From a virus: a DNA stretch of 54,733 nucleotides. The notes below the pieces were generated by a model. The model made no database searches. It was not told where the DNA came from and worked only from the letters and a program-made list of their open reading frames with translations. The number at the start of each line of letters is the position of its first letter. The stretch's first letter is position 1. This document shows, one piece after another, positions 1 to 54,733 of the stretch. The translations under genes were made by a program, and so were the position numbers. Location: positions 1 to 54,733 of IMG/VR virus record IMGVR_UViG_3300046492_000612. One strand, written 5' to 3'.

Positions 1-309
1 ATGGATTCCGACGACGACTTCGGATGCCTGGGCATCCCTACCCCCGAAGAAATGTGGAAGCAGCAGACCGTTCTGCTCACCGCAGAGATCGAGGAATACC
101 AGGACGACATCCGCCGCATGCGCGAGAGGCTCGCCCAGATGGTGCTGATCAACGAGACCGTGACGACCGAGCGCGACAAGCTGCTGGCCGATCTGCGCAA
201 AGCCACCAGCACCCTCTCGGCGATCTACCTGAAGGAGTCCGAGGCGGCGACCAGGCAGATGGGCTACGTGTACGGGGATCACACGGGCCAAGCCTCAACC
301 GAAGGCTGA
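1..309 (+). CDS. Small coiled-coil protein, function unknown
   Basis: A 102-residue acidic and charged protein. Residues about 20-80 are rich in E, K, R, L and Q and look like a single coiled coil (TAEIEEYQDD, TERDKLLADL). It is not recognised as a known family. It lies on the opposite strand to the whole late operon and its last 15 bases overlap the end of the convergent SPRY-domain gene. The ATG is the first base of the window, so its ribosome binding site and promoter are not visible and a longer form cannot be excluded. Position at the far end of the late genes is typical for an accessory prophage gene (inference). Confidence 0.55.
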   Translation: MDSDDDFGCLGIPTPEEMWKQQTVLLTAEIEEYQDDIRRMRERLAQMVLINETVTTERDKLLADLRKATSTLSAIYLKESEAATRQMGYVYGDHTGQASTEG

Positions 310-1071
310 GAACCCGCTGACCTGCACCGACATCTCCGCCGCGGCGAACCGCGAGGTAACCTTGGCGTTCGCGCTGTTGTAGAGGGTCGCGGCCGGGTAG
401 ATCGGCCCGGTACCAAGTCCTGCCATGCTCAGCCCGCCCACACCAGTCACCGGATCCGCCGTTGCGCTGTTGTTCCAGAGCCCGCCCACTTTCCGCGCCC
501 AATAGAGGTCGGCGTCCAGGTCCATGGCCTGCTGGATCACGTCGCCGGTGGCAATGGCCGGCATGGTCGCCAGCGAGGTGCCGTTGTACTTGATCGCGGT
601 ACCGGCCCAGCCCAAGGCGTTCGGGCTGCCAGTGATGGTGTAGGTCGAGTTCTTGATCGAGTCGTCGAACCCGGCGTTGGACACGCCCACGCCGAGGCTG
701 TCGGTGGTGGAGAGGTCAGCCACCACCTCCCAGGCCCACTTGCCCGTCGACTTGCCGGTATAGGCCCGCGTGCCGGCGGCGCCGAAGCCGGTCGCCGCCC
801 ACGCCGCGGTGCGGTTGCTGTTGGTCAGCACCAGCGATGCAGTCGTGTTGCCTGGGCTCCAGACCAGCGGGTTCAGCAACGGATCGGTACTGACCACCGT
901 CCCGTCGAACTTCTTCCACTGCGTCGCCGTGCTCTTGAGGTAGTCCATCACCCCCGAATCGGAGCAGAAGCAGAAGCCTGGGTAGTTGTCGCGCGAAAGG
1001 AAGGTGGTGGTGAGTTGGGCCAGGGTGACCACTGGGACCTTTGACGAGTTGCCGCCGACGATGAGGCTCAA
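295..1071 (-). CDS. SPRY-domain phage protein
   Basis: A 258-residue protein. Residues about 95-225 have the SPRY pattern: GKWAWEV at the first strand, LGVGVSNAG, ALGWAGTAIKYNG, GDVIQQAMDLDADLYWARKVGGLW, and a late PAATLYN strand. SPRY folds are binding modules, and in tailed phages they occur on fibres and other surface proteins, so a virion or receptor-contact role is an inference. The start overlaps the stop of the upstream 70-residue gene by ATGA, which indicates translational coupling. It is the last gene of the long minus-strand late operon, downstream of the lysis genes. Confidence 0.7.
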   Translation of the reverse strand: MSLIVGGNSSKVPVVTLAQLTTTFLSRDNYPGFCFCSDSGVMDYLKSTATQWKKFDGTVVSTDPLLNPLVWSPGNTTASLVLTNSNRTAAWAATGFGAAGTRAYTGKSTGKWAWEVVADLSTTDSLGVGVSNAGFDDSIKNSTYTITGSPNALGWAGTAIKYNGTSLATMPAIATGDVIQQAMDLDADLYWARKVGGLWNNSATADPVTGVGGLSMAGLGTGPIYPAATLYNSANAKVTSRFAAAEMSVQVSGFSAFG

Positions 1072-1280
1072 TTGAGCACCTCGTAGAAGGCGCCATTGCT
1101 AGGCGTGAATCGAGTCTGCGAGATGCCCAGACTCATAGGCCAAGCTCCGTCCTCAGTGAATGTGTCGACTGTGACCCACTGGCCCTCGACCATCTTCTCC
1201 ACCGCCACGCTTCCGCCATTGGCCTTCACGACCAGTATTCGGCTGAAGTAGTTGTTTTCCATAATCCACTGTTCTTTCAT
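1068..1280 (-). CDS. Small late protein, unknown function
   Basis: A 70-residue protein with no signal peptide, rich in aromatic and polar residues (NNYFSRILVV, GQWVTVDTF). Not recognised. It is coupled to the SPRY gene by an ATGA overlap, so the two probably work together. A GGGGGC stretch precedes the first ATG. A second ATG seven codons in (at 1262) gives MENNYF and is an alternative start with only weak Shine-Dalgarno support. Confidence 0.55.
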   Translation of the reverse strand: MKEQWIMENNYFSRILVVKANGGSVAVEKMVEGQWVTVDTFTEDGAWPMSLGISQTRFTPSNGAFYEVLN

Positions 1281-1310
1281 GAAGCCCCCGGGGTTCAGCG
1301 AATGCTGGAG

Positions 1311-1835
1311 TTACTGATTCTGGATGCTGCGGACATAGTCCTGCAGGGCGGTCAGGGCTGCGCGCTCGGCAACGAGCTCGGCGCGGAGATCGAAAACAGC
1401 TTGTCCAGCTGCTCCACTGAGCTCGATTGTTGCTGCATCGCCCAGGCCGGCGGCGCTGGAGGCTTGGGGCACCCCGCCGCTACCGTTACCACTTGCGGTG
1501 CAGGTGCCGGCGATCCGCAGCCGGCGAGCGCCGTCAGCAACAGCGCGGCGCAGAGTTTCGTTTTGGGCGAGTGCATCGGTTTTCTCCTGGGTACGCTTGG
1601 CGTCGAGGTCGGCCGCCTTCTGTTCGGCGGCTTGCTGCTGGGCCAGCGCCTTACTGGTCTGCGTGGCTCCGGCGGTAGTGATCTTGAGCAGGTCGGCCTG
1701 GAAGCCGGATGCCTGGGTGGCCAGCTGCTGCTCGTAGCTGTTGGCCTGCCACTCCCACGCGGTGTAGGCACTGCCACCCATCAACCCGAGGACGATCAGC
1801 CCGAGCACGGCCCACTTCACCGCGAGCTCGCTCAT
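1311..1835 (-). CDS. Rz: Rz-like inner-membrane spanin
   Basis: A 174-residue protein with one N-terminal membrane segment (about residues 7-28, VKWAVLGLIVLGLMGGSAYTAW) followed by a long alpha-helical periplasmic domain rich in A, Q, E and K. This is the architecture of i-spanins (lambda Rz), which with an o-spanin fuse inner and outer membranes in the last lysis step. The start overlaps the endolysin stop by ATGA. The o-spanin gene is nested inside it in another frame. The family is divergent in sequence, so the call rests on topology, neighbours and the nested partner. Confidence 0.85.
   Translation of the reverse strand: MSELAVKWAVLGLIVLGLMGGSAYTAWEWQANSYEQQLATQASGFQADLLKITTAGATQTSKALAQQQAAEQKAADLDAKRTQEKTDALAQNETLRRAVADGARRLRIAGTCTASGNGSGGVPQASSAAGLGDAATIELSGAAGQAVFDLRAELVAERAALTALQDYVRSIQNQ
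1352..1576 (-). CDS. Rz1: Rz1-like outer-membrane lipoprotein spanin, nested in Rz
   Basis: A 74-residue protein read in a different frame wholly inside Rz. It starts MHSPKTKLC, has a short hydrophobic segment and the lipobox LTALAGC, so the mature protein would begin at Cys19 or thereabouts, followed by a proline-rich stretch (GSPAPAP, PKPPAPPAW) as in lambda Rz1. A perfect AGGAG lies 8 bases before the ATG. In the known family, Rz1 is anchored in the outer membrane and pairs with Rz across the periplasm. The full nesting is the lambda arrangement. Confidence 0.88.
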   Translation of the reverse strand: MHSPKTKLCAALLLTALAGCGSPAPAPQVVTVAAGCPKPPAPPAWAMQQQSSSVEQLDKLFSISAPSSLPSAQP

Positions 1836-2482
1836 GCCAGCACCTTCAGCGCGCGCAGGTAGATGGCCTTGCGGTCATCAGCGCCAGCGGGAATGCGCCC
1901 GCGCTTGCCCGTGTTGATGATGCTGCCGATATCGGCGTTGTTGCCTGCGTCCGCCAGGGTGTTCAGCTTGTTGGTGTCCCAGTACCAGCCCGCCGCCATG
2001 GCCGCCGGCCCCGGATCGAGCAGAAGGTCGGGCTCGTCGATCAGGGGAAGCCCGATGGCCTGGCCGCACAAGCGGTAGTTGTCCTTTCCGGTGAGCTGGA
2101 TCAGCCCTCGGCCGCGGTACCGCCAGCCGTCACCAGGCAGTGTGTTGCCCATGCGATCGCCGTAGGCAGCATTGGCGATTGCCTGCGGCTGCCGGGCGAT
2201 CTGAAGAGCGAGCGCATTCGGCTGCGGCGGCGTTGCATTGGGGTCGATGGCGAAGCGTGCCTTCCACCGGAGAGCCAGTCCGGCGGCGCTGTAGTTCAGG
2301 TTCTCAGAAAGCTTGGTGAAGTGCGTGGATTCGTGGCCGGTCTGTGCCAAGAAGGCAGCCAGCCGCGCCGGGGTGTTGATCGCATACTTCGCGATCGTAG
2401 CGTTCACCGCTGGCACAAAAACGCCGGCAACAGGGCCGGCGCTGGGGAGAATCTGCAGCAGCTGCTGCTTGTTGATCTGCAT
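1832..2482 (-). CDS. GH19 family endolysin (chitinase-like peptidoglycan glycosidase)
   Basis: A 216-residue protein with the GH19 signatures: FLAQTGHESTHF around residues 44-55, which carries the presumed catalytic Glu, then GWRYRGRGLIQLTGKDNY around residues 118-135, and a PAAMAAGWYW motif. GH19 phage endolysins cleave the glycan backbone of peptidoglycan. No signal peptide is seen, so it needs a holin to reach the wall. A GGAG precedes the ATG. It lies about 25 kb from the holin candidates but directly upstream of Rz/Rz1. Confidence 0.92.
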   Translation of the reverse strand: MQINKQQLLQILPSAGPVAGVFVPAVNATIAKYAINTPARLAAFLAQTGHESTHFTKLSENLNYSAAGLALRWKARFAIDPNATPPQPNALALQIARQPQAIANAAYGDRMGNTLPGDGWRYRGRGLIQLTGKDNYRLCGQAIGLPLIDEPDLLLDPGPAAMAAGWYWDTNKLNTLADAGNNADIGSIINTGKRGRIPAGADDRKAIYLRALKVLA

Positions 2483-2496
2483 GGCTTTCTCCGGGC

Positions 2497-2522
2497 AAAA
2501 AAATACCCGCTCGATGGCGGGT
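2497..2522 (-). terminator. Terminator between fibre genes and endolysin
   Basis: On the minus strand ACCCGC, a 6-base loop and GCGGGT are followed by a run of seven T. The T run is then followed by TGCC and the endolysin Shine-Dalgarno GGAG, the same layout as seen before several other late genes in this window. Confidence 0.75.
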
Positions 2523-2541
2523 GATGGTGTAGGTGCGGCGG

Positions 2542-2823
2542 TCAGGCTGGAACGGTAGGCCAGTCCACTGTGGTCGGGTAGCCGGCCTGCTCGGGTAGAC
2601 GGTTCAGGGCCACTCGGTATTTCTTCCAGGCCTTCAGCAGGGCTGTCTCGGCGTCCGTGGCATCGTCAATGTCGACGGCATCCTGCAGCGGCGCAATCGC
2701 GGCGTCGGCTACGGCCCGGCGGGCGGCTGTCTCGGCAACCACACCGGCCAGCAACTGGGCGGCGGCGGCCTGGGCCTTCATGGCTTTGGTGATGAGCTGG
2801 GACCAATCGATATTTCCGCTCAT
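2542..2823 (-). CDS. Tail fibre assembly-like protein
   Basis: A 93-residue protein. The C-terminal half, LLKAWKKYRVALNRL followed by P-rich VDWPTVPA, resembles the C-terminal end of phage tail-fibre assembly chaperones, which end in a W..YR..L...P...DWP pattern. The N-terminal half is alanine-rich helix (residues 15-60). It overlaps the upstream gene by ATGA and lies after the fibre gene, the usual place for a fibre chaperone. Function is inferred from this pattern and position. Confidence 0.65.
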   Translation of the reverse strand: MSGNIDWSQLITKAMKAQAAAAQLLAGVVAETAARRAVADAAIAPLQDAVDIDDATDAETALLKAWKKYRVALNRLPEQAGYPTTVDWPTVPA

Positions 2824-3200
2824 TCTTGAGGCTCCTGTGAGGCTGCAGCGTTGAGCGATTCATCGTTCACCGATGTGAGCCCCGGCTCGGGTATTGGCAA
2901 TGGTTGAGGCAGAGCAACCGCGCCATCTGCGGAGATCAGCAACGCCTGAGGGAAAGCCTGCTCAGGGCTATAGTTCGCCGGAAGCGGGAGGATCAGCGTG
3001 AGCTCAAGCTCTCCATCGATTTTGTCTACTTGTCCCACGAACCATTGGGTACTGATGGCGCTGACCGGAAGCGTGTCACCGTCGGCCATTCGCGAGAAGT
3101 CGAAGGCGTCGCCGTTGACAGTCAGAACTGCACCCGTTCGCGATACTTCGAGGGCGTCATCTCGGCGCTGAGGGGAAAGAGTTATTTTCATTAGAGCCAC
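2820..3200 (-). CDS. Phage protein linked to tail fibre, unknown function
   Basis: A 126-residue beta-rich protein (ALEVSRTGAVLTVNGDAFDF, ELELTLILPLPANYSPEQAF). Not recognised by name. A short protein of this kind commonly sits between the fibre gene and the fibre assembly gene in Pseudomonas siphophages. It overlaps the fibre gene by 10 bases and the downstream gene by 4, so the three are a coupled set. A second start at 3191 (MKITLSP, residue 4) is possible. Confidence 0.55.
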   Translation of the reverse strand: MALMKITLSPQRRDDALEVSRTGAVLTVNGDAFDFSRMADGDTLPVSAISTQWFVGQVDKIDGELELTLILPLPANYSPEQAFPQALLISADGAVALPQPLPIPEPGLTSVNDESLNAAASQEPQE

Positions 3201-3895
3201 CGACCGATTGCCACGCAGGAAGAAAACCCATTTGCACCACTTATCGGCGAAATGAGGTTTACAGTAACAGCCGTCAACTGCGACGAAGAGTTAGCTGGAA
3301 CAGTTAAAAACCCCCATATAGGGTTCCCGTTTGTCGGCTCACGATATACCGTTGGAATAATATAAGGCTGAGAAACAAAAGCAGCTGGAAAGGTAAGTGG
3401 CGAAGTAGGACCGACAAATAGATTCCCCGCCGGTGAAGTGCATGCAACGAGAGAGGAAGATCGGCATTCGCAGATCATCGTCCCATCATAAAACTTTGTG
3501 TACGTGCCATTTGCATTGGCCCCGTACTCGACAATGTTTCGACCTCCGAGCAAAATCGAAGGCACCTTTAGCACGCCCTCGTAAGTGTAGGACATGGTGG
3601 GGCCAGTCAAGCTGTTATCAGCGTTCACTGATCTCCACGTGAACCCGCCGTTACCACCGCCTTTGTTGCATACCCAGTCAACCGTGCCATAAAGCCCTGA
3701 GGTGGAGAAGCTGCTGTTCCAGCCGGCGTAACCGCCGGGTACATCGTATCCAGCAAGAGCGCCACTCCAACCTGGTGAGGCTGCTTTATTATAAAGCTCA
3801 TCGAAGTTTGCCTGAGCCTTGACGAAGGCCGATCGCGGTGTATCTCCCCCGGCGCCGGTTGGGGCTGTTCCGAGGTTGATGGTTTGCTTTGCCAT
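3191..3895 (-). CDS. Tail fibre protein
   Basis: A 234-residue protein. The N-terminus, MAKQTINLGTAPTGAGGDT then RSAFVKAQANFDELY, is the attachment-type start common to short Pseudomonas phage tail fibres. The rest is glycine-, serine- and threonine-rich beta structure, ending VAIGRWL, an end typical of receptor-binding fibre tips. Probably recognises the host surface. Start chosen by the TGGAG upstream. The base composition from about 3.2 to 4.9 kb looks lower in GC than the neighbouring tail genes, which fits exchange of host-range genes. Confidence 0.75.
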   Translation of the reverse strand: MAKQTINLGTAPTGAGGDTPRSAFVKAQANFDELYNKAASPGWSGALAGYDVPGGYAGWNSSFSTSGLYGTVDWVCNKGGGNGGFTWRSVNADNSLTGPTMSYTYEGVLKVPSILLGGRNIVEYGANANGTYTKFYDGTMICECRSSSLVACTSPAGNLFVGPTSPLTFPAAFVSQPYIIPTVYREPTNGNPIWGFLTVPANSSSQLTAVTVNLISPISGANGFSSCVAIGRWL

Positions 3896-3913
3896 TCAGT
3901 TTCTCCAGGCAAG

Positions 3914-3934
3914 AAAAAACCCGCGTATGTCGGG
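3914..3934 (-). terminator. Weak terminator before the fibre gene
   Basis: On the minus strand CCCG, a 7-base loop, CGGG and six T, followed by TTGCC and TGGAG. The stem is only four base pairs, so termination may be inefficient. It is listed because it repeats the boundary layout found before J and the endolysin. Confidence 0.4.
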
Positions 3935-3954
3935 CTTGGGTGATGCGGGGGTGG

Positions 3955-4638
3955 CTACACGACCTTCTTGGCGAATAGTGCAGGCATATAGAATGCGGTT
4001 GGATTGCTTGTTGATGTAGTCATAGCTCTAAGAACCCCATTAGGGAAATCCCATAGACTTGCAACAAGCCTTCCGGGATTATTACCTGCAACCATATTCA
4101 TACTAAATGTGTTGAGCAAAAGAAACTCTCCTGCCGGCGGCATGGCCTCAAGCGTTTTGTAGTAGTTGAAATAGTTCGTAGTGGCCGAGTCGTAAACTGT
4201 CTTTTCGAAAGTCCAGTTTTGAAAGGCGCGAGTAAAAAGTGCAGATGGGTTGCCATTATCGTAAATAACGGTAGATGCGCCATCCCATAGCCTCATACCA
4301 TACTCAGCAGAAACTGAAGCCCTGAAGGCAGCAGCGAAGTATTGTCCATTGGGCTGTGCATAGCTGTTTGACTGGGCTCTGACGTAGAAGCCAGTCCATG
4401 CCCCAGCGCTACCTAATATCTTGCACCTGGTCAACGCAGGAACGCCCGAGGCGTCGGGCCTAACGAATACCAAGGGTGGCTCCTGGGTGGTAATAGGCGC
4501 TGGAAAAGCAGTCACCGACCCAAGATTTGACTCTTGAGTCGGAGAATATCGGCCGGAGCAAATGATGGCAAGCCTTGCATATTCAGAGTCAAGAGTGACG
4601 ATATTGCTATTGTTCGTGAACTCCAATCCATATGACAT
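3955..4638 (-). CDS. Putative tail or fibre-associated protein, unknown
   Basis: A 227-residue protein starting MSYGLEFTNNSN. Beta-rich, with many aromatic and asparagine residues (AQPNGQYFAAAF, NYFNYYKTLE). Not recognised. The ATG shares one base with the TAA of the upstream gene, which supports this start over an upstream ATG (4689). It is set between J and the fibre and has lower GC than J, so it is probably part of a host-range exchange block. Role as a baseplate or tip component is an inference from position. Confidence 0.6.
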   Translation of the reverse strand: MSYGLEFTNNSNIVTLDSEYARLAIICSGRYSPTQESNLGSVTAFPAPITTQEPPLVFVRPDASGVPALTRCKILGSAGAWTGFYVRAQSNSYAQPNGQYFAAAFRASVSAEYGMRLWDGASTVIYDNGNPSALFTRAFQNWTFEKTVYDSATTNYFNYYKTLEAMPPAGEFLLLNTFSMNMVAGNNPGRLVASLWDFPNGVLRAMTTSTSNPTAFYMPALFAKKVV

Positions 4639-4964
4639 TACGCAAACCTCACAACATTCAATCTCATTGTTCCAGCAGTGGCCTGCCATGCTCCTGCCGG
4701 GAAACCGCGATTGTAGTTATAAACGCGCGCTATACCGTTCAGCATCTCAGTTTCGAACTGCGTGATTGTGTCAGCGAAATCACCGATGGGAATAACGAAA
4801 GCAATAGCGTTTTCAGCAGTTGCCCCTGGCACCGAGAAATCCTGAGATGTCTTAGACGCGCTGCTCATAGTAACCAGTTGGGAGAAAACCACGCGCATCG
4901 AAAACGAGGTGGGGTCCATCTGGAGAATACCGTCAGCACCCCAAATCGCCATTCCATCACTCAT
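4638..4964 (-). CDS. Small protein downstream of tail tip J, unknown
   Basis: A 108-residue protein starting MSDGMAIWGADG, with a beta-rich body (SMRVVFSQLV, AIAFVIPIGDF). Not recognised. It overlaps the J stop by ATGA at one end and the next gene by one base at the other, so all are translated as a coupled string. Likely tail-tip accessory, from position only. Confidence 0.6.
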   Translation of the reverse strand: MSDGMAIWGADGILQMDPTSFSMRVVFSQLVTMSSASKTSQDFSVPGATAENAIAFVIPIGDFADTITQFETEMLNGIARVYNYNRGFPAGAWQATAGTMRLNVVRFA

Positions 4965-7900
4965 ACACTTAGATTCCCAAGTTGCACGCGCTTCACGCCG
5001 CTGGCGTCGTAGACCTTGATCGCCTGGTTATTGATGACTAGGCGCCCGCCGCCGGCCACCGATCCGTTGATCTCGATTGTTCCGTCCTTGCCCAATCTCC
5101 AGCCCGTCGAACCGGCCACATAGTTCGTGGACTGCACGTTGTCGCCGACCTTCAGAAAGCTAATCGAGGCATCCTGGAAGAAAGCAGTGTTGAAGTAGTT
5201 AACCCCGCCCGAAATTATGTAGGGATAGGAAAGCGTCCCATCACCGTTCGGACTGGCGAACGCGATCGTGTTGGCCTGGAAGATGATGTTGCTTTGCAGA
5301 GTGCCGCCGACGTTCTCGATTCCGGCCCCGATTCCGGCAACAACATACTGACCGTTCGCGTTTACCTGAAGCTTGACAGCCCACAGTGCCGACAGCTTTC
5401 CATCAGTAGCCGCTTGAGCAGAACTGACAGTTTGAACAGCAGCAGAAGCATTGTTCGCCACGGCTTGCACTGTGGTGATTTGGCTTGCCAATGCGGCGTC
5501 CGCCGTGGCCCGCGTAGTGGTTTCTGTCTGGACTGCCGCATTCGTGGAGTTCACCGATGCGGTTACCACGTCGATCCGCTGCCCAGTAGCCACACCATCC
5601 TCGATGCGCGCCGACTGCTCAGACCAAACGCCGACGTACAGCGTGTCGTTGCCCGCCCAACCGGTGGTGTCGCCTGCCAAGGCAGGATTGACCTGGGCAT
5701 ATACGCCGTCCAGGCGGCTGGACTGGGCTGTCACCTTCCCATCCAGCGCTGTCACGGTGCCCTTCAGCGAGTTGAGGCCCGAGGCTGTAGCGCTGACCCC
5801 AGTGGCTGGATCATTTACCGTGGCCTGCACAGCTGCGATCTGCTGTGCGTTGGCGGTGGTATTTCCGTCCACTGTCGAGATGTCGGCAGTGTTCTTGCTG
5901 ACCTGTGCCGCCAGGCCGTTGGCCGTCCGGATCGACTGCCCGCTGTTGACCCAGTACGTCGAGTTTGGCGGCCCATTCGAGCCGTCCGCCGCCGCGGGCA
6001 CGTCAGCGATTGCAGTGAACAGGTTGTCACCGACCCTGACCGTGTTGTCGCGCAGGTAGGCATCCGTCGGCACGTACACAAGCGCATCGGTGAGGTTGCC
6101 GATCTCGCCCTGCAGTTCACCAATCCGCTCATTCACGGAGCCTGGGCCGTTGCCATCGATCAGGTCAATGCGGTCGTTGATCTCCTTGGAGAGCTCAGTA
6201 TCGCTAACCTTCCCGCCCAAATACTCGAGGATCGGTGCGGCATCCGTGCTCGCCATCCCGAGCACGCCGTTTCCGGTCGGATAGAACGCCCCGACGTTGC
6301 CGATCCGGTCAACTAACCGCGCCCAAAAGAAAAGCTGCGCACCAGGAAACTGGTTGGGCAGAACGAAATCACGCTGGGGATAGGCCAAGTCGCTGAGTTT
6401 CGCGGCCGCATCCAGGCTGGGCGACGTCCCGTACCAGATCTCGGTGCGCTGGGTGTCTTCGGCGCCCGCTGGGAAATTCCAATCGAGACCGATAGCGAAT
6501 ACTTGGCTGTTGGTCGTAAGGCTAGTCACCGCCGGTGGCAAGCCGATCTTCCCCGTCAGTTGGATCAGCGCCGACGTGCGCCAGATCGACGAGATGTCGA
6601 AAGCGCTGACCGCGCGCACCCGGGCGACGTAGCCGCCGGCGTAGATGCCGGTCACGTCGACGTTCAGCGCGCCGGTGCGGGCCACCTTCATCCAGTTGCC
6701 GCTGTCCTTGCGCCACTCCACGTCGTACGCCACCGCGCCAACGACGGCGGGCCACGCGATGGTCATCGTTGCAACGGCCAGGCCCTGAATGATGCTGCTG
6801 GTGGACGTTACCGAAATGCTGGCCGGGGCCGGCACCACGGTGATCGGAATGACGCTGATCGGCTTTTCTTCCAGGCGCGCCCCTGTGTCGATGGCGTCGA
6901 ATTTGCTCGGCTCGTACTGGAGCGCCGTGATCTCGTAGTCGCCCTCGGTGGTGCGCTTGGTGGTCAGCACGCGGTACAGCGGAATCGACAGATCGTCAGC
7001 ATCCAGAGCCCACTGCAACTGCGCCCCGGGCGCCTCACTGTAGGCGGTGGTCACGGTGACGGCGCGACCAGCTACCGACGCCACCGTGCGCGCTTCGGCC
7101 TTGCCGCTGGGCAGGTTGATGATCAGGCGGTCACCGGCCTTGGCCTGGGTGTCCCGGTCCAGCGCGACCACCACGCCGGCGGCGCTGGAAATGCGCCCGC
7201 CGATCTCCCGGCCAGCCAGCAGCGAGTCGGCCACGGGGATGATGTAGCCTGGCAACGGGATGCTGCCTTCCATCCCGGTCTTGAACGAAACGGTGCGGTC
7301 CTGGTTGTTGCTTAGGATCACCCACTTGCCGCGGCGCTGTGCCTCAGAGGCTCGCGTGCAGCCGATCGCGCTAATCTCGACCGGCTTGTCGCCGAAGCGG
7401 CGCTGCTGGACCAGGTCGGCATAGGCCGTGACGTCGGTGTCGTAGTTGTTGGCCGGGTTGTCGTAGCTGACCAGCGCCCGGGTGTAGCGGGTCTTCGACG
7501 AGGCGCTGCTGTACGAGAACTTGCCATCGATCACGTTGGCGCGGGTGAAGACGTAGTCGAAGTCCTGCGCGCGCGGCATGTCGGCCTGCGCCACCAGTTG
7601 GCCCTGGGCCCAGTAGGTCATGCCTCGATAGATCGCCGAGATGTCACGCAGCAGCGACCAGGCGTCGGCCTTCGCCTGAATGTTCATGTCGCAGAGGTAG
7701 CGCGGTTCCGTGCCGCCTACGCCGTTCGGCACCAGCTGGTCGCAGTACTGCGCGATGCGGTACAGCTCCCACTTATCCACCATCCACGACTTGATGCGCT
7801 TGCCCAGGCCGAAACGGTCCACAGTGCAAATGCCGTAGGTGATCCAGGCGGCGTTATTGGTCCAGGCCTCCTTCATGGTGCCGTCCCAGAACCCGCTATA

Positions 7901-8698
7901 GGTGCGGGCCACCGGGTCGTAGTTGCTGGGCACCTGCCATTTGCGGGCCTTGCACTTCACGGTCACGGCCGGGATGTTGGTGAACTGCTCGGCGTCGAAC
8001 TCGATGTACAGCAGCGCGGTGTTCGGGTACCGAAGCTTCGCGTCGATGACCTCGGTGATGCCGGCCACCAGCATGGTGTCGGCGATCTTGTTGCTGTTCT
8101 GGTTCGGCGTGATGCGGCGCACGCGGATCTGCCAGCCGCTGGTGGCCGCCGGCAGGTCGATGCGGCGCGAGCGCTCGTACCTGGTGGTAGTCTTTCCGTC
8201 GACGGCCTCGTCCAGCACCTGCTGGTAGGCGCCACCGTCTGTGGCAACGTCGATGGCGTACTCGATGCGGTAGCCGCCAACGTTGCCTTCGTCATCCTGC
8301 TGTTGCAGGGCCGCCCACGCCAGGCGCACGCGCACAGCCGAGAGCTGGAGGTTGGTGATGGACCGAACCCAGGCGGTGTCGCTGCGCAGCTCGACGTTGA
8401 TGGTAGTCTCGTTCTCTACGGCAGGGATGCCGGGGATGTACGACTGATCGACCGCGCCATTGCGCCAGGCCCAGGTCACGTTCGGGTAGTTGACGTTGCC
8501 ACTGGCATCGTTGATCGGCGTGTTGTCGAGGTAGATGTCGGCTGCCGACGGCGTGCCCTCGAATTCACCCTCACCCACCGCGATCAGAATCTTGGCCAAG
8601 TTGGTGGAGCGCAGGCTGTCGGAAGCCTCGACGGGCGTCTTGGCGCTGCTGCTGCCGCTCTTGGCGCCGGCAATGTCCAGGTGCTGTGCTGCGCCCAT
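4961..8698 (-). CDS. J: Tail tip / host specificity protein J
   Basis: A 1245-residue protein of the lambda gpJ type, the central tail-tip protein that contacts the host receptor. The N-terminal region carries the family pattern TNLAKILIAVGEGEFEG, YLDNTPI and a long beta-rich hub. A fibronectin type III-like segment spans about residues 610-720 (TMTIAWPAVVGAVAYDVEW). The C-terminal third is repetitive, with A/V/T-rich helical stretches and a beta tip (GWRLGKDGTIEINGSV). The start MGAAQHLD at 8698 is chosen because GGAG lies 8 bases upstream and a terminator precedes it. It follows gpI, as in lambda. Confidence 0.92.
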   Translation of the reverse strand: MGAAQHLDIAGAKSGSSSAKTPVEASDSLRSTNLAKILIAVGEGEFEGTPSAADIYLDNTPINDASGNVNYPNVTWAWRNGAVDQSYIPGIPAVENETTINVELRSDTAWVRSITNLQLSAVRVRLAWAALQQQDDEGNVGGYRIEYAIDVATDGGAYQQVLDEAVDGKTTTRYERSRRIDLPAATSGWQIRVRRITPNQNSNKIADTMLVAGITEVIDAKLRYPNTALLYIEFDAEQFTNIPAVTVKCKARKWQVPSNYDPVARTYSGFWDGTMKEAWTNNAAWITYGICTVDRFGLGKRIKSWMVDKWELYRIAQYCDQLVPNGVGGTEPRYLCDMNIQAKADAWSLLRDISAIYRGMTYWAQGQLVAQADMPRAQDFDYVFTRANVIDGKFSYSSASSKTRYTRALVSYDNPANNYDTDVTAYADLVQQRRFGDKPVEISAIGCTRASEAQRRGKWVILSNNQDRTVSFKTGMEGSIPLPGYIIPVADSLLAGREIGGRISSAAGVVVALDRDTQAKAGDRLIINLPSGKAEARTVASVAGRAVTVTTAYSEAPGAQLQWALDADDLSIPLYRVLTTKRTTEGDYEITALQYEPSKFDAIDTGARLEEKPISVIPITVVPAPASISVTSTSSIIQGLAVATMTIAWPAVVGAVAYDVEWRKDSGNWMKVARTGALNVDVTGIYAGGYVARVRAVSAFDISSIWRTSALIQLTGKIGLPPAVTSLTTNSQVFAIGLDWNFPAGAEDTQRTEIWYGTSPSLDAAAKLSDLAYPQRDFVLPNQFPGAQLFFWARLVDRIGNVGAFYPTGNGVLGMASTDAAPILEYLGGKVSDTELSKEINDRIDLIDGNGPGSVNERIGELQGEIGNLTDALVYVPTDAYLRDNTVRVGDNLFTAIADVPAAADGSNGPPNSTYWVNSGQSIRTANGLAAQVSKNTADISTVDGNTTANAQQIAAVQATVNDPATGVSATASGLNSLKGTVTALDGKVTAQSSRLDGVYAQVNPALAGDTTGWAGNDTLYVGVWSEQSARIEDGVATGQRIDVVTASVNSTNAAVQTETTTRATADAALASQITTVQAVANNASAAVQTVSSAQAATDGKLSALWAVKLQVNANGQYVVAGIGAGIENVGGTLQSNIIFQANTIAFASPNGDGTLSYPYIISGGVNYFNTAFFQDASISFLKVGDNVQSTNYVAGSTGWRLGKDGTIEINGSVAGGGRLVINNQAIKVYDASGVKRVQLGNLSV

Positions 8699-8713
8699 GC
8701 TTTTCTCCAGGCA

Positions 8714-8735
8714 TAAAAAAACCGCCTCATGGCGG
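8714..8735 (-). terminator. Terminator between I and J
   Basis: On the minus strand CCGCC, loop ATGA, GGCGG and a run of eight T, followed by ATGCCTGGAG, which carries the J Shine-Dalgarno. J must be read through it, so termination is presumably partial or overcome by late antitermination. Confidence 0.75.
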
Positions 8736-8754
8736 CCGGTGTCGGTGGCGGTGG

Positions 8755-9345
8755 TCAGGTCTTGTCTTCGGCGTAGATTGAGGCGCTGATGATCGCCCCG
8801 CCCCACCGGCGCTCGCCAATGCAGATAGGCACAGGGTTGCCGGAGGCGGTGGTGTTGTTCGCGCTGCCGAAGGCGTAGCTGGGCAGGTTGTCCGGCGAAG
8901 CGCTTTGCTTGAGGCCGGAGGCTTGGGGGCTCAGCATCTGGATCACGCCACCAGCGACCAAAGCGATGCCAGGGCCTGCGGCGGCCTGGAAGCCAGGGAT
9001 GAACGACACGGCGATCAGGATTACGCCCAGCACAGTCTGAAGAATGCCAGCGCGCTTGCTGCCAGACACCACCGGCACGATGCGAACCTCCCGCGTGCCC
9101 CCCATGGAAAACTCAGACTCGTTCGCGCTGGCCCGATTCCTGAACACGGCGAAGCGCATACCGAGGGAATCAAGACGCTTCACCTCATCATCAAAACCGG
9201 GAAGTGTGGATTTAAGCGCCTTGAATGCCTCCCAGGTTTGCCCTGAGTCCAGCAGCCGCCGATGGCGCCGGCCAAACTTCTTGGCGAGCGATCCGGACAG
9301 CAGGATCTCCGTCATCGGTGTGTAATGGGCTACTGTTGCCGCCAT
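8755..9345 (-). CDS. I: Tail assembly protein I
   Basis: A 196-residue protein of the lambda gpI family, needed for tail-tip assembly. The family pattern is visible: FKALKSTLPGF near residue 40, then MRFAVFRNR, two hydrophobic segments (AGILQTVLGVILIAVSFIPGF and GPGIALVAGGVIQML, about residues 110-150) and the C-terminal PVPICIGERRWGGAIISASIY. A GGGGGAG lies just before the start. It is separated from K by an accessory cassette, although in lambda the two are adjacent. Confidence 0.9.
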   Translation of the reverse strand: MAATVAHYTPMTEILLSGSLAKKFGRRHRRLLDSGQTWEAFKALKSTLPGFDDEVKRLDSLGMRFAVFRNRASANESEFSMGGTREVRIVPVVSGSKRAGILQTVLGVILIAVSFIPGFQAAAGPGIALVAGGVIQMLSPQASGLKQSASPDNLPSYAFGSANNTTASGNPVPICIGERRWGGAIISASIYAEDKT

Positions 9346-9362
9346 GACTCCCCCTATTAATG

Positions 9363-9381
9363 AAAAACCGCCCGAAGGCGG
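9363..9381 (-). terminator. Terminator after lipoprotein gene
   Basis: On the minus strand CCGCC, a TTCG tetraloop, GGCGG and five T. It lies just after the lipoprotein stop and before gpI, so it would end a separate lipoprotein transcript. Confidence 0.75.
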
Positions 9382-9398
9382 CTTTGTATGCTTCCCGC

Positions 9399-9743
9399 TC
9401 AAAGGCAGGATTTGACGGCGCTTTCCACCGCAGCACGGCCAAATCCCGGCAGCCACGCTACACGCTGGTAGAACCGAACGGAGCTGCCAGTGCCCTTGGC
9501 CGTGATATCGAGCAATTCATCAGACTGCCCAGAGGCGGCGATCAGCAGACGGTAACCGTTCTGCGTTTCGGACATGGCCGCTTCGGACCGCGCGTCTTGC
9601 CATTGCGGGAACACGCAAAGTGCATAGGCCTTTGGATTTTTCGTTGTTACGGTGCTCACCGTAGGCGTCCCGGACCTCAGGTCGCTAGGCGAAGCACACC
9701 CGGCAAGCAGCGCAACTGCAAGCGCCCCGATGAAAATTCGCAT
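9399..9743 (-). CDS. Accessory lipoprotein, copy 1
   Basis: A 114-residue predicted lipoprotein: MRIFIGALAVALLAGC with the lipobox Cys at 16, then a short linker and a small domain with NPKAYALCVFPQW, NGYRLLI, SDELLDI and a final SCL. AGGAGG precedes the ATG. It has its own terminator and a TACAGT hexamer about 30 bases upstream, so it can be expressed apart from the tail operon. It is a clear paralogue of the gene at 28485-28829: equal length, Cys at 16, the same second Cys, W, GY, D-LL and C-L end. Role unknown. Exclusion of other phages at the cell surface is one guess for such prophage lipoproteins. Confidence 0.8.
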   Translation of the reverse strand: MRIFIGALAVALLAGCASPSDLRSGTPTVSTVTTKNPKAYALCVFPQWQDARSEAAMSETQNGYRLLIAASGQSDELLDITAKGTGSSVRFYQRVAWLPGFGRAAVESAVKSCL

Positions 9744-9870
9744 TTGAATCCCTCCTATGGAAAGGTCGGACTGTAGCATCGGGCCTGTCCACCCATCCAG
9801 CCTGTGCAAACGATCAGTAACGATCTCGATACGAGGCGTAGTAGCGTTTGGCCTCCGACGGGAGGCGAAC

Positions 9871-10116
9871 ATGAAACGTAACGCAGAGATCTCAGATCAG
9901 ATCACGGAAACGCTAAGAAACACCGCAGTTGGCGAAAAACTGATAATGAATTTCCGTGGGGAGCCCACGCCAGTGGAGGTCACTTACCTATTTAAAGGAG
10001 GCTGGGTAGTGAGCCAAACCCTTATTCCTGGAATGCCACTAGAGATAACCAAAGGGGAAGATGGTTATCTCGAGCAGATCGACATAAAGCTTCTGCCTCA
10101 TGACGGACTTAAATAG
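9871..10116 (+). CDS. Small accessory protein, unknown
   Basis: An 81-residue protein starting MKRNAEISDQITETLRN with GGAGG eight bases upstream. The C-terminal half is beta-rich (PVEVTYLFKGGWVV, PLEITKGEDGYLEQIDI). Not recognised. It runs against the tail operon and divergently from the lipoprotein gene, so it needs its own promoter in the 127-base divergent interval, where I see no strong hexamer pair. Part of the cassette between tail genes I and K. Confidence 0.6.
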   Translation: MKRNAEISDQITETLRNTAVGEKLIMNFRGEPTPVEVTYLFKGGWVVSQTLIPGMPLEITKGEDGYLEQIDIKLLPHDGLK

Positions 10117-10212
10117 CCCCCACTTCAGGATGACTTCCCGAGTCCTTCGCCTGCAAGCCCATGGAGTGGGGATTGCGCCAATTTCGGCGCGTTTGTGACC
10201 TAGGAGGTCGAA

Positions 10213-10461
10213 TTGAACAATCTTCCACCCTTTGACCAAGGTGTCTTGATGGCCCTGGTTTCTTTAACAGCTGCGCTCAAATCGATGCCCGGTTTTGATA
10301 GCGAAGCTCTCGCAAAAGCCGCCCAGAGGTTTATCGATGAACCTCCAGCTGATTGCTCGGGGGGCGCGGCCTTCGATGCTTACGAATGGCCGCTCAGCGT
10401 TTTGAAGACAGATATTTCTCAGCTGCAGGTGTTGCTGAACGCCGACAAAACCCGCAGCTGA
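10213..10461 (+). CDS. Small accessory protein with TTG start, unknown
   Basis: An 82-residue protein with an unusual TTG start supported by TAGGAGG nine bases upstream. It has a helical look (LMALVSLTAALKSM, SEALAKAAQRFI, WPLSVLKTDISQL). No recognised family, signal peptide or membrane helix. It follows the 81-residue gene by about 95 bases on the same strand and ends before gpK, which converges on it. Confidence 0.6.
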   Translation: MNNLPPFDQGVLMALVSLTAALKSMPGFDSEALAKAAQRFIDEPPADCSGGAAFDAYEWPLSVLKTDISQLQVLLNADKTRS

Positions 10462-10566
10462 TCTCCAGCCCCGCCGCCTTCGAAAGCCTCCAGACCGGTT
10501 CGCCGCTGGTGGTTTTCGCTGCTGACTCAATTACACATTTCATATGCCCTCCTGCGGCTCTGCCGC

Positions 10567-11328
10567 TCATACTGGTTTCGAATGTTTGTGCCTGAGGACC
10601 AGGCGGGTTCGGTCGTGCCAGGGACCGCCGAAGACGATGACTTCCGAGGGCCGGCCGTACATGTGGTGGAGCAGGAATGGGCCCTGGCCGTGCACGCCCG
10701 ATTTCTCACCGGGGAGCCCCGGATCGGCCGCCAGGTAGATGCCGGCATGGTTCGGGTGGGCCGTCTTGCCCACGGCCATGACGATCAAGTCACCCCGCTG
10801 TGGCGCGCCCACGCGCTCGAACCCGGCAGCCTCGTAGGCCTGCTCGTAAAGGCTGGGCCCTGAGGCGTCTTCCCACCACCCGTCTTCGCGCTTGAAGGGC
10901 TCGAATTCCAGCCCCATCTCGCGCTGGTACCAATCGGCGCAGACCTGCCAGCAGTCCCAGGCGCCGTGCACAAAAGGCCGGCCGAGCAGCGGCGTGTTGC
11001 CTTCGGGGACGATGGTGCGCAGGTCTCCTTCAGGCCAGGACAGGATATGCCAGGGCAATTCGGTGGCTTCACACATGGCCCGGTCCCGCGGCGAAGGGCG
11101 GCTGGTGGCGTCCGGGTGGGAGTGCACGATGCCGATCACTTGGCCCACGGCCTCGGCTGCGACATAGTCGGCCGGATCGATGCGGAATTCTTCCTTGGGG
11201 TCGCTGGCGGTGTTCGTGCACGGGAAATATTGCTGCTTGCGCCCGACGGCCAACAGCAGCCCGCAGCACTCGCGTGGGTATTCAGCCTGGGCGTGCGCTT
11301 GCACCGCCTCGAGTATGTATTTGAGCAT
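10567..11328 (-). CDS. K: Tail assembly protein K (JAMM plus NlpC/P60)
   Basis: A 253-residue two-domain protein as in lambda gpK. The N-terminal MPN/JAMM domain has Glu20 (YPRECCGLL) and the zinc motif HSHPDATSRPSPRD (His69, His71, Asp82). The C-terminal NlpC/P60 domain has Cys126 (WDCWQVCADWY) and His194 (NHAGIYLA). It probably processes or helps build the tail tip and may cut peptidoglycan on entry. The start at 11328 is preferred because it begins the JAMM domain directly and lies two bases after the L stop. Confidence 0.92.
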   Translation of the reverse strand: MLKYILEAVQAHAQAEYPRECCGLLLAVGRKQQYFPCTNTASDPKEEFRIDPADYVAAEAVGQVIGIVHSHPDATSRPSPRDRAMCEATELPWHILSWPEGDLRTIVPEGNTPLLGRPFVHGAWDCWQVCADWYQREMGLEFEPFKREDGWWEDASGPSLYEQAYEAAGFERVGAPQRGDLIVMAVGKTAHPNHAGIYLAADPGLPGEKSGVHGQGPFLLHHMYGRPSEVIVFGGPWHDRTRLVLRHKHSKPV

Positions 11329-11330
11329 GG

Positions 11331-12080
11331 TCAACTCCGCGCGATCAGCGATACGGCCGGGAAGCCGCCGAACGGAAGTTCGTTGTTGGCACCGAAGCGG
11401 GGTTCGCACCCACGCGCCAGCGTGGCGTCGCATTCATCCTTTTCAGGGTCGTCGGTGGGGTTGCCGTCCTTGTCCACATAGCCGCCGGTGTACCCGCAAT
11501 CCGGCCCCCGGTAGCCGCCCGTGAGGCACCAATGGCACAGCGTGGTCATCTGCCGGCCTATCGATTCGTTGCCCACATCGCCAGGGCTGGCCAGCTCCCA
11601 TGTCACAGACTCGCCGTCCTCGTTGGTTTTCTGGTCGACATACCAGACCTCGATCGATTCTTGCGTGGGATCGGCATCGGCATTGCCCGCGGGAAAGTTC
11701 TGCCCGTCGAGGTAGCGGCCAAGCGTGTGATGCATGGTGAGCTTGAATTCGAGCAGATCATCGAACGCCAGGCATAGCGCGGTGATACGCCCATTCACGT
11801 TGCCGACTGACAGCGTGGGCCGCACGGCGGTACCGTCGCCGTTCGTCTCGATGCCATCGATCTGCATGGGCCAGGCCCCGTACTCGTTGCCCTGCCACCA
11901 GATGGCCTTGGCCGGCAGTTGGTCGGCATCGATACCGGCGGCCAGGATCTCCGCCGAGGTGTGCGGGATCGAGTGCCCGTGAAATCGAAGCACATCCGCG
12001 CCATAGTCGGTGCCGTCGAGCTCGAACAGCAGAACCTCGCTGCCCGGCTCCAGCACCTGGATGTCATTGATCAGCGGCAT
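11331..12080 (-). CDS. L: Minor tail protein L, iron-sulfur type
   Basis: A 249-residue protein of the lambda gpL family. The C-terminal domain carries cysteines at about 182, 185, 195, 217 and 225 within LCHW, GPDCGYTGG, DECDA and RGCEPRFG. In lambda gpL four such cysteines bind a [4Fe-4S] cluster, and the conserved spacing suggests the same here. The N-terminal part (EVLLFELDGTDYG) is the tail-binding domain. Set between M and K, as in lambda. Confidence 0.92.
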   Translation of the reverse strand: MPLINDIQVLEPGSEVLLFELDGTDYGADVLRFHGHSIPHTSAEILAAGIDADQLPAKAIWWQGNEYGAWPMQIDGIETNGDGTAVRPTLSVGNVNGRITALCLAFDDLLEFKLTMHHTLGRYLDGQNFPAGNADADPTQESIEVWYVDQKTNEDGESVTWELASPGDVGNESIGRQMTTLCHWCLTGGYRGPDCGYTGGYVDKDGNPTDDPEKDECDATLARGCEPRFGANNELPFGGFPAVSLIARS

Positions 12081-12088
12081 GGCTGGCC

Positions 12089-12433
12089 CTACGGCACAAA
12101 GGCCTGTTCAAAGGTTGCAGTGATTTTGTACGCCATTCCGCCGAGAGGCGTCGGCACGGGGTCAGCGCAGGTGTAGAAGCCGACCGAGCCAAGCGGCGGA
12201 GTCCACAAAAAGGCCTTAGCGCCGGCGTGGCGATCGAAGAAGGCCATGACATCCAAGATTTGCGCCTTCAAGCCAGTGATCGTGACGGGGAACGACTGCT
12301 CCTTGTTGTTCGGCCCATCGGCCGCTGTTTGCTTGTAGCCATCACCGAACTGGGAAGTCCTGACTCGGTAGGTGATGGTGGGTGAATCGCCGGACTGCGT
12401 CGGCCAGGTGAATGTCTCGATGGCCAAGGTCAT
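12089..12433 (-). CDS. M: Minor tail protein M
   Basis: A 114-residue protein of the lambda gpM type (ETFTWPTQSG, RVRTSQFGDGYKQ, FFDRHAGAKAFLWTPP). The start at 12433 forms an ATGA overlap with the tape measure stop, which is better than the upstream ATG at 12478. It is a tail-tip component placed between H and L. Confidence 0.9.
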   Translation of the reverse strand: MTLAIETFTWPTQSGDSPTITYRVRTSQFGDGYKQTAADGPNNKEQSFPVTITGLKAQILDVMAFFDRHAGAKAFLWTPPLGSVGFYTCADPVPTPLGGMAYKITATFEQAFVP

Positions 12434-15400
12434 GCCCTCCCGTTGACTTGCCTGAAGCTGGTACCGCCTGGTCGCCAAGAGTCAGCAACGGCTTTCTCTG
12501 CCGCTGCCTTCATCTGCGTTTGCAGGTTCTGCGCAAGCGCCGTCTGATCGAGCGTCATGCCCTCGTTGCTGCGATCCTGGGTTACCACATTGACCGGCGC
12601 GTTAATGGAAATACCGCCGCTCGACGACGACGCTGAGGTCATGGCTGCGCCCGTGCCCAGTGGCGTGACGCTGCCGCCGTTGGCGCCGGTCATGAGGTAG
12701 GACTTGCCACCTTCGCTGTAGAGCTCAGGGCCCAACTCGTTCACCTGGTACAGCGAGTTGGCATCCACCGGACCGCCAGAAGCGCGCGCGCCCGAAACGT
12801 AGCTGCTGAATGCCGTCGACGTGTAGTCCGAAGCGCTCGATCCCGCAGTGGTCGCGCTGGAGCTTCCACCGAAGTAGCTGGTCACAGCCGATGCTGCATA
12901 GCTCAAGAGCCCGGTCGCCGCCTGCCTGGCGGCAATGCGCGCCATATCGGCGATGATCGACTTTGCGAAGTCCGAGAACGACAGTTTCCCGGTCGTGGCA
13001 AAGTTGGCGATGGCGTCTTCCATGCTGCTGAAGGCATTGCCGAACAGGGTCTTTGTCTGCCCGGCGATGTTCTTCGCGCTGTCGAGGTAGTTCTCCCAGG
13101 CGGAAGTCGCGCCATTGGTCCAGTCGCCCTGGGCGGTCTGGACGTCGGCGTAGTTCTGCCGGATCTGGTCGGTGGCCTTTTTGTTGGCATCGGCCAAGGC
13201 CTGGGACTTGCGGCTGAACTCCTCCTCGCTCATGTTGCGAGACGGATCGGACTTCTGGTTGGCCAGCTCCAGCGCCTGCTGGGCGAAGCGGTCCTGCTGG
13301 GCGTTCAACTGGTTGTCGAGCGCCGTCTGCGAATCACCGCGGCCCACGCCGAGCACAGCCCGCTGGCCTGCCAGCTCCAGGGCCTTCTGCTGCTGCCCCA
13401 GTGCCTGGATATAGGTGTTGATCGAGAGCTCTTGCTTGGCCAGGCGGCCTTGCTCGTTCTTCGCCAGCACCTCAAGTTGGCTGTCAGCGTCCTTCTGCGC
13501 CTTGACCATATCGGCCCGGGCGTCGGCGATCTTCTGGTCCAGCTGGATGCGCTGGGCGCTGGTGGTGGTGCTCTTGGCCTTCACCTCTTCGAGCGCCGCG
13601 ATCTCGGCCTCGTAGGCTGCCGTCACCTCGTCGCGCTCATTGCCGATTAGGGCTTCGCGCTTTAGCGCATAGTCGGCCTGGGAGATCAGCCCGGCCTTCT
13701 GCGCGGCGTCCAGTTGCTGTTGGGTGTTCTTGTAGTCGGCGACGATGCCGGCCAAGATATTCTTTGAAGTGTTGAAGCCGTTCAGGTCGATGGCGGCGGT
13801 GGCGGTCCTGGGGTCCTTGTATTGATCCCGGATGTTGGCCTGATTTTTCGCGACGGTGTCGGCATTGAGCCGGGCGTCCTTCGGGTTCGCTGCCCGGATC
13901 TTGTCGAGGTTGTCAGCGTATTCCTTCAGCGCCTTGTTGCGCTTTTCCTCGTTTGTCAGGGCTGCGTTGGCCAGGGTATCGACCTTACCCATGGCGTCGA
14001 TGGCTTCCTGCTCGAGCTTTGCTCGGTCGCCAACGTACTTCGTACGCGCCTTCTCCCCTTCGATCTGTAGTTCAACCACGTTGATTTCGGCGCTGATATC
14101 AGCTGCCGAGCGGCCACCACCGCCCCGCGCCCCGGTACCGAGGCGTTGAGCATTCTTCAGCTGCTCCTGGAGTGCTACGAGGCGCTGCTGATCAGTCTGC
14201 TGCCGGCCTACATTCAAAGTCGCATCAAGCGCGCCTTTGGCGGCATTCTTGATGGAATTCCATCCGCGCTCGATATAGCCGAGGTTTTCGGTGATCTCGC
14301 CGGATCGGGTTTTGACCGCAGTTGCGTAGGAATCTGTCAACAGCTTCGCCGCACCGATCGTATCGCCCTGCTTCTCCAGCGCGACGATCTGGCCGTAAAC
14401 CGACGCGGTGAGAAAATGATATTCATCGTTGAGCGATTTCGCCGCCGCGACCGGGTCTTGAGCGATCTTGACGAATTCGGCAATTGTCGCGTCTACCGAC
14501 TTGCCGGTGGCCTTCTCCATCGAAAGCGCGGCTTCGGTGACCTCTTGGAAGCTGTCGCCAGCGATCTTGCCATTACCGGCGAGCTGCGCCAGTGCTGCGG
14601 CCGCCGCCCCAGTGGTGCCGACCGTGGCGCTGATCTGCCGCGCCATGTCCGACAACTGGGCAGAGCTGGTGCCCGCATAATTACCGGTGGTGATTAACGC
14701 CTTGTTATAGGCGATCGACTCATTCGCGCCAGCATTGTAGGCAACCGCCAAGCCGGTAATCCCGGCAACCACCAGCGCTATTGGCCCAACGATGGCAGCC
14801 AGGCGTAGGGCTGAAGCACCGGCATTGGTGCCGATCTCAAGGATGTTGTGGGCGGCGACCCGGATGTTGCCTTCGGCCAGCGCATTGCCCAGCTGCAATA
14901 CGTTCTCGCGAGCATCCTTGCTACCGAGCGCCAGGGATGCCAGCGGCCCCTTCGCTTTCTCACCTTCGTCATTGAAGGTTTTTACCTTCGAGCGCGCTGC
15001 TTCGATGTCGGCGGTGAACGCCTTGTAGCTGTCACCATCGATATTGCCGGCCTTGAAGTGCTGGTTCAGCTGCTCTTGCTGATCGTCGAACTTTTGCAGC
15101 GCAGCCAAGGTTGGATTGATCTTGCCCAGCAGCGCCTGCAGGCCTTCTGCTTGAACGCCCGTGGCGGCCGCCGCCTTCTTGGTCTCTTCGGCCAGCCGGG
15201 CTTCGGTCTCCAGAATGGCCTGGCCACGGGCATTGGCCTGGGCCTGCACGGCCGCCCAGTCGGTGGTCGCCTTCTGAGCTCCGTTCATTGCCGAGGCGCT
15301 GGACGAGACGCCCGTGGTCAGCGCCTTGTGGTATTCGCTGGCGTCCAGCGAAGCCTTGGCCATCTCCAGCAGACGCGCCTTGGCGTCGTCGGTGGATTCG

Positions 15401-15582
15401 GCCAGCTTACCCTCGGAAGAGGCCAATTCGTTGGCCGCGGCGGCAGCCTTGCCGAATCCAGCGGCCACCCCGTTTGTTGCTTTCTCGGCCTTCGCCCCGG
15501 AGTCGACGAGCTTGTCGAGGCCGTCAGTGGCTTTCGTAACGTCCGACGAGTCGACGCTGATGCCGAGCGATGCGATATCCAT
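12430..15582 (-). CDS. H: Tape measure protein
   Basis: A 1050-residue, mostly helical protein rich in A, Q, K and D with a hydrophobic segment near residues 265-290 (LRLAAIVGPIALVVAGITGLAV) and the C-terminal ending SWRPGGTSFRQVNGRA. This is the tape measure family, which sets tail length and is ejected during entry. At the usual 1.5 angstrom per residue the tail would be roughly 150 nm. The G/GT chaperone genes are directly upstream, as expected. Start supported by AAGGTGG. Confidence 0.95.
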   Translation of the reverse strand: MDIASLGISVDSSDVTKATDGLDKLVDSGAKAEKATNGVAAGFGKAAAAANELASSEGKLAESTDDAKARLLEMAKASLDASEYHKALTTGVSSSASAMNGAQKATTDWAAVQAQANARGQAILETEARLAEETKKAAAATGVQAEGLQALLGKINPTLAALQKFDDQQEQLNQHFKAGNIDGDSYKAFTADIEAARSKVKTFNDEGEKAKGPLASLALGSKDARENVLQLGNALAEGNIRVAAHNILEIGTNAGASALRLAAIVGPIALVVAGITGLAVAYNAGANESIAYNKALITTGNYAGTSSAQLSDMARQISATVGTTGAAAAALAQLAGNGKIAGDSFQEVTEAALSMEKATGKSVDATIAEFVKIAQDPVAAAKSLNDEYHFLTASVYGQIVALEKQGDTIGAAKLLTDSYATAVKTRSGEITENLGYIERGWNSIKNAAKGALDATLNVGRQQTDQQRLVALQEQLKNAQRLGTGARGGGGRSAADISAEINVVELQIEGEKARTKYVGDRAKLEQEAIDAMGKVDTLANAALTNEEKRNKALKEYADNLDKIRAANPKDARLNADTVAKNQANIRDQYKDPRTATAAIDLNGFNTSKNILAGIVADYKNTQQQLDAAQKAGLISQADYALKREALIGNERDEVTAAYEAEIAALEEVKAKSTTTSAQRIQLDQKIADARADMVKAQKDADSQLEVLAKNEQGRLAKQELSINTYIQALGQQQKALELAGQRAVLGVGRGDSQTALDNQLNAQQDRFAQQALELANQKSDPSRNMSEEEFSRKSQALADANKKATDQIRQNYADVQTAQGDWTNGATSAWENYLDSAKNIAGQTKTLFGNAFSSMEDAIANFATTGKLSFSDFAKSIIADMARIAARQAATGLLSYAASAVTSYFGGSSSATTAGSSASDYTSTAFSSYVSGARASGGPVDANSLYQVNELGPELYSEGGKSYLMTGANGGSVTPLGTGAAMTSASSSSGGISINAPVNVVTQDRSNEGMTLDQTALAQNLQTQMKAAAEKAVADSWRPGGTSFRQVNGRA

Positions 15583-15605
15583 TGACCCACCTTGAATGTG
15601 GCCCG

Positions 15606-16315
15606 CTACGGGCTGTTCTGTCGCGCCTCGGCCATGACGGCCAGCGCTTCGGCCTCCATCACCTGCAGGTCAGGGAAGGTGCGTGTGATCTGCTTCTTGC
15701 TCATCCCGATGATGGTGCCGACCTCGCGGACGACGCCGTAGTCGAGGCCGGTGGCGCCGCCCATGCCGACACGCCATTGCGTGCCCATGGCAGCCATCAG
15801 CGCGAATGCTGGCCAGATGTCGGGGAAGACCTCAACGTTGTCGTCAAGGTCGGCTACGGTCAGCCCCAGGGCCGCGAGCTGGGTGGCCGATGGCCCAGGT
15901 TCGTAGAGCGCCTGGGCTACGGCTATCAGTTTCCCTTGCGGGCCGGCACAAAGGCCTTCTGGTAGGCATCAACGATCGCATCGCCAGCGCCCGACGAAGT
16001 GTCGACCAAGGCGCGGATATTCTCCTCGCTCAGTTCGTCGTCGAAGCCCCAGGAATCGACCAGTTCTTGCACCTGCTTCACCTGACGCGCCATTTGCGAT
16101 TCAGTGATCTCTGCCAGCGTCACCGCATCCCCCTTGGCTTCCAGGTCCGCCTGCTCTGCCTTGGCGCTTTCCTGCCAGCCCACGAACAGAGCGGCCAGGT
16201 CCTTACGGCCGCGGTACTTGAACACGAACGGCACCTTGATGGTTTCGCCGTTCACCCGGGGAATCTCGACGTCGGCCTTGAAGGTCGGGTTCTGCGCGAT
16301 CTTGAAAGAGGCCAT
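15606..16315 (-). CDS. GT: Tail assembly chaperone GT, made by -1 frameshift
   Basis: The G frame ends ...CGC AAG GGA AAC TGA. The heptamer G GGA AAC at 15935-15929 fits X XXY YYZ, and a -1 slip there opens a 107-codon frame (continuing LIAVAQALYEPG and ending AEARQNSP) down to 15606. The fusion would be 236 residues. In lambda, G and GT bind the tape measure before tail tube polymerisation, made by a -1 slip on GGGAAAG. The T frame has no good Shine-Dalgarno of its own at the junction, so frameshifting is the likely way to express it. Efficiency is not known. Confidence 0.85.
15926..16315 (-). CDS. G: Tail assembly chaperone G
   Basis: A 129-residue protein starting MASFKIAQNPTFKADVEIP, a pattern typical of siphophage tail assembly chaperones. 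It is the main product of the frameshift pair, ending at the TGA right after the slippery heptamer. It lies between the tail tube gene and the tape measure gene, which is the conserved order. It probably coats the tape measure during tail assembly. Confidence 0.9.
   Translation of the reverse strand: MASFKIAQNPTFKADVEIPRVNGETIKVPFVFKYRGRKDLAALFVGWQESAKAEQADLEAKGDAVTLAEITESQMARQVKQVQELVDSWGFDDELSEENIRALVDTSSGAGDAIVDAYQKAFVPARKGN
15929..15935 (-). promoter_or_regulatory. -1 ribosomal frameshift site GGGAAAC
   Basis: Slippery heptamer G GGA AAC in the G frame, immediately followed by the TGA stop. The tRNAs can re-pair on GGG AAA. Lambda uses GGGAAAG at the same place in the same gene pair. Confidence 0.85.
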
Positions 16316-16324
16316 GCGGATTCC

Positions 16325-16972
16325 TTACGACAGGTAGCGAGTTGGGGTCGATTGCAGAGCCATGTTCAGCACACGAGTCAGCAGCGCGTTTCGGGTCACG
16401 GTCGGCTGCGAGGTGTAGGAGGTGTAGACCCCATACAGCAGCATGTCGGTGCCGGGCAGGTTGAGGCGCGCGGCTTCGACCTGCTTGTTCGAGTCAGCAG
16501 CCAGCAGCACAGCGTTGTAGGCCTGAGCCGGGTCGTCGGCGACGGTGATGGCAATGGAGGCTGCGGCCTTGTCGGTCGGGATCTGGAAGCCCTGCGACTG
16601 TTCCAGAAACGCGACGTCGGTGTAGTTCTGGGTGCCACCCGAAGAGGCGAACTCGGTCACCTGTGGAACAGACACCCAGGTCAGGATTTTCTTCAGCGTG
16701 CCGGTGCCGACGCCCGCCGGGAAGTTCTGCACGTTGGTGGTGTCGATCGCTTCCAGGGTGATCGCGGCGGCAGTAGCGGTCTTCACGCGCACCACCTTGT
16801 TGTTCAGCGGCGCCCAGGTCGAAGTCACCAGCACGATATCACCGGCGGCCAGGGTCGCACCGGTCACCGTCAGTACGGTTTCGGTGGCGTTCGTGGCGGC
16901 GGTGAAAGGCAGCACGGCGGCATAGGTGGCCGCATGCTGGACAGTGGCGCCGTTGGGGAGTTTGTAGCCCAT
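16325..16972 (-). CDS. V: Major tail tube protein
   Basis: A 215-residue protein, beta-rich and T/A/V-rich (ETVLTVTGATLAAGDIVLV, FPAGVGTGTLKKI, SQGFQIPTDKAAASI). The gene position between the tail terminator and the G chaperone, the length and the composition fit the siphophage tube protein (lambda gpV analogue), which polymerises around the tape measure. Start supported by GAGGA nine bases before the ATG. Confidence is in the role rather than in close similarity to gpV. Confidence 0.85.
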   Translation of the reverse strand: MGYKLPNGATVQHAATYAAVLPFTAATNATETVLTVTGATLAAGDIVLVTSTWAPLNNKVVRVKTATAAAITLEAIDTTNVQNFPAGVGTGTLKKILTWVSVPQVTEFASSGGTQNYTDVAFLEQSQGFQIPTDKAAASIAITVADDPAQAYNAVLLAADSNKQVEAARLNLPGTDMLLYGVYTSYTSQPTVTRNALLTRVLNMALQSTPTRYLS

Positions 16973-16997
16973 GGGGAGTTTTCCTCTCGCAGAAATG

Positions 16998-17019
16998 AAA
17001 AACCCCGCACATGGCGGGG
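16998..17019 (-). terminator. Terminator before the tail tube gene
   Basis: On the minus strand CCCCGC, loop CATGT, GCGGGG and five T, in the gap between the tail terminator gene and the tube gene. A partial terminator here might help set relative expression (inference). Confidence 0.75.
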
Positions 17020-17042
17020 TTCAGGGTTGCCCAATGGGCGGG

Positions 17043-17453
17043 TTATTCGGTATCAGCGCGGTACTGGAAGGAAGCCGCGACGGTGTATGTCGAGTCGTCG
17101 GTGATGCCCGGGCCGGGCTCGACAGGCGTCAGCACGATCACCGTGAAGTCACCATCGCTCAACCGCAGGTAAAGCGGGAAAAGGTCGGCGATGTCGTCAG
17201 CCAGGCCTTCGGCGCGGGTCGGACCATCGCCGGAGGGCGTCACGATGCTGACCTGGAACACGCCGGTGTAGATCTTCTGGTCGCCCGCCAGCGTGTTGCT
17301 ATCGGTGCCGGCCGGGAGCAGGAAGGCCCGCAGGTAGGTCTCGCCGTCTTCGGGGTCGAACTGGACGCCCTGATACGCGACCCGCAGACCCTGATCAGTC
17401 GCCCAGACATCGAGCCTTGCCTGATACAGCAGCCGGATTTTCGAATGACTCAT
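17043..17453 (-). CDS. Tail terminator-like protein (U position)
   Basis: A 136-residue protein starting MSHSKIRLLYQARLDVWA, with YLRAFLLPAG and a beta strand pattern typical of tail terminator or DUF4128-like proteins. It overlaps the upstream gp10-like gene by ATGA. In lambda the analogous gpU caps the tube. The assignment combines the sequence pattern with gene order. Confidence 0.75.
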   Translation of the reverse strand: MSHSKIRLLYQARLDVWATDQGLRVAYQGVQFDPEDGETYLRAFLLPAGTDSNTLAGDQKIYTGVFQVSIVTPSGDGPTRAEGLADDIADLFPLYLRLSDGDFTVIVLTPVEPGPGITDDSTYTVAASFQYRADTE

Positions 17454-18103
17454 ACCTGGTTGTTCCTGATGGCCTCCAGCACGATCTGCTGGAAGCGCGC
17501 GAGGGTGATACGGACCATGCCGCCCGGGGCCTGCTGCGAGTGGCCGTATTCGAGAGGGATGGCGTAGGGCAGCGAGTTGGTGATGTACGCGGTGTCGCCG
17601 GCTTTGAACTCGATTGCGCGGTTCACGATCCGCGCAGTGGACTTGCTGCCGCTCGGGTCCACCTCTTCCGTGGTGCTAGTGTCGGGGCTACCGATGCTGA
17701 ACATCCAGTTACCGCGGAACCGGCCGCCTACGTAGCCCTGCCCGGCCACCAGCCCGTTTACGTTGAAGTTCTGGACGCGCTCGGCCTTGGTCAGGGGCTT
17801 GGCGTATTTCACACCCTTCTTCAGCTTGCCGGACTTGGTGAAATTCGATTCGGTCAGATTGATGACCGTGTTGCGGGCCGCGACCTTGAAGTCGTAGTCA
17901 TCGGCCTCGCGGGTATTCTTCTCGCGGTGCGCCACGTTAGCGGCCCAAATTTCCGGGTTGCCCACCGGTGACATGCGGATGACGCTGCTACCGATCTCGA
18001 TGATGATCTCGCGCAGGCTGGCGTCGATGGCTTCGTTGGCCTTGGCGGCGAATTCGGCAATCTGAGCAGCGAAGCTGCCGTTCATGCCCGAGTACTTGGC
18101 CAT
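17450..18103 (-). CDS. Tail completion protein (Z / HK97 gp10-like position)
   Basis: A 217-residue protein: N-terminal helix (AAQIAEFAAKANEAIDASLREIIIEIGSS), then SPVGNPEIWAAN, SPDT and a C-terminal YITNSLPYAIPLEYGHSQQAPGGMVRIT pattern. The last motif is characteristic of HK97 gp10-like and minor tail Z-type proteins, which join tail to head. One base separates it from the upstream gene. Confidence 0.85.
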   Translation of the reverse strand: MAKYSGMNGSFAAQIAEFAAKANEAIDASLREIIIEIGSSVIRMSPVGNPEIWAANVAHREKNTREADDYDFKVAARNTVINLTESNFTKSGKLKKGVKYAKPLTKAERVQNFNVNGLVAGQGYVGGRFRGNWMFSIGSPDTSTTEEVDPSGSKSTARIVNRAIEFKAGDTAYITNSLPYAIPLEYGHSQQAPGGMVRITLARFQQIVLEAIRNNQV

Positions 18104-18104
18104 G

Positions 18105-18488
18105 CTACTTCCTCAGCTGCAACGTCCAGGTGGCGCCGGCGGCGTCCTGACCAACGTTGATGATCCGCTGCCCACCGATTGTGTCGCCCACCTTGGGCTC
18201 GATCGGTGAGGCGACACCTGCGACCGTGACCACCAGTTCGTTCTGCAGCACCAGCAGCCGCACATCGGTCGTCAGGATCAGCGAACCGTCGACGTCCTTC
18301 GCCAAGTAGCTGCCGAACACGCCGCGTCCGCTGTAGGTGCTGGTGCCCCCCGAGCTCTGCCCGGTGGCCGGGTTGTATACCGGCGTTTCCTTGCGCACAC
18401 CAGCAACCGGCTTAACCGCATCAGCCAGGCCGTCGGGATCGTCGAGCGCCTCGGCCAGTTCGGCCTGAATCTCTTCGCGCATGCCCAT
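18105..18488 (-). CDS. Head-tail joining / stopper-like protein
   Basis: A 127-residue protein with an acidic helical start (MGMREEIQAELAEALDDP) and a beta-barrel-like end (RLLVLQNELVV, PKVGDTIGGQRIINVGQ). It sits where lambda FII or a head stopper would be. The start at 18488 has GAGGG seven bases upstream; an ATG at 18482 and one at 18533 are weaker. The call is by position and general pattern. Confidence 0.65.
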   Translation of the reverse strand: MGMREEIQAELAEALDDPDGLADAVKPVAGVRKETPVYNPATGQSSGGTSTYSGRGVFGSYLAKDVDGSLILTTDVRLLVLQNELVVTVAGVASPIEPKVGDTIGGQRIINVGQDAAGATWTLQLRK

Positions 18489-18490
18489 GG

Positions 18491-18868
18491 CTACACCCTC
18501 TTGAGCATGAAGGTGCCAGTACGCTTGATCCATGGCGCCAGCAGCGCCAATGCGAAGTTCTCGCCCTGCGTCAGGTCGGCGGAGCCGGCGGTGTAGGTCT
18601 TGCTGACCGAGGTGCCGGACTGGGCCGATACGGTCTTGCTCTGCACCTCTCGCTGAGTCGCCTTGTACAGGCCGCCCTGTGCGGCTACTTTCGCGACCTG
18701 AGCGCCGGCCGTCTTGATCTCGGCCGGAACCGGATCAGGGACGGCCCGCTGAATCTTGTCCGTGAGCCAGGCATTAGCCATGGTCACGGAAAGGACCGGA
18801 TCACCGGTGCCGGCCCAGTCAGGACCCAACAGGGCGTCAACGTCGGCGACGGTGATGAAGTCGGTCAT
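18491..18868 (-). CDS. Head-tail connector, DnaT-like family
   Basis: A 125-residue protein (FITVADVDALLGPDW, MANAWLTDKI, then GENFALALLAPWIK). The pattern VADVDALLG...ANAWL is that of the adaptor-like proteins often labelled DnaT-like or gp6-type in phage genomes. It probably forms part of the head-to-tail neck. It is followed closely by the stopper-like gene. Confidence 0.65.
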   Translation of the reverse strand: MTDFITVADVDALLGPDWAGTGDPVLSVTMANAWLTDKIQRAVPDPVPAEIKTAGAQVAKVAAQGGLYKATQREVQSKTVSAQSGTSVSKTYTAGSADLTQGENFALALLAPWIKRTGTFMLKRV

Positions 18869-18878
18869 TTGCTTGTCC

Positions 18879-19280
18879 TTATTCCTTCGGCACCAGGGCC
18901 TGCAGGTCTTCTTTCTTGGCCGATGCGTCGAACTCGATGCCTTTGGCGGTAAGCCAGGCCTTGAGGTCGGGAACGGTCATTTTCAGCGGGTCGGTTTCGG
19001 CGTTGCTGCTGGATGGACCAGCCTGCGCCGCTACTGCCGCTGCGATTTCTTCGTCAGAGCTGCGGGACGCATAGCCGAAAGGCGGGTAATTACTCGCGAG
19101 ATACCCTGCCGCTACGAACTCGGCAACGGTCGGCCCATCCTTGCGCAGCTCGTCGCTCGCCACCTTCCAGTCGGGCTTGCCGCCGCCGTTCCCTGCGGCC
19201 GCCTGTGCCTGCGGTTGTGCACGCAAGCGATTGATCTGTGCGAGCGTCAACTGCTCGCCAGGCTTGATGTCGTTACTCAT
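18879..19280 (-). CDS. HeH/LEM-type protein between capsid and connector genes
   Basis: A 133-residue protein. The C-terminal 40 residues (MTVPDLKAWLTAKGIEFDA then KKEDLQALV) form a helix-extended-helix or LEM/SAP-like motif, which often binds DNA or protein. The N-terminal part is low-complexity A/Q/G-rich. The lambda gpFI packaging accessory gene is in a similar place, but homology is not shown. The ATG at 19280 is chosen because GGGAG lies six bases upstream; at 19286 it would touch the codon. Confidence 0.65.
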   Translation of the reverse strand: MSNDIKPGEQLTLAQINRLRAQPQAQAAAGNGGGKPDWKVASDELRKDGPTVAEFVAAGYLASNYPPFGYASRSSDEEIAAAVAAQAGPSSSNAETDPLKMTVPDLKAWLTAKGIEFDASAKKEDLQALVPKE

Positions 19281-19299
19281 GGTCATCTCCCAGAGAAAC

Positions 19300-19315
19300 G
19301 GGGGCCGAAGCCCCC
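19300..19315 (-). terminator. Hairpin between capsid and HeH gene
   Basis: On the minus strand GGGGGC, TTCG tetraloop, GCCCCC, followed by GTTTC only. A strong hairpin with a poor T tract; it could reduce downstream expression or stabilise the capsid mRNA 3' end. Confidence 0.4.
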
Positions 19316-19321
19316 ATCGGC

Positions 19322-20362
19322 TTACGCGCCTTTGATTTTCAGGAACGCGATCGGCACGTTCTTGCGATCCACGACGCGGGTCCAGTTCGCAGCCTTGCGC
19401 AGGTCCGCCAGCAGCGGAGTGAACTCGTCCTCAGCGGTCGCGGCACCGGTGCGGCCATTGGTGTTCGCGCGGTTGGTGATGTCGGCGCCGGTGAACTGGT
19501 AGCCGAACGGGTGCAGGATCCAGGTCTTGCGCTCCCACAGGGTATCTACACCGCCGCCGTTGCCGGCCCGAGCCTGGCGCTCAACCTCTTCCGGAACCAG
19601 AGGACTGCCCTCGCCATAGCCGAACGCGCCAGCACCGAACAGCACCGCAGTGGTAGTGATGGTGGCAGGATCGCCCGCGCTGGTGGCCGGCATGTTGTCG
19701 TCCACGATGACGCGCTGGCCCATGAAGGTCGGAATGGTCAGGTTGCCCTGGCTATCCGGGACGAAGTCGATGTCGTCGGCGTCGATCATCTGCTTGTAGG
19801 CCAGGGAGTGAACCGCGATGGCCGACAGCTGGCCGAACGCATCGCCCAGGGTGAAGACTGCAGCGGTGAAGCCCTGACGCGACCAGGGCATGGTCGAGCC
19901 GTCGTACACCATGTCACCATCGTCGTTGGCGATGTTGCCGGCCAGAAGACCGACCGACGAGGCGATCACCCGGCGCTGCCACTGGCGCTGCCAGTAGGTG
20001 CCGAAGCGATTGCGGATACGCTGCATCGGATTGGAGCCCGCCAGCTCGACAACCAGGTCCGCAGACGAGTAGCCCTGGTTGAGGTAGCTGATGCGAGCCT
20101 TCTGGATGCCGGAGCCCAGCTTGTTCGGCGCAGCCATGTCGGCCGGGTCATCGTTCGAGGCGTTGGGCTCTACGGAGGCATCGAGATCGCGCCAGAACGG
20201 CACCTGGATCTCTTGACCGCCGGTGTTGGCCTTCTGGTCCAGCATATCGTTGCGAACAACAACGCCGGACTCGAAGAAAGCGGTTTTTTCTGGGGTGTTT
20301 TCCGCCTGGTAGTCGGCGTACACCTCGGGGATTACTGCGTCGGAAAGGCGAGTGGTCGCCAT
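19322..20362 (-). CDS. Major capsid protein
   Basis: A 346-residue protein starting MATTRLSDAVIPEVYADY, then FFESGVVVRND, GGQEIQVPFWRDLD, and a C-terminal GYQFTGADITNRANTNG. This pattern is of the HK97-fold phage coat family with no N-terminal scaffold domain. It is directly downstream of a scaffold gene. It forms the icosahedral shell. Confidence 0.9.
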   Translation of the reverse strand: MATTRLSDAVIPEVYADYQAENTPEKTAFFESGVVVRNDMLDQKANTGGQEIQVPFWRDLDASVEPNASNDDPADMAAPNKLGSGIQKARISYLNQGYSSADLVVELAGSNPMQRIRNRFGTYWQRQWQRRVIASSVGLLAGNIANDDGDMVYDGSTMPWSRQGFTAAVFTLGDAFGQLSAIAVHSLAYKQMIDADDIDFVPDSQGNLTIPTFMGQRVIVDDNMPATSAGDPATITTTAVLFGAGAFGYGEGSPLVPEEVERQARAGNGGGVDTLWERKTWILHPFGYQFTGADITNRANTNGRTGAATAEDEFTPLLADLRKAANWTRVVDRKNVPIAFLKIKGA

Positions 20363-20368
20363 AGTGTG

Positions 20369-21109
20369 TTACTCCTGTTTGGTGGCGTCGCGCAGCTGTC
20401 GGTATTTCGCCGGATCTGTCCGGTAAAGGTCAGTGCGCTCGGTTTCGGTCATGTCGGAAAACTTCTTCGTGGCCTTGCCACCGTTGTCGCCGGTTGGTCC
20501 GGCGCCCGTAGCCCTTGGCCACAGGTGTGTTGCAGTTTCGCGCAGCGATTCCGCCCATTCGAGCGGAGACAGAGGGGACTTGCCGTCCTTGCCGTAGATG
20601 ACCTCGCCATCACGGTTGGTGGCGATCGCCTCGCCGTCCTCGCTGAGTTTGAAAGTGCCCCGGGCGCGCAGGATGATGTCCTCGGCGGCCTCGGGGAGCG
20701 CGCCGGCCTTGATGGCAGCGGCGCGGATAGAGTCGGCCAGGACCTTGTCGCTGTACTTCGCGGCGAAGGCCTCGGCCTTGTCGGCGCGGGATTTTTCGGC
20801 GGCTAGCTGCTTGTCGTAGTCGCCGCGCAGGCGCTCGGTGCGGCGAGTGATGACCTCGTCCAGCTTGCCCTCGGCGATCAGCTTGGTTTCTTCGTCCTGG
20901 CCGACCTTGGTCAGCAGGCCTTTCACCGCGGCAATGTCCAGACCTTCGAACTGGGTCTTGAAGCCGTCCAGCTCGGTCTTGGTGTTCTTCAGGGAGCCAA
21001 GCAGCTCGGTGTTCTTGTTCTTGAGCCCGGCGGTAGCAGCCTCAACAGCAGCTGCGATGGCGTCTTTGACGGCCGGATTTTCAAGGTCGATCTGATTTTC
21101 GTCTGCCAC
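20369..21109 (-). CDS. Capsid scaffolding protein, GTG start
   Basis: A 246-residue, highly charged coiled-coil protein (AGLKNKNTELLGSLKNTKTE, RGDYDKQLAAEKSRADKAE) ending KFSDMTETERTDLYRTDPAKY, as in phage scaffold proteins found just upstream of the coat gene. The start is GTG at 21109 with AAGGGG upstream. A longer frame from an ATG at 21166 would begin inside a terminator hairpin and is rejected. It should guide procapsid assembly and then leave. Confidence 0.85.
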   Translation of the reverse strand: MADENQIDLENPAVKDAIAAAVEAATAGLKNKNTELLGSLKNTKTELDGFKTQFEGLDIAAVKGLLTKVGQDEETKLIAEGKLDEVITRRTERLRGDYDKQLAAEKSRADKAEAFAAKYSDKVLADSIRAAAIKAGALPEAAEDIILRARGTFKLSEDGEAIATNRDGEVIYGKDGKSPLSPLEWAESLRETATHLWPRATGAGPTGDNGGKATKKFSDMTETERTDLYRTDPAKYRQLRDATKQE

Positions 21110-21150
21110 TTGGCGCACCCCTTGGGCTGGTTTTCCCGCTTTGCGGGCAT

Positions 21151-21174
21151 AAAAAAACCCCGGCATGGCCGAGG
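21151..21174 (-). terminator. Terminator before the scaffold gene
   Basis: On the minus strand CCTCGGC, loop CAT, GCCGGGG (one G-T pair) and a run of seven T followed by ATGCC. A second small hairpin (CCCGC, AAA, GCGGG) follows at once. Confidence 0.7.
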
Positions 21175-21196
21175 TCTGGAAATTCTGTGGTTATGG

Positions 21197-21679
21197 CTAT
21201 CGAACGATGCAGAGCCCGCGCATCACCAGGAAGTCAGCGAACTGCGTGCGACTCTCGACCCACAGCGGCGGATGGTTGCGGTGGTCGGCGGTGCTGCGCG
21301 TTAGCGGCACCCGATTCTTGCCGTCAAACGAATGCGTGGGCTCGCGCATCTCAATCCCCTGATCTGCGGCGTAGAGCTCGATGGCGAGCATGGCCTGCCC
21401 ATGGCGGATGCCGTAGGGGATCAGCGTCTTGCTGAGGAATTCCCCGGCGATCACTATCCCGTCGCGCGGCCAGGCCAAAGGCTGACGGCCCGAAGCGGGC
21501 CTGCCCTTCCAACGCATCATGCCCATGGCCAGCGCAGCCTTCAGCAGATACTCGGCCCGGCCGGCTTCGTCAGCAGGCACCGGAAACCCGTAAAAGTCGC
21601 CATGGAACCGCAGCGCGTCCGTGTCGGTGTAGCTGTTCGCCTCGGGATTGTCGCCCTTGCCGTGCTCGACGATGATCAT
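21197..21679 (-). CDS. Head-tail adaptor, DnaT-like ssDNA-binding family
   Basis: A 160-residue protein with the family pattern ANSYTDTDALRFHG, AEYLLKAALAMGMMRWKGRPA, QPLAWPRDGIVIAG and IRHGQAMLAIELYA. Proteins of this type are annotated DnaT-like but are encoded in phage head modules and most likely serve as adaptors below the portal. Set between minor head and scaffold genes. Confidence 0.75.
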   Translation of the reverse strand: MIIVEHGKGDNPEANSYTDTDALRFHGDFYGFPVPADEAGRAEYLLKAALAMGMMRWKGRPASGRQPLAWPRDGIVIAGEFLSKTLIPYGIRHGQAMLAIELYAADQGIEMREPTHSFDGKNRVPLTRSTADHRNHPPLWVESRTQFADFLVMRGLCIVR

Positions 21680-21703
21680 GGCGCGCCCTGATGTGGTGGG
21701 CGG

Positions 21704-22798
21704 TCAGTTTACACCGGCTCGCTCGAACATTTTCGGCTCGAGCGCTTTCATCTGGTCCAGCGTCAGCGGCTTGAAGTTGGTGCTGAGCTGCAGAGCCGCG
21801 AACTTGTCGGGCGTCAGGCCGCCATCGCGGAACAGCTTGCCGCGTACTGGGCCCAAGGCTGCATCCTGAAAGTCAGCTGGCTGCGTGGCGAGCCAATCGT
21901 AGTAACCCAACCCTGCATCGACCTGCCCGCCTCCCGAGTCGCCCACCGATGCCCGGGTGGCGCCCTTGGAGAACGCCGCCGACAGCCTGGTGCTGGGCAC
22001 CGTGGTCGACCGGCAGTTGATGTGCGCCGGCGGCAGCGGGCCCCTTCCAATCTCGAACACCCGGCCGTCCAGGCTCTTGCATTGGGAGCTGGTCTTCTTG
22101 TCGAGGGTCGAAACCCACCGGTAACCAAGCACCACGTCCTGATTCGCCTTCAGCGTCTCCATGCGAGCGGTAGTGGCCACGTGCTGGATGGCAGTCTGCA
22201 CCACAGCCCTGGCATTGCGGTTGCTGACGACCAGGACGCCGTCGTTGAAATTCTGTTCAGCAGTGCCGCGGATCGCCTTCACGATCTCGGCATTGGTCTG
22301 GCCCTGGCCGAAGCCCAAGCGGATGGCGTTGGTCACCCGCATCGTCTCCGACCGCGTCCAGCCGCTGATGAAGGGCTTAAGCAACTTCCCACCGTCCAGG
22401 CCGGTCACCTGCAGCGGATAGGCGAAGACGGCGGCCCGGATAACTGCATTGGCCGGCACCACAGCGTCGATGGACAGCGCATGCCCGAGGCTATTGGCCT
22501 CGAACGTGGACTCGTACAGCGCGATATCGACCAGGTCGGCCTGCACCACGTCACTGTAGGCCTTGTAGATATCCAGCAGCTTGCCGTCGACGCGCGCCAG
22601 GAACTCTTCCAAGCGCTGCCGGCTGTAGGTGGTCAACTCCTTGCGGGTCAGCTGATCGCGCACGACGGTGTCGATCTGGCGCAGGTACTTCTCGAACTTT
22701 TTCACTTCGCCAGCCTTCAGACGCTCCAGCATGACGCTATGCCGCGTCGTCTGCTCCAGTAGCTGACTGTCCGGGTTGAGCGTTGGTGTCACTGCCAT
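21704..22798 (-). CDS. Minor head protein, Mu gpF / SPP1 gp7 family
   Basis: A 364-residue protein with SGWTRSETMRVTNAIRLGF, RNARAVVQTAIQHVA and the hallmark C-x-LDGRVFEIGRGPLPPAHINCRST around residues 240-265. Members attach to the portal and travel into the head. The first 62 bases overlap the portal gene in another frame. The long form is kept because LLEQTTRHSVMLERLKAGEV before the internal ATG (22732) fits the family's helical start. Confidence 0.88.
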   Translation of the reverse strand: MAVTPTLNPDSQLLEQTTRHSVMLERLKAGEVKKFEKYLRQIDTVVRDQLTRKELTTYSRQRLEEFLARVDGKLLDIYKAYSDVVQADLVDIALYESTFEANSLGHALSIDAVVPANAVIRAAVFAYPLQVTGLDGGKLLKPFISGWTRSETMRVTNAIRLGFGQGQTNAEIVKAIRGTAEQNFNDGVLVVSNRNARAVVQTAIQHVATTARMETLKANQDVVLGYRWVSTLDKKTSSQCKSLDGRVFEIGRGPLPPAHINCRSTTVPSTRLSAAFSKGATRASVGDSGGGQVDAGLGYYDWLATQPADFQDAALGPVRGKLFRDGGLTPDKFAALQLSTNFKPLTLDQMKALEPKMFERAGVN

Positions 22799-24182
22799 CG
22801 TCGCTGTCCAAGTTTAGGCCGCGCGCCTGGTCAGTTTCTTCGCTGACAAGCGTGGCTTCTTCGGCGTAGGCCCGTTCCGGTAGCTTCCCGGTGGTCAGGT
22901 ACTGCCAGTAGGTGTCCCAACTGATACCGCCGGCGGCTACAGCCTTCTGCAGCTCAGCCAGCACCTGAGCGTCCACCTCAGGGATATCGAACTCAGGCTT
23001 GACCTTGAACGCCACCTCGTCGGGGTTGTAGCCCGTCCATTCAGCGGCGTAGCGCAGGCCCTGCTCGATCGCGGCCGCCACTGTGATGACGATGCTGTGC
23101 AGCGTGGCGTGCTGGTCGTCCTGGCGCGTCTTACGAGCCTCCCCCGACTCGGTGGCGCCGGTGGCGTCCATGACCTTGGCGCCAGCCTCAAGCGCGGCGC
23201 TCTTCTGGTCGCCCATCGCCGTGCGCACAGCCTCGATGCCAGCGCCCTGGAACTCCAGGTAGCCACACGAACCGTTCGGGCCTAGGTCCCAGGCGGCAGA
23301 TGGGCCGGTCACGCTCAGCTCGACCGTCTCGTCCAGGCCGGCGACCCACGGCTGCGGGTGGCTGGTCTGGTGTAACGCGGTGAAGTAATCGGCGCTGAGT
23401 TGGTAGGACTTCACGGCGGCGCGCGCCATGGTCAGCAGCGGGACCTCGTCGACGTCTGGTGAGTTGTCGGTTGAGCCGCAGTAGATGACCGGCAGATAGC
23501 CCAGGCCGCGCACCAGCTGGTTGTTGTTGCCGATGGTGCCCAGCGGGCGTGCATCACCGATCAACTCGCCAGCTTGGTCCCGCACCGCGGTGTAGCAGAC
23601 GTTGTCCGCCATGTAGAACTCGCGGTAAACCGTGATGCATTCATGGCTGTACCGGTCCTCTGCCTTGCGCCGGAACTCCTGGAACACGGCCAGTACCAGG
23701 TCCTGGCGGCCGCCTTGGTCGGCGGTATCCCAGTTGATGGCGTTGCGGGTGGCGTAGGTCGAGAAGTACGGCTTGCCGCTATCGTCGACGTTCACCACCA
23801 GCGGGACGCGCCCGTGGGATACCGTCTGGCGCACCATTCGCAGGAACAGCTGCTTGAGGTCAAAGCCATCGGCGGTGGCATTGTCTTCCAGATCCTTCAG
23901 GCCGGATGGCAGGCTGATCTCTGGAATGAGCCGGGAGACCAGGCCCATCATCGAGCGCAGGGAATCGCGCACCCAGTGCTCATACTGTGCCCGATCGCGG
24001 TAGTTGCGGTACAGGTAGGCGTTGCCGACCGCGTCGAGCTTCTCCGCTTCGACCATCCCGGATGGCTTGGGCAGGTACTTCTCGTTGCGCGTGATGGCGC
24101 ATTCGCCTTCGAGCGCGTCGTCCATCATCTGCCACTCGGGCAGGTGGGCGTCGTACTCGGGGTTTGTCGATTGAACGGGCAT
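22737..24182 (-). CDS. Portal protein, DUF4055 type
   Basis: A 481-residue protein: YLYRNYRDRAQYEHWVRDSLRSMMGLV near residue 55, VSHGRVPLVVNVD, AVKSYQLSADYFTALHQTSHPQPWVAGL near 255 and GISWDTYWQYLTTGKLP near 430. This is the DUF4055 portal pattern. The portal forms the ring at the head vertex for DNA packaging. It overlaps TerL by one base and the minor head gene by 62. Confidence 0.9.
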   Translation of the reverse strand: MPVQSTNPEYDAHLPEWQMMDDALEGECAITRNEKYLPKPSGMVEAEKLDAVGNAYLYRNYRDRAQYEHWVRDSLRSMMGLVSRLIPEISLPSGLKDLEDNATADGFDLKQLFLRMVRQTVSHGRVPLVVNVDDSGKPYFSTYATRNAINWDTADQGGRQDLVLAVFQEFRRKAEDRYSHECITVYREFYMADNVCYTAVRDQAGELIGDARPLGTIGNNNQLVRGLGYLPVIYCGSTDNSPDVDEVPLLTMARAAVKSYQLSADYFTALHQTSHPQPWVAGLDETVELSVTGPSAAWDLGPNGSCGYLEFQGAGIEAVRTAMGDQKSAALEAGAKVMDATGATESGEARKTRQDDQHATLHSIVITVAAAIEQGLRYAAEWTGYNPDEVAFKVKPEFDIPEVDAQVLAELQKAVAAGGISWDTYWQYLTTGKLPERAYAEEATLVSEETDQARGLNLDSDDGSDTNAQPGQSATGADDAA

Positions 24183-25672
24183 CAGGCAAGGCCTCCTATC
24201 CGGCGGACGCCGCCTGTGCGCTTGCGTCTACTCATTGAAACTGCGAAATAGCGGAATGCGTCGGATGCGTGGGACGACCAGTCATGGAGCGGCTTGTCTT
24301 TCCAGCAGCCCTTCTTGTCGTCCCATTCCTTGCGGTAGTTCTCCAGGCAGGCGATACCCTCTTCGCACTTCGACTCGTCGAAAGCGCAGTTGGGTAGGAT
24401 CTCGCGCGCCTGGTCGATGCCGTCGTCCACGCCTAGCTTCGGCACCACCTTGAAGGTCAGGCTGTAGTGCTGGCCGTCGATGTCGTAGCCCTCTCGGGCG
24501 ATCTCGCGGCGGGTCTTGCCGTCGCTACCGAACTCGCGGTTGTCGATGTCGTGCGGCCCCCAGTGCTCGCCGTAGGTGTAGCCGCGGTCCTTGAGGGTCT
24601 TCATGTAGTGCCGCAGGCCTTCGCCGCTGTTCTGGTAGAAGTCGATCACGTGAAACTCTTCGCCGACGAATCGTACGAACCAGATGGCCGTGGAGTCGCC
24701 GACGCCGATGTCCCAGAAAGTGTGAACTGGCAGGTGGCCGTTGTTCGGCAGCACGCCAATGCGCTGGGCACCGTAGAGCTTGGTGAACTGCTTGGCGTAG
24801 TAGGCGCCTTCGACCGACTGCTGGAACGCCTCAACCGGCAGCGACGGGTATTCCCGCTTCATGTCGTCGCCCAGGGTCTTTTCCTTGGCGGCGTACCAGG
24901 CGCGCTGGCCGGGGTTTGTGGTGATGCCGTGCTTGGCCTGCAGCTCGTTGAAATAGTCGGTCAGCCGCTGCGGGATGACCACGCCTTCGGGATCGAGCGA
25001 GTAGAACGGGTTGCGCCACCAGCTGAAGAAGAAGAACTTCCAGTCCAGCAGGCCAAGCGGAACGCCGGAAAGCTGTTGCTTCTCCGCGCTCTGCGAGTAG
25101 TCGAAGAAGTAGCCTGCTCTGCCCTCCGCCGTCGACTCGATGGTCACGAAGCAGTCAGCGGCCACCGCCTCGAACGCACCGGTGACGATCTCCCGCGCCT
25201 TGTGCGGGAACTTGGCGCAGATCTTCCCGAACTCGGACACATGCAGATAGCGCAGCGTGCCGCCCCGGAACGACGTGGAGACGTAGAGCGATCCACCCTT
25301 GCTGAACACCAGCTCACCCGCAGCATCGTTGCTGGCCGGGTTGGCCTTCTTGATCTCAGCAGGCAGATGGTCGTAGGCGTACTTGATCTTCTCCCGGAAC
25401 AGGCGCTTGGCATCGTTCAGGGTGTGGGCGATCAGGGCGCACTTGGCGGACTCGAACAGGGCCGCGTCCAGCTGCACGATGCAGACCAGGGTAGTGAACC
25501 CTAGCTGCCGAGCCTTCAGGATGATGTTGCGAGTGTGCATCCCCTGGAAGTAGTCGATCTGCTCCTGCGTCATGCGGAAGCGGACTTTCTTCCCGTTCTT
25601 GTCGGTGATGAAGTACAGGTTGTTCAGGCGCCAGAACCGATCCCTGAGCAGCTTCATGTGCTCGGGCTTCAT
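24182..25672 (-). CDS. terL: Terminase large subunit
   Basis: A 496-residue packaging motor. ATPase domain: Walker A-like KARQLGFT (residues 53-60), Walker B YLHVSEFGK with Glu147. Nuclease domain: Asp321 (FWDIGVGDSTAIW), Asp375 (GPHDI) and Asp471 (HASDAFRYF). It pumps DNA into the procapsid and cuts concatemers. It follows the small subunit by one base and overlaps the portal start. Confidence 0.96.
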   Translation of the reverse strand: MKPEHMKLLRDRFWRLNNLYFITDKNGKKVRFRMTQEQIDYFQGMHTRNIILKARQLGFTTLVCIVQLDAALFESAKCALIAHTLNDAKRLFREKIKYAYDHLPAEIKKANPASNDAAGELVFSKGGSLYVSTSFRGGTLRYLHVSEFGKICAKFPHKAREIVTGAFEAVAADCFVTIESTAEGRAGYFFDYSQSAEKQQLSGVPLGLLDWKFFFFSWWRNPFYSLDPEGVVIPQRLTDYFNELQAKHGITTNPGQRAWYAAKEKTLGDDMKREYPSLPVEAFQQSVEGAYYAKQFTKLYGAQRIGVLPNNGHLPVHTFWDIGVGDSTAIWFVRFVGEEFHVIDFYQNSGEGLRHYMKTLKDRGYTYGEHWGPHDIDNREFGSDGKTRREIAREGYDIDGQHYSLTFKVVPKLGVDDGIDQAREILPNCAFDESKCEEGIACLENYRKEWDDKKGCWKDKPLHDWSSHASDAFRYFAVSMSRRKRTGGVRRIGGLA

Positions 25673-25673
25673 C

Positions 25674-26270
25674 TCAGGCGTCCTTCGATAATTCGTCCAT
25701 CAGCTTGGACAGGTCGTCCGCGTCTCCGGGCTGCTCCTTGTCGTCCAGGCCGAATGCCTGGCGCTCGAGAATCTGCAGGTTCTTCATTGCCGACGAAAGC
25801 TGGAACAGGGTCTTGGCGTTGCTCGGGAGCGCGACAGCCGAAAGCATCGTCGCCCGGCGCATGCCGTTGGTATCGTCCGCAGTCTCTTCGTTGATCGCGT
25901 CTTCGATCTCGTCGCGGCGCTTGATGGTAGTGAGCAGGTCATCCATCAGGAGGTCGGCAAGGTTCGTGGCCTTGCGAATGTCGCGGCGGTGACTGCGAAC
26001 AACCCGCGCGCCTTCCTCTGCGGCCTCCTCGACGATCTCGGCATCCCGCTCAGGGTTCGCACATTGCTCATCGCGAACCTCTCCGCGAACCAGCTTGTTG
26101 CGAACCTCTTTACGGACCTGCTCGGAAAGGTCACGGGCCCAGCCGGACGCCTTGGCCTTCTTGCGAATGGCGGTGTCGCTAATCCCATTGCGCTCGGCAA
26201 TGGTTCTGATGGAAAGCGCTCCCGCCCGGTAGGCGCGTTCGATCGCCTCCCAGTCGGGTTGCTTTGTCAT
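25674..26270 (-). CDS. terS: Terminase small subunit
   Basis: A 198-residue protein with an N-terminal helix-turn-helix (RAGALSIRTIAERNGISDTAIRKKAKASGWARDL, residues 16-49) and a helical body (DLLMDDLLTTIKRRDEIED). This is a common terminase small subunit pattern, recognising the packaging site. Directly upstream of TerL. Confidence 0.9.
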   Translation of the reverse strand: MTKQPDWEAIERAYRAGALSIRTIAERNGISDTAIRKKAKASGWARDLSEQVRKEVRNKLVRGEVRDEQCANPERDAEIVEEAAEEGARVVRSHRRDIRKATNLADLLMDDLLTTIKRRDEIEDAINEETADDTNGMRRATMLSAVALPSNAKTLFQLSSAMKNLQILERQAFGLDDKEQPGDADDLSKLMDELSKDA

Positions 26271-26297
26271 TTGCGTATCTCGTTGAATGGTGCCCAG

Positions 26298-26774
26298 TTA
26301 CACTCGCGAGAGATCGGCCCCTATCGCATAAAGCATTGAGAGCCCGATAGTACCAATACCGCTCCTGTTGCCCGCGTCTTCGAAGCTGTTGAGGCTTGCA
26401 TACTTTGTTAGCCCGTCACCTGAGGTGATCTCCCCGTCGTCGTCGATGAGCACGTCCCAAACCGGGGTGTAGGATAGATTCCCGTTGGCCAGCGTTATCG
26501 CTTTCTCGATAACGTACCGGATCTGCACTTTGCCGTTCGCAACTACATTAACGGAAGCAGCACGAGCGGGGCCGTAGGGAGTTTCAAGTGCGGCGCCCAG
26601 TCCTTCAACATCCGGAAAAAAGAGCACACCCCACTCTTCTTTCGCATGACGATTTGCGAATAGGTCGACTAGCCTATCGCGAAGCTCCTCTGCGTACTCA
26701 GCAGCCTTTCTCAAGCTTCGAGTCGACCGCTTAACAGCTTCGATATTGGACTGATCTACTGCCTTGAACACCAT
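26298..26774 (-). CDS. Late protein near terminase, unknown
   Basis: A 158-residue protein starting MVFKAVDQSNIEAVKRSTRSL, with a charged N-terminal helix and a beta-rich C-terminal half (VQIRYVIEKAITLA, YTPVWDVLIDDDGEIT). Not recognised. Start at 26774 is set by GGAGG ten bases upstream. Lower GC than the terminase genes. It could be a cargo gene or a packaging accessory. Confidence 0.55.
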   Translation of the reverse strand: MVFKAVDQSNIEAVKRSTRSLRKAAEYAEELRDRLVDLFANRHAKEEWGVLFFPDVEGLGAALETPYGPARAASVNVVANGKVQIRYVIEKAITLANGNLSYTPVWDVLIDDDGEITSGDGLTKYASLNSFEDAGNRSGIGTIGLSMLYAIGADLSRV

Positions 26775-26845
26775 ACCCACCTCCATTCGATTGAAGCCCG
26801 AGTATGGATCGGGTTCAACTCGCCTTCCAGCGCGAACTGATGCAG

Positions 26846-27052
26846 CTACGCCACCACCTCATACCGAAACTGCATGTCACGCGGCGAAGTCACGAACCGG
26901 CACCGGTGCTCATCGAATGGCTCGGCCGTGCGGATCGGTTGGCGGTACCCAATCACTGACTTTCGGCTGAACCGCTCGCGGTGGACGACGACGCCCTCAC
27001 GCAGGAACTCGACCTCGGCCGAGCCGTGAAGCTTGGAGACGATGATGTTCAT
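26846..27052 (-). CDS. Small late protein, unknown
   Basis: A 68-residue protein (MNIIVSKLHGSAEVEFLREG), beta-rich with many Arg. Not recognised. Six bases after the stop of a 33-residue membrane protein, so probably co-translated with it. Confidence 0.55.
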   Translation of the reverse strand: MNIIVSKLHGSAEVEFLREGVVVHRERFSRKSVIGYRQPIRTAEPFDEHRCRFVTSPRDMQFRYEVVA

Positions 27053-27058
27053 GGCGAA

Positions 27059-27160
27059 TCAGACCAGGGCGTAGATCAGCGCGCCGAGAGCGACTGCTAT
27101 TCCGGCGGCGACGAAGCCCAGGACAGCAACCAGCTTCGATGAATTGGTGTTCGATGCCAT
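27059..27160 (-). CDS. 33-residue single-helix membrane protein
   Basis: A very short gene: MASNTNSSKLVAVLGF, then a hydrophobic stretch of V, A, G, I and L to the end ALIYALV. GAGGA lies seven bases before the ATG. Residues 9-33 form one membrane helix. It follows three other membrane protein genes, so a role in lysis timing or membrane change is possible but unproven. A 36-bp palindromic repeat sits just upstream of its Shine-Dalgarno. Confidence 0.55.
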   Translation of the reverse strand: MASNTNSSKLVAVLGFVAAGIAVALGALIYALV

Positions 27161-27176
27161 GGGAAAATCCTCAGTT

Positions 27177-27212
27177 CGCGCCACGAAATGGCAGGTTCGA
27201 ATTTGTGGCGCG
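27177..27212 (+). repeat. 36-bp palindromic element, copy A (intergenic)
   Basis: Arms CGCGCCAC and GTGGCGCG enclose a partly self-complementary centre. Copy A matches the inverse of copy C at most positions (shared CACGAAATG, AGGTT and TTGTGGCGCG). It lies between two minus-strand small membrane protein genes. Confidence 0.8.
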
Positions 27213-27225
27213 TGACGCACCGGCG

Positions 27226-27477
27226 TTACGGATACCCTTCCAGCGGCTCACGTTGGCCGCCCCACTGCTCCGGGAGGGTGCAACGGGTCACCTTCATTTC
27301 GTAGAGGCGGCTCGGCACCGCGCCGGCGTGCACCAGGTAACCGGGCGCGGCGACGTAGATGCTCTGCAGATCACTGCGGCATTCCCACGTCCGGTAGACG
27401 TAGCCAGTGCCTGTGCAGAAGAAGAACAGGACAATGGCGCCGAAGAGACGGAGCATCAGGTTCTTGGCGATCTTCAT
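27226..27477 (-). CDS. Small membrane protein, unknown
   Basis: An 83-residue protein with a hydrophobic segment at residues 8-27 (MLRLFGAIVLFFFCTGTGYVY) after a positive MKIAK start. It may be a signal anchor or a signal peptide. The C-terminal part has three Cys. It overlaps the upstream membrane gene by ATGA, so it is coupled to the holin-like genes. Not recognised. Confidence 0.6.
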   Translation of the reverse strand: MKIAKNLMLRLFGAIVLFFFCTGTGYVYRTWECRSDLQSIYVAAPGYLVHAGAVPSRLYEMKVTRCTLPEQWGGQREPLEGYP

Positions 27478-27818
27478 TCGGGCGCCCTCCGGTCCTGCTC
27501 CGGCTCGACCCGGCGCTCTTGCCGGCGGCGGTTGCGGCCCACGATCAGAGCACCCATGCGGCGGTAGAAGTAAGCCGCAGTGACGATGGTGAACATCACG
27601 AACATGATGCTCGGGATGCTGTTGTTGATGAGTTTGTGCGGCTCCCAGATCCAGATGATCGCGTAGGCGGCGACGTAGAGGATCGACCCGATCAGGATCT
27701 CGGCGACCTCATGGTCGTCGGCGCGGCGGCGCTCGCCGGGCTTCAGGGCAAACCTGGCTCCGCGCGCCATGACGAACCCGAAGGCGATCAGCGCGGCTAT
27801 CGAGACAATGAGCATCAT
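27474..27818 (-). CDS. Holin-like membrane protein
   Basis: A 114-residue protein with about three hydrophobic segments (residues 2-19, 42-58, 68-86: LIVSIAALIAFGFVM, IGSILYVAAYAIIWIW, IPSIMFVMFTIVTAAYFY) and a very basic tail with RRRQERR. The topology fits a class I holin or an antiholin partner of the upstream gene. It overlaps both neighbours by ATGA. The basic tail is typical of holins. Confidence 0.6.
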   Translation of the reverse strand: MMLIVSIAALIAFGFVMARGARFALKPGERRRADDHEVAEILIGSILYVAAYAIIWIWEPHKLINNSIPSIMFVMFTIVTAAYFYRRMGALIVGRNRRRQERRVEPEQDRRAPE

Positions 27819-28120
27819 GGACTCCCCGGAGGGTTGACGTTGCTCACCCAGGTCTTGACCTTCACTTCAATTAATCCGAGGACCGGGTGTGCGAAGAAAC
27901 CGAGCACTGGGATCAGGCCCGAGCGATAGGCGTAGTCGACGGAGATGAACTCGCCCGCGACCTTGCCGAGGAAAAAGGAGATGACCAGCTTGCCCAGGAA
28001 CAGCTTCCACTCGAAGCGCATGTCGGTCGATGGGGGCCAGAAGTAACTGGCCAGCCCACCGAACATGCCGAGCAATCCGAACTGCGACCAAGTGAGGATC
28101 GATGCGGGGCTGAAATCCAC
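27815..28120 (-). CDS. Putative holin
   Basis: A 101-residue protein with hydrophobic segments around residues 13-28 (FGLLGMFGGLASYFW), 41-55 (LFLGKLVISFFLGKV) and 68-82 (GLIPVLGFFAHPVLG). This resembles LydA/phage holin family proteins found near terminase genes in Pseudomonas phages. It would make the hole that releases the endolysin. First of a four-gene overlapping membrane protein set. Confidence 0.7.
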   Translation of the reverse strand: MDFSPASILTWSQFGLLGMFGGLASYFWPPSTDMRFEWKLFLGKLVISFFLGKVAGEFISVDYAYRSGLIPVLGFFAHPVLGLIEVKVKTWVSNVNPPGSP

Positions 28121-28160
28121 TGCTCAATCCTCGAACGCGCCTCGGGTTTTCGTAGGCAAT

Positions 28161-28182
28161 AAAAAAGGCCGCCTGGGCGACC
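28161..28182 (-). terminator. Terminator upstream of the holin genes
   Basis: On the minus strand GGTCGC, loop CCAG, GCGGCC and six T, then ATTGCC. It lies between the accessory lipoprotein unit and the holin genes, so late transcripts must pass it. Confidence 0.7.
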
Positions 28183-28415
28183 CTCCTGAAATATGCGCGT
28201 GTCTTTCCACGCCTGTCCGCCAAAGGCCTCCCCTGCGCCAACGCCCAATTGCATCGGTCTCGCCTGTTCGGCCTCGCGCAACTCCCCGGATTGCAATGAG
28301 GAGGAATTCGCGGGCTGCCGGTGTTCTTCCCGTATCACGTGACTACCGGCTATTCCGTGTCCAGGCCGCCCCGTAGGGTCCACCCTGGCTGTGGTCTCTG
28401 CACAACGCAAAAACG
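28183..28415. other. Gene-free interval
   Basis: No convincing gene on either strand. Open frames here lack a ribosome binding site and cross the terminator at 28161. It lies between two terminators and may serve as late leader or packaging-site DNA; nothing diagnostic is seen. Confidence 0.5.
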
Positions 28416-28463
28416 AAAAAGCCCCTGCAGCACTCCCAGCTTGGCGCTAGGTGTGGAGGGGCC
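28416..28463 (-). terminator. Terminator after accessory lipoprotein copy 2
   Basis: On the minus strand GCCCCT at the far left pairs with AGGGGC, enclosing a long structured loop, followed by TTTTTCGTTTTT. It lies just downstream of the lipoprotein stop. Confidence 0.75.
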
Positions 28464-28484
28464 GGAAATGTAGATCAGGCTCAC

Positions 28485-28829
28485 TCAGAGGCAGGCATGG
28501 ATATCTTCCTCATGCGAACCGCCTTCCATGAAGTGAAACCAGGACTTTCGATGGTAGTGCTCGATGACGCTCCCGCCACTACTGTCTTTGATCACCAAGA
28601 GATCGTCAGCCTGGTAGCTATCGCCAAGCGCTAGGCTATAACCGCCCTGAATCTTGTTCACAGAGGACTTGGTGCGATAAATCTGCCATTTGGGCAGTAT
28701 GCACACCAGAAATTGAGATGCCGTCTTACTGCTGGTGAAGGTACTTTCTGGCGCCTCAGTGCCGATCGGCTTTGAGGTGGAGCAGCCCACCAGCAGTGCA
28801 AGAACAGACACGACTACCAAATTACGCAT
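28485..28829 (-). CDS. Accessory lipoprotein, copy 2
   Basis: A 114-residue predicted lipoprotein, MRNLVVVSVLALLVGC with Cys16 in the lipobox. It is a paralogue of 9399-9743: same length, same lipobox position, matching FLVCILPKW, GGYSLAL, DDLLVI and final ACL. GGAGG precedes the ATG, and the 5' leaders of the two genes also match (TACAGT, then GGAGGGATTCA before the ATG). A promoter and terminator of its own make it a self-contained unit that could be expressed in lysogens. Confidence 0.8.
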   Translation of the reverse strand: MRNLVVVSVLALLVGCSTSKPIGTEAPESTFTSSKTASQFLVCILPKWQIYRTKSSVNKIQGGYSLALGDSYQADDLLVIKDSSGGSVIEHYHRKSWFHFMEGGSHEEDIHACL

Positions 28830-28854
28830 GTGAATCCCTCCATTGGATAGATTC

Positions 28855-28882
28855 ACTGTAGACCAGGATGTCCGAGTGCCAA
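28855..28882 (-). promoter_or_regulatory. Promoter candidate for lipoprotein copy 2
   Basis: TTGGCA, 16 bases, TACAGT on the minus strand, about 30 bases before the ATG. The TACAGT and the following leader are conserved upstream of lipoprotein copy 1. Confidence 0.5.
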
Positions 28883-28943
28883 ATTTCAGCACGCCAGATG
28901 CATAAAGCCCCGCACGATGGCGAGGCTTGCGAATCATTAAGCG

Positions 28944-29243
28944 TTAGCGTGGCGGAAGCGGCCCAAAGGATTTGGTGATCATTTCGCCTAATTCGGCGCA
29001 AGTAGGCATTTTAGGATTTTGACTTGGCTGTGTATCCGCAGAGCCTGTTGGTGGATTTTGGCGAATCACAGTCGCAACGTTTTCTGCGGCACTCTTGTCC
29101 GACAAGACCTTGTAGGTGGCATAGCCAGCGATCAGTACAGCTCCGGCGCCTACAACCTTCTCGACGGTGTCGTTATCAATCTTCAGGGGTCCGATCTCGA
29201 TCAATCCCTTTGCAACACTTCCAATACTGTCCCAAAAGCTCAT
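28944..29243 (-). CDS. Small membrane-associated protein, unknown
   Basis: A 99-residue protein starting MSFWDSIGSVAKGLIEIGPL, with a hydrophobic stretch at about residues 33-47 (VVGAGAVLIAGYATYKVL) and a proline-rich, polar C-terminal part. Not recognised. The ATG at 29243 has GAGG eight bases upstream; GTG at 29252 would be an alternative. It is the first gene after the candidate late promoter. Confidence 0.6.
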   Translation of the reverse strand: MSFWDSIGSVAKGLIEIGPLKIDNDTVEKVVGAGAVLIAGYATYKVLSDKSAAENVATVIRQNPPTGSADTQPSQNPKMPTCAELGEMITKSFGPLPPR

Positions 29244-29324
29244 ACCGGCCACCTCGGATAGTTGAATACAGAGGTGTCATCGGCCGAGAATGGAAAACCT
29301 TGAGTCCGTAAGACAGCCGCCCAC

Positions 29325-29350
29325 AAAAAAGCCCGACGCAGTGGCCGGGC
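29325..29350 (-). terminator. Terminator just after the candidate late promoter
   Basis: On the minus strand GCCCG, a 10-base loop, CGGGC and six T. It lies about 40 bases after the predicted transcription start, in the same relation as lambda tR' to PR'. Confidence 0.75.
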
Positions 29351-29394
29351 TCTTCGGAGCAAGTTGCCGTAGGCAAAATACTCAATGTGGCGAA

Positions 29395-29423
29395 ATGATG
29401 CCGTCAGCCGTGCGGGAAGTCAA
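29395..29423 (-). promoter_or_regulatory. Late promoter candidate
   Basis: TTGACT, 17 bases, CATCAT on the minus strand. It lies right after the gene in the Q position (29467) and is followed by a strong terminator. This is the layout of a Q-controlled late promoter. Confidence 0.5.
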
Positions 29424-29466
29424 TAGCTAAAAATCTACCCGAACACAGACGGACTCAACAGGACAT

Positions 29467-30069
29467 TCAGGCCGCCTCTTTCATCTGATATAGCACTGCT
29501 GCCACCGGGCTCAACGCCAGCCGGTCGAGGTCTTCGCAGCAATCGAAAGCGCGCGCAATGAAGGGTTCCCAGTCGCGGGCCCAGCCGCACGATTCCAGCC
29601 TGCACCCGAACTCGGCCCACAACCAGCTCCGGAACTTCTCAGCATTGGCAAGCGGGTCTTCGTTGGCCGACTGGCCGCCCTGGTGCATGTAGCGGTACCG
29701 GCGCATTACCCCCTTCACCACGTAATCAAGCTTCTCGCGCTTGCCGGCGGTCATGCGAGGAGATTTCGAAACCACGATGCCGAACACCACCTCCTCCGCC
29801 GCCTCTCGGATATCGTCGGCGTGGCGCTTGTCCGGCTGAGGCGCGTACATGAAGTCGCCGAACACACGCACCTGCGGGTGAAGCTTGGCGATTGCCGACT
29901 GAACCCAGCCTGCCAGCGCGCCGTGCACTGCGACGTTCGCGGTAACGCCCTTATCAGTGGTCTGCACCGCGGTACCAAGCAGGCACTGCTGCTCCAGGCC
30001 GGAGAGGCCGCCGCGCGTCTCGGTATAGGTGCAGTCGTGCCAGGCCAAACGTGCTGAGTTGATCTTCAT
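29467..30069 (-). CDS. Protein in the late antiterminator (Q) position, not recognised
   Basis: A 200-residue protein starting MKINSARLAWHDCTYTETRGGLSGLEQQC, with a basic stretch (SKSPRMTAGKREKLDYVVKGVMRRYRYMHQGG, about residues 100-131) that could bind nucleic acid, and FRSWLWAEFGCRLESCGWARDWEPFI. I do not recognise the family. Last gene of the early right operon, just after NinG, with a promoter and terminator downstream, so a Q-like role is suggested by context alone. Confidence 0.6.
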   Translation of the reverse strand: MKINSARLAWHDCTYTETRGGLSGLEQQCLLGTAVQTTDKGVTANVAVHGALAGWVQSAIAKLHPQVRVFGDFMYAPQPDKRHADDIREAAEEVVFGIVVSKSPRMTAGKREKLDYVVKGVMRRYRYMHQGGQSANEDPLANAEKFRSWLWAEFGCRLESCGWARDWEPFIARAFDCCEDLDRLALSPVAAVLYQMKEAA

Positions 30070-30659
30070 GCCGCTTCCCCTTGTAGTGCTCTGGTCTTCG
30101 CCCGATAGGCCGCCGTGATGGCCTTCAGGTCTGCAATGGTGTACTTGCGAACGGATTGGTCAGCCTCCAGCGATTCCACCTCGGCCAGGCCGATGCGCGC
30201 GATCAGGCCGACCCGATAGTCCACCGCGTTGCCCGACAGGAACCGGTTGTCCTGCTTCGATTGGGCGTGACAGTTGCGCTCGTCGAACCTAAGGTGCGGC
30301 GCGGCGCCGACGCTGCGGTAGTGGCCGGCGTCCACCGCGTTGCCGGACCAGTCCAATGGCTTGCCGCTGGAGATGCACGCGTGGCCGGCAAGCTGGTCGC
30401 GGGCCCGTATGTACTCGTTGAAGGCGCGCTGGGCGTCCTTCATATGCTCGCCCTTGGACTTGAGCTTCTCCTTGCGGACCTTGATCTCGCGGCGCTCTAT
30501 CGTGGACAGCGACTTGCGCGCCGTCTCGCGGTTCACCGGCGCCGTCGCCAGCGCGCAGGCCGGGCTGCATACGGCCTGGCCCAGGCGCTGGGGGATGAAC
30601 TTGGTGGCGCAGGCGGCGTTACGGCACTTTTTCGGGCGCGGCTGTTTGGCAGTTAGCAT
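30066..30659 (-). CDS. ninG: NinG recombination protein
   Basis: A 197-residue protein with N-terminal zinc-binding cysteines (KKCRNAACATKF, AVCSPACAL), a basic helical middle and the NinG signature: RARDQLAGHACISSGKP, DAGHYRSVGAAPHLRFDERNCHAQ. Lambda NinG (Rap) is a Holliday junction endonuclease. It overlaps the Q-position gene by ATGA. Confidence 0.95.
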   Translation of the reverse strand: MLTAKQPRPKKCRNAACATKFIPQRLGQAVCSPACALATAPVNRETARKSLSTIERREIKVRKEKLKSKGEHMKDAQRAFNEYIRARDQLAGHACISSGKPLDWSGNAVDAGHYRSVGAAPHLRFDERNCHAQSKQDNRFLSGNAVDYRVGLIARIGLAEVESLEADQSVRKYTIADLKAITAAYRAKTRALQGEAA

Positions 30660-30973
30660 GTCTCTGCCTCCTTGGCCTTCTGCTGCTCAGGGGCGAAGTC
30701 ACCGCGCAGGGGCATCAAATGGCGCTCCTCAACCAGCGCAACACCGCCAAGATCGACCCAACCCCCACTGCTCAGGCTTGCAGACAGCTCGTTCCCCTCT
30801 ACCAGCCAGCACTCGGGGCCTTTGTTTTTCAAATGCCGACCATCTGGCAGGTTGAAGCCAGCTTCAGTTGCAAGCTTGATCGTGAGGCTCACGGCCTTGC
30901 CAATGTTGGGAGAGGTCCCTCTGTTTGAGCAGACGATGATCGCAAGGTCCCCCGCTGTGAATTGATGCCCCAT
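30653..30973 (-). CDS. Early protein between NinB and NinG, unknown
   Basis: A 106-residue protein starting MGHQFTAGDLAIIVCSN, with ECWLVEGNELSASLSSGGWVDLGGVALVEERHLMPLRGD. Proteins of this pattern are common in Pseudomonas and enteric prophage nin regions, but the role is not known. The ATG shares a base with the NinB stop (TGATG), and the stop overlaps NinG by 7 bases. Confidence 0.75.
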   Translation of the reverse strand: MGHQFTAGDLAIIVCSNRGTSPNIGKAVSLTIKLATEAGFNLPDGRHLKNKGPECWLVEGNELSASLSSGGWVDLGGVALVEERHLMPLRGDFAPEQQKAKEAETC

Positions 30974-31389
30974 CAGTACCGCCCTCCCCAATGATCCTTG
31001 GCCGTCCAGCGCACCTGGTGCTCGCCACCGAAGCATTCGATCCAGTCCAGCAGCTCGGCGCACTGCTTCACGGTGAGCTTGCTGGTGCGCTCGTAGACGA
31101 CGTCGAAGCCGTGCCCGTCGAGCGCCGGTATCATCTGCGGCCGTTCGCCGGCCTCGCGCAGCCAGGCAGCCGTCAGCAGGCGCTTCCAGATCAGCACGTC
31201 CCACTTCTTGCCGGCGTGCTCCACCTGGCTGGCGATATCGGTCAGCCGGGCGTGAAGCAGCTTGTTCTGCTCGCCGCTGCGGTCCAGGTCCTTGATGACG
31301 ATCTTCTTGGGCTTGGTGAAGTCGGTGCCGTGGATGATGCCCAGCAGGCGGCTGGTGTCCTGGGCGTTGCGCATGATGAACTCGGTCAT
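30973..31389 (-). CDS. ninB: NinB recombination protein
   Basis: A 138-residue protein of the NinB family (FIMRNAQDTSRLLGII, SGEQNKLLHARLTDIASQV, WKRLLTAAWLREAGE, KLTVKQCAELLDWIECFG). Lambda NinB (Orf) is a single-strand DNA-binding recombination mediator working with SSB. ATGA overlap with the upstream gene. MRNAQD (31374) is a possible later start. Confidence 0.93.
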   Translation of the reverse strand: MTEFIMRNAQDTSRLLGIIHGTDFTKPKKIVIKDLDRSGEQNKLLHARLTDIASQVEHAGKKWDVLIWKRLLTAAWLREAGERPQMIPALDGHGFDVVYERTSKLTVKQCAELLDWIECFGGEHQVRWTAKDHWGGRY

Positions 31390-31811
31390 AGCAGACCTCC
31401 GAAGTCTTCCAGCAGGCCCCGCTTGTCCTCAGCCAACTTGGCGCGCTCTTTGCGCAGCGCCTCGACCTCGGCCTTGAGCTGGTCGCGCTCATCCTTTGCC
31501 TGATCGCGCTGCATGCGATAGTTGCGCTTGCTGCGGAACAGTTCGTCGTAAGCGGCCTGAATTCGGTCTATCTCGGCCAGGTCTTCGTCAACGCCTGCAC
31601 GCAACCTCTGGCTCTGACTGGTCACGCGCTCAATCTCCGCGATCAGCGCCAGCACGGCGGCAGGGTTGGCAGCGCCCGTGAACGCGGCCACCGCATTGAT
31701 CTCGGACTGGTTGGGCCCGCGCTCGCCGCTGATCGTCATCTCAATGGCAACATCGCCTAAAACTGCGTTTGCAGCCTCGGCCAGGCGCTTCAATTCCTGA
31801 TAGTCAGCCAT
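31386..31811 (-). CDS. Ead/Ea22-like protein
   Basis: A 141-residue protein: YQELKRLAEAANAV, FTGAANPAAVLALIAEIERV, then a long coiled coil (DQAKDERDQLKAEVEALRKE). The first part is the Ead/Ea22 pattern of phage accessory proteins with unknown roles. The start MADYQEL at 31811 overlaps the upstream gene by 8 bases. Confidence 0.75.
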   Translation of the reverse strand: MADYQELKRLAEAANAVLGDVAIEMTISGERGPNQSEINAVAAFTGAANPAAVLALIAEIERVTSQSQRLRAGVDEDLAEIDRIQAAYDELFRSKRNYRMQRDQAKDERDQLKAEVEALRKERAKLAEDKRGLLEDFGGLL

Positions 31812-32031
31812 GGAAAGTGTCCTCGTGCTCAAAGTCGGCAAGGTGGGCGATGAACTCTTCTTGTTCCTGGGCTTGCTTTTTCAGCAGCGCCTCACAGGAC
31901 GCCTCCCAGGCCGCGAACAGATTCCCCGTGGCCGTGCTCAGGTAAACCCCGCTGTCACTGGTTTCCAGGTACAGGGAGTGGCCGAAGTGTTGTTGGTACC
32001 AGGATTCGAATTGGGTTCGGGAAGTGGTCAT
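31804..32031 (-). CDS. Small early protein, unknown
   Basis: A 75-residue protein (FESWYQQHFGHSLYLETSDSG, LFAAWEASCEALL). The F..W......G...L.......Y....T...F.AW..A pattern is common in small phage early proteins of unknown function. It overlaps its neighbours by 4 and 8 bases. Confidence 0.7.
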   Translation of the reverse strand: MTTSRTQFESWYQQHFGHSLYLETSDSGVYLSTATGNLFAAWEASCEALLKKQAQEQEEFIAHLADFEHEDTFHG

Positions 32032-32801
32032 GGCTGGATCTCCCCTTGCGATTGCTGGATCAGCAGAGCCCGGCGCGCGGCCAGGTCGTTGGCGGCGGCG
32101 ATCTTCAGATGAAGCTTTTCTTCGGCGCTGGCGGAGCGCATGGCGAGCATGCTGTCCTTCACGGCCTTGAGCTTCTCGCGCAGCTTCGCGTTTGGACGAG
32201 CCACGGTGCCCGTCAGCAGGCCGGAGATAGCGCGGCCATCCTCAGTGATCGGTTCATGGCTCAAATCGGCCAGCAGCAGCGATGCGCGTTCCTGCGGGAT
32301 GCGCTGGAGCTGCACGGCGGCGGTGACGGCGGCGATTCGACGTGCTGGGTCGAAACCCATGGACAGATTCCACTTCACCGGCGTTGCCGCGGCGCGGGCG
32401 TCATACACGAAGCGGTCGTAGGCGCTGATGAACGCCATGCGGGCGCCGATCTTGTCGCCAGCCTCCAGCACCGGGCGAGCGGCGTTCAGGGCCAGCTGAA
32501 TTTCGTCGGTCATCACCACGGTGTTGAACTCGTCGCTCGATGCCAGGGCGATGGCCCATGCCTCGTCGCGGCCCGGGCGGCCATCTTCGGCCTGGATGCG
32601 CTGGAGCACGGCAGCCAGGGTCAGCTTGCCGGTAAGCTCCCGGCGGCAGGCCTGCAGCGCGGTACGGATGTCCTGCGTCGAGAACTCAGCCAGGTCGCCG
32701 GCCATCAGCTCAGCAGCCGTGGCACTGATGGTCTGGCCCAGGGTTTCGGCGGTTGCGCAGATGGCGCCGGCCAGTTGTGCCACTTCTTCAGAGGAAAGCA
32801 T
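32028..32801 (-). CDS. Early protein beside the replisome organizer, unknown
   Basis: A 257-residue protein, helical, with LMAGDLAEFSTQDIRTALQACRRELTGKLTLAAVLQRI followed by GRPGRDEAWAIAL at residues about 32-85. This segment occurs in several phage and host proteins linked to replication regions, but I cannot name a biochemical role. It overlaps the upstream replication gene by 14 bases, so it may be a partner, for example a helicase loader substitute (inference). Confidence 0.65.
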   Translation of the reverse strand: MLSSEEVAQLAGAICATAETLGQTISATAAELMAGDLAEFSTQDIRTALQACRRELTGKLTLAAVLQRIQAEDGRPGRDEAWAIALASSDEFNTVVMTDEIQLALNAARPVLEAGDKIGARMAFISAYDRFVYDARAAATPVKWNLSMGFDPARRIAAVTAAVQLQRIPQERASLLLADLSHEPITEDGRAISGLLTGTVARPNAKLREKLKAVKDSMLAMRSASAEEKLHLKIAAANDLAARRALLIQQSQGEIQP

Positions 32802-33705
32802 TGCGCGGCCCTCCCTCGCGGATGTTCTGAGCAGCCTGCTTGGCGGCGTTGATGTTCGCCTGGGTGTTCTCCATCTGGCGGGCGGTCACGGCATTGACCT
32901 GGCGGCCGGTGAGCCACTGGGTGCGGATGCCCTCGGCGCGCGCCACCAGCAGGCCCAGTTCGTGCGAGGCGCGGATAAAGAACGAGTCGTTCACCGTGAC
33001 GTAGAACATGGCGACCTGCGGGGCCTCTTCAGCCCCGAGGCGTTGAACAAGCTGGGCGATCTGCGCGTTCACCTTCGCGTTGCGCACTGGCTCGACGCCG
33101 TAGCGCTCCAGATAGGCGATGGTGTACGCGTCCCAGGTGTTGGTGTTGGCGATCTGCGCCTCGGTCTTCTGCCGTGTCGCCCTGGGCTTCAGCACCTTCA
33201 CGTTCGACGCCGCCGGAGCGCCAGCGACTGGCAAGAGATTTTGATCTTCGATCGGAGAAGCGGGAATCAGAGAATCAGAAGAGAGGGAATCAAGAGAGAG
33301 GGAATCAGCCGGGAAAGAACCATGCGAGTCTGGTGCTTGCATGGTGCTTTCCTCATACCAGTCCGGTGCTGGCTCGAAAACCTCAGCAGGAATGGTGCTT
33401 TGAGCCTCTTTCACATGGGGGTTCTGGTGCTTGGCCCAGCTCACGATCTGGATAGCCCGGCAGCCATTGGCGACGTAGCGCCGAATGAACCCGTAGGACT
33501 GCAGGCCGTTGAGCATGAATTCGATGTCGACGTTGTCGGCGGGGAACAGCGCCATTTTCAGGCGGCGCGGGCGATCTTCCAGGCGCCCTTCCCGGTCGGC
33601 CTCGGTCCACATGCCGATAAACAGCAGGCGGGTGGCGAAGTCCAGTTCGGCCAGGTGTTCGTTCGAGAAGAACCCCGGCTTGATGTTGCGGGATCTGGCC
33701 ATCAT
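32788..33705 (-). CDS. Phage replisome organizer-like protein
   Basis: A 305-residue protein. The N-terminus, MARSRNIKPGFFSNEHLAEL then ARLLFIGMWTEADREGRLEDRPRRLKM, is the start of phage replication initiators with a winged helix domain. A Ser/Asp-rich linker (residues about 125-150) leads to a C-terminal helical domain. It probably binds the phage origin. AAGGA precedes two tandem ATGs (33705, 33702). Confidence 0.85.
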   Translation of the reverse strand: MMARSRNIKPGFFSNEHLAELDFATRLLFIGMWTEADREGRLEDRPRRLKMALFPADNVDIEFMLNGLQSYGFIRRYVANGCRAIQIVSWAKHQNPHVKEAQSTIPAEVFEPAPDWYEESTMQAPDSHGSFPADSLSLDSLSSDSLIPASPIEDQNLLPVAGAPAASNVKVLKPRATRQKTEAQIANTNTWDAYTIAYLERYGVEPVRNAKVNAQIAQLVQRLGAEEAPQVAMFYVTVNDSFFIRASHELGLLVARAEGIRTQWLTGRQVNAVTARQMENTQANINAAKQAAQNIREGGPRNAFL

Positions 33706-34511
33706 GGACGTCCTTTGCCGATAAGCCCGGCAAGCTCAAGAAAGCGATCCACGTACCAGTGAGGCTGCGTCTCGCGTGGGGATTGGGGACTGGTGAGGTT
33801 CTTGCCGTAGCGCAGGCCCTTGTCGGTGATCGACCAGAAGTCGACCATTTCCTGCTTGGAGTTCTTGCGCTGCATGACCTTGAGCAGGCCAGCAGCCGCC
33901 AGGGAGCGGTTGAAAATCGCAGGCGACATGCGGATATCGTGGTCTTTCAGCAGCGCGGTGGCTGACTTGGTGGGCATGGAGCTACCACCGGCGGCATCGG
34001 GCGCGGCATCGACGGCGTAGCCTGGGAGAAACTTCGGGTCCAGGCCGTTGTTCTCGGCGATCTTCGTGAGCATGAGCATCTGGCTCGACGGCGCAGGCTT
34101 CAGCAGGCGCGTGAAGCACTCCATGATGGCCAGCTCGCCGATGACCTTGGTTCCATTCACCGCTACAGCCTGGCGCGCGCCGTCCTGCTGCTCCAATTCG
34201 CGCCAGCGGCGGATCACGGCGAGGCGCATCTTGGCGCTGTAGCCAGTCAGTAGCGTGTCGGTCAGGTCGCGGTTCAAGTTGAAACACGGAAGGGAGCGCC
34301 CAGTGCTGTCCTGGTACTGAGCCGAACAATCGGCCCAGTCAATTTCCAGTTCTTTGAGCATCGCTCGGATATCGGCGAGCACATGCTTGTGCGCCTTGCC
34401 GGTGAGCTTGGCGATTTCTCGCGAAGACATCGTGCGCGCCACGTTTTCGTAGCTATCGTTTCGTGGCGCGGGCCGTTTGAGGGCCTGTACATCATGATTC
34501 GAGGTGTGCAT
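33702..34511 (-). CDS. Rha-family phage regulatory protein
   Basis: A 269-residue protein with the Rha N-terminal domain: MSSREIAKLTGKAHKHVLADIRAMLKEL, TGRSLPCFNLNRDLTDTLLTGYSAKMRLAVIRRWRELE. The C-terminal domain is of the phage KilAC or antirepressor type (SATALLKDHDIRMSPAIFNRSLAAAGLL). Rha is known to disturb phage growth in IHF mutants. Residues 14-26 (PAPRNDSYENVAR) are encoded by a 36-bp palindromic repeat, copy B. Start at 34511 has GAGG six bases upstream. Confidence 0.88.
   Translation of the reverse strand: MHTSNHDVQALKRPAPRNDSYENVARTMSSREIAKLTGKAHKHVLADIRAMLKELEIDWADCSAQYQDSTGRSLPCFNLNRDLTDTLLTGYSAKMRLAVIRRWRELEQQDGARQAVAVNGTKVIGELAIMECFTRLLKPAPSSQMLMLTKIAENNGLDPKFLPGYAVDAAPDAAGGSSMPTKSATALLKDHDIRMSPAIFNRSLAAAGLLKVMQRKNSKQEMVDFWSITDKGLRYGKNLTSPQSPRETQPHWYVDRFLELAGLIGKGRP
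34435..34470 (-). repeat. 36-bp palindromic element, copy B (inside rha)
   Basis: Arms CGCGCCAC and GTGGCGCG. It adds exactly 12 codons within the N-terminal leader of Rha, before the conserved domain starts, and keeps the frame. Confidence 0.8.
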
Positions 34512-34549
34512 AATCGGCCTCACAGTGTTGTTACGTATGCAGTTGAAAG

Positions 34550-34575
34550 AGCCGGGATTGCGCCCCGGCTTTTTT
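34550..34575 (+). terminator. Plus-strand terminator inside the minus-strand early operon
   Basis: AGCCGGG, a 6-base loop, CCCGGCT with six T reading on the plus strand. No plus-strand gene feeds it. It could stop antisense transcripts from entering the cro-cI region; on the minus strand the T tract is weak (CTCTTTC). Confidence 0.6.
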
Positions 34576-34598
34576 GTGCCTGCGATTTGGTGGAGCAG

Positions 34599-34847
34599 CT
34601 ATTCGAGGTCTTCATCAGTCCCTCCCTCTACCTTTTCAGGGACTGTTGAGTCCTGCGGCGGGCTGCGCTTTGCTACTGGCAGGTTCCGAATCTTTCCGGC
34701 ACCTTTTGGCCTGGTTTTTTCGAAGAAACGTTCTGTTCCAAGCTGAGCGGCCAATTGCTCTGGCGTCATACCTCTCGCCTTCGCCAACCGTTCGAGCTTT
34801 TCATAGAGCCTTCCATCGATCCCATGGCAGATCGTGGTTTCAGGCAC
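34599..34847 (-). CDS. Small early protein with GTG start, unknown
   Basis: An 82-residue protein. GTG start with AAGGAGG five bases upstream. The first half (ICHGIDGRLYEKLERLAKARGMTPEQLAAQLGTERFF) looks like a short ribbon-helix-helix or helix-turn-helix DNA-binding domain; the tail is charged and proline-rich. Role unknown, likely regulatory. Confidence 0.6.
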   Translation of the reverse strand: MPETTICHGIDGRLYEKLERLAKARGMTPEQLAAQLGTERFFEKTRPKGAGKIRNLPVAKRSPPQDSTVPEKVEGGTDEDLE

Positions 34848-34867
34848 AGAGGCCTCCTTCCGGGACT

Positions 34868-35059
34868 TCAGGCCAGTTGGCGTTTGTCGGTAACATCGGT
34901 CTCGATGATGCTTTCCAGTTTTTCCTCAACGCACATGCGCACGAAGACAGCGAGCTGAAGCTTGTGGAGCTTCGCGACAGCCTTGAGGGCCTCGTAGGTT
35001 TCATCGTCGTAGCGGGACTTGATCTCCCGGTCTTTCAAATGGCGTGGCTCGTCGTACAT
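34868..35059 (-). CDS. Small ribbon-helix-helix-like protein
   Basis: A 63-residue protein starting MYDEPRHLKDREIKSRYDDETYEAL. The pattern IKSRYDDETYEALKAVAKLHKLQLAVFVRMCVEEKL resembles an Arc/MetJ-type RHH domain: a strand, a helix, a turn and a second helix. AAGGAAG upstream decides the start. Probably a second early regulator. Confidence 0.65.
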   Translation of the reverse strand: MYDEPRHLKDREIKSRYDDETYEALKAVAKLHKLQLAVFVRMCVEEKLESIIETDVTDKRQLA

Positions 35060-35088
35060 AGGGGCTTCCTTGGTGGCGGTTGAAGTGG

Positions 35089-35331
35089 TTAGGCGGCGGA
35101 AAGACTGGGAGTAGGCGTCACCTGCCCCCACGGAAAAGATGGGCAGAGGTCGGCGCGATTGATTGCGCCTTCCGTCAATGCCTCGATTTCAAGTGCGCGC
35201 TTCGCTGGGACCGAGCGCTCCCCTGAGCACCACTGGTTCACAGTTGGTGCAGTAACCCGCAGGCGCCGAGCCATTTCCGCTTGGCTGCCCAGCAGGCGGG
35301 ATGCTTCTTTGGCTGCTTCTGCTGATTTCAT
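35089..35331 (-). CDS. Cro-like regulator (YdaS type)
   Basis: An 80-residue protein with helix-turn-helix SQAEMARRLRVTAPTVNQWCSGERSVPAKRALEIEALT (residues about 16-53), the Cro/YdaS pattern. Divergent from the repressor gene and first gene of the early right operon, so it most likely acts as Cro. AGGAG seven bases before the ATG. Confidence 0.85.
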   Translation of the reverse strand: MKSAEAAKEASRLLGSQAEMARRLRVTAPTVNQWCSGERSVPAKRALEIEALTEGAINRADLCPSFPWGQVTPTPSLSAA

Positions 35332-35359
35332 GAGTTCTCTCCTGGAGATTGCGCTGTGA

Positions 35360-35388
35360 ATATAAGGCATTACCTTATCAAAAGACAA
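35360..35388 (-). promoter_or_regulatory. Early right promoter (PR-like)
   Basis: TTGTCT, 17 bases, TTATAT on the minus strand. The palindromic operator at 35362-35378 fills the spacer and the -10, so a bound repressor would block it. Confidence 0.65.
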
Positions 35389-35435
35389 GCCATTGCCTAA
35401 CCATCTTTCCAAGAGGCTAAATTAGGCAATGCTTA
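35362..35435. promoter_or_regulatory. Repressor/Cro operators between cro and cI
   Basis: Three related sites: 35362-35378 (ATAAGG CATTA CCTTAT, a palindrome), 35387-35400 (inverse of TTAGGCAATGGCTT) and 35422-35435 (TTAGGCAATGCTTA), which overlaps the repressor start codon. The same motif occurs twice at 41550-41588. Confidence 0.7.
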
Positions 35436-36292
35436 CCGGACCGGATTTAGGCGCTGCCATCGAGGCCGCGCGGATCGCCAAGGGCGTATCCAAAAAACAA
35501 CTCGCAGACGACTTCTCCGTGAAGCCTCCGTCGATACAGGGCTGGGTAAAAAACGGCAGGATCGATAAGTCCAAGCTCATGGACGTGATCGCGTACTTCG
35601 CTGGCGTGGTGGGGCCTGAGCATTGGGGGCTGCGCCCAGGCTTCTCTTACGAAAATTTGCAGGATGAGGATGGCAAGGTCGTCGGCGAGGTTGCCCGCGA
35701 AGGAATCACTTTCCGCTCCGTGCCGACCGTTTCAGCCGCCGATCAGCTTCGGGCTGCCCTCTCCAAGGTAAAAGGCTTCAGCGCCGAAACACGCCAGCGC
35801 ATTGCGGCAGCCGCCGAGCATGGTGACAACGTCATCACCGTCGACTTCTCGCGCCCAGGCCAGGTCGGCGACGAGGTGTGGATTGCCCACTACGACGTGC
35901 GCGCCGCGATGGGCGGCGGCCAGATCCCACACGAATACCCTGAAATGCTCCAGGACATCAGGGTCAGCCCGCGGCACCTGCGCGAGATGGGCGTGACCTT
36001 CAAGGAGCACTTCCACCTCAAGATGATCACCGGCTGGGGCCAGTCGATGGCGCCGACGATCAAGGACCGCGACCCGCTGTTGGTGGACGTCACGATCCGC
36101 GAGTTCACAGGCGACGGGATCTACCTCTTCTCCCACGACGAGATGCTCTACGTGAAGCGCCTTCAGAAGAAGGGAAAATCGCTCTTCAAGATGATCTCGG
36201 ACAACAAGCACCACGACCCAGAGGATATTCGGGTGGACGACACCCATATCCTGGCGCGTGTGCTGTACGTGTGGAACGGGCAGCCGGTTTAA
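35429..36292 (+). CDS. cI: CI-type repressor with S24 peptidase domain
   Basis: A 287-residue protein. N-terminal helix-turn-helix (GVSKKQLADDFSVKPPSIQGWVKNGR, residues 19-44). C-terminal LexA/S24 domain with nucleophile Ser206 (GWGQSMAPTI) and Lys243 (MLYVKRL); RAAMGGG (158-164) lies where the family has its cut site. Keeps lysogeny by blocking the early promoters and should be inactivated by RecA after DNA damage. No good Shine-Dalgarno precedes the ATG and an operator covers it, so a leaderless transcript is likely, as in lambda. Confidence 0.93.
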   Translation: MLTGPDLGAAIEAARIAKGVSKKQLADDFSVKPPSIQGWVKNGRIDKSKLMDVIAYFAGVVGPEHWGLRPGFSYENLQDEDGKVVGEVAREGITFRSVPTVSAADQLRAALSKVKGFSAETRQRIAAAAEHGDNVITVDFSRPGQVGDEVWIAHYDVRAAMGGGQIPHEYPEMLQDIRVSPRHLREMGVTFKEHFHLKMITGWGQSMAPTIKDRDPLLVDVTIREFTGDGIYLFSHDEMLYVKRLQKKGKSLFKMISDNKHHDPEDIRVDDTHILARVLYVWNGQPV

Positions 36293-36322
36293 CAAGGACG
36301 ACTGAGGCTAAAAGGACAAGCA

Positions 36323-36814
36323 ATGCGCACCTACATTTTCGCAGTACTGTTGGCGGGCGCCCTTGCCGGCTGCGGCTCGCATGTTGTTGATTATTCGCCG
36401 ACGCCGCTGCCGGCCAATGACAAGCAGCGAGCCGCATCATTCGTCGAGCAGGCGTTTTACGAAGACGCCGGCAAAAATCGCCCATCCAGCGTGTTGGTGA
36501 CGGATCGCTATATCCTGCTCAGCAACGGGATTATCTCGAAGACCTCCAGCTTCGGTAGCGCAGTGCCGCTCGGAACTGGGGCGATTGCTGCGGGTGATGC
36601 AACGACGGTGACGAAAGAAATGGGGCAGCGGCTTTACTTCAATAGCATGACCTCCCCGCTGATCCGGCAGAAGAACGGTCGAGAGAATCGCTTTGTGGTG
36701 ATGTTGCGCCGTCAGGATGGCTCTACGCTAAGGGCAGTAAATGCACGAAGCATGATGGAGGCTAAGCGTTTTGCAGATGCATTTGAGACGCTGAGGCTTT
36801 CGTCGCCTAACTGA
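36323..36814 (+). CDS. Accessory lipoprotein downstream of cI
   Basis: A 163-residue predicted lipoprotein: MRTYIFAVLLAGALAGC with Cys17. The mature part has VLVTDRYILLSNGIISKT, then a strand-rich body and a C-terminal helix (SMMEAKRFADAFETL), a PH-like or YbbR-like outline. AAGGA seven bases upstream. It is only 30 bases after cI on the same strand, so it should be expressed in lysogens. A surface or superinfection role is a guess. Not related by eye to the 114-residue lipoproteins. Confidence 0.75.
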   Translation: MRTYIFAVLLAGALAGCGSHVVDYSPTPLPANDKQRAASFVEQAFYEDAGKNRPSSVLVTDRYILLSNGIISKTSSFGSAVPLGTGAIAAGDATTVTKEMGQRLYFNSMTSPLIRQKNGRENRFVVMLRRQDGSTLRAVNARSMMEAKRFADAFETLRLSSPN

Positions 36815-36828
36815 ATCGAGGCTATACC

Positions 36829-37089
36829 ATGACCCTGACCAAGGCCAACCAAGAGCTGCGCCGCCACCTGCTAGGGCTCGCCTCCGACCTGAAATGGTCG
36901 GCAGTCGAGCTTGTCCAGATTGCCGGCCGTCTCAGCGCTGCGGGCAATGAGCCAGATGCGGAGGCCGTCCGCAGGATGTGCAGCATCCTCCGTAGTGAAG
37001 AGCTGCGCCTGAGCGGGTTGGTAGACGAGATTCAGGATGGCGCTATCGTACGAGTCCGACCGGAGGATGACGAGCATGAGCCTGACTAA
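36829..37089 (+). CDS. Small helical protein, tandem paralogue 1
   Basis: An 86-residue protein starting MTLTKANQELRRHLLGLAS. Helical and charged. The start and the C-terminal LSGLVDEIQDGAIVRV match the next gene's MSLTKPNQELRR and LRGYADEVKD, so the two arose by tandem duplication. Role unknown. The end overlaps the next gene by 14 bases. Confidence 0.65.
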   Translation: MTLTKANQELRRHLLGLASDLKWSAVELVQIAGRLSAAGNEPDAEAVRRMCSILRSEELRLSGLVDEIQDGAIVRVRPEDDEHEPD

Positions 37090-37294
37090 GCCGAATCAAG
37101 AGTTGCGCCGCGAACTCAGTGGGGCTGCCAACCGCATCGAGGACTTCGCCGGTGAACTGTTTCGCCAGGCCAAGGACACTCCGCCCGAAGATTTTATGAA
37201 AGCGATGGAGAAGATTGAGAGCCTGCATGTGCTGGCCGATCGGCTCCGGGGCTATGCCGATGAAGTGAAGGACAGCAAAATTACAAGGGAATAA
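37076..37294 (+). CDS. Small helical protein, tandem paralogue 2
   Basis: A 72-residue protein starting MSLTKPNQELRRELSGAAN, with FAGELFRQAKDTPPEDF and LRGYADEVKDSKITRE. Paralogue of the preceding gene. An upstream ATG (37037) adds only residues read out of frame from the previous gene and is rejected. Role unknown. Confidence 0.65.
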   Translation: MSLTKPNQELRRELSGAANRIEDFAGELFRQAKDTPPEDFMKAMEKIESLHVLADRLRGYADEVKDSKITRE

Positions 37295-37297
37295 GCC

Positions 37298-37477
37298 ATG
37301 CAGACGAAGGATCGTAACGCCCAGAGCGAGAGAGACGCCCTCACCTACCTGGCGCATGATGCCAGGCGAATCATTGCCTCGTATCAGGATCAGCCCCATT
37401 TGAGGGAGACACTTATCAGAGCGCTGTGTAGCAGGCTCTCGGATGGGGTGATTGCCAAGGCCAATCGGAGCGGCTGA
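37298..37477 (+). CDS. 59-residue protein after the tandem pair, unknown
   Basis: Starts MQTKDRNAQSERDALTYLAH and ends KANRSG. AGGGA lies seven bases upstream and three bases separate it from the previous stop. Helical, charged. The 3' end of the gene aligns at DNA level with the 3' part of paralogue 2 (GCC-ATCGG near the stop), and the next bases encode a shifted GYADEV peptide, so the reading frame may be a truncated form of a longer gene. Confidence 0.5.
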   Translation: MQTKDRNAQSERDALTYLAHDARRIIASYQDQPHLRETLIRALCSRLSDGVIAKANRSG

Positions 37478-37478
37478 A

Positions 37479-37538
37479 GGGTATGCGGATGAGGTGCGGG
37501 ATGGGATGGTGGTGCGAAGCGTAGCTGAAAGGGCCTGA
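37479..37538 (+). pseudogene. Remnant of a third tandem paralogue
   Basis: In a frame shifted relative to the 59-residue gene, these bases encode GYADEVRDGMVVRSVAERA and a stop. This matches the ends of the two upstream paralogues (GYADEVKD in one, VDEIQDGAIVRV in the other). No start codon or ribosome binding site belongs to it. It is the tail of a third copy cut off by frameshift. Confidence 0.65.
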
Positions 37539-37652
37539 GCCCTCCGTTCGTCGCTTGCAATCAATTGCAAACCACCTCAAGAAACGCACTGTACGGCCGA
37601 AATAATGCTTGAACCGCTACGGTTTTCAGGCATCTGACCTATAGTCACATCG

Positions 37653-37688
37653 CGCGCCACAAAACGTAACCTAGCATTTCGTGGCGCG
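37653..37688 (-). repeat. 36-bp palindromic element, copy C (intergenic)
   Basis: Arms CGCGCCAC and GTGGCGCG, 36 bases. It lies in the gap before the exported protein and toxin genes, ending 8 bases upstream of a strong promoter -35. Confidence 0.8.
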
Positions 37689-37696
37689 GGAATTTG

Positions 37697-37724
37697 TTGA
37701 CTGCTGTTGTGGGATAGCGATAAT
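37697..37724 (+). promoter_or_regulatory. Promoter of the exported protein / YafO unit
   Basis: TTGACT, 16 bases, GATAAT on the plus strand, about 66 bases before the ATG at 37791. Each hexamer differs from consensus at one base. Confidence 0.65.
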
Positions 37725-37790
37725 CGGCACCCAAGCGGATATGGTGGTTCGCTTTTCAATTGTATTGCACGGATGCAACGGAGGCAGAAA

Positions 37791-38351
37791 ATGAAATCGG
37801 CTAAGCGCCAACCGTTCGCGATGCAAGCTGCATTGACCCTAGCCTTGGGAGTCTCTGCGTCTTTCATGCACGTTGCTGCCTCGCCTGTGCCCACAAGCGC
37901 AGTCGTAGAAAGCCGGAAGGATTTAGAAGCCAAAGATCTTGAGCCGTTACAAAAAGCGAAGCTCAGAGCTAGCATAAAAAAAGCTATGGCAGGGCTGAAG
38001 AAGCTCAATGAGTTTCTCGCCGGCTGCGGCAATGTGATAGTAAGTGGCGAAGACATCCCCATGCACGCCATCGTAGGCGAGCCATTCACACAAATTGCAG
38101 AAAATTTTCGCGAAGTCGAAAGCGCAATGAAGGACAAATGGACTGCATTTGCAGACATGCCGATCATCAACGATGAGCTGATGGCGCTCAGACGCTCTCT
38201 GGCAACCGCTCGTTCGCGTGCATCTCAGAATGCGGTAATGGTAAAGCAGCGTATCAACATTCCAGAAACCGTGGCGTCGGACATGGATCTGGATGGGCTT
38301 TACGAGCTTGCTGAGCTCTCCACCAAGCGACTCCATCTTCTGGTCAGCTAA
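37791..38351 (+). CDS. Exported protein upstream of a YafO toxin, unknown
   Basis: A 186-residue protein. MKSAKRQ, then a hydrophobic stretch to about residue 30 (AALTLALGVSASFMHVAASP) looks like a Sec signal peptide with AA-S cleavage. The rest is helical (AKLRASIKKAMAGLKKLNEF, DELMALRRSLATARSRAS). Not recognised and unlike the Phd-type YafN antitoxin. GGAGG precedes the start. The toxin gene follows after 10 bases, so the two are one unit; whether this is an antitoxin or a bystander is open. Confidence 0.65.
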   Translation: MKSAKRQPFAMQAALTLALGVSASFMHVAASPVPTSAVVESRKDLEAKDLEPLQKAKLRASIKKAMAGLKKLNEFLAGCGNVIVSGEDIPMHAIVGEPFTQIAENFREVESAMKDKWTAFADMPIINDELMALRRSLATARSRASQNAVMVKQRINIPETVASDMDLDGLYELAELSTKRLHLLVS

Positions 38352-38361
38352 GCGACTTTGA

Positions 38362-38802
38362 ATGCCATCCATAGTCGAGTTCAACCCCGAAACGTACGAA
38401 GACCTCTTCCAGCCAATTCTGACGGCTTACCCTGATCTTCTAGATAATCTGGTCGCGGATTTTGCTCGCTACATCGACTCCGATCGCCTTGTACTTCCCG
38501 AATATTTCGGCTGTGACGTAGCGTATACGCAGCCGGAAGAAGCGTATCGTGCTGGCCTTATGCATATTCACCTAGCAGTTCCACCGGTGCAGTTTCCCGC
38601 CAAAAAACCTCAGGCTGATAGGAAGTGCCCGAGGGGAGACTCAGCCCAAGATGCGGCTCTGGTCTATGCGCAGGGACTATACGAGGAGGACAGGTATAGC
38701 CTTATTGCTATATTGCACCCAGATGCGCACGGCAAGGCGAGAGATCGGTTGATTATGCAAAGGCTAGCAAGGGTGGCGGCGCGTTTTAGAGACAAATACT
38801 GA
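38362..38802 (+). CDS. YafO-family ribosome-dependent mRNA interferase toxin
   Basis: A 146-residue protein. Residues 33-146 match the YafO pattern from end to end: ADFARYIDSDRLVLPEYFG, MHIHLAVPPVQF, AALVYAQGLYEEDRYSLIAIL, PDAHGKARD and a final RFRDKY. E. coli YafO cuts mRNA at the ribosome and is paired with YafN, encoded upstream. Here the upstream gene is unlike YafN. A terminator follows. Start MPSIVEF is in place but has only a weak Shine-Dalgarno, which suggests coupling to the upstream gene. Confidence 0.85.
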   Translation: MPSIVEFNPETYEDLFQPILTAYPDLLDNLVADFARYIDSDRLVLPEYFGCDVAYTQPEEAYRAGLMHIHLAVPPVQFPAKKPQADRKCPRGDSAQDAALVYAQGLYEEDRYSLIAILHPDAHGKARDRLIMQRLARVAARFRDKY

Positions 38803-38813
38803 TAAAGCCATAG

Positions 38814-38837
38814 AGCCCGGCCCAGCGCCGGGCTTTT
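38814..38837 (+). terminator. Terminator after the YafO toxin
   Basis: AGCCCGGC, loop of five bases, GCCGGGCT then TTTTCGTTT on the plus strand. Confidence 0.85.
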
Positions 38838-38962
38838 CGTTTCCGTCCTCCCCACCTGGCCGCGTACTCCATTCCTCCGGGGGATTTAACCGAGGCGATC
38901 AACGGCATTTGCTCCGCGTGAGACTGGACTAAAGTCCTAGGTTCGCAAAGGAGGAAATCAGC

Positions 38963-39181
38963 ATGGTCCTACCCAGCACTGCAGCTGATATGCGAGCACT
39001 GCTGCTCGATCAATATCCCTGGATGGCCGACAACGTGGCGAAGCTCTCGGATTTTGAATTGCTGGCGCTCATGGTCAAGGCTTACCCGCAGGCCATCGCC
39101 GTCGTTGAGGCAGAGATTACAGCGCGGGATCGGCAGCTAGACGAAATCGCGCGAGCACTTTTCTCCCCTATCCCCCATTAA
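38963..39181 (+). CDS. Small accessory protein, unknown
   Basis: A 72-residue helical acidic protein starting MVLPSTAADMRALLLDQYPW, with FELLALMVKAYPQAIAVVEAEI. AAAGGAGG lies eight bases before the ATG. A small palindrome GGACT-AA-AGTCC sits 25 bases further upstream. It is a monocistronic unit after the toxin terminator. Not recognised. Confidence 0.65.
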   Translation: MVLPSTAADMRALLLDQYPWMADNVAKLSDFELLALMVKAYPQAIAVVEAEITARDRQLDEIARALFSPIPH

Positions 39182-39332
39182 CAGTGCAGGGCTTCTCGTT
39201 TCAGCTATCCCGCCTGACCCCGTAGCCCCCTGTCGGATGACAGCTTGGCATCTGGCGCCACACTCCAGCGCGCATGGTATTCCAGGCGCGCCCTGCTAAT
39301 CTCTGTAGGGAACACAAGCGAAAGGGATTTCC

Positions 39333-39794
39333 ATGAAAACAAGCACAATTCTCCTCATCAGCTTGGCCTTCCTCACCGGCTGCGTAAGTGAGCAGAAGAA
39401 TAATGGTCACCCTGCTACGCCGATCTCAATCCCGTCTCTGGGATTAAATCTAGACGCTGCATCGGGCCGGACGGAAATATTGATCACCGTGAAGAGTGAG
39501 GCTCCCAGGCCACTGAAGACCGTTCGGGTCTTCCTGGCGCTTTATAATGCTAACCGGACACGTATCAACGCCATAGATGAGCCTGTTGAGGTCCTAGGTC
39601 CGATAAATCCAGGCCAAAGCCTCGGGCCGCTGGAAAAGGTACTATCTGCCGGGCAAGGCGCCTTTTGTGTCGAGGTCGTACGTGTGGAAGCTGTCGCGTT
39701 GGACTACTCCACTCGAATTTCGAGTGGTCATGAAGCTGCAAATCTGGTGGCAGGTGGCAACGGATCGGTGTGCACTTTCAAAACAGCTGGTTGA
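39333..39794 (+). CDS. Accessory lipoprotein
   Basis: A 153-residue predicted lipoprotein: MKTSTILLISLAFLTGC with Cys17, then a beta-rich domain (EILITVKSEAPRPLKTVRVFLALYN, GPLEKVLSAGQGAFCVEVVRVEAV) resembling an Ig-like or FxLYD-type fold. AAAGGGA upstream. It is the fourth lipoprotein gene in the prophage. Role unknown. Confidence 0.7.
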   Translation: MKTSTILLISLAFLTGCVSEQKNNGHPATPISIPSLGLNLDAASGRTEILITVKSEAPRPLKTVRVFLALYNANRTRINAIDEPVEVLGPINPGQSLGPLEKVLSAGQGAFCVEVVRVEAVALDYSTRISSGHEAANLVAGGNGSVCTFKTAG

Positions 39795-39909
39795 CCCTGT
39801 AAGGGTGTAGAGGAAGATTCGACTAAAAATTCCGCCGCTGAGCAGTTGGCCCCAAGATTCCTTGGGAGTACCAGGGACGAGCGAATCGTTGTCAATAACT
39901 GGAGCGCCA

Positions 39910-40161
39910 ATGATCTCCCATGACCAGGATTCGTGCTTAGAAGACGCTTTCGTGACCCGCTCCCTGCAGGTCGCGATCGTGATCTCGGACACCAACCCAT
40001 GCGTTGCTCGATACGACCGGCTTATGACCGTTATCACGGGGCTGGTGCTCAGCGGGCAATTGCGGGGTGCAGACGCCGAGCGCTGGATCGCGCGTGCCGA
40101 GAGAATGAGGGATGCTGCCCGCGACGGTTCTGACCATCCCATTCTCCCCATAGGCACCTGA
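39910..40161 (+). CDS. Cassette copy 1, plus-strand gene: 83-residue protein
   Basis: Starts MISHDQDSCLEDAFVTRSL; core YDRLMTVITGLVLSGQLRGADAERWI, helical end. GGAG six bases before the ATG decides the start over an upstream ATG at 39862. A homologous gene of the same length (252 bases with stop) at 40612-40863 is broken by a stop codon. It faces the 63-residue minus-strand gene, and the two make a convergent pair. Function unknown. Confidence 0.65.
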   Translation: MISHDQDSCLEDAFVTRSLQVAIVISDTNPCVARYDRLMTVITGLVLSGQLRGADAERWIARAERMRDAARDGSDHPILPIGT

Positions 40162-40177
40162 GCGCAGAAAGCACCAT

Positions 40178-40200
40178 AGCCCGCAACTGAGCGGGCTTTC
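40178..40200. terminator. Hairpin between convergent cassette genes (copy 1)
   Basis: AGCCCGC, loop AACTGA, GCGGGCT followed by TTC. Situated between the two convergent stops; could end both transcripts, though the T tract is short. Confidence 0.5.
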
Positions 40201-40213
40201 CTGTATCTGGCGC

Positions 40214-40405
40214 CTAGCTCGCGGCGACATTGGCAGCCTTGTCTTCCAAGTGAAGTCTGGTCGCCAAGCGAGCAGCGTCTTCATCGGTCTTCACATAGTG
40301 GGCCTTGCCGTCATGGGCTGTAACCTTGAAGGCGCAGGCGAGGCCTTGCATCAGAAAATAGGAAGGCAGCTCGTAGCCCTCCACTCGTTTTACGGTGACG
40401 GCCAT
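40214..40405 (-). CDS. Cassette copy 1, minus-strand gene: 63-residue protein
   Basis: Starts MAVTVKRVEGYELPSYFL. The pattern V-V-VEG-P, then A-KVTAHDGKAHYVKTDEDAARLATRLHLEDKA matches the protein encoded at 40869-41072 in the same relative position. GAGG seven bases before the ATG. A small alpha/beta domain, not recognised. Confidence 0.65.
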   Translation of the reverse strand: MAVTVKRVEGYELPSYFLMQGLACAFKVTAHDGKAHYVKTDEDAARLATRLHLEDKAANVAAS

Positions 40406-40611
40406 GATGATGCCTCTGAAGATTCGCTCAACCATACGCGCATCCCAGAAGAAGGCACGGAATCATTTCTGTAAAGAAAAAATAGGCCTCGTTGGATTTC
40501 TTATTAACCTAAGCTTCAGCCTGGGGTTCCGGGATAGCTCAGCGCTCAACGCTGAGCCTGGGGACGGGTTGGTGCCAGTCGAACCTGAGCAATGAATGCC
40601 GGAGAGCTACC

Positions 40612-40863
40612 TTGGGAAACGAATGGGATCCAATCCTGAAAAGAGCTTTCGTCACCGCTTCTCGCGGGGCTAACGTTTCCGTATCAAGTACGACGCCGGC
40701 ATAAGCTCGCCACCAACGCAGAATGGCTTTTGTTGCCGCCCTGGTGTTCGACGGTCAGCTGCAGGGGAAAGAGGTTGAATCGTTGATCTCGCAGATTGAA
40801 GAAAATCTGCACGCGGAACTCGAATTCGAGGCAGTGACGAATTCCCACCCCACAAGCACATAG
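40612..40863 (+). pseudogene. Cassette copy 2, plus-strand gene broken by a stop codon
   Basis: From a TTG start with GGAGAG upstream the frame reads MGNEWDPILKRAFVTASRG, stops at TAA (40702-40704, codon 31) and continues in frame with RRMAFVAALVFDGQLQGKEVE to TAG at 40861. It matches the intact 83-residue protein at 39910 (AFVT, then TVITGLVLSGQLRG) and has exactly the same length of 84 codons. A single nonsense change would explain it. A 46-residue fragment could restart at 40723. Confidence 0.75.
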
Positions 40864-40868
40864 CTCCC

Positions 40869-41072
40869 TTACAGGGCTGTGTCATCCCATAGCCCGGCGC
40901 GCGCTCTGTCTTCACGGTGAAGCTTGAAAGCGAACCTGGCGGCTTCCTCTCCAGTGCGAAAGTAGTGCACAGACCCGTCCCAGCTGGTCACGCGGTAGGC
41001 CCACCTCGCCCCTTCATTCCTCATATGCTGCGGCACGTCAGCGCCTTCTACAGGTTGAACTGATACACCCAT
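40869..41072 (-). CDS. Cassette copy 2, minus-strand gene: 67-residue protein
   Basis: Starts MGVSVQPVEGADVPQHM, then WAYRVTSWDGSVHYFRTGEEAARFAFKLHREDRA. Clear paralogue of the 63-residue protein at 40214. GGAG seven bases before the ATG. It converges on the pseudogene with five bases between the stops. Unlike its partner it is intact, so it may still be useful to the phage or host. Confidence 0.7.
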   Translation of the reverse strand: MGVSVQPVEGADVPQHMRNEGARWAYRVTSWDGSVHYFRTGEEAARFAFKLHREDRARAGLWDDTAL

Positions 41073-41123
41073 GGCAGCGCTCCGAAATCGACGCAGGAGA
41101 TTAGCATGGGTGCTTAGGCGGAT

Positions 41124-41435
41124 TCAAAAGGGCGCCTCCTCTTCTACCTTTTCCCACTCGTCCACACCTGGCGTTCCCGTCTTCTCCGGCTCTTCCCAGC
41201 GCACCAGCACGCTACCGTCGTCGCGGTACTCCAGCTCCAGCTCGTCGGTCGCGGCCATCTGGCTCAGCGCCTCCTCCCACTCCTGGTCCCCGTCGCTATC
41301 GAGCCGGTGAATCAGCACCCAGCGCTGCAGTTGCGCAATCGGGTGGTTGATCATCTCGGACACCCGCAGGCTCAGCCGCTCCATCCCTAACATTCCCTGG
41401 CGCTCCTGTTGCGCCGCCTCGCTCTGCACTGCCAT
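41124..41435 (-). CDS. DUF1654-type protein
   Basis: A 103-residue protein: MERLSLRVSEMINHPIAQLQRWVLIHRLDSDGDQEWEEALSQM, then ELEYRDDGSVLVRWEEP. This is the pattern of DUF1654, a family seen mainly in Pseudomonas and its phages. GGAGG lies six bases before the ATG. It runs away from the operator cluster at 41550, so it may be under the repressor. Function unknown. Confidence 0.8.
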   Translation of the reverse strand: MAVQSEAAQQERQGMLGMERLSLRVSEMINHPIAQLQRWVLIHRLDSDGDQEWEEALSQMAATDELELEYRDDGSVLVRWEEPEKTGTPGVDEWEKVEEEAPF

Positions 41436-41549
41436 ACCGCACCTCCAAAGCTGTATATCCATCCAGTAATGGCGGAAGCATAGCGGCGCGCGTAGGAAAA
41501 GTGAACGGGGCCTGAATGAAATTTCTTCGGCAGCGCCTTATAAAAATAA

Positions 41550-41593
41550 TTAGGCATTACCTATTTACAAGAGATTAGGCATTGGCTTATTGT
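41550..41593 (+). promoter_or_regulatory. Second repressor operator cluster with early left promoter candidate
   Basis: TTAGGCATTACCTA at 41550-41563 and TTAGGCATTGGCTT at 41575-41588 match the cro-cI operators. A plus-strand promoter fits around them: TTTACA at 41564, 18 bases, TATTGT at 41588. This would be the PL analogue for the plus-strand early operon. A minus-strand promoter for the DUF1654 gene may overlap. Confidence 0.6.
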
Positions 41594-41643
41594 TCACCCA
41601 TCGAGACGCCACAGCGACTCGCCAGGGCCTCAACAGACCCGCA

Positions 41644-41654
41644 GCTCTTTAACA
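41644..41654 (+). promoter_or_regulatory. boxA-like antitermination site
   Basis: GCTCTTTAACA, equal to the core of bacterial rRNA boxA, about 45 bases after the predicted early left start. A small hairpin CACC-ATCA-GGTG follows at 41668-41679 and might be a boxB-like element. Confidence 0.5.
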
Positions 41655-41679
41655 GCCAGCGCAACACACCATCAGGTGG

Positions 41680-41849
41680 GAAAGGTAGCTAGCACGCTCA
41701 TAGGCAGGAGCCTCCCTAAGCGTTGCCGTATCGACCTCGGATCTTGATGGGACCGCGATCAGCACTCGGAGCCGCACGACATACGGCGGCACGGTGGGCT
41801 GATCGACATGCAGTGAAATGGACCAGGTAGACGCCAGTTGCGTGCCTGG
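41680..41849. other. Gene-free leader of the early left operon
   Basis: No gene with a ribosome binding site is seen on either strand. It would be transcribed leader if the 41.56 kb promoter is real. Confidence 0.4.
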
Positions 41850-42218
41850 TTACTTGCGACGGCCAAGGCCGGGCGCACCACCCTTAAACACGGTGATTTC
41901 CGAGAAGTCATCGCGCTTTCTAGGGTGAATGCCAAGGTCAACATCGCGAGATCGGTCTTTACACCGCTGGCACATCACAGGATTCAAAAAGAACTCTGGA
42001 TCTGCTTTTGCAGGCTTCCCGCACTCTCGGCACGGCCTGATTTTCTGGCTTTGCGCGAATTTGGCGGACTCTTCAGCAGCTTTCGCTATGGCCTTCGCTC
42101 GCAGTTTTGATTGCTTGCGTGCCTGCCGCTTTTTTTCATTAGCGGCAGCCCTGTCAGCTTTTGCGTTGATCTTGATGAACGCTATGCGTAGCTGCTCCGT
42201 GAGCCAGTCAGTAGCCAT
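41850..42218 (-). CDS. Basic zinc-ribbon-like protein, unknown
   Basis: A 122-residue protein. The N-terminal half is a basic helix (ANEKKRQARKQSKLRAKAIAK), the C-terminal half has two CxxC pairs (RPCRECGKPAKA and PVMCQRCKDRSRD), a zinc ribbon outline. AGGGA seven bases upstream. It is on the minus strand inside the predicted left leader, so the left transcript would run antisense through it. It might bind nucleic acid. Confidence 0.65.
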   Translation of the reverse strand: MATDWLTEQLRIAFIKINAKADRAAANEKKRQARKQSKLRAKAIAKAAEESAKFAQSQKIRPCRECGKPAKADPEFFLNPVMCQRCKDRSRDVDLGIHPRKRDDFSEITVFKGGAPGLGRRK

Positions 42219-42279
42219 ATCCCATTCCCTTGAGCGATTGCTTCGATATTACTCGCCGCAACGCTTCCAGAACACCAAT

Positions 42280-42303
42280 AGGAGGAAGCAAGCCATGAAG
42301 TAG
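42280..42303 (+). other. Two-codon minigene-like site (ATG AAG TAG)
   Basis: AGGAGG, nine bases, ATG AAG TAG. A strong ribosome binding site serves a start followed by one codon and a stop. Lambda has similar bar minigenes in its left operon. It may instead be the start of a decayed gene, although only a short frame follows. Confidence 0.35.
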
Positions 42304-42444
42304 TCAGCGATTCACCAGTGCGGCGCAGAAAGCCTGAAGGCTGCGCCCAGTACCTAACAGGCAGCGGACAGCAGGGTCGTCGATGTCACCGCGCATTGGC
42401 CGGAAGGTAGGCCCACCCCAAGCAAGACACTGATTACGCAATAC

Positions 42445-42477
42445 CCCGGCCTGTCGCCAGTAGCGAGGCCGGGATTT
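42445..42477 (+). terminator. Terminator-like hairpin before the first left-operon gene
   Basis: CCCGGCCT and AGGCCGGG enclose a 13-base loop, followed by ATTTC. The stem is strong and the T tract poor. It could be a site of N-like control. Confidence 0.4.
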
Positions 42478-42531
42478 CACCAGGTGCCATTCAGTGAGTG
42501 GCATCCGGGAAATCAACCGGAGGGATTCGCA

Positions 42532-42723
42532 ATGGTTTACCGAAACGAGAAAGGCCAGTTCATCAACGAAACCGCTGCCATCAAGCTGGACCTGGAGTTT
42601 TTCATTTCTGAGTGGAAACGCTGGGCGGTACAGGCGCTGCGCAAGGGCGACCCGGCCGAGGCAAAACGCTGCTACGCGGAAATGACCGACTGCCGCAAAA
42701 AGTTGAAAGCGCTGGCTGCATGA
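42532..42723 (+). CDS. Small early protein, unknown
   Basis: A 63-residue protein (MVYRNEKGQFINETAAIKLDL, then WKRWAVQALRKGDPAEAKRCYAEM). GGAGGG upstream decides the start. First gene of the plus-strand early operon. Not recognised. Confidence 0.65.
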   Translation: MVYRNEKGQFINETAAIKLDLEFFISEWKRWAVQALRKGDPAEAKRCYAEMTDCRKKLKALAA

Positions 42724-42782
42724 CCGAACGATTTCTGAAGCGCCTGGGCGACCGGGCGTTTTGGAAATCTAGGGAGAGCAGC

Positions 42783-42968
42783 ATGAATAAGGTACTTCGC
42801 ATCACCCTGCGCGGCGAGCTGCAGGTATTTACCGACGGCGACCTGGCCGCCTGCGTCCGCGAGGCGAACAGGCTCAACGCAGAGCGCGGCTATACCAATG
42901 GCGTGCACGTCGTCGAGCTGGAGGACGGACAACGGATGACAGCGGCCGACTGCAAAGCTGCCGCCTGA
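42783..42968 (+). CDS. Small early protein, unknown
   Basis: A 61-residue protein starting MNKVLRITLRGELQVFTDGD, beta-alpha, with ANRLNAERGYTNGVHVVELEDGQ. GGGAGAG before the ATG supports this start. A longer form from 42720 (MTERFLKRLGDRAF) has an ATGA overlap with the previous gene but no Shine-Dalgarno; both may be used. Confidence 0.6.
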   Translation: MNKVLRITLRGELQVFTDGDLAACVREANRLNAERGYTNGVHVVELEDGQRMTAADCKAAA

Positions 42969-43158
42969 ACCATCCTCCTGCGCATTCAGAGAGTGCGCAG
43001 CGGGATGCGGAAGATTCTGCACCGCGCAATGCGGCCCCCTGCATTACCCCTACCCCAACCCATGCGACCGCATCGGCGGGTGCCAGGCTGGCTATTCACG
43101 CCCAGCTTGGTCCCTGCACGCCTGGCATCCGACCAATGCGGTCATGAGGAATAACCCC

Positions 43159-43581
43159 ATGGAACTCGGATATTGCGAAGGCGATACCTGCGGCCGGGAC
43201 GGCTGCGATGGTGCCATCGAATTGGAAAAGGTCACCAACTGTAGCTGCCACCTATCAGCTCCCTGCTGGGGGCATGAAAACGCCGACATGTGCTGTCGTG
43301 AATGCGGCTGGCGTGCGGCGGACGACCCTCTGTGCGTTCGCGAAATTTCCAGCATCAGCATGGGCGACTTGCCCTACGTCCAAACCAAGCCGCGAGTGCT
43401 TGACCCCACCAAGATCGACTGGGTGGCAAAGCTGCATAGCAGCAGCTCAATGATCAAGGAAGGCGTCTACCCGACCCACATGACCCGCGAGGAAGTGGAA
43501 AAGGAGGTGCGCGGCACATTCGGCGGTCGCTTCGAGCGATTCAAAGACGGCCACTTCAAGTACATCGCCTACACCGACTAA
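43159..43581 (+). CDS. Cysteine-rich early protein, unknown
   Basis: A 140-residue protein with nine or more cysteines in the first 60 residues (CEGDTCGRDGCDG, NCSCHLSAPCWG, MCCRECGW), suggesting zinc binding. The rest is polar. GAGGA upstream of MELGYCE. Not recognised. The 190 bases before it hold no gene. Confidence 0.65.
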   Translation: MELGYCEGDTCGRDGCDGAIELEKVTNCSCHLSAPCWGHENADMCCRECGWRAADDPLCVREISSISMGDLPYVQTKPRVLDPTKIDWVAKLHSSSSMIKEGVYPTHMTREEVEKEVRGTFGGRFERFKDGHFKYIAYTD

Positions 43582-43607
43582 CCCACCCAGCCGCCACGGA
43601 GGCGACC

Positions 43608-43835
43608 ATGAACGATTACATGCGCGAGAAGCTCGACCGGTTGATCAGCGACTCGCTTATCCCTGACCGGCTGATTGCGGAAGAAGATCTGGCCGAAGCC
43701 CGGGGCTACCTGGGCGGCCTGCTCGAAGGCGGGGCAATCTCCCCCGCTGAATTCACCGAGTTCCACCACCAGGTGCTGGCGGCTCAGCGTGAAGTTCGCC
43801 GCCGCATGATGGAAAAAGTGGGGATCGCAGCATGA
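43608..43835 (+). CDS. Small helical early protein, unknown
   Basis: A 75-residue protein (MNDYMREKLDRLISDSLIPD, LLEGGAISPAEFTEFHHQVLAAQREV). Helical and charged. ATGA overlap with the next gene. Not recognised. Confidence 0.65.
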   Translation: MNDYMREKLDRLISDSLIPDRLIAEEDLAEARGYLGGLLEGGAISPAEFTEFHHQVLAAQREVRRRMMEKVGIAA

Positions 43836-44050
43836 CGACGCCGATCGTGAAAACCCTGATTGACGAGCAGGTGGACGAGCTGACCCTCGACGCCGCCCTA
43901 CAGCTCCCTCGCGAGACGCTCGTTCGTGACCTGCGCAAGCCGGTCAAAGGTGCCTGGGTACTGAGCGAACCACATCTTCTTCGCGACAACAGCGCCTTCA
44001 TGGAAGGCAGTTGGGGAATCGACCCTCGCGGCAGGCTGGTGGAACTGTGA
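43832..44050 (+). CDS. Small early protein, unknown
   Basis: A 72-residue protein (MTTPIVKTLIDEQVDELTLD, ending GSWGIDPRGRLVEL). Overlaps its neighbours by ATGA and GTGA. Not recognised. Confidence 0.6.
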   Translation: MTTPIVKTLIDEQVDELTLDAALQLPRETLVRDLRKPVKGAWVLSEPHLLRDNSAFMEGSWGIDPRGRLVEL

Positions 44051-44163
44051 CCCGATACCAGAAAGCCAAGCGCATCGCGCTGTGGCGCGGCTCAGGCCTC
44101 GCTATCTCCCTTTTCACCCTCTTGATGACGCTCAGCGCACTGGCTGGTCGCATCACTTCCTGA
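44047..44163 (+). CDS. 38-residue membrane protein with GTG start
   Basis: Reads MTRYQKAKRIALWRGSGLAI and then a hydrophobic stretch to RITS; the helix spans about residues 16-34. The GTG overlaps the previous stop (GTGA), so translation is probably coupled. Function unknown. Confidence 0.5.
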   Translation: MTRYQKAKRIALWRGSGLAISLFTLLMTLSALAGRITS

Positions 44164-44171
44164 GGTGCCCC

Positions 44172-45491
44172 ATGGATGACGCATCAGTCTACGCCGAAAG
44201 CGCCCAGGCGCGGGAGATGGACCGGCGCTTCGATCTTGATCAGTGGGGGAATCCCCGAGTCAATTCGGAGCCACTGTTCCACAGCTACGACGCGGCCGCC
44301 GCTGTTGAGCGAGAAGCCGCCTACGTCAAAACCCGCTCGAAGCGCATCCAGGCAGCAATAGCTCAGATGGAGCTGGTCTGCCCGCCACCACAACCAATCA
44401 ACGATGGCGCCCCGCACGGAGCGCGAGGAACTGACATGTCCGAAGCAAAGGAACTGGCCGAAGTGCCGCCGGCGGAAACCGCCCTGCAGGTCTTCACAAC
44501 GGAAAAGGGTCTTGAGCCCTGGCTGCAGCAGGTTCGCGTCAACGTCGACGAATTCCAGAAGACCCTGCCCGAGCTGACTACGCAGAAAGGCCGAGACCGG
44601 TACGCGTCGATGGCGCACCAGATCGCCAAGTCCAAGACCGCCTTGGAAGCCGTCGGCAAGGCCCTTTCCGCGAAGCAGAAGGAGCTCCCGAAGAAGATCG
44701 ACGCCGAGCGCAAGCGGGTGTGGGACATGCTGGAGTCGTGGCAGAAGGAAGTCCGCAAGCCGCTGGACGACTGGCAGGCTGCCGAAGATGCGCGCATTGA
44801 TGGTCACAAGGACAGCATCAACTGGCTGTCCGGCCTGACTGAAGGCCTTGGTGATCTCGAATCGCAGCAGATCAGCCAGCGCATCGACGAGGCTGAGGCG
44901 TTCGTGATCGGCGCCCACCTGGAGGAATTCGAAGCCGATGCCGCCAGGGCAAAGGACGCATCGCTCGTAACCCTGCGGACCTCCCTCGCGGCGCGGCAAA
45001 AGCACGAAGCCGAGCTGGCAGCAATCGCCAAGTTCAACGCCGAGAAGGCTGAGCGGGAGAAGGCCGAGCATGAAGCGGCTATCGCTCGCGAAGCGGCCGA
45101 GAAAGCACAGCAGGAAGCTCATGCCAGCGCCGAGGCGGAGCGTACTGCGGCGGCGAACAGAGAGCAGGAACTGCGCAACAAGGCCGAGCAGCAGGAATTG
45201 CAGCTGAAGCTGCAGGCTGAGCAGGCAGAACGGGCAAAGTTGCAAGCCATTGCCGATCAGGAAGCCGCGGCAGAGAAAGCGCGCCTCGATGAGATTGCCC
45301 GTGTCGCAGCGGCCGCCGCTGAGGAAAAGCGCCAAGCCGCCGCGCGCGAAGCCGACAAGGCCCATCAGGCCAAGATCAACCGGGCAGCGCTGGAAGCGTT
45401 TGTCGCTGGCGGTATGACCGACGCCTGCGCCCGCCAGGCAGTGACCTTGATCGCCCAGCGCAAGATCCCCGCCGTCTCCATCACCTACTGA
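44172..45491 (+). CDS. Long coiled-coil early protein, unknown
   Basis: A 439-residue protein. From about residue 88 it has a helical domain (LQVFTTEKGLEPWLQQVRVNVDEF, TLPELTTQKGRDRYASMAHQIAKSK), then a long A/E/K/Q-rich coiled coil (residues about 290-410) and a C-terminal helix domain (INRAALEAFVAGGMTDACARQAVTLI). The last part resembles the end of phage proteins found with recombination genes. A second start at 44436 (MSEAKELAEV), with GAGGA upstream, would make the common 351-residue form; the first 88 residues may be a separate fused peptide. Confidence 0.75.
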   Translation: MDDASVYAESAQAREMDRRFDLDQWGNPRVNSEPLFHSYDAAAAVEREAAYVKTRSKRIQAAIAQMELVCPPPQPINDGAPHGARGTDMSEAKELAEVPPAETALQVFTTEKGLEPWLQQVRVNVDEFQKTLPELTTQKGRDRYASMAHQIAKSKTALEAVGKALSAKQKELPKKIDAERKRVWDMLESWQKEVRKPLDDWQAAEDARIDGHKDSINWLSGLTEGLGDLESQQISQRIDEAEAFVIGAHLEEFEADAARAKDASLVTLRTSLAARQKHEAELAAIAKFNAEKAEREKAEHEAAIAREAAEKAQQEAHASAEAERTAAANREQELRNKAEQQELQLKLQAEQAERAKLQAIADQEAAAEKARLDEIARVAAAAAEEKRQAAAREADKAHQAKINRAALEAFVAGGMTDACARQAVTLIAQRKIPAVSITY

Positions 45492-45500
45492 GCCATCCAC

Positions 45501-45647
45501 ATGAGCCTATCACCACGCCAGGCGGCCCGCGCTGACTGGGCCTCGGTGGGCGCCTTCACGCCGGAGAAATTCGCCGGTGACGCCCGCCGCGAGTACGAAG
45601 ACGAAGCCCGCAAGATCGAGCGGGAATGGGACAACCAACCTTACTGA
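45501..45647 (+). CDS. 48-residue early protein, unknown
   Basis: Starts MSLSPRQAARADWASVGAFT, ends EWDNQPY, acidic and helical. It sits snugly between the coiled-coil gene and the Sak4-like gene, nine bases from each. No close Shine-Dalgarno, but the fit and codon pattern support it. Confidence 0.5.
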   Translation: MSLSPRQAARADWASVGAFTPEKFAGDARREYEDEARKIEREWDNQPY

Positions 45648-45656
45648 GGTGCCGCC

Positions 45657-46286
45657 ATGGCAACTGTAACCCTGATCCTAGGGAAGTCCGGGAGCGGCAA
45701 GAGCACCGCCCTGCGCAACATGAACCCCGCCGAGGTGGCGCTGATACAGGTGATCGGCAAGCCGCTCCCGTTTCGTGCCTCAGCGGTGTGGAAGCCCTAC
45801 ATCACCGATGACCACGCCAAGATCATCGGCGCCTGCAAGCGCACGGCGCGCAAGATCATCGTCATCGACGACTACCAGTACGTGCTGGCCAACGAATTCA
45901 TGCGCCGCAGTCAGGAAAAGGGCTACGACAAATTCAATGACATCGGCCGCCACACCTGGGACGTGTTCGATGCACTGCTTAAGCTGCCGGACGACGTCCG
46001 CGTGTACATCCTCAGCCATACAGAGGAAAGCGAGACCGGCCAGATCAAGATGAAGACCGTCGGCAAGATGCTCGACGACAAGATCACCCTGGAAGGCTTG
46101 GTGACCATCTGCCTGCGCGCCATCGTGCAGGACGGCCATCACTATTTCTCCACTCGCAACAACGGCTCAGACACCACGAAAGCCCCGATGGGCATGTTCG
46201 AAGACGACATGATCGATAACGACCTGGCCGCCGTCGACGCTGCGATTTGCACCTACTACGAAATCACCCCGGCCCAGGCCGCATAA
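45657..46286 (+). CDS. Sak4-like RecA-fold ATPase
   Basis: A 209-residue protein with Walker A GKSGSGKST (residues 9-17) and Walker B KIIVIDDYQ (66-74), then YILSHTEESETGQIKMKTVGKMLDDK. Phage ATPases of this size and pattern are of the Sak4 type, single-strand annealing or recombination proteins that work with an SSB. The next gene encodes an SSB-like protein, which supports this. The exact subfamily is not certain. Confidence 0.78.
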   Translation: MATVTLILGKSGSGKSTALRNMNPAEVALIQVIGKPLPFRASAVWKPYITDDHAKIIGACKRTARKIIVIDDYQYVLANEFMRRSQEKGYDKFNDIGRHTWDVFDALLKLPDDVRVYILSHTEESETGQIKMKTVGKMLDDKITLEGLVTICLRAIVQDGHHYFSTRNNGSDTTKAPMGMFEDDMIDNDLAAVDAAICTYYEITPAQAA

Positions 46287-46298
46287 GGAGCACCACCA

Positions 46299-46955
46299 AT
46301 GTTCAACCTCGACGCGAACGCCGCGCGCTCGGCTGACAACAAATCTGCCTTCATCGACGAAGCCGGCAAGTACATCGGGAGCTTTACCCGTGCCGAATAT
46401 ATGGAGAAGACGGAGACCGGTTCGACCGGTATCGGCTTCACATACAAGACGCGTGACAGCGCTGAAGCCCAGTTTTACGTCAACCTGACCTACCAACAGG
46501 GCAAGCGTAACGAAGGCGGTTTTGCCACGCTGAACGCCATCATGGCCTGCATGCAGCTCCGCACCGTCGGCGATCCGAAGCCGATGGAAGTCGAGAAGTG
46601 GGACAAGGATGCTGGCCAGCGCGTGAAGGTGACCGTACCAAGCTTTGCTGAACTGACCAGCAAACCGGTAGGCCTGCTGATTCAGATGGAAATCGAGAAG
46701 AGCAGCATTACCGGCAACCCTCGGCCGACAATCTTCGCGCCATTCAGCGCTGAGTCAGAAAAGACCGCGTCGGAGATCCTCGATCCCCGCTGCACCGCGC
46801 CGGCCAAGCTGGAGAAGATGGTTCAGCAGATCGCGAAAAAGCCGGTAGTTGATCGCCGGCCGCGCGATTCGTCCGGCTCGGCGGGCCAGTCGCACAGTTA
46901 TCAAGAAGGCCCGCGCGACGACGCGCCGGACTTCACAGACGAAATTCCATTCTGA
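46299..46955 (+). CDS. Phage single-strand DNA-binding-like protein
   Basis: A 218-residue protein starting MFNLDANAARSADNKSAF. The body is beta-rich (GIGFTYKTRDSAEAQFYVNLTY, VGLLIQMEIEK). It ends with a disordered stretch and the acidic tip DFTDEIPF, which is the SSB tail that binds partner proteins. Directly after the Sak4-like gene, with an exonuclease next. No close similarity to E. coli SSB is claimed. Confidence 0.78.
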   Translation: MFNLDANAARSADNKSAFIDEAGKYIGSFTRAEYMEKTETGSTGIGFTYKTRDSAEAQFYVNLTYQQGKRNEGGFATLNAIMACMQLRTVGDPKPMEVEKWDKDAGQRVKVTVPSFAELTSKPVGLLIQMEIEKSSITGNPRPTIFAPFSAESEKTASEILDPRCTAPAKLEKMVQQIAKKPVVDRRPRDSSGSAGQSHSYQEGPRDDAPDFTDEIPF

Positions 46956-46966
46956 GGCCTTAACCG

Positions 46967-47638
46967 ATGACCGCTTACATTTTTGACAGTGAAACTACCG
47001 GCCTCATCCAGCCGCAACTGGTTGAGGCAGCCTGGCTTCGACTGGAAAGCATCCATGACCCGGTGGTGTCTGGAACTTTCCTTCAGCGCTACAGGCCCGC
47101 CAAGCCGATTGAGCTTGGTGCGCTGGCAACCAGCCACATCCTCGACGAGGAACTGGTGAACTGTCCGCCCCATGACTCTTTCGGGTTACCCGCCGATGTC
47201 AGCTACCTGATCGGCCACAACGTCGACTACGACTGGGGTGTCATCGGCCAGCCGGATATCAAACGCATCTGCACCCAGGCGCTCAGTCGCAAGCTCTGGC
47301 CGCTGGCTGACTCGCACAGCCAGTCGGCGATGATCTATCTGCATTACCGAAGCGAAGCGACCCATCTGCTGCGCAATGCCCACGCCGCGCTGGACGATGT
47401 GAAGAACTGCCGCCGGCTGCTGGTGGCGATCCTCAACCAGCTGGAGTCGAACCTAGGCCGCCCGGTGGAAAGCTGGGAAGAGCTCTGGACCATCTCCGAG
47501 GATGCGCGAATCCCGACCATCATTGGTTTCGGCAAGCATAAAGGCATGGCCTTCACTGATCTGCCCGGTGATTACCGCGCCTGGCTGATGCGCCAACCTG
47601 ACCTTGACCCATTCGTGCGGAAAGCGCTCGAGCGCTGA
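46967..47638 (+). CDS. DnaQ/ExoX-like 3'-5' exonuclease
   Basis: A 223-residue protein of the DEDDh exonuclease group: YIFDSETTGL (Asp7, Glu9), LIGHNVDYDW, HAALDDVKNC. The C-terminal GFGKHKGMAFTDLPGDYRAWL is the extra domain found in E. coli ExoX. It trims DNA 3' ends. With the Sak4 and SSB-like proteins it makes a recombination or repair set. Confidence 0.88.
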   Translation: MTAYIFDSETTGLIQPQLVEAAWLRLESIHDPVVSGTFLQRYRPAKPIELGALATSHILDEELVNCPPHDSFGLPADVSYLIGHNVDYDWGVIGQPDIKRICTQALSRKLWPLADSHSQSAMIYLHYRSEATHLLRNAHAALDDVKNCRRLLVAILNQLESNLGRPVESWEELWTISEDARIPTIIGFGKHKGMAFTDLPGDYRAWLMRQPDLDPFVRKALER

Positions 47639-47648
47639 TGGTGAATCC

Positions 47649-48026
47649 ATGATCGACCCACAAATCCACGCAGGCGCCCAGCGCCAAGCCGAACTGGAGG
47701 CCGCAAAAGCGGCCTTCTTCATGTCTGGAGGCCAGGTTCAGGAATGCGGCCTGTGCGAGACAGCCCCGCACAAGCCCGCCAGCTGGAATGGTGCCATCAC
47801 CCAGCGCAAGGACGCGCGCCGCAGCTTCACGGAGAAGGAGCGGCAGTTGGCGGGCCTCATTCGGGGCTACGCACTGGTCAAGACCGCTCACGGCGACGTC
47901 CGGCGCACTGCGGTTGAAGTGCGCAACAAGCTGCGTACCGACGGCGAGAAGCTGACAACCCCGCAGGTCGAGCAGATCGCCGCGAAGTTCCAGATCGTGC
48001 TGGCGTTCGGCGGGAGCAAGTTTTGA
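47649..48026 (+). CDS. Early protein with CxxC, unknown
   Basis: A 125-residue protein starting MIDPQIHAGAQRQAELEAAK, then VQECGLCETAPHKPASW and a helical C-terminal half (KLTTPQVEQIAAKFQIVLAFG). Not recognised. The ATG is 11 bases after the exonuclease stop. Confidence 0.6.
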   Translation: MIDPQIHAGAQRQAELEAAKAAFFMSGGQVQECGLCETAPHKPASWNGAITQRKDARRSFTEKERQLAGLIRGYALVKTAHGDVRRTAVEVRNKLRTDGEKLTTPQVEQIAAKFQIVLAFGGSKF

Positions 48027-48107
48027 AGCGCCCACCACGTCGCCCGGCCTGGCAGCGACGGCAAGAGCAATTCCACCTCCAACCCAGCGGCTTGAAGGAG
48101 CCTGACA

Positions 48108-48470
48108 ATGGAAAAAGCACCCTCTGGAGTCGTGACCCTTCCCGACTGGATGAAGTCGGTCAAGAAGCTCTACAACACCCGCAGCGGCGGGAAGTACCAG
48201 CCTGAAGATGTGGCACTCTCGTTCGCGCTGAGTCTGCGCAACCACGACAGCGCCGACGAGCTTCGGGCGCTGGCCCATCGCTTGGTGGACAAGGTCTGTC
48301 TGGAGAGCCAGCCGAGCATGCGGCGCCTGGCGCGCGAGCGTGACGACGCCCTCGTGTTCGACGCGGCCCTGCGGATCATCAATCGCGTGTGCGACCTGAT
48401 GGGCTACGGCCCGGGCACCCAGTTCAAGCGCAACGGAGACCGCCATGGCGATGAATCAGCAGCAGCGTGA
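48108..48470 (+). CDS. Early protein, unknown
   Basis: A 120-residue protein (VVTLPDWMKSVKKLYNTRSG, LARERDDALVFDAALRIINRVCDLMGYG). Helical. AAGGAG upstream. It overlaps the next gene by 26 bases in another frame. Not recognised. Confidence 0.65.
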   Translation: MEKAPSGVVTLPDWMKSVKKLYNTRSGGKYQPEDVALSFALSLRNHDSADELRALAHRLVDKVCLESQPSMRRLARERDDALVFDAALRIINRVCDLMGYGPGTQFKRNGDRHGDESAAA

Positions 48471-48777
48471 CGTCACACGGCGCAGCAAGGCGGCCAGGCT
48501 GCAAGAGGAAGACCTCCGCCTCAAGGTCAGGCCCGGCACCAAGCAGGCGCTGGCCGAGCTGATGCAGTGGGCAGAGATCGAGGAACAGGGCGAGGCGCTG
48601 ACGCTGATGATTCATCATCTGCATGGGCTGGGGCCTGAGCGGGCCCGGGCGTTGCTCGAAGTGCCGCGCCACAAATACGTACCTACGCATTCTGTGGCGC
48701 TGGCCTTTGAGCGCAAGAGCATGCTGATGATCACGCAGGATTCGGGAGATGAGGTTATCCGGCCGGAGCGGATATAA
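48445..48777 (+). CDS. RHH-like early protein carrying an in-frame palindromic element
   Basis: A 110-residue protein. A basic start (QQQRDVTRRSKAARLQ) and DLRLKVRPGTKQALAELMQWAEIEEQGEALTLMIHHL resemble a ribbon-helix-helix DNA-binding domain. Residues 74-86 (PRHKYVPTHSVAL) are encoded by the 36-bp repeat, copy D. GGAG precedes the start. Its end overlaps a minus-strand gene by 23 bases. Confidence 0.65.
   Translation: MAMNQQQRDVTRRSKAARLQEEDLRLKVRPGTKQALAELMQWAEIEEQGEALTLMIHHLHGLGPERARALLEVPRHKYVPTHSVALAFERKSMLMITQDSGDEVIRPERI
48665..48701 (-). repeat. 36-bp palindromic element, copy D (inside a gene)
   Basis: Arms CGCGCCAC and GTGGCGC. The final base of the right arm differs and the centre has diverged, but the layout and the core (TACGTACCTACGCAT) align with copy C. 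Confidence 0.75.
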
Positions 48778-49054
48778 CGATCCATAGGTCATACAGCATT
48801 GGAATCAGCTGAAAGAGCGCGGCAACTGCAGCAGCGAGTGCACCCTTTGAGCCCAGGCGACTCTGCAGTCTAGAAGAAGCGAACACCGCAACCTCTTTGC
48901 CATCAACCTCAATACCAATTTCATCTGTACCTGGTGTGATGTCCGAAAAAGGAACTTCGGCTATAGATGATCGGTACCAATACGCACAGGAAACAAATCC
49001 TGAAATTACAGATGCAAGGCTGCAAAACGCCTTAGTGGCGACCATCAGTTCCAT
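48755..49054 (-). CDS. Minus-strand membrane protein within the plus-strand operon
   Basis: A 99-residue protein with two hydrophobic segments (residues about 9-28, KAFCSLASVISGFVSCAYWY, and 70-95, GALAAAVAALFQLIPMLYDLWIVI) around a polar loop. It is lower in GC than its neighbours and opposite in direction, as for an accessory gene. Its 5' side has a hairpin CACCGA-GATA-TCGGTG at 49121. Role unknown; membrane proteins of this kind can exclude other phages (inference). Confidence 0.65.
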   Translation of the reverse strand: MELMVATKAFCSLASVISGFVSCAYWYRSSIAEVPFSDITPGTDEIGIEVDGKEVAVFASSRLQSRLGSKGALAAAVAALFQLIPMLYDLWIVISAPAG

Positions 49055-49160
49055 TTTTGGCTATCCCAGCTTGCATAAGCGAAGAACGCATTCAACCCCA
49101 TCCCCACCCAATTTGCCACTCACCGAGATATCGGTGATGGCGCCTGCAATGGAGATTGCC

Positions 49161-49721
49161 ATGAGCAGCTACTTCTACAAGACCACCGCCCCGGCCGTGA
49201 TGGCCGCGATCCAAGCCTGGGACGCCAAGCGTGCCGGGTTCGATGCCAAGCGCGAAAAGCTGAAGGACGTGTTTGGCGGCCCGGGCTCGCCGATGCATTC
49301 CGGCAACGACAACTACGTCGGCGGCGTGAAGATCAGCGCCAGCCGCGACCTGGATGTGCACTGGTGCCGCCCGGACGAGTACGGTTACCGCGCCTTGCGC
49401 AGTGCTGCGAAGCCGGGAAAAGGTGCTACCAAGGAAGCGCGCGCGGCCTACAAGGCCGAGCACGAACGGCTGCAGGCGCTGTGGAAAGAGCATTGCCCGG
49501 ACAGGATCAGCAAGGACGATGTGTGGAAGGCGATCGGCATCGACTGGGGCAGCGTGTGGCTGTCCGGCGGCGTCTTCTTCCAGCACGACGGCGTCGCCTA
49601 CCTGCACCTAGGGTTCCAGCTCAAGCCCGACGGCTCGCAGGCAGAGGGTGCTGTCGAGATACTGTCCAGCGAACTCGAAGCGGCGCGCCAGGCAGTCCTT
49701 GAGCAGCGCAAAGCAGCATAA
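49161..49721 (+). CDS. Early protein, unknown
   Basis: A 186-residue protein starting MSSYFYKTTAPAVMAAIQAW, with SGNDNYVGGVKISASRDLDVHWCRPDEYGYRALR and WLSGGVFFQHDGVAYLHLGF. Not recognised, but common in pattern among Pseudomonas phages. GGAG six bases upstream of this ATG; the open frame further upstream is antisense to the membrane protein gene and is rejected. Confidence 0.7.
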   Translation: MSSYFYKTTAPAVMAAIQAWDAKRAGFDAKREKLKDVFGGPGSPMHSGNDNYVGGVKISASRDLDVHWCRPDEYGYRALRSAAKPGKGATKEARAAYKAEHERLQALWKEHCPDRISKDDVWKAIGIDWGSVWLSGGVFFQHDGVAYLHLGFQLKPDGSQAEGAVEILSSELEAARQAVLEQRKAA

Positions 49722-49733
49722 CGGGAGATTGCC

Positions 49734-50285
49734 ATGAAGGTCGAGACCTCGACTGTGACCAAGCTGTACATCACTGGCGCCGTGAACCTGGACCCTATCA
49801 CGGTGTTCCTCGAAGACTTCGAGCCCAAGCGCGGCAAGATCACTGTCAGCTGCTGGGGCAAAAGCTGGACGGCGTTCTGGGGTGGAATGTGGGACGGCAT
49901 GACCGTCGGCCAGTTCTTCCGCGAGCTCAATGCGAACTACATCATCGGCTATTTCGATTCGCAGATGCGCTCGCGGCAATTCAGTGGTGAGGCGCTTGCC
50001 GAAAAGGCGCGGCGCCAGGTGCTGAGGCAGCGCAGAACGTTCTGCTATGACCGGGACGAAGCGCGCGAGCTGTACGACGAGGCCGAAGATCTGAGGGATT
50101 CTGGATCCATCGACCACCTCCATGGCGCGCACAGCGAGCTGATGACCAAGCTGTTCGGTGATGAGTGGTGGCACTTGGCATCGGACAACGACGCTACGGA
50201 GCCAAACCCCGACTACGTCTACCTCGAACGCATCATCGCTGCGGTGCAGCAGGCCCTGGCCGAACCGGTAGCCGCAGCCGCCTAA
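49734..50285 (+). CDS. Early protein, unknown
   Basis: A 183-residue protein starting MKVETSTVTKLYITGAVNLD, with VSCWGKSWTAFWGGMWD and a helical C-terminal half (ARELYDEAEDLRDSG). Not recognised. Twelve bases after the previous gene with GGGAG upstream. Confidence 0.65.
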   Translation: MKVETSTVTKLYITGAVNLDPITVFLEDFEPKRGKITVSCWGKSWTAFWGGMWDGMTVGQFFRELNANYIIGYFDSQMRSRQFSGEALAEKARRQVLRQRRTFCYDRDEARELYDEAEDLRDSGSIDHLHGAHSELMTKLFGDEWWHLASDNDATEPNPDYVYLERIIAAVQQALAEPVAAAA

Positions 50286-50355
50286 CCCTCCCCTTACCTT
50301 CACCTATAACGCTGAACGCCTCGGCAGGCGGGCGGCTGTCCGAAAGGAATGCCCC

Positions 50356-51222
50356 ATGAACCCCTATCACATCACCGGGCCCGCGCAGATCGGCTTCAGT
50401 GGCGGCCGAAGCTCCGGCTACATGCTCTATCACATCCTCGAAGCGCACGGCGGCCAGCTGCCGGCAGGGGTTCACGTCACGTTCCAGAACACCGGGAAAG
50501 AACGCGACGAGACTCTCGACTTCATCCATAGGTGCCAGCGGCATTGGGATGTGCCCATCACCTGGCTCGAATTTGATGCAGTTTACGGACAGGGCCTGAG
50601 CTGGAAGGTTGTCAGTTACGAGACCGCCAGCAGGAACGGCGAGCCTTTCGACTTGATGCTGAAGTACTACACGGATTATCGGCGAGAGGAAAAAGACGAG
50701 CCCGCGATCCTGCCGAACCCGGTCAATCGCATGTGCACCGACCGCATGAAGATCAAGGCCAGCACCTGGTTCATGCGTGACGTTCTGGGGCTGAGCTCTT
50801 GGGATGCGATCATTGGAATTCGCGCAGATGAGCCGCGGCGATACCACCGCATGATGGCTGCCAACGAAAAAGGCGGCAATCGTTGGGAAAACGTCACGCC
50901 GATGTTCCAGGCCGGCGTGCTGAAAGCTGACGTAAATAGCTTCTGGGCGCGCCAGCTCTTCGACCTTGGCATCGATTCAGACCTGGGTAACTGCGACCTC
51001 TGCTTCCTTAAGTCGCCGGACAAAATCCTGCGTGCCATCGTTGAAAACCCCGAGTCAGCTCGCTGGTGGATCGACGCTGAAGAGCGCACCGGCCAGGTAT
51101 TCAGGCGCGACCGCCCGAACTATAAAACCCTGGCCTGGATGGCCGAACAGCTGGGCCGACAAATATCGCTAGACCTCGATTTTGCTCAAGAAGATATCGC
51201 CGACTGCATGTGCGGAGATTGA
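50356..51222 (+). CDS. PAPS reductase-like PP-loop protein
   Basis: A 288-residue protein of the adenine nucleotide alpha hydrolase group. PP-loop FSGGRSSGYM (residues 14-23), VTFQNTGKERDETLDFI near 42, NPVNRMCTDRMKIKA near 127, and GNCDLCFLKSPDKI and ADCMCGD near the end. The Cys pairs suggest an Fe-S cluster or zinc. Proteins of this group occur in phages and in DNA sulfur modification (DndC), but no Dnd partners are here. The substrate is not known. Confidence 0.82.
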   Translation: MNPYHITGPAQIGFSGGRSSGYMLYHILEAHGGQLPAGVHVTFQNTGKERDETLDFIHRCQRHWDVPITWLEFDAVYGQGLSWKVVSYETASRNGEPFDLMLKYYTDYRREEKDEPAILPNPVNRMCTDRMKIKASTWFMRDVLGLSSWDAIIGIRADEPRRYHRMMAANEKGGNRWENVTPMFQAGVLKADVNSFWARQLFDLGIDSDLGNCDLCFLKSPDKILRAIVENPESARWWIDAEERTGQVFRRDRPNYKTLAWMAEQLGRQISLDLDFAQEDIADCMCGD

Positions 51223-51225
51223 CGC

Positions 51226-51360
51226 ATGACCCCCACCCCACAGCAACAACTCAAGCGCATAGCCGAGCTGGAAGCAGCCGGCCTTCTAAAAAGAATCGTA
51301 GGTTACGGACAGCTCAGCCCTGTAGAGCGGCTGGCGATAGCACGGGGGAAGAAATCGTGA
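51226..51360 (+). CDS. 44-residue early protein, unknown
   Basis: Starts MTPTPQQQLKRIAELEAAGL and ends ARGKKS. Helical, basic. It lies three bases after the PP-loop gene stop and overlaps the next gene by GTGA. Not recognised. Confidence 0.5.
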   Translation: MTPTPQQQLKRIAELEAAGLLKRIVGYGQLSPVERLAIARGKKS

Positions 51361-51545
51361 GCAAGCCACGCATTAAAAAGGCTGGATCCTTGTGGAGTTG
51401 CAGCGGCATGGGCCAAACGGGCTTGGGCGCTACACCGAATGGCGCATGGGGCAACTGGAGGCACAGGGTTTGGGAGGCCAATATCTCCGCGATGGTGTCG
51501 ATCCGCGCCAAGCCATGGGAATACGGCCCAGTGAGGGCCGGTTGA
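51357..51545 (+). CDS. 62-residue early protein, GTG start
   Basis: Reads MSKPRIKKAGSLWSCSGMGQ, then WGNWRHRVWEAN and ends KPWEYGPVRAG. GTG start in a GTGA overlap. Similar short Trp- and Gly-rich proteins occur in Pseudomonas phages; role unknown. Confidence 0.55.
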   Translation: MSKPRIKKAGSLWSCSGMGQTGLGATPNGAWGNWRHRVWEANISAMVSIRAKPWEYGPVRAG

Positions 51546-51646
51546 TGACCCTACTCCCCTACCTCGGCGCCTGGTTCGCCGCCTCATGCATCGCCGGCCC
51601 GCTCCTGGGTCGCGCCATTCGCCAATCTGCAGTCGTCGCCCGATAA
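51545..51646 (+). CDS. 33-residue membrane protein
   Basis: Starts MTLLPYLGAWFAASCIAGPL and ends SAVVAR. One hydrophobic helix at about residues 3-23. The ATG shares a base with the previous stop (TGATG). Unknown. Confidence 0.5.
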   Translation: MTLLPYLGAWFAASCIAGPLLGRAIRQSAVVAR

Positions 51647-51703
51647 CTCCAGATCTACACCACCTTCTAATTTGTCTGCCGCTTTGGCGGTGAGGTATTC
51701 GTT

Positions 51704-52048
51704 ATGTCTGAAGATCGTGAAATAGTGGAACTGGCGGCCAAGGCAGTTGGCGCGCAAGCGTGGGAGCCTTCATTCAAGGGTGACCACAGGAAATTCACCG
51801 CTGAAGGTTTCAGCGGATGGTTTAGCCCTCTGGAGTTCAAGGATCACGCCCTCACCCTTGCGGTCCTGCTGAACATTGATATTGAGTTTGGCGATGATAC
51901 CGTTGCGGTGAAGTGGGTAGATCGGCGCGGCAATCCCGGAAAGCTAAAGGATGTACTAGCCATATGCTACCGAGGCGGAAACAAGATTAAGGCAACTTGC
52001 CGCGCTATTACCCGAGCAGCATCAGAGATCGGGAGAGCCATGCCATGA
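51704..52048 (+). CDS. Early protein, unknown
   Basis: A 114-residue protein (SEDREIVELAAKAVGAQAWE, GWFSPLEFKDHALTLAVLL). An alpha/beta phage protein with no known role. GAGG upstream; ATGA overlap with the next gene. Confidence 0.65.
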   Translation: MSEDREIVELAAKAVGAQAWEPSFKGDHRKFTAEGFSGWFSPLEFKDHALTLAVLLNIDIEFGDDTVAVKWVDRRGNPGKLKDVLAICYRGGNKIKATCRAITRAASEIGRAMP

Positions 52049-52200
52049 TCAGCCGCGGCAACTTCGAACAGGCCTACGCCGAGGATAACAACTGCACCGT
52101 CCAGTGGTGCCAGAGCCAGCGCATCACCAACGGCAGCTATCTGGACCGGTATCTGGCCAGAGCCTGGCACTGGTGGCAGCGCGGGCAGGAGGCGGCATGA
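52045..52200 (+). CDS. 51-residue early protein, unknown
   Basis: Starts MISRGNFEQAYAEDNNCTVQ, ends HWWQRGQEAA. Overlaps both neighbours by ATGA, which fixes its start. Not recognised. Confidence 0.6.
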   Translation: MISRGNFEQAYAEDNNCTVQWCQSQRITNGSYLDRYLARAWHWWQRGQEAA

Positions 52201-52655
52201 GCGCACCTATCGAACCCCAGGACTACATCTACGGCGTGAAAGTGGTGCAGATCGAGGATTTGCGGGTTGCCCGAGGCCTGACCCGCCGGCCTTCATCGTC
52301 GTGCAAGCACAAGAAGATCGTCTACGACGACAAAGAGCGTCGGTGCTGGTGCAGCGACTGCGAGGCCGAGGTTGAGCCGTTCGACGCATTCCTCGGGCTG
52401 GTGGAGGTTTTCAGCGCTGGAGCCGCCTCACTCAAGCGCCGTCACCACGAATTGGCCGAAGCCGAACAGTTCCAGGTACGCAGTCGGGCAGCCAAGGTTT
52501 TGGACGAGGCTTGGCGCAGCACCAAGACCGCACCGCTGTGCCCGCACTGCAATACCGCCATTCTTCCCGAAGACGTAGTCGATGGCGTGGCCAAGGCCTC
52601 GAAAGCCCTGGTGCTCGCCGCGCGCAAGCGACAGAACCCGACCAAGCCAGCATAA
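52197..52655 (+). CDS. Zinc-binding-like early protein
   Basis: A 152-residue protein with SCKHKKIVYDDKERRCWCSDC near residues 36-55 and APLCPHCNTAI near 118, two cysteine-histidine clusters typical of zinc sites. The middle is helical. Start set by the ATGA overlap. Role unknown. Confidence 0.65.
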   Translation: MSAPIEPQDYIYGVKVVQIEDLRVARGLTRRPSSSCKHKKIVYDDKERRCWCSDCEAEVEPFDAFLGLVEVFSAGAASLKRRHHELAEAEQFQVRSRAAKVLDEAWRSTKTAPLCPHCNTAILPEDVVDGVAKASKALVLAARKRQNPTKPA

Positions 52656-52706
52656 CCCCCTCACTTCAACTTGAGCCTGCCGGCGACCGGCGGGCGGAGC
52701 ATTGCC

Positions 52707-53354
52707 ATGCCCAACCACATCACCAACAAAGTCCAAGCCCCGAAGGAAGTGCTGGCCACCCTGCTGAACGCAGAGGGCCGGATCGATTTCAACACCATCA
52801 TCCCCTTCACCGGGAAGTTTGAGTGGAATGGCATCGATGGTCTGGCCGAGACCTGTGCCGAGGCGATCAGCGGCGCTCCCCTTAACGATCACCCGCTGAT
52901 TGCGCACATGCAACGGGATAGCAGGTCGCGGGCCTCGGTAGCTGGCTGCAGCGATGAGCAGTTCGAACAATTCGTCCAGATGCTGCGCAACAAGCGGGCT
53001 ACCGGCTACTTGCATACCTTGGACTTCGCCATCGACAAATGGGGCACCAAGTGGAACGCCTACGACCAGCTGGCCGACCTTGACGAAGGCATCCTTCAAT
53101 TCGACACCGCCTGGGCTTGCCCAAAGCCAGTGTTCCAAGCGCTCTCTGCGCTGCACCCAGAATCGGAGATTACCGTGCGCTTCGCCGACGAAGACCTCGG
53201 TAGCAACTGCGGGACCTTGGTGTTCAAGGCCGGCGAGGTCCTCTCATCGGACGTGGCGGGCAACTGGAACGAGATGAGCACCGAAGACCAGGAAAAATGG
53301 ACGGCATTCGCGCGCGAGCTTACCGGGCGCACCGCTGACGAAGACGACGAATAA
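52707..53354 (+). CDS. YubB-type ferredoxin-like phage/plasmid protein
   Basis: A 215-residue protein starting MPNHITNKVQAPKEVL, then IDFNTIIPF, and later DFAIDKWGTKWNAYD and FDTAWACPKPVFQALS. This is the DUF1281/YubB-like pattern found on plasmids and phages, with a ferredoxin-like fold and no known activity. GGAG upstream decides the start. Confidence 0.75.
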   Translation: MPNHITNKVQAPKEVLATLLNAEGRIDFNTIIPFTGKFEWNGIDGLAETCAEAISGAPLNDHPLIAHMQRDSRSRASVAGCSDEQFEQFVQMLRNKRATGYLHTLDFAIDKWGTKWNAYDQLADLDEGILQFDTAWACPKPVFQALSALHPESEITVRFADEDLGSNCGTLVFKAGEVLSSDVAGNWNEMSTEDQEKWTAFARELTGRTADEDDE

Positions 53355-53390
53355 CCCCTTCTGCCGCCACTGGGCGGCCATGGAGTCACC

Positions 53391-53669
53391 ATGGTGAGGT
53401 ACAAAACCGTTGAGCAGTTCTCCCGCGAATCGGGGTATACGCCTGACGCTATCAGAACGAAAATCCGCGACGGCAAATGGCCGAAGCACCTCGTTTGGCG
53501 CAAAGCGCCAGACGGCCGAATCTTGATTGACGTTGAAGGATATTACTCATGGGTAGAGATGGGGGAGGCGTCCGCGCCTCATCTGCAAGTAGTATCGAAA
53601 TCACATTCCAGTACCAGGGCGTCCGCTGCCGCGAGCGGATCTCGCTCAAGCCCACCGCCGCTAACCTGA
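53391..53669 (+). CDS. xis: Excisionase-like protein
   Basis: A 92-residue protein. The first 55 residues (VEQFSRESGYTPDAIRTKIRDGKW, LVWRKAPDGRILIDVEGYYSWVE) match the winged-helix phage excisionase pattern. It would bend DNA at attR and steer the integrase to excision. GGAG precedes the ATG. Its 3' end overlaps the integrase gene by 121 bases in another frame, so the low-complexity tail may not matter. Confidence 0.83.
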   Translation: MVRYKTVEQFSRESGYTPDAIRTKIRDGKWPKHLVWRKAPDGRILIDVEGYYSWVEMGEASAPHLQVVSKSHSSTRASAAASGSRSSPPPLT

Positions 53670-54733
53670 AAAAGGCGGAACAGCACAAGGCGGCAGTCGA
53701 GTATTCAATTGCCGCGGGCACATTCGACTATGCGGCAACTTTCCCAAAGTCAAAGCGTGCGGAAGCGTTTCGGCTGGTAGACGACAGGCAGAGCGTTGCC
53801 ACCTATTTGACGGAATGGCTGGAGCGGAAAGCGCCGACTATCAAATCCAGCACCCTGGCTTACTACAAGACCACCATCAATTCAGTGCTCATTCCAATGT
53901 TCGGCAGTTTGTCGTTGAGTGCGCTTTCGAAAAAGGTGGTTCGCGAGAAGATGGCGACGTACCTGGTCAGCAATAAAACCCTGACCAACGTCCAAAGCTG
54001 CTTCCGGTCTGCATTGAGCGATGCTGTTGAGGATGAAATCCTAGAGTTAAACCCGCTATCAGGTTGGGCCTACAAGAACCGTGAGCAGCTGAAAGAAGAG
54101 GATGATGTCGATCCGTTCACCCGGGAGGAGCAGCTGGCAATTCTAGCGGCCGCGCGCGGTGACACTTGGCCTCAGCTGCAGTTTTCTTTCTGGACGGGGC
54201 TCAGGCCCAGCGAACTCATTGCGTTGGAGTGGGGGGATATCGATTGGATCGCGGGGGAAATAAGGATCGTCCGGGCCAAGACCCGAGCCGCAAAGGAACC
54301 CGAGTCCACCAAGACGGCTTCGGGAAGGCGCACCGTGAAGTTGCTGGCCCCGGCGCGAGAGGCATTGCTGAAGCAAAAAGAGCTGACCTTCCTTGCTGGC
54401 GGTAGAATCTTCCTGAACCCGATCACGAACGAACCCTGGAAGCATGCCGGGTACATCTACCGGGTGATATGGACACCAGCCATGAAAAAGTCGGGGGTAA
54501 GGTATCGGCGACCCTATCAGAGCCGCCACACCTATGCGTCGATGATGCTGTCTGCTGGCGAGCACCCGATGTGGGTAGCAAAGCAGCTCGGCCACAAAGA
54601 TTGGACGATGATCGCCAAAGTTTATGGCCGGTGGATGCCCTCAGCCGATGTAGGCGCAGGAGGGCGTGCCGAGGCACTTTTCGCCGGTAATGCCAACGTT
54701 ATGACAGCATCTGCTCTAGACCCCGCGCTTTAA
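53549..54733 (+). CDS. int: Tyrosine integrase
   Basis: A 394-residue tyrosine recombinase. Arm-binding domain GVRASSASSIEITFQYQGVRCRE at the start (DUF3596 type), core-binding domain at about 80-175, catalytic domain with Arg219 (TGLRPSE), Lys255, Arg326 (YQSRHTYAS, Tyr replacing the usual box II His), His349 (LGHK) and nucleophile Tyr359 (KVYGRW). AAGGA lies eight bases before the ATG. The gene ends at the window edge, so attP or attL is just outside. Confidence 0.96.
   Translation: MGRDGGGVRASSASSIEITFQYQGVRCRERISLKPTAANLKKAEQHKAAVEYSIAAGTFDYAATFPKSKRAEAFRLVDDRQSVATYLTEWLERKAPTIKSSTLAYYKTTINSVLIPMFGSLSLSALSKKVVREKMATYLVSNKTLTNVQSCFRSALSDAVEDEILELNPLSGWAYKNREQLKEEDDVDPFTREEQLAILAAARGDTWPQLQFSFWTGLRPSELIALEWGDIDWIAGEIRIVRAKTRAAKEPESTKTASGRRTVKLLAPAREALLKQKELTFLAGGRIFLNPITNEPWKHAGYIYRVIWTPAMKKSGVRYRRPYQSRHTYASMMLSAGEHPMWVAKQLGHKDWTMIAKVYGRWMPSADVGAGGRAEALFAGNANVMTASALDPAL

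What the first reader, a model, noticed from the sequence alone, without database searches (positions are those of the whole stretch)
39910..41072. Duplicated convergent two-gene cassette, one copy broken by a stop codon
A plus-strand 83-residue gene facing a minus-strand 63-residue gene (39910-40405) is repeated as 40612-41072. The plus-strand member of copy 2 has the same 84-codon length but a TAA at codon 31, while its minus-strand partner (67 residues) is intact. Convergent pairing kept through duplication suggests the two proteins or transcripts are functionally linked. It could be an undescribed accessory or immunity pair.
Basis: partly seen in the sequence, partly recalled or inferred. 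Interest (0 to 1): 0.66.

Follow-up and report, generated by a model that had tools for sequence, protein, structure and literature searches.

The report
Twin small-gene cargo in phage hotspot
Beside its dormancy-control gene, a Pseudomonas temperate phage carries two old, diverged copies of a tail-to-tail pair of tiny genes, one of them broken; one gene belongs to an unnamed family that lives alone in about a tenth of Pseudomonas species and the other has no known relative, so the pair looks like ordinary, uncharacterised phage cargo and not an obligate two-part system.

Summary
Plus gene P1 (39910-40161) faces minus gene M1 (40214-40405); P2 (40612-40863) faces M2 (40869-41072). M1/M2 share 46% identity and P1/P2 36%, and the similarity peaks in exactly the two annotated frames (Z 29 and 21). 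P2 has TAA at codon 31 (40702-40704). The copies are old: nucleotide identity is 48-53% and no long DNA repeat remains.

The inference that P and M are functionally linked is not supported. M belongs to a previously unnamed ~60-residue family found in 37-40 of 399 Pseudomonas genomes. None of the 31 loci with M examined outside the window has a P relative within 1.5-6 kb, including a prophage with the same gene order. P has no detectable relative anywhere searched.

The setting is informative. The cassettes lie between the CI repressor and a DUF1654 gene. In 129 prophage loci, including the window, this interval varies from 36 to 4,831 bp (this one is longest), and it holds BstA, Kiwa, methyltransferase, HipA-like, YafO and other defence or toxin genes. 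Best reading: lysogenic cargo in the Pseudomonas counterpart of lambda's rex/bstA hotspot, with M acting alone and P2 a recent pseudogene. Function itself is untested.

The parts
39910..40161 (+). P1, 83 aa, intact plus-strand gene of copy 1 (no family)
   Evidence: GGAG about 7 nt before the ATG
40178..40197 (.). GC-rich hairpin AGCCCGC-loop-GCGGGCT in the 52-nt gap between P1 and M1, likely shared terminator
   Evidence: -24.8 kcal/mol, z -2.9 on the + strand; weak T-tract, so it was not listed by the simple scan
40214..40405 (-). M1, 63 aa, member of an unnamed Pseudomonas small-protein family
40612..40863 (+). P2, broken homologue of P1 (TTG start; TAA at codon 31)
40702..40704 (+). in-frame TAA that interrupts P2
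40869..41072 (-). M2, 67 aa, second member of the M family, 5 nt from the end of P2
41124..41462 (-). DUF1654 gene, the conserved right border of the variable interval
   Evidence: Pfam PF07867, 4.7e-25; 129 loci with CI and DUF1654 convergent
35429..36292 (+). CI-type repressor, the conserved left border of the variable interval
   Evidence: homologue found in 131 of 136 DUF1654 loci; homologues annotated CI repressor
38362..38802 (+). YafO-type toxin, other cargo of the same interval
   Evidence: Pfam PF13957, 1.2e-20
36829..37294 (+). Q1 and Q2, a second tandem paralogue pair of small genes in the same interval
   Evidence: 38% identity, E 8e-11; family in 131 of 299 Pseudomonas genomes

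Best explanation
The two P/M cassettes are lysogenic accessory cargo ('morons') of a Pseudomonas lambda-like temperate phage. They lie in the variable interval between the CI repressor and DUF1654, the local counterpart of the cI-downstream site that holds rexAB in lambda and bstA in P22-like phages. Shown: four homologous frames, P2 broken, the M family widespread and without P, and the interval hypervariable with defence and toxin genes in sister prophages. Inferred: rightward genes such as P are read with or after cI in the lysogen; M is read leftward from its own or the DUF1654 side, and the two units end tail to tail at the hairpin. M is a small soluble beta-alpha-beta-beta-alpha protein that works on its own on a host or incoming-phage target. 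P is a separate small, partly helical protein that is dispensable, as the loss of P2 beside intact M2 suggests. The second copy gave a diverged M, kept, and a redundant P, now lost. The likeliest benefit is to the lysogen (superinfection or stress modulation), by guilt by location only.
For: Frame-specific homology of both members. M alone: 40/399 and 37/399 Pseudomonas genomes, searched with two profiles over largely the same sample; no P relative within 1.5-6 kb of the 31 loci with M examined outside the window. L101 (P. caricapapayae prophage) has CI-Q-x-Q-...-M-...-DUF1654 with one M and no P. In lone-M loci the 3' neighbour is convergent in only 8 of 20 (rough gene calls), so convergence is not a property of M. 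Hotspot: convergent CI/DUF1654 in 129 of 137 loci, interval 36-4,831 bp, 167 ORF clusters from 89 distinct intervals; PADLOC hits include BstA 2.6e-119, KwaB 8.4e-103, PDC-M32A 2.8e-158, PD-Lambda-5_B and a type II MTase, Pfam hits HipA_2, GmrSD_N, SocA and YafO. Owen et al. 2021 (PMC8585504) place bstA downstream of cI and call that region a hotspot of mosaic diversity that also holds rexAB. M model pLDDT 88.
Against: P occurs next to M twice in this phage, which chance adjacency explains less well than a unit that moved or duplicated together. P has no relatives, so 'P is dispensable' rests on one broken copy that could be a sequence error. No cargo protein of this phage except the YafO homologue has a known function, and none matches PADLOC. 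M and Q also occur in chromosomes without recognisable phage neighbours, so phage defence is not their only possible role. No expression data.
Confidence: 0.6

Rival explanations
1. P is a toxin or effector and M its antidote: a toxin-antitoxin or immunity pair with convergent genes; copy 2 lost the toxin and kept the antidote, and lone M genes elsewhere are orphan antidotes.
For: P beside M twice; the broken member is P2 while M2 is intact, the expected direction of loss; a YafO-type toxin gene lies 1.1 kb upstream.
Against: M lives without P in every other locus seen; no toxin or antitoxin family hit for P or M; convergent order is unusual for such pairs; no P relative was found near any M.
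Confidence: 0.15
2. P and M are unrelated hitch-hikers: a two-gene DNA segment was captured and later doubled, or captured twice, and adjacency means nothing more.
For: M1 scores slightly higher against lone M genes of other genomes (148, 145) than against M2 (138) and the tree does not join M1 with M2; another small-gene family (Q) is also doubled in this interval.
Against: The same order and tail-to-tail orientation in both copies is more easily explained by one ancestral two-gene unit.
Confidence: 0.3
3. The link is at the transcript level: P and M mRNAs overlap at their 3' ends and regulate each other by convergent transcription.
For: P2 and M2 end 5 nt apart; tail-to-tail order in both copies.
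Against: In copy 1 a 52-nt gap holds a stable hairpin that would end both transcripts; in other loci M faces unrelated genes or none.
Confidence: 0.07
4. P2 is not broken: the TAA is a base-calling or assembly error, or the downstream ATG (40723) restarts a 46-aa product.
For: The reading frame after the stop is as conserved as before it, without frameshifts; P2 keeps a ribosome site.
Against: No ribosome site is apparent before 40723; other genes of the record looked at here are open.
Confidence: 0.2

Closest known systems
cI-downstream accessory hotspot of lambdoid phages (rexAB of lambda, bstA of BTP1/P22-like phages; PMC8585504)
   Same: Variable genes directly downstream of the repressor, same strand, between conserved borders; sister Pseudomonas prophages hold BstA and other defence genes there
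   Different: The far border here is DUF1654 rather than the N gene; P and M resemble neither RexA/B nor BstA
Small superinfection-exclusion or moron proteins of Pseudomonas phages (Olg1 and gene 10 of Fc02, PMC9936078; the 83-aa Tab of JBD26, PMC10884400)
   Same: Size class, host genus, accessory status, lysogen setting
   Different: No sequence comparison was made here; those genes lie upstream of the repressor (Olg1) or in the late operon (Tab)
Type II toxin-antitoxin pairs such as YafNO
   Same: Two small adjacent genes; a YafO homologue lies in the same interval
   Different: Convergent rather than one operon; no family match; M mostly occurs alone

Membership tests
cI-downstream prophage accessory hotspot | Lies directly downstream of a CI-type repressor within a phage | tested here: met
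   CI 35429-36292, cassettes 39910-41072, recombination genes and integrase beyond
cI-downstream prophage accessory hotspot | Content and length vary between otherwise related phages | tested here: met
   129 loci, 36-4,831 bp; 167 ORF clusters; L004, with 99-100% identical genes elsewhere, has only 1,116 bp and no P or M
cI-downstream prophage accessory hotspot | Site holds known defence genes in some members | tested here: met
   BstA, KwaA/KwaB, NsnA, MTase_II, PDC-M32A
cI-downstream prophage accessory hotspot | Genes expressed in the lysogen | not testable with these tools
   needs RNA-seq of a lysogen
Type II toxin-antitoxin module | Toxin and antitoxin in one operon | tested here: not met
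   genes are convergent
Type II toxin-antitoxin module | Sequence match of at least one partner to a toxin or antitoxin family | tested here: not met
Type II toxin-antitoxin module | Toxicity of one partner neutralised by the other | not testable with these tools
   needs expression assays
Obligate P-M two-gene system | Partners co-occur across genomes | tested here: not met
   M in about 10% of Pseudomonas genomes, P relative beside none of the M loci examined
Known fold for M | Structural match to a solved family | tested here: inconclusive
   pLDDT 88 model; no Foldseek match with E below 0.001; best VIA-align Z 4.5, E. coli YaiA Z 4.3

The most novel reading that the evidence does not exclude
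P and M form an undescribed phage-borne effector/antidote pair with convergent genes, and the lone M genes in about 10% of Pseudomonas species are chromosomal antidotes that protect against such phage effectors.
Probability: 0.1. Interest if true: 0.6.

Novelty: new member of a known kind. Interest (0 to 1): 0.33.

Why it matters
The cassette itself is modest. Its value is as a pointer: the CI-DUF1654 interval of Pseudomonas lambda-like prophages is a compact, easily mined hotspot (89 distinct intervals here, many ORF clusters in it unnamed) that holds known anti-phage systems, and M and Q are two unnamed small-protein families shared between these phages and Pseudomonas chromosomes. If M or Q act in phage defence, many strains carry an unrecognised layer of it.

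Tried and rejected
Exact-word scans of IMG/VR and genome contigs with P1, M1, M2, A1 and A2 found no relative, nor did the L101 M protein; a profile search of whole Pseudomonas genomes was needed to find the M family. tblastn against phages and plasmids gave none. Genus-wide P search gave only chance-level hits (best E 0.003, mostly inside unrelated large proteins), none beside an M. Structure searches of M gave no convincing match; P1 folded alone was too uncertain to search (pLDDT 67). The idea that the long antisense ORFs over P (e.g. 39642-40157 minus) are the real genes was rejected by the frame-pair test. Promoter and terminator scans were no better than shuffles. M tree: M1, M2 and three lone M genes unresolved.

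Full report
OBSERVATION. I call the plus-strand members P1 and P2 and the minus-strand members M1 and M2. M1 and M2 align over 57 residues with 46% identity (E 2e-19). P1 and P2 align over 64 residues with 36% identity (E 4e-14). All frame pairs of copy 1 against copy 2 were scored. The P region is most similar in the P frame (109; next best 65) and the M region in the M frame (138; next best 75), with shuffle Z-scores of 21 and 29 and an excess of third-position differences. The four starts have GGAG- or AGAGG-like ribosome sites 6-8 nt upstream (sequence). These are therefore four coding frames, one interrupted by TAA at 40702-40704. The duplication is old: 48-53% nucleotide identity, with no repeat above 16 nt. 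Similarity of P2 to P1 is the same before and after the stop (10/30 and 13/32), so the break is recent, or an error in the record.

SETTING. The window is a 54.7-kb virus record with a CI repressor at 35429-36292 and an integrase at the right end. DNA similarity to named records is limited to short stretches of Pseudomonas phages. The cassettes lie between CI and a DUF1654 gene (41124-41462 minus; Pfam 4.7e-25). Of 137 loci collected from IMG/VR, bacterial genomes, named phages and the window, 129 have CI and DUF1654 facing each other. The interval between them ranges from 36 to 4,831 bp, median 1,587, and the window has the longest. The set contains some near-identical duplicates; it reduces to 89 distinct intervals of more than 250 bp apart from the window, which held 288 ORFs in 167 clusters. 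These ORFs came from a simple greedy caller, so some are not genes. Of 88 longer cluster representatives, several match anti-phage families specifically: BstA (2 members, best 2.6e-119), KwaA and KwaB, PD-Lambda-5_B, a type II cytosine methyltransferase, PDC-M32A and NsnA. Pfam adds HipA_2, GmrSD_N, SocA, DUF4411, YafO and others. The interval is thus a cargo hotspot. The principle is known: Owen et al. 2021 (PMC8585504) describe bstA downstream of cI, note that this region of lambdoid phages is a hotspot of mosaic diversity, and point out that lambda's rexAB sits there.

THE M FAMILY. A profile of M1 and M2 found matches in 40 of 399 Pseudomonas genomes (E <= 0.01). A 15-member profile found 37 of 399 (E <= 1e-6); the two samples largely overlap. 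In a sample of 350 genomes of the class, only the query genome itself matched. Members are about 57-70 residues with the pattern MAVTVKKLEG..P...(R)..G...F.V...DG..Y..(S/T)(D/E)(E)AA.LA..L. No Pfam, PHROGs, NCBIfam or PADLOC family covers them, and no phage or plasmid record was hit. AlphaFold2 gives a confident beta-alpha-beta-beta-alpha model (pLDDT 88, pTM 0.68) without a convincing structural match.

IS THE PAIR A PAIR? No P homologue lies within 1.5 kb (30 loci) or 6 kb (20 of them) of M in other genomes, nor in any of the 275 other loci held, 2.15 Mb. The genus-wide P search gave only chance-level hits. The best test is L101, a P. caricapapayae prophage with the window's gene order, CI - Q - x - Q - other genes - M - regulator - lipoprotein - DUF1654. 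It has one M, on the same strand as DUF1654 as in the window, and no P. Lone M genes have a convergent 3' neighbour in 8 of 20 cases by rough gene calls, so convergence is not typical of the family. M1 is as close to lone M genes as to M2, and the tree is unresolved, so duplication inside this phage is not proven.

OTHER SMALL FAMILIES. Q1 and Q2 (36829-37294) are a second diverged tandem pair whose family occurs in 131 of 299 Pseudomonas genomes. Q sits next to lone M genes in two chromosomes, convergent in one of them (L214, L211). So M's recurrent small neighbour, where it has one, is Q, not P.

MECHANISM. Shown: coding frames, the broken P2, M without P elsewhere, hotspot location. Inferred: expression in the lysogen, independent action of M, dispensability of P. 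Guilt by location makes a lysogen benefit (superinfection or stress modulation) the best guess, but nothing here shows phage resistance or toxicity. The toxin/antidote rival is kept at 0.15, because loss of P2 with M2 intact is the direction such a pair would decay in.

LIMITS. Metagenome contigs could not be scanned. The genome searches sample about 400 Pseudomonas species and use a loose first filter. Gene calls in other loci are mechanical. PADLOC hits were not compared with a background set of prophage proteins, and general ATPase or methyltransferase hits are weak evidence of defence.

Noticed in passing
35429-41462: The CI-DUF1654 interval of Pseudomonas lambda-like prophages is a hypervariable cargo hotspot (36-4,831 bp in 129 loci) that holds BstA, Kiwa, methyltransferase, HipA-like and other defence-type genes and many unnamed ORF clusters.
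   Followed up: partly
36829-37294: A second tandem paralogue pair of small genes (Q1, Q2; 'MTLTKxNQELRR...'); the family occurs in 131 of 299 Pseudomonas genomes, sometimes in tandem arrays (e.g. three copies at G275:C3:78785-79478).
   Followed up: partly
37791-38802: A YafO-type toxin gene (38362-38802) directly behind a 186-aa gene without a family; similar two-gene arrangements lie in P. aeruginosa phages. The 186-aa gene may be its unrecognised partner.
   Followed up: no
L139:1299-1698: In P. entomophila an M gene lies about 130 bp behind a tRNA-Arg gene, a usual site of mobile elements.
   Followed up: no
G040:C2:38700-38855 and 98566-98721: One Pseudomonas genome carries two M genes with the same score 60 kb apart on opposite strands, which suggests a recent inverted duplication.
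   Followed up: no
38963-39181: A 72-aa gene weakly similar (31%, E 1e-5 pairwise) to a gene near the second-closest M homologue (L204:669-908 minus), perhaps another shared small cargo family.
   Followed up: partly
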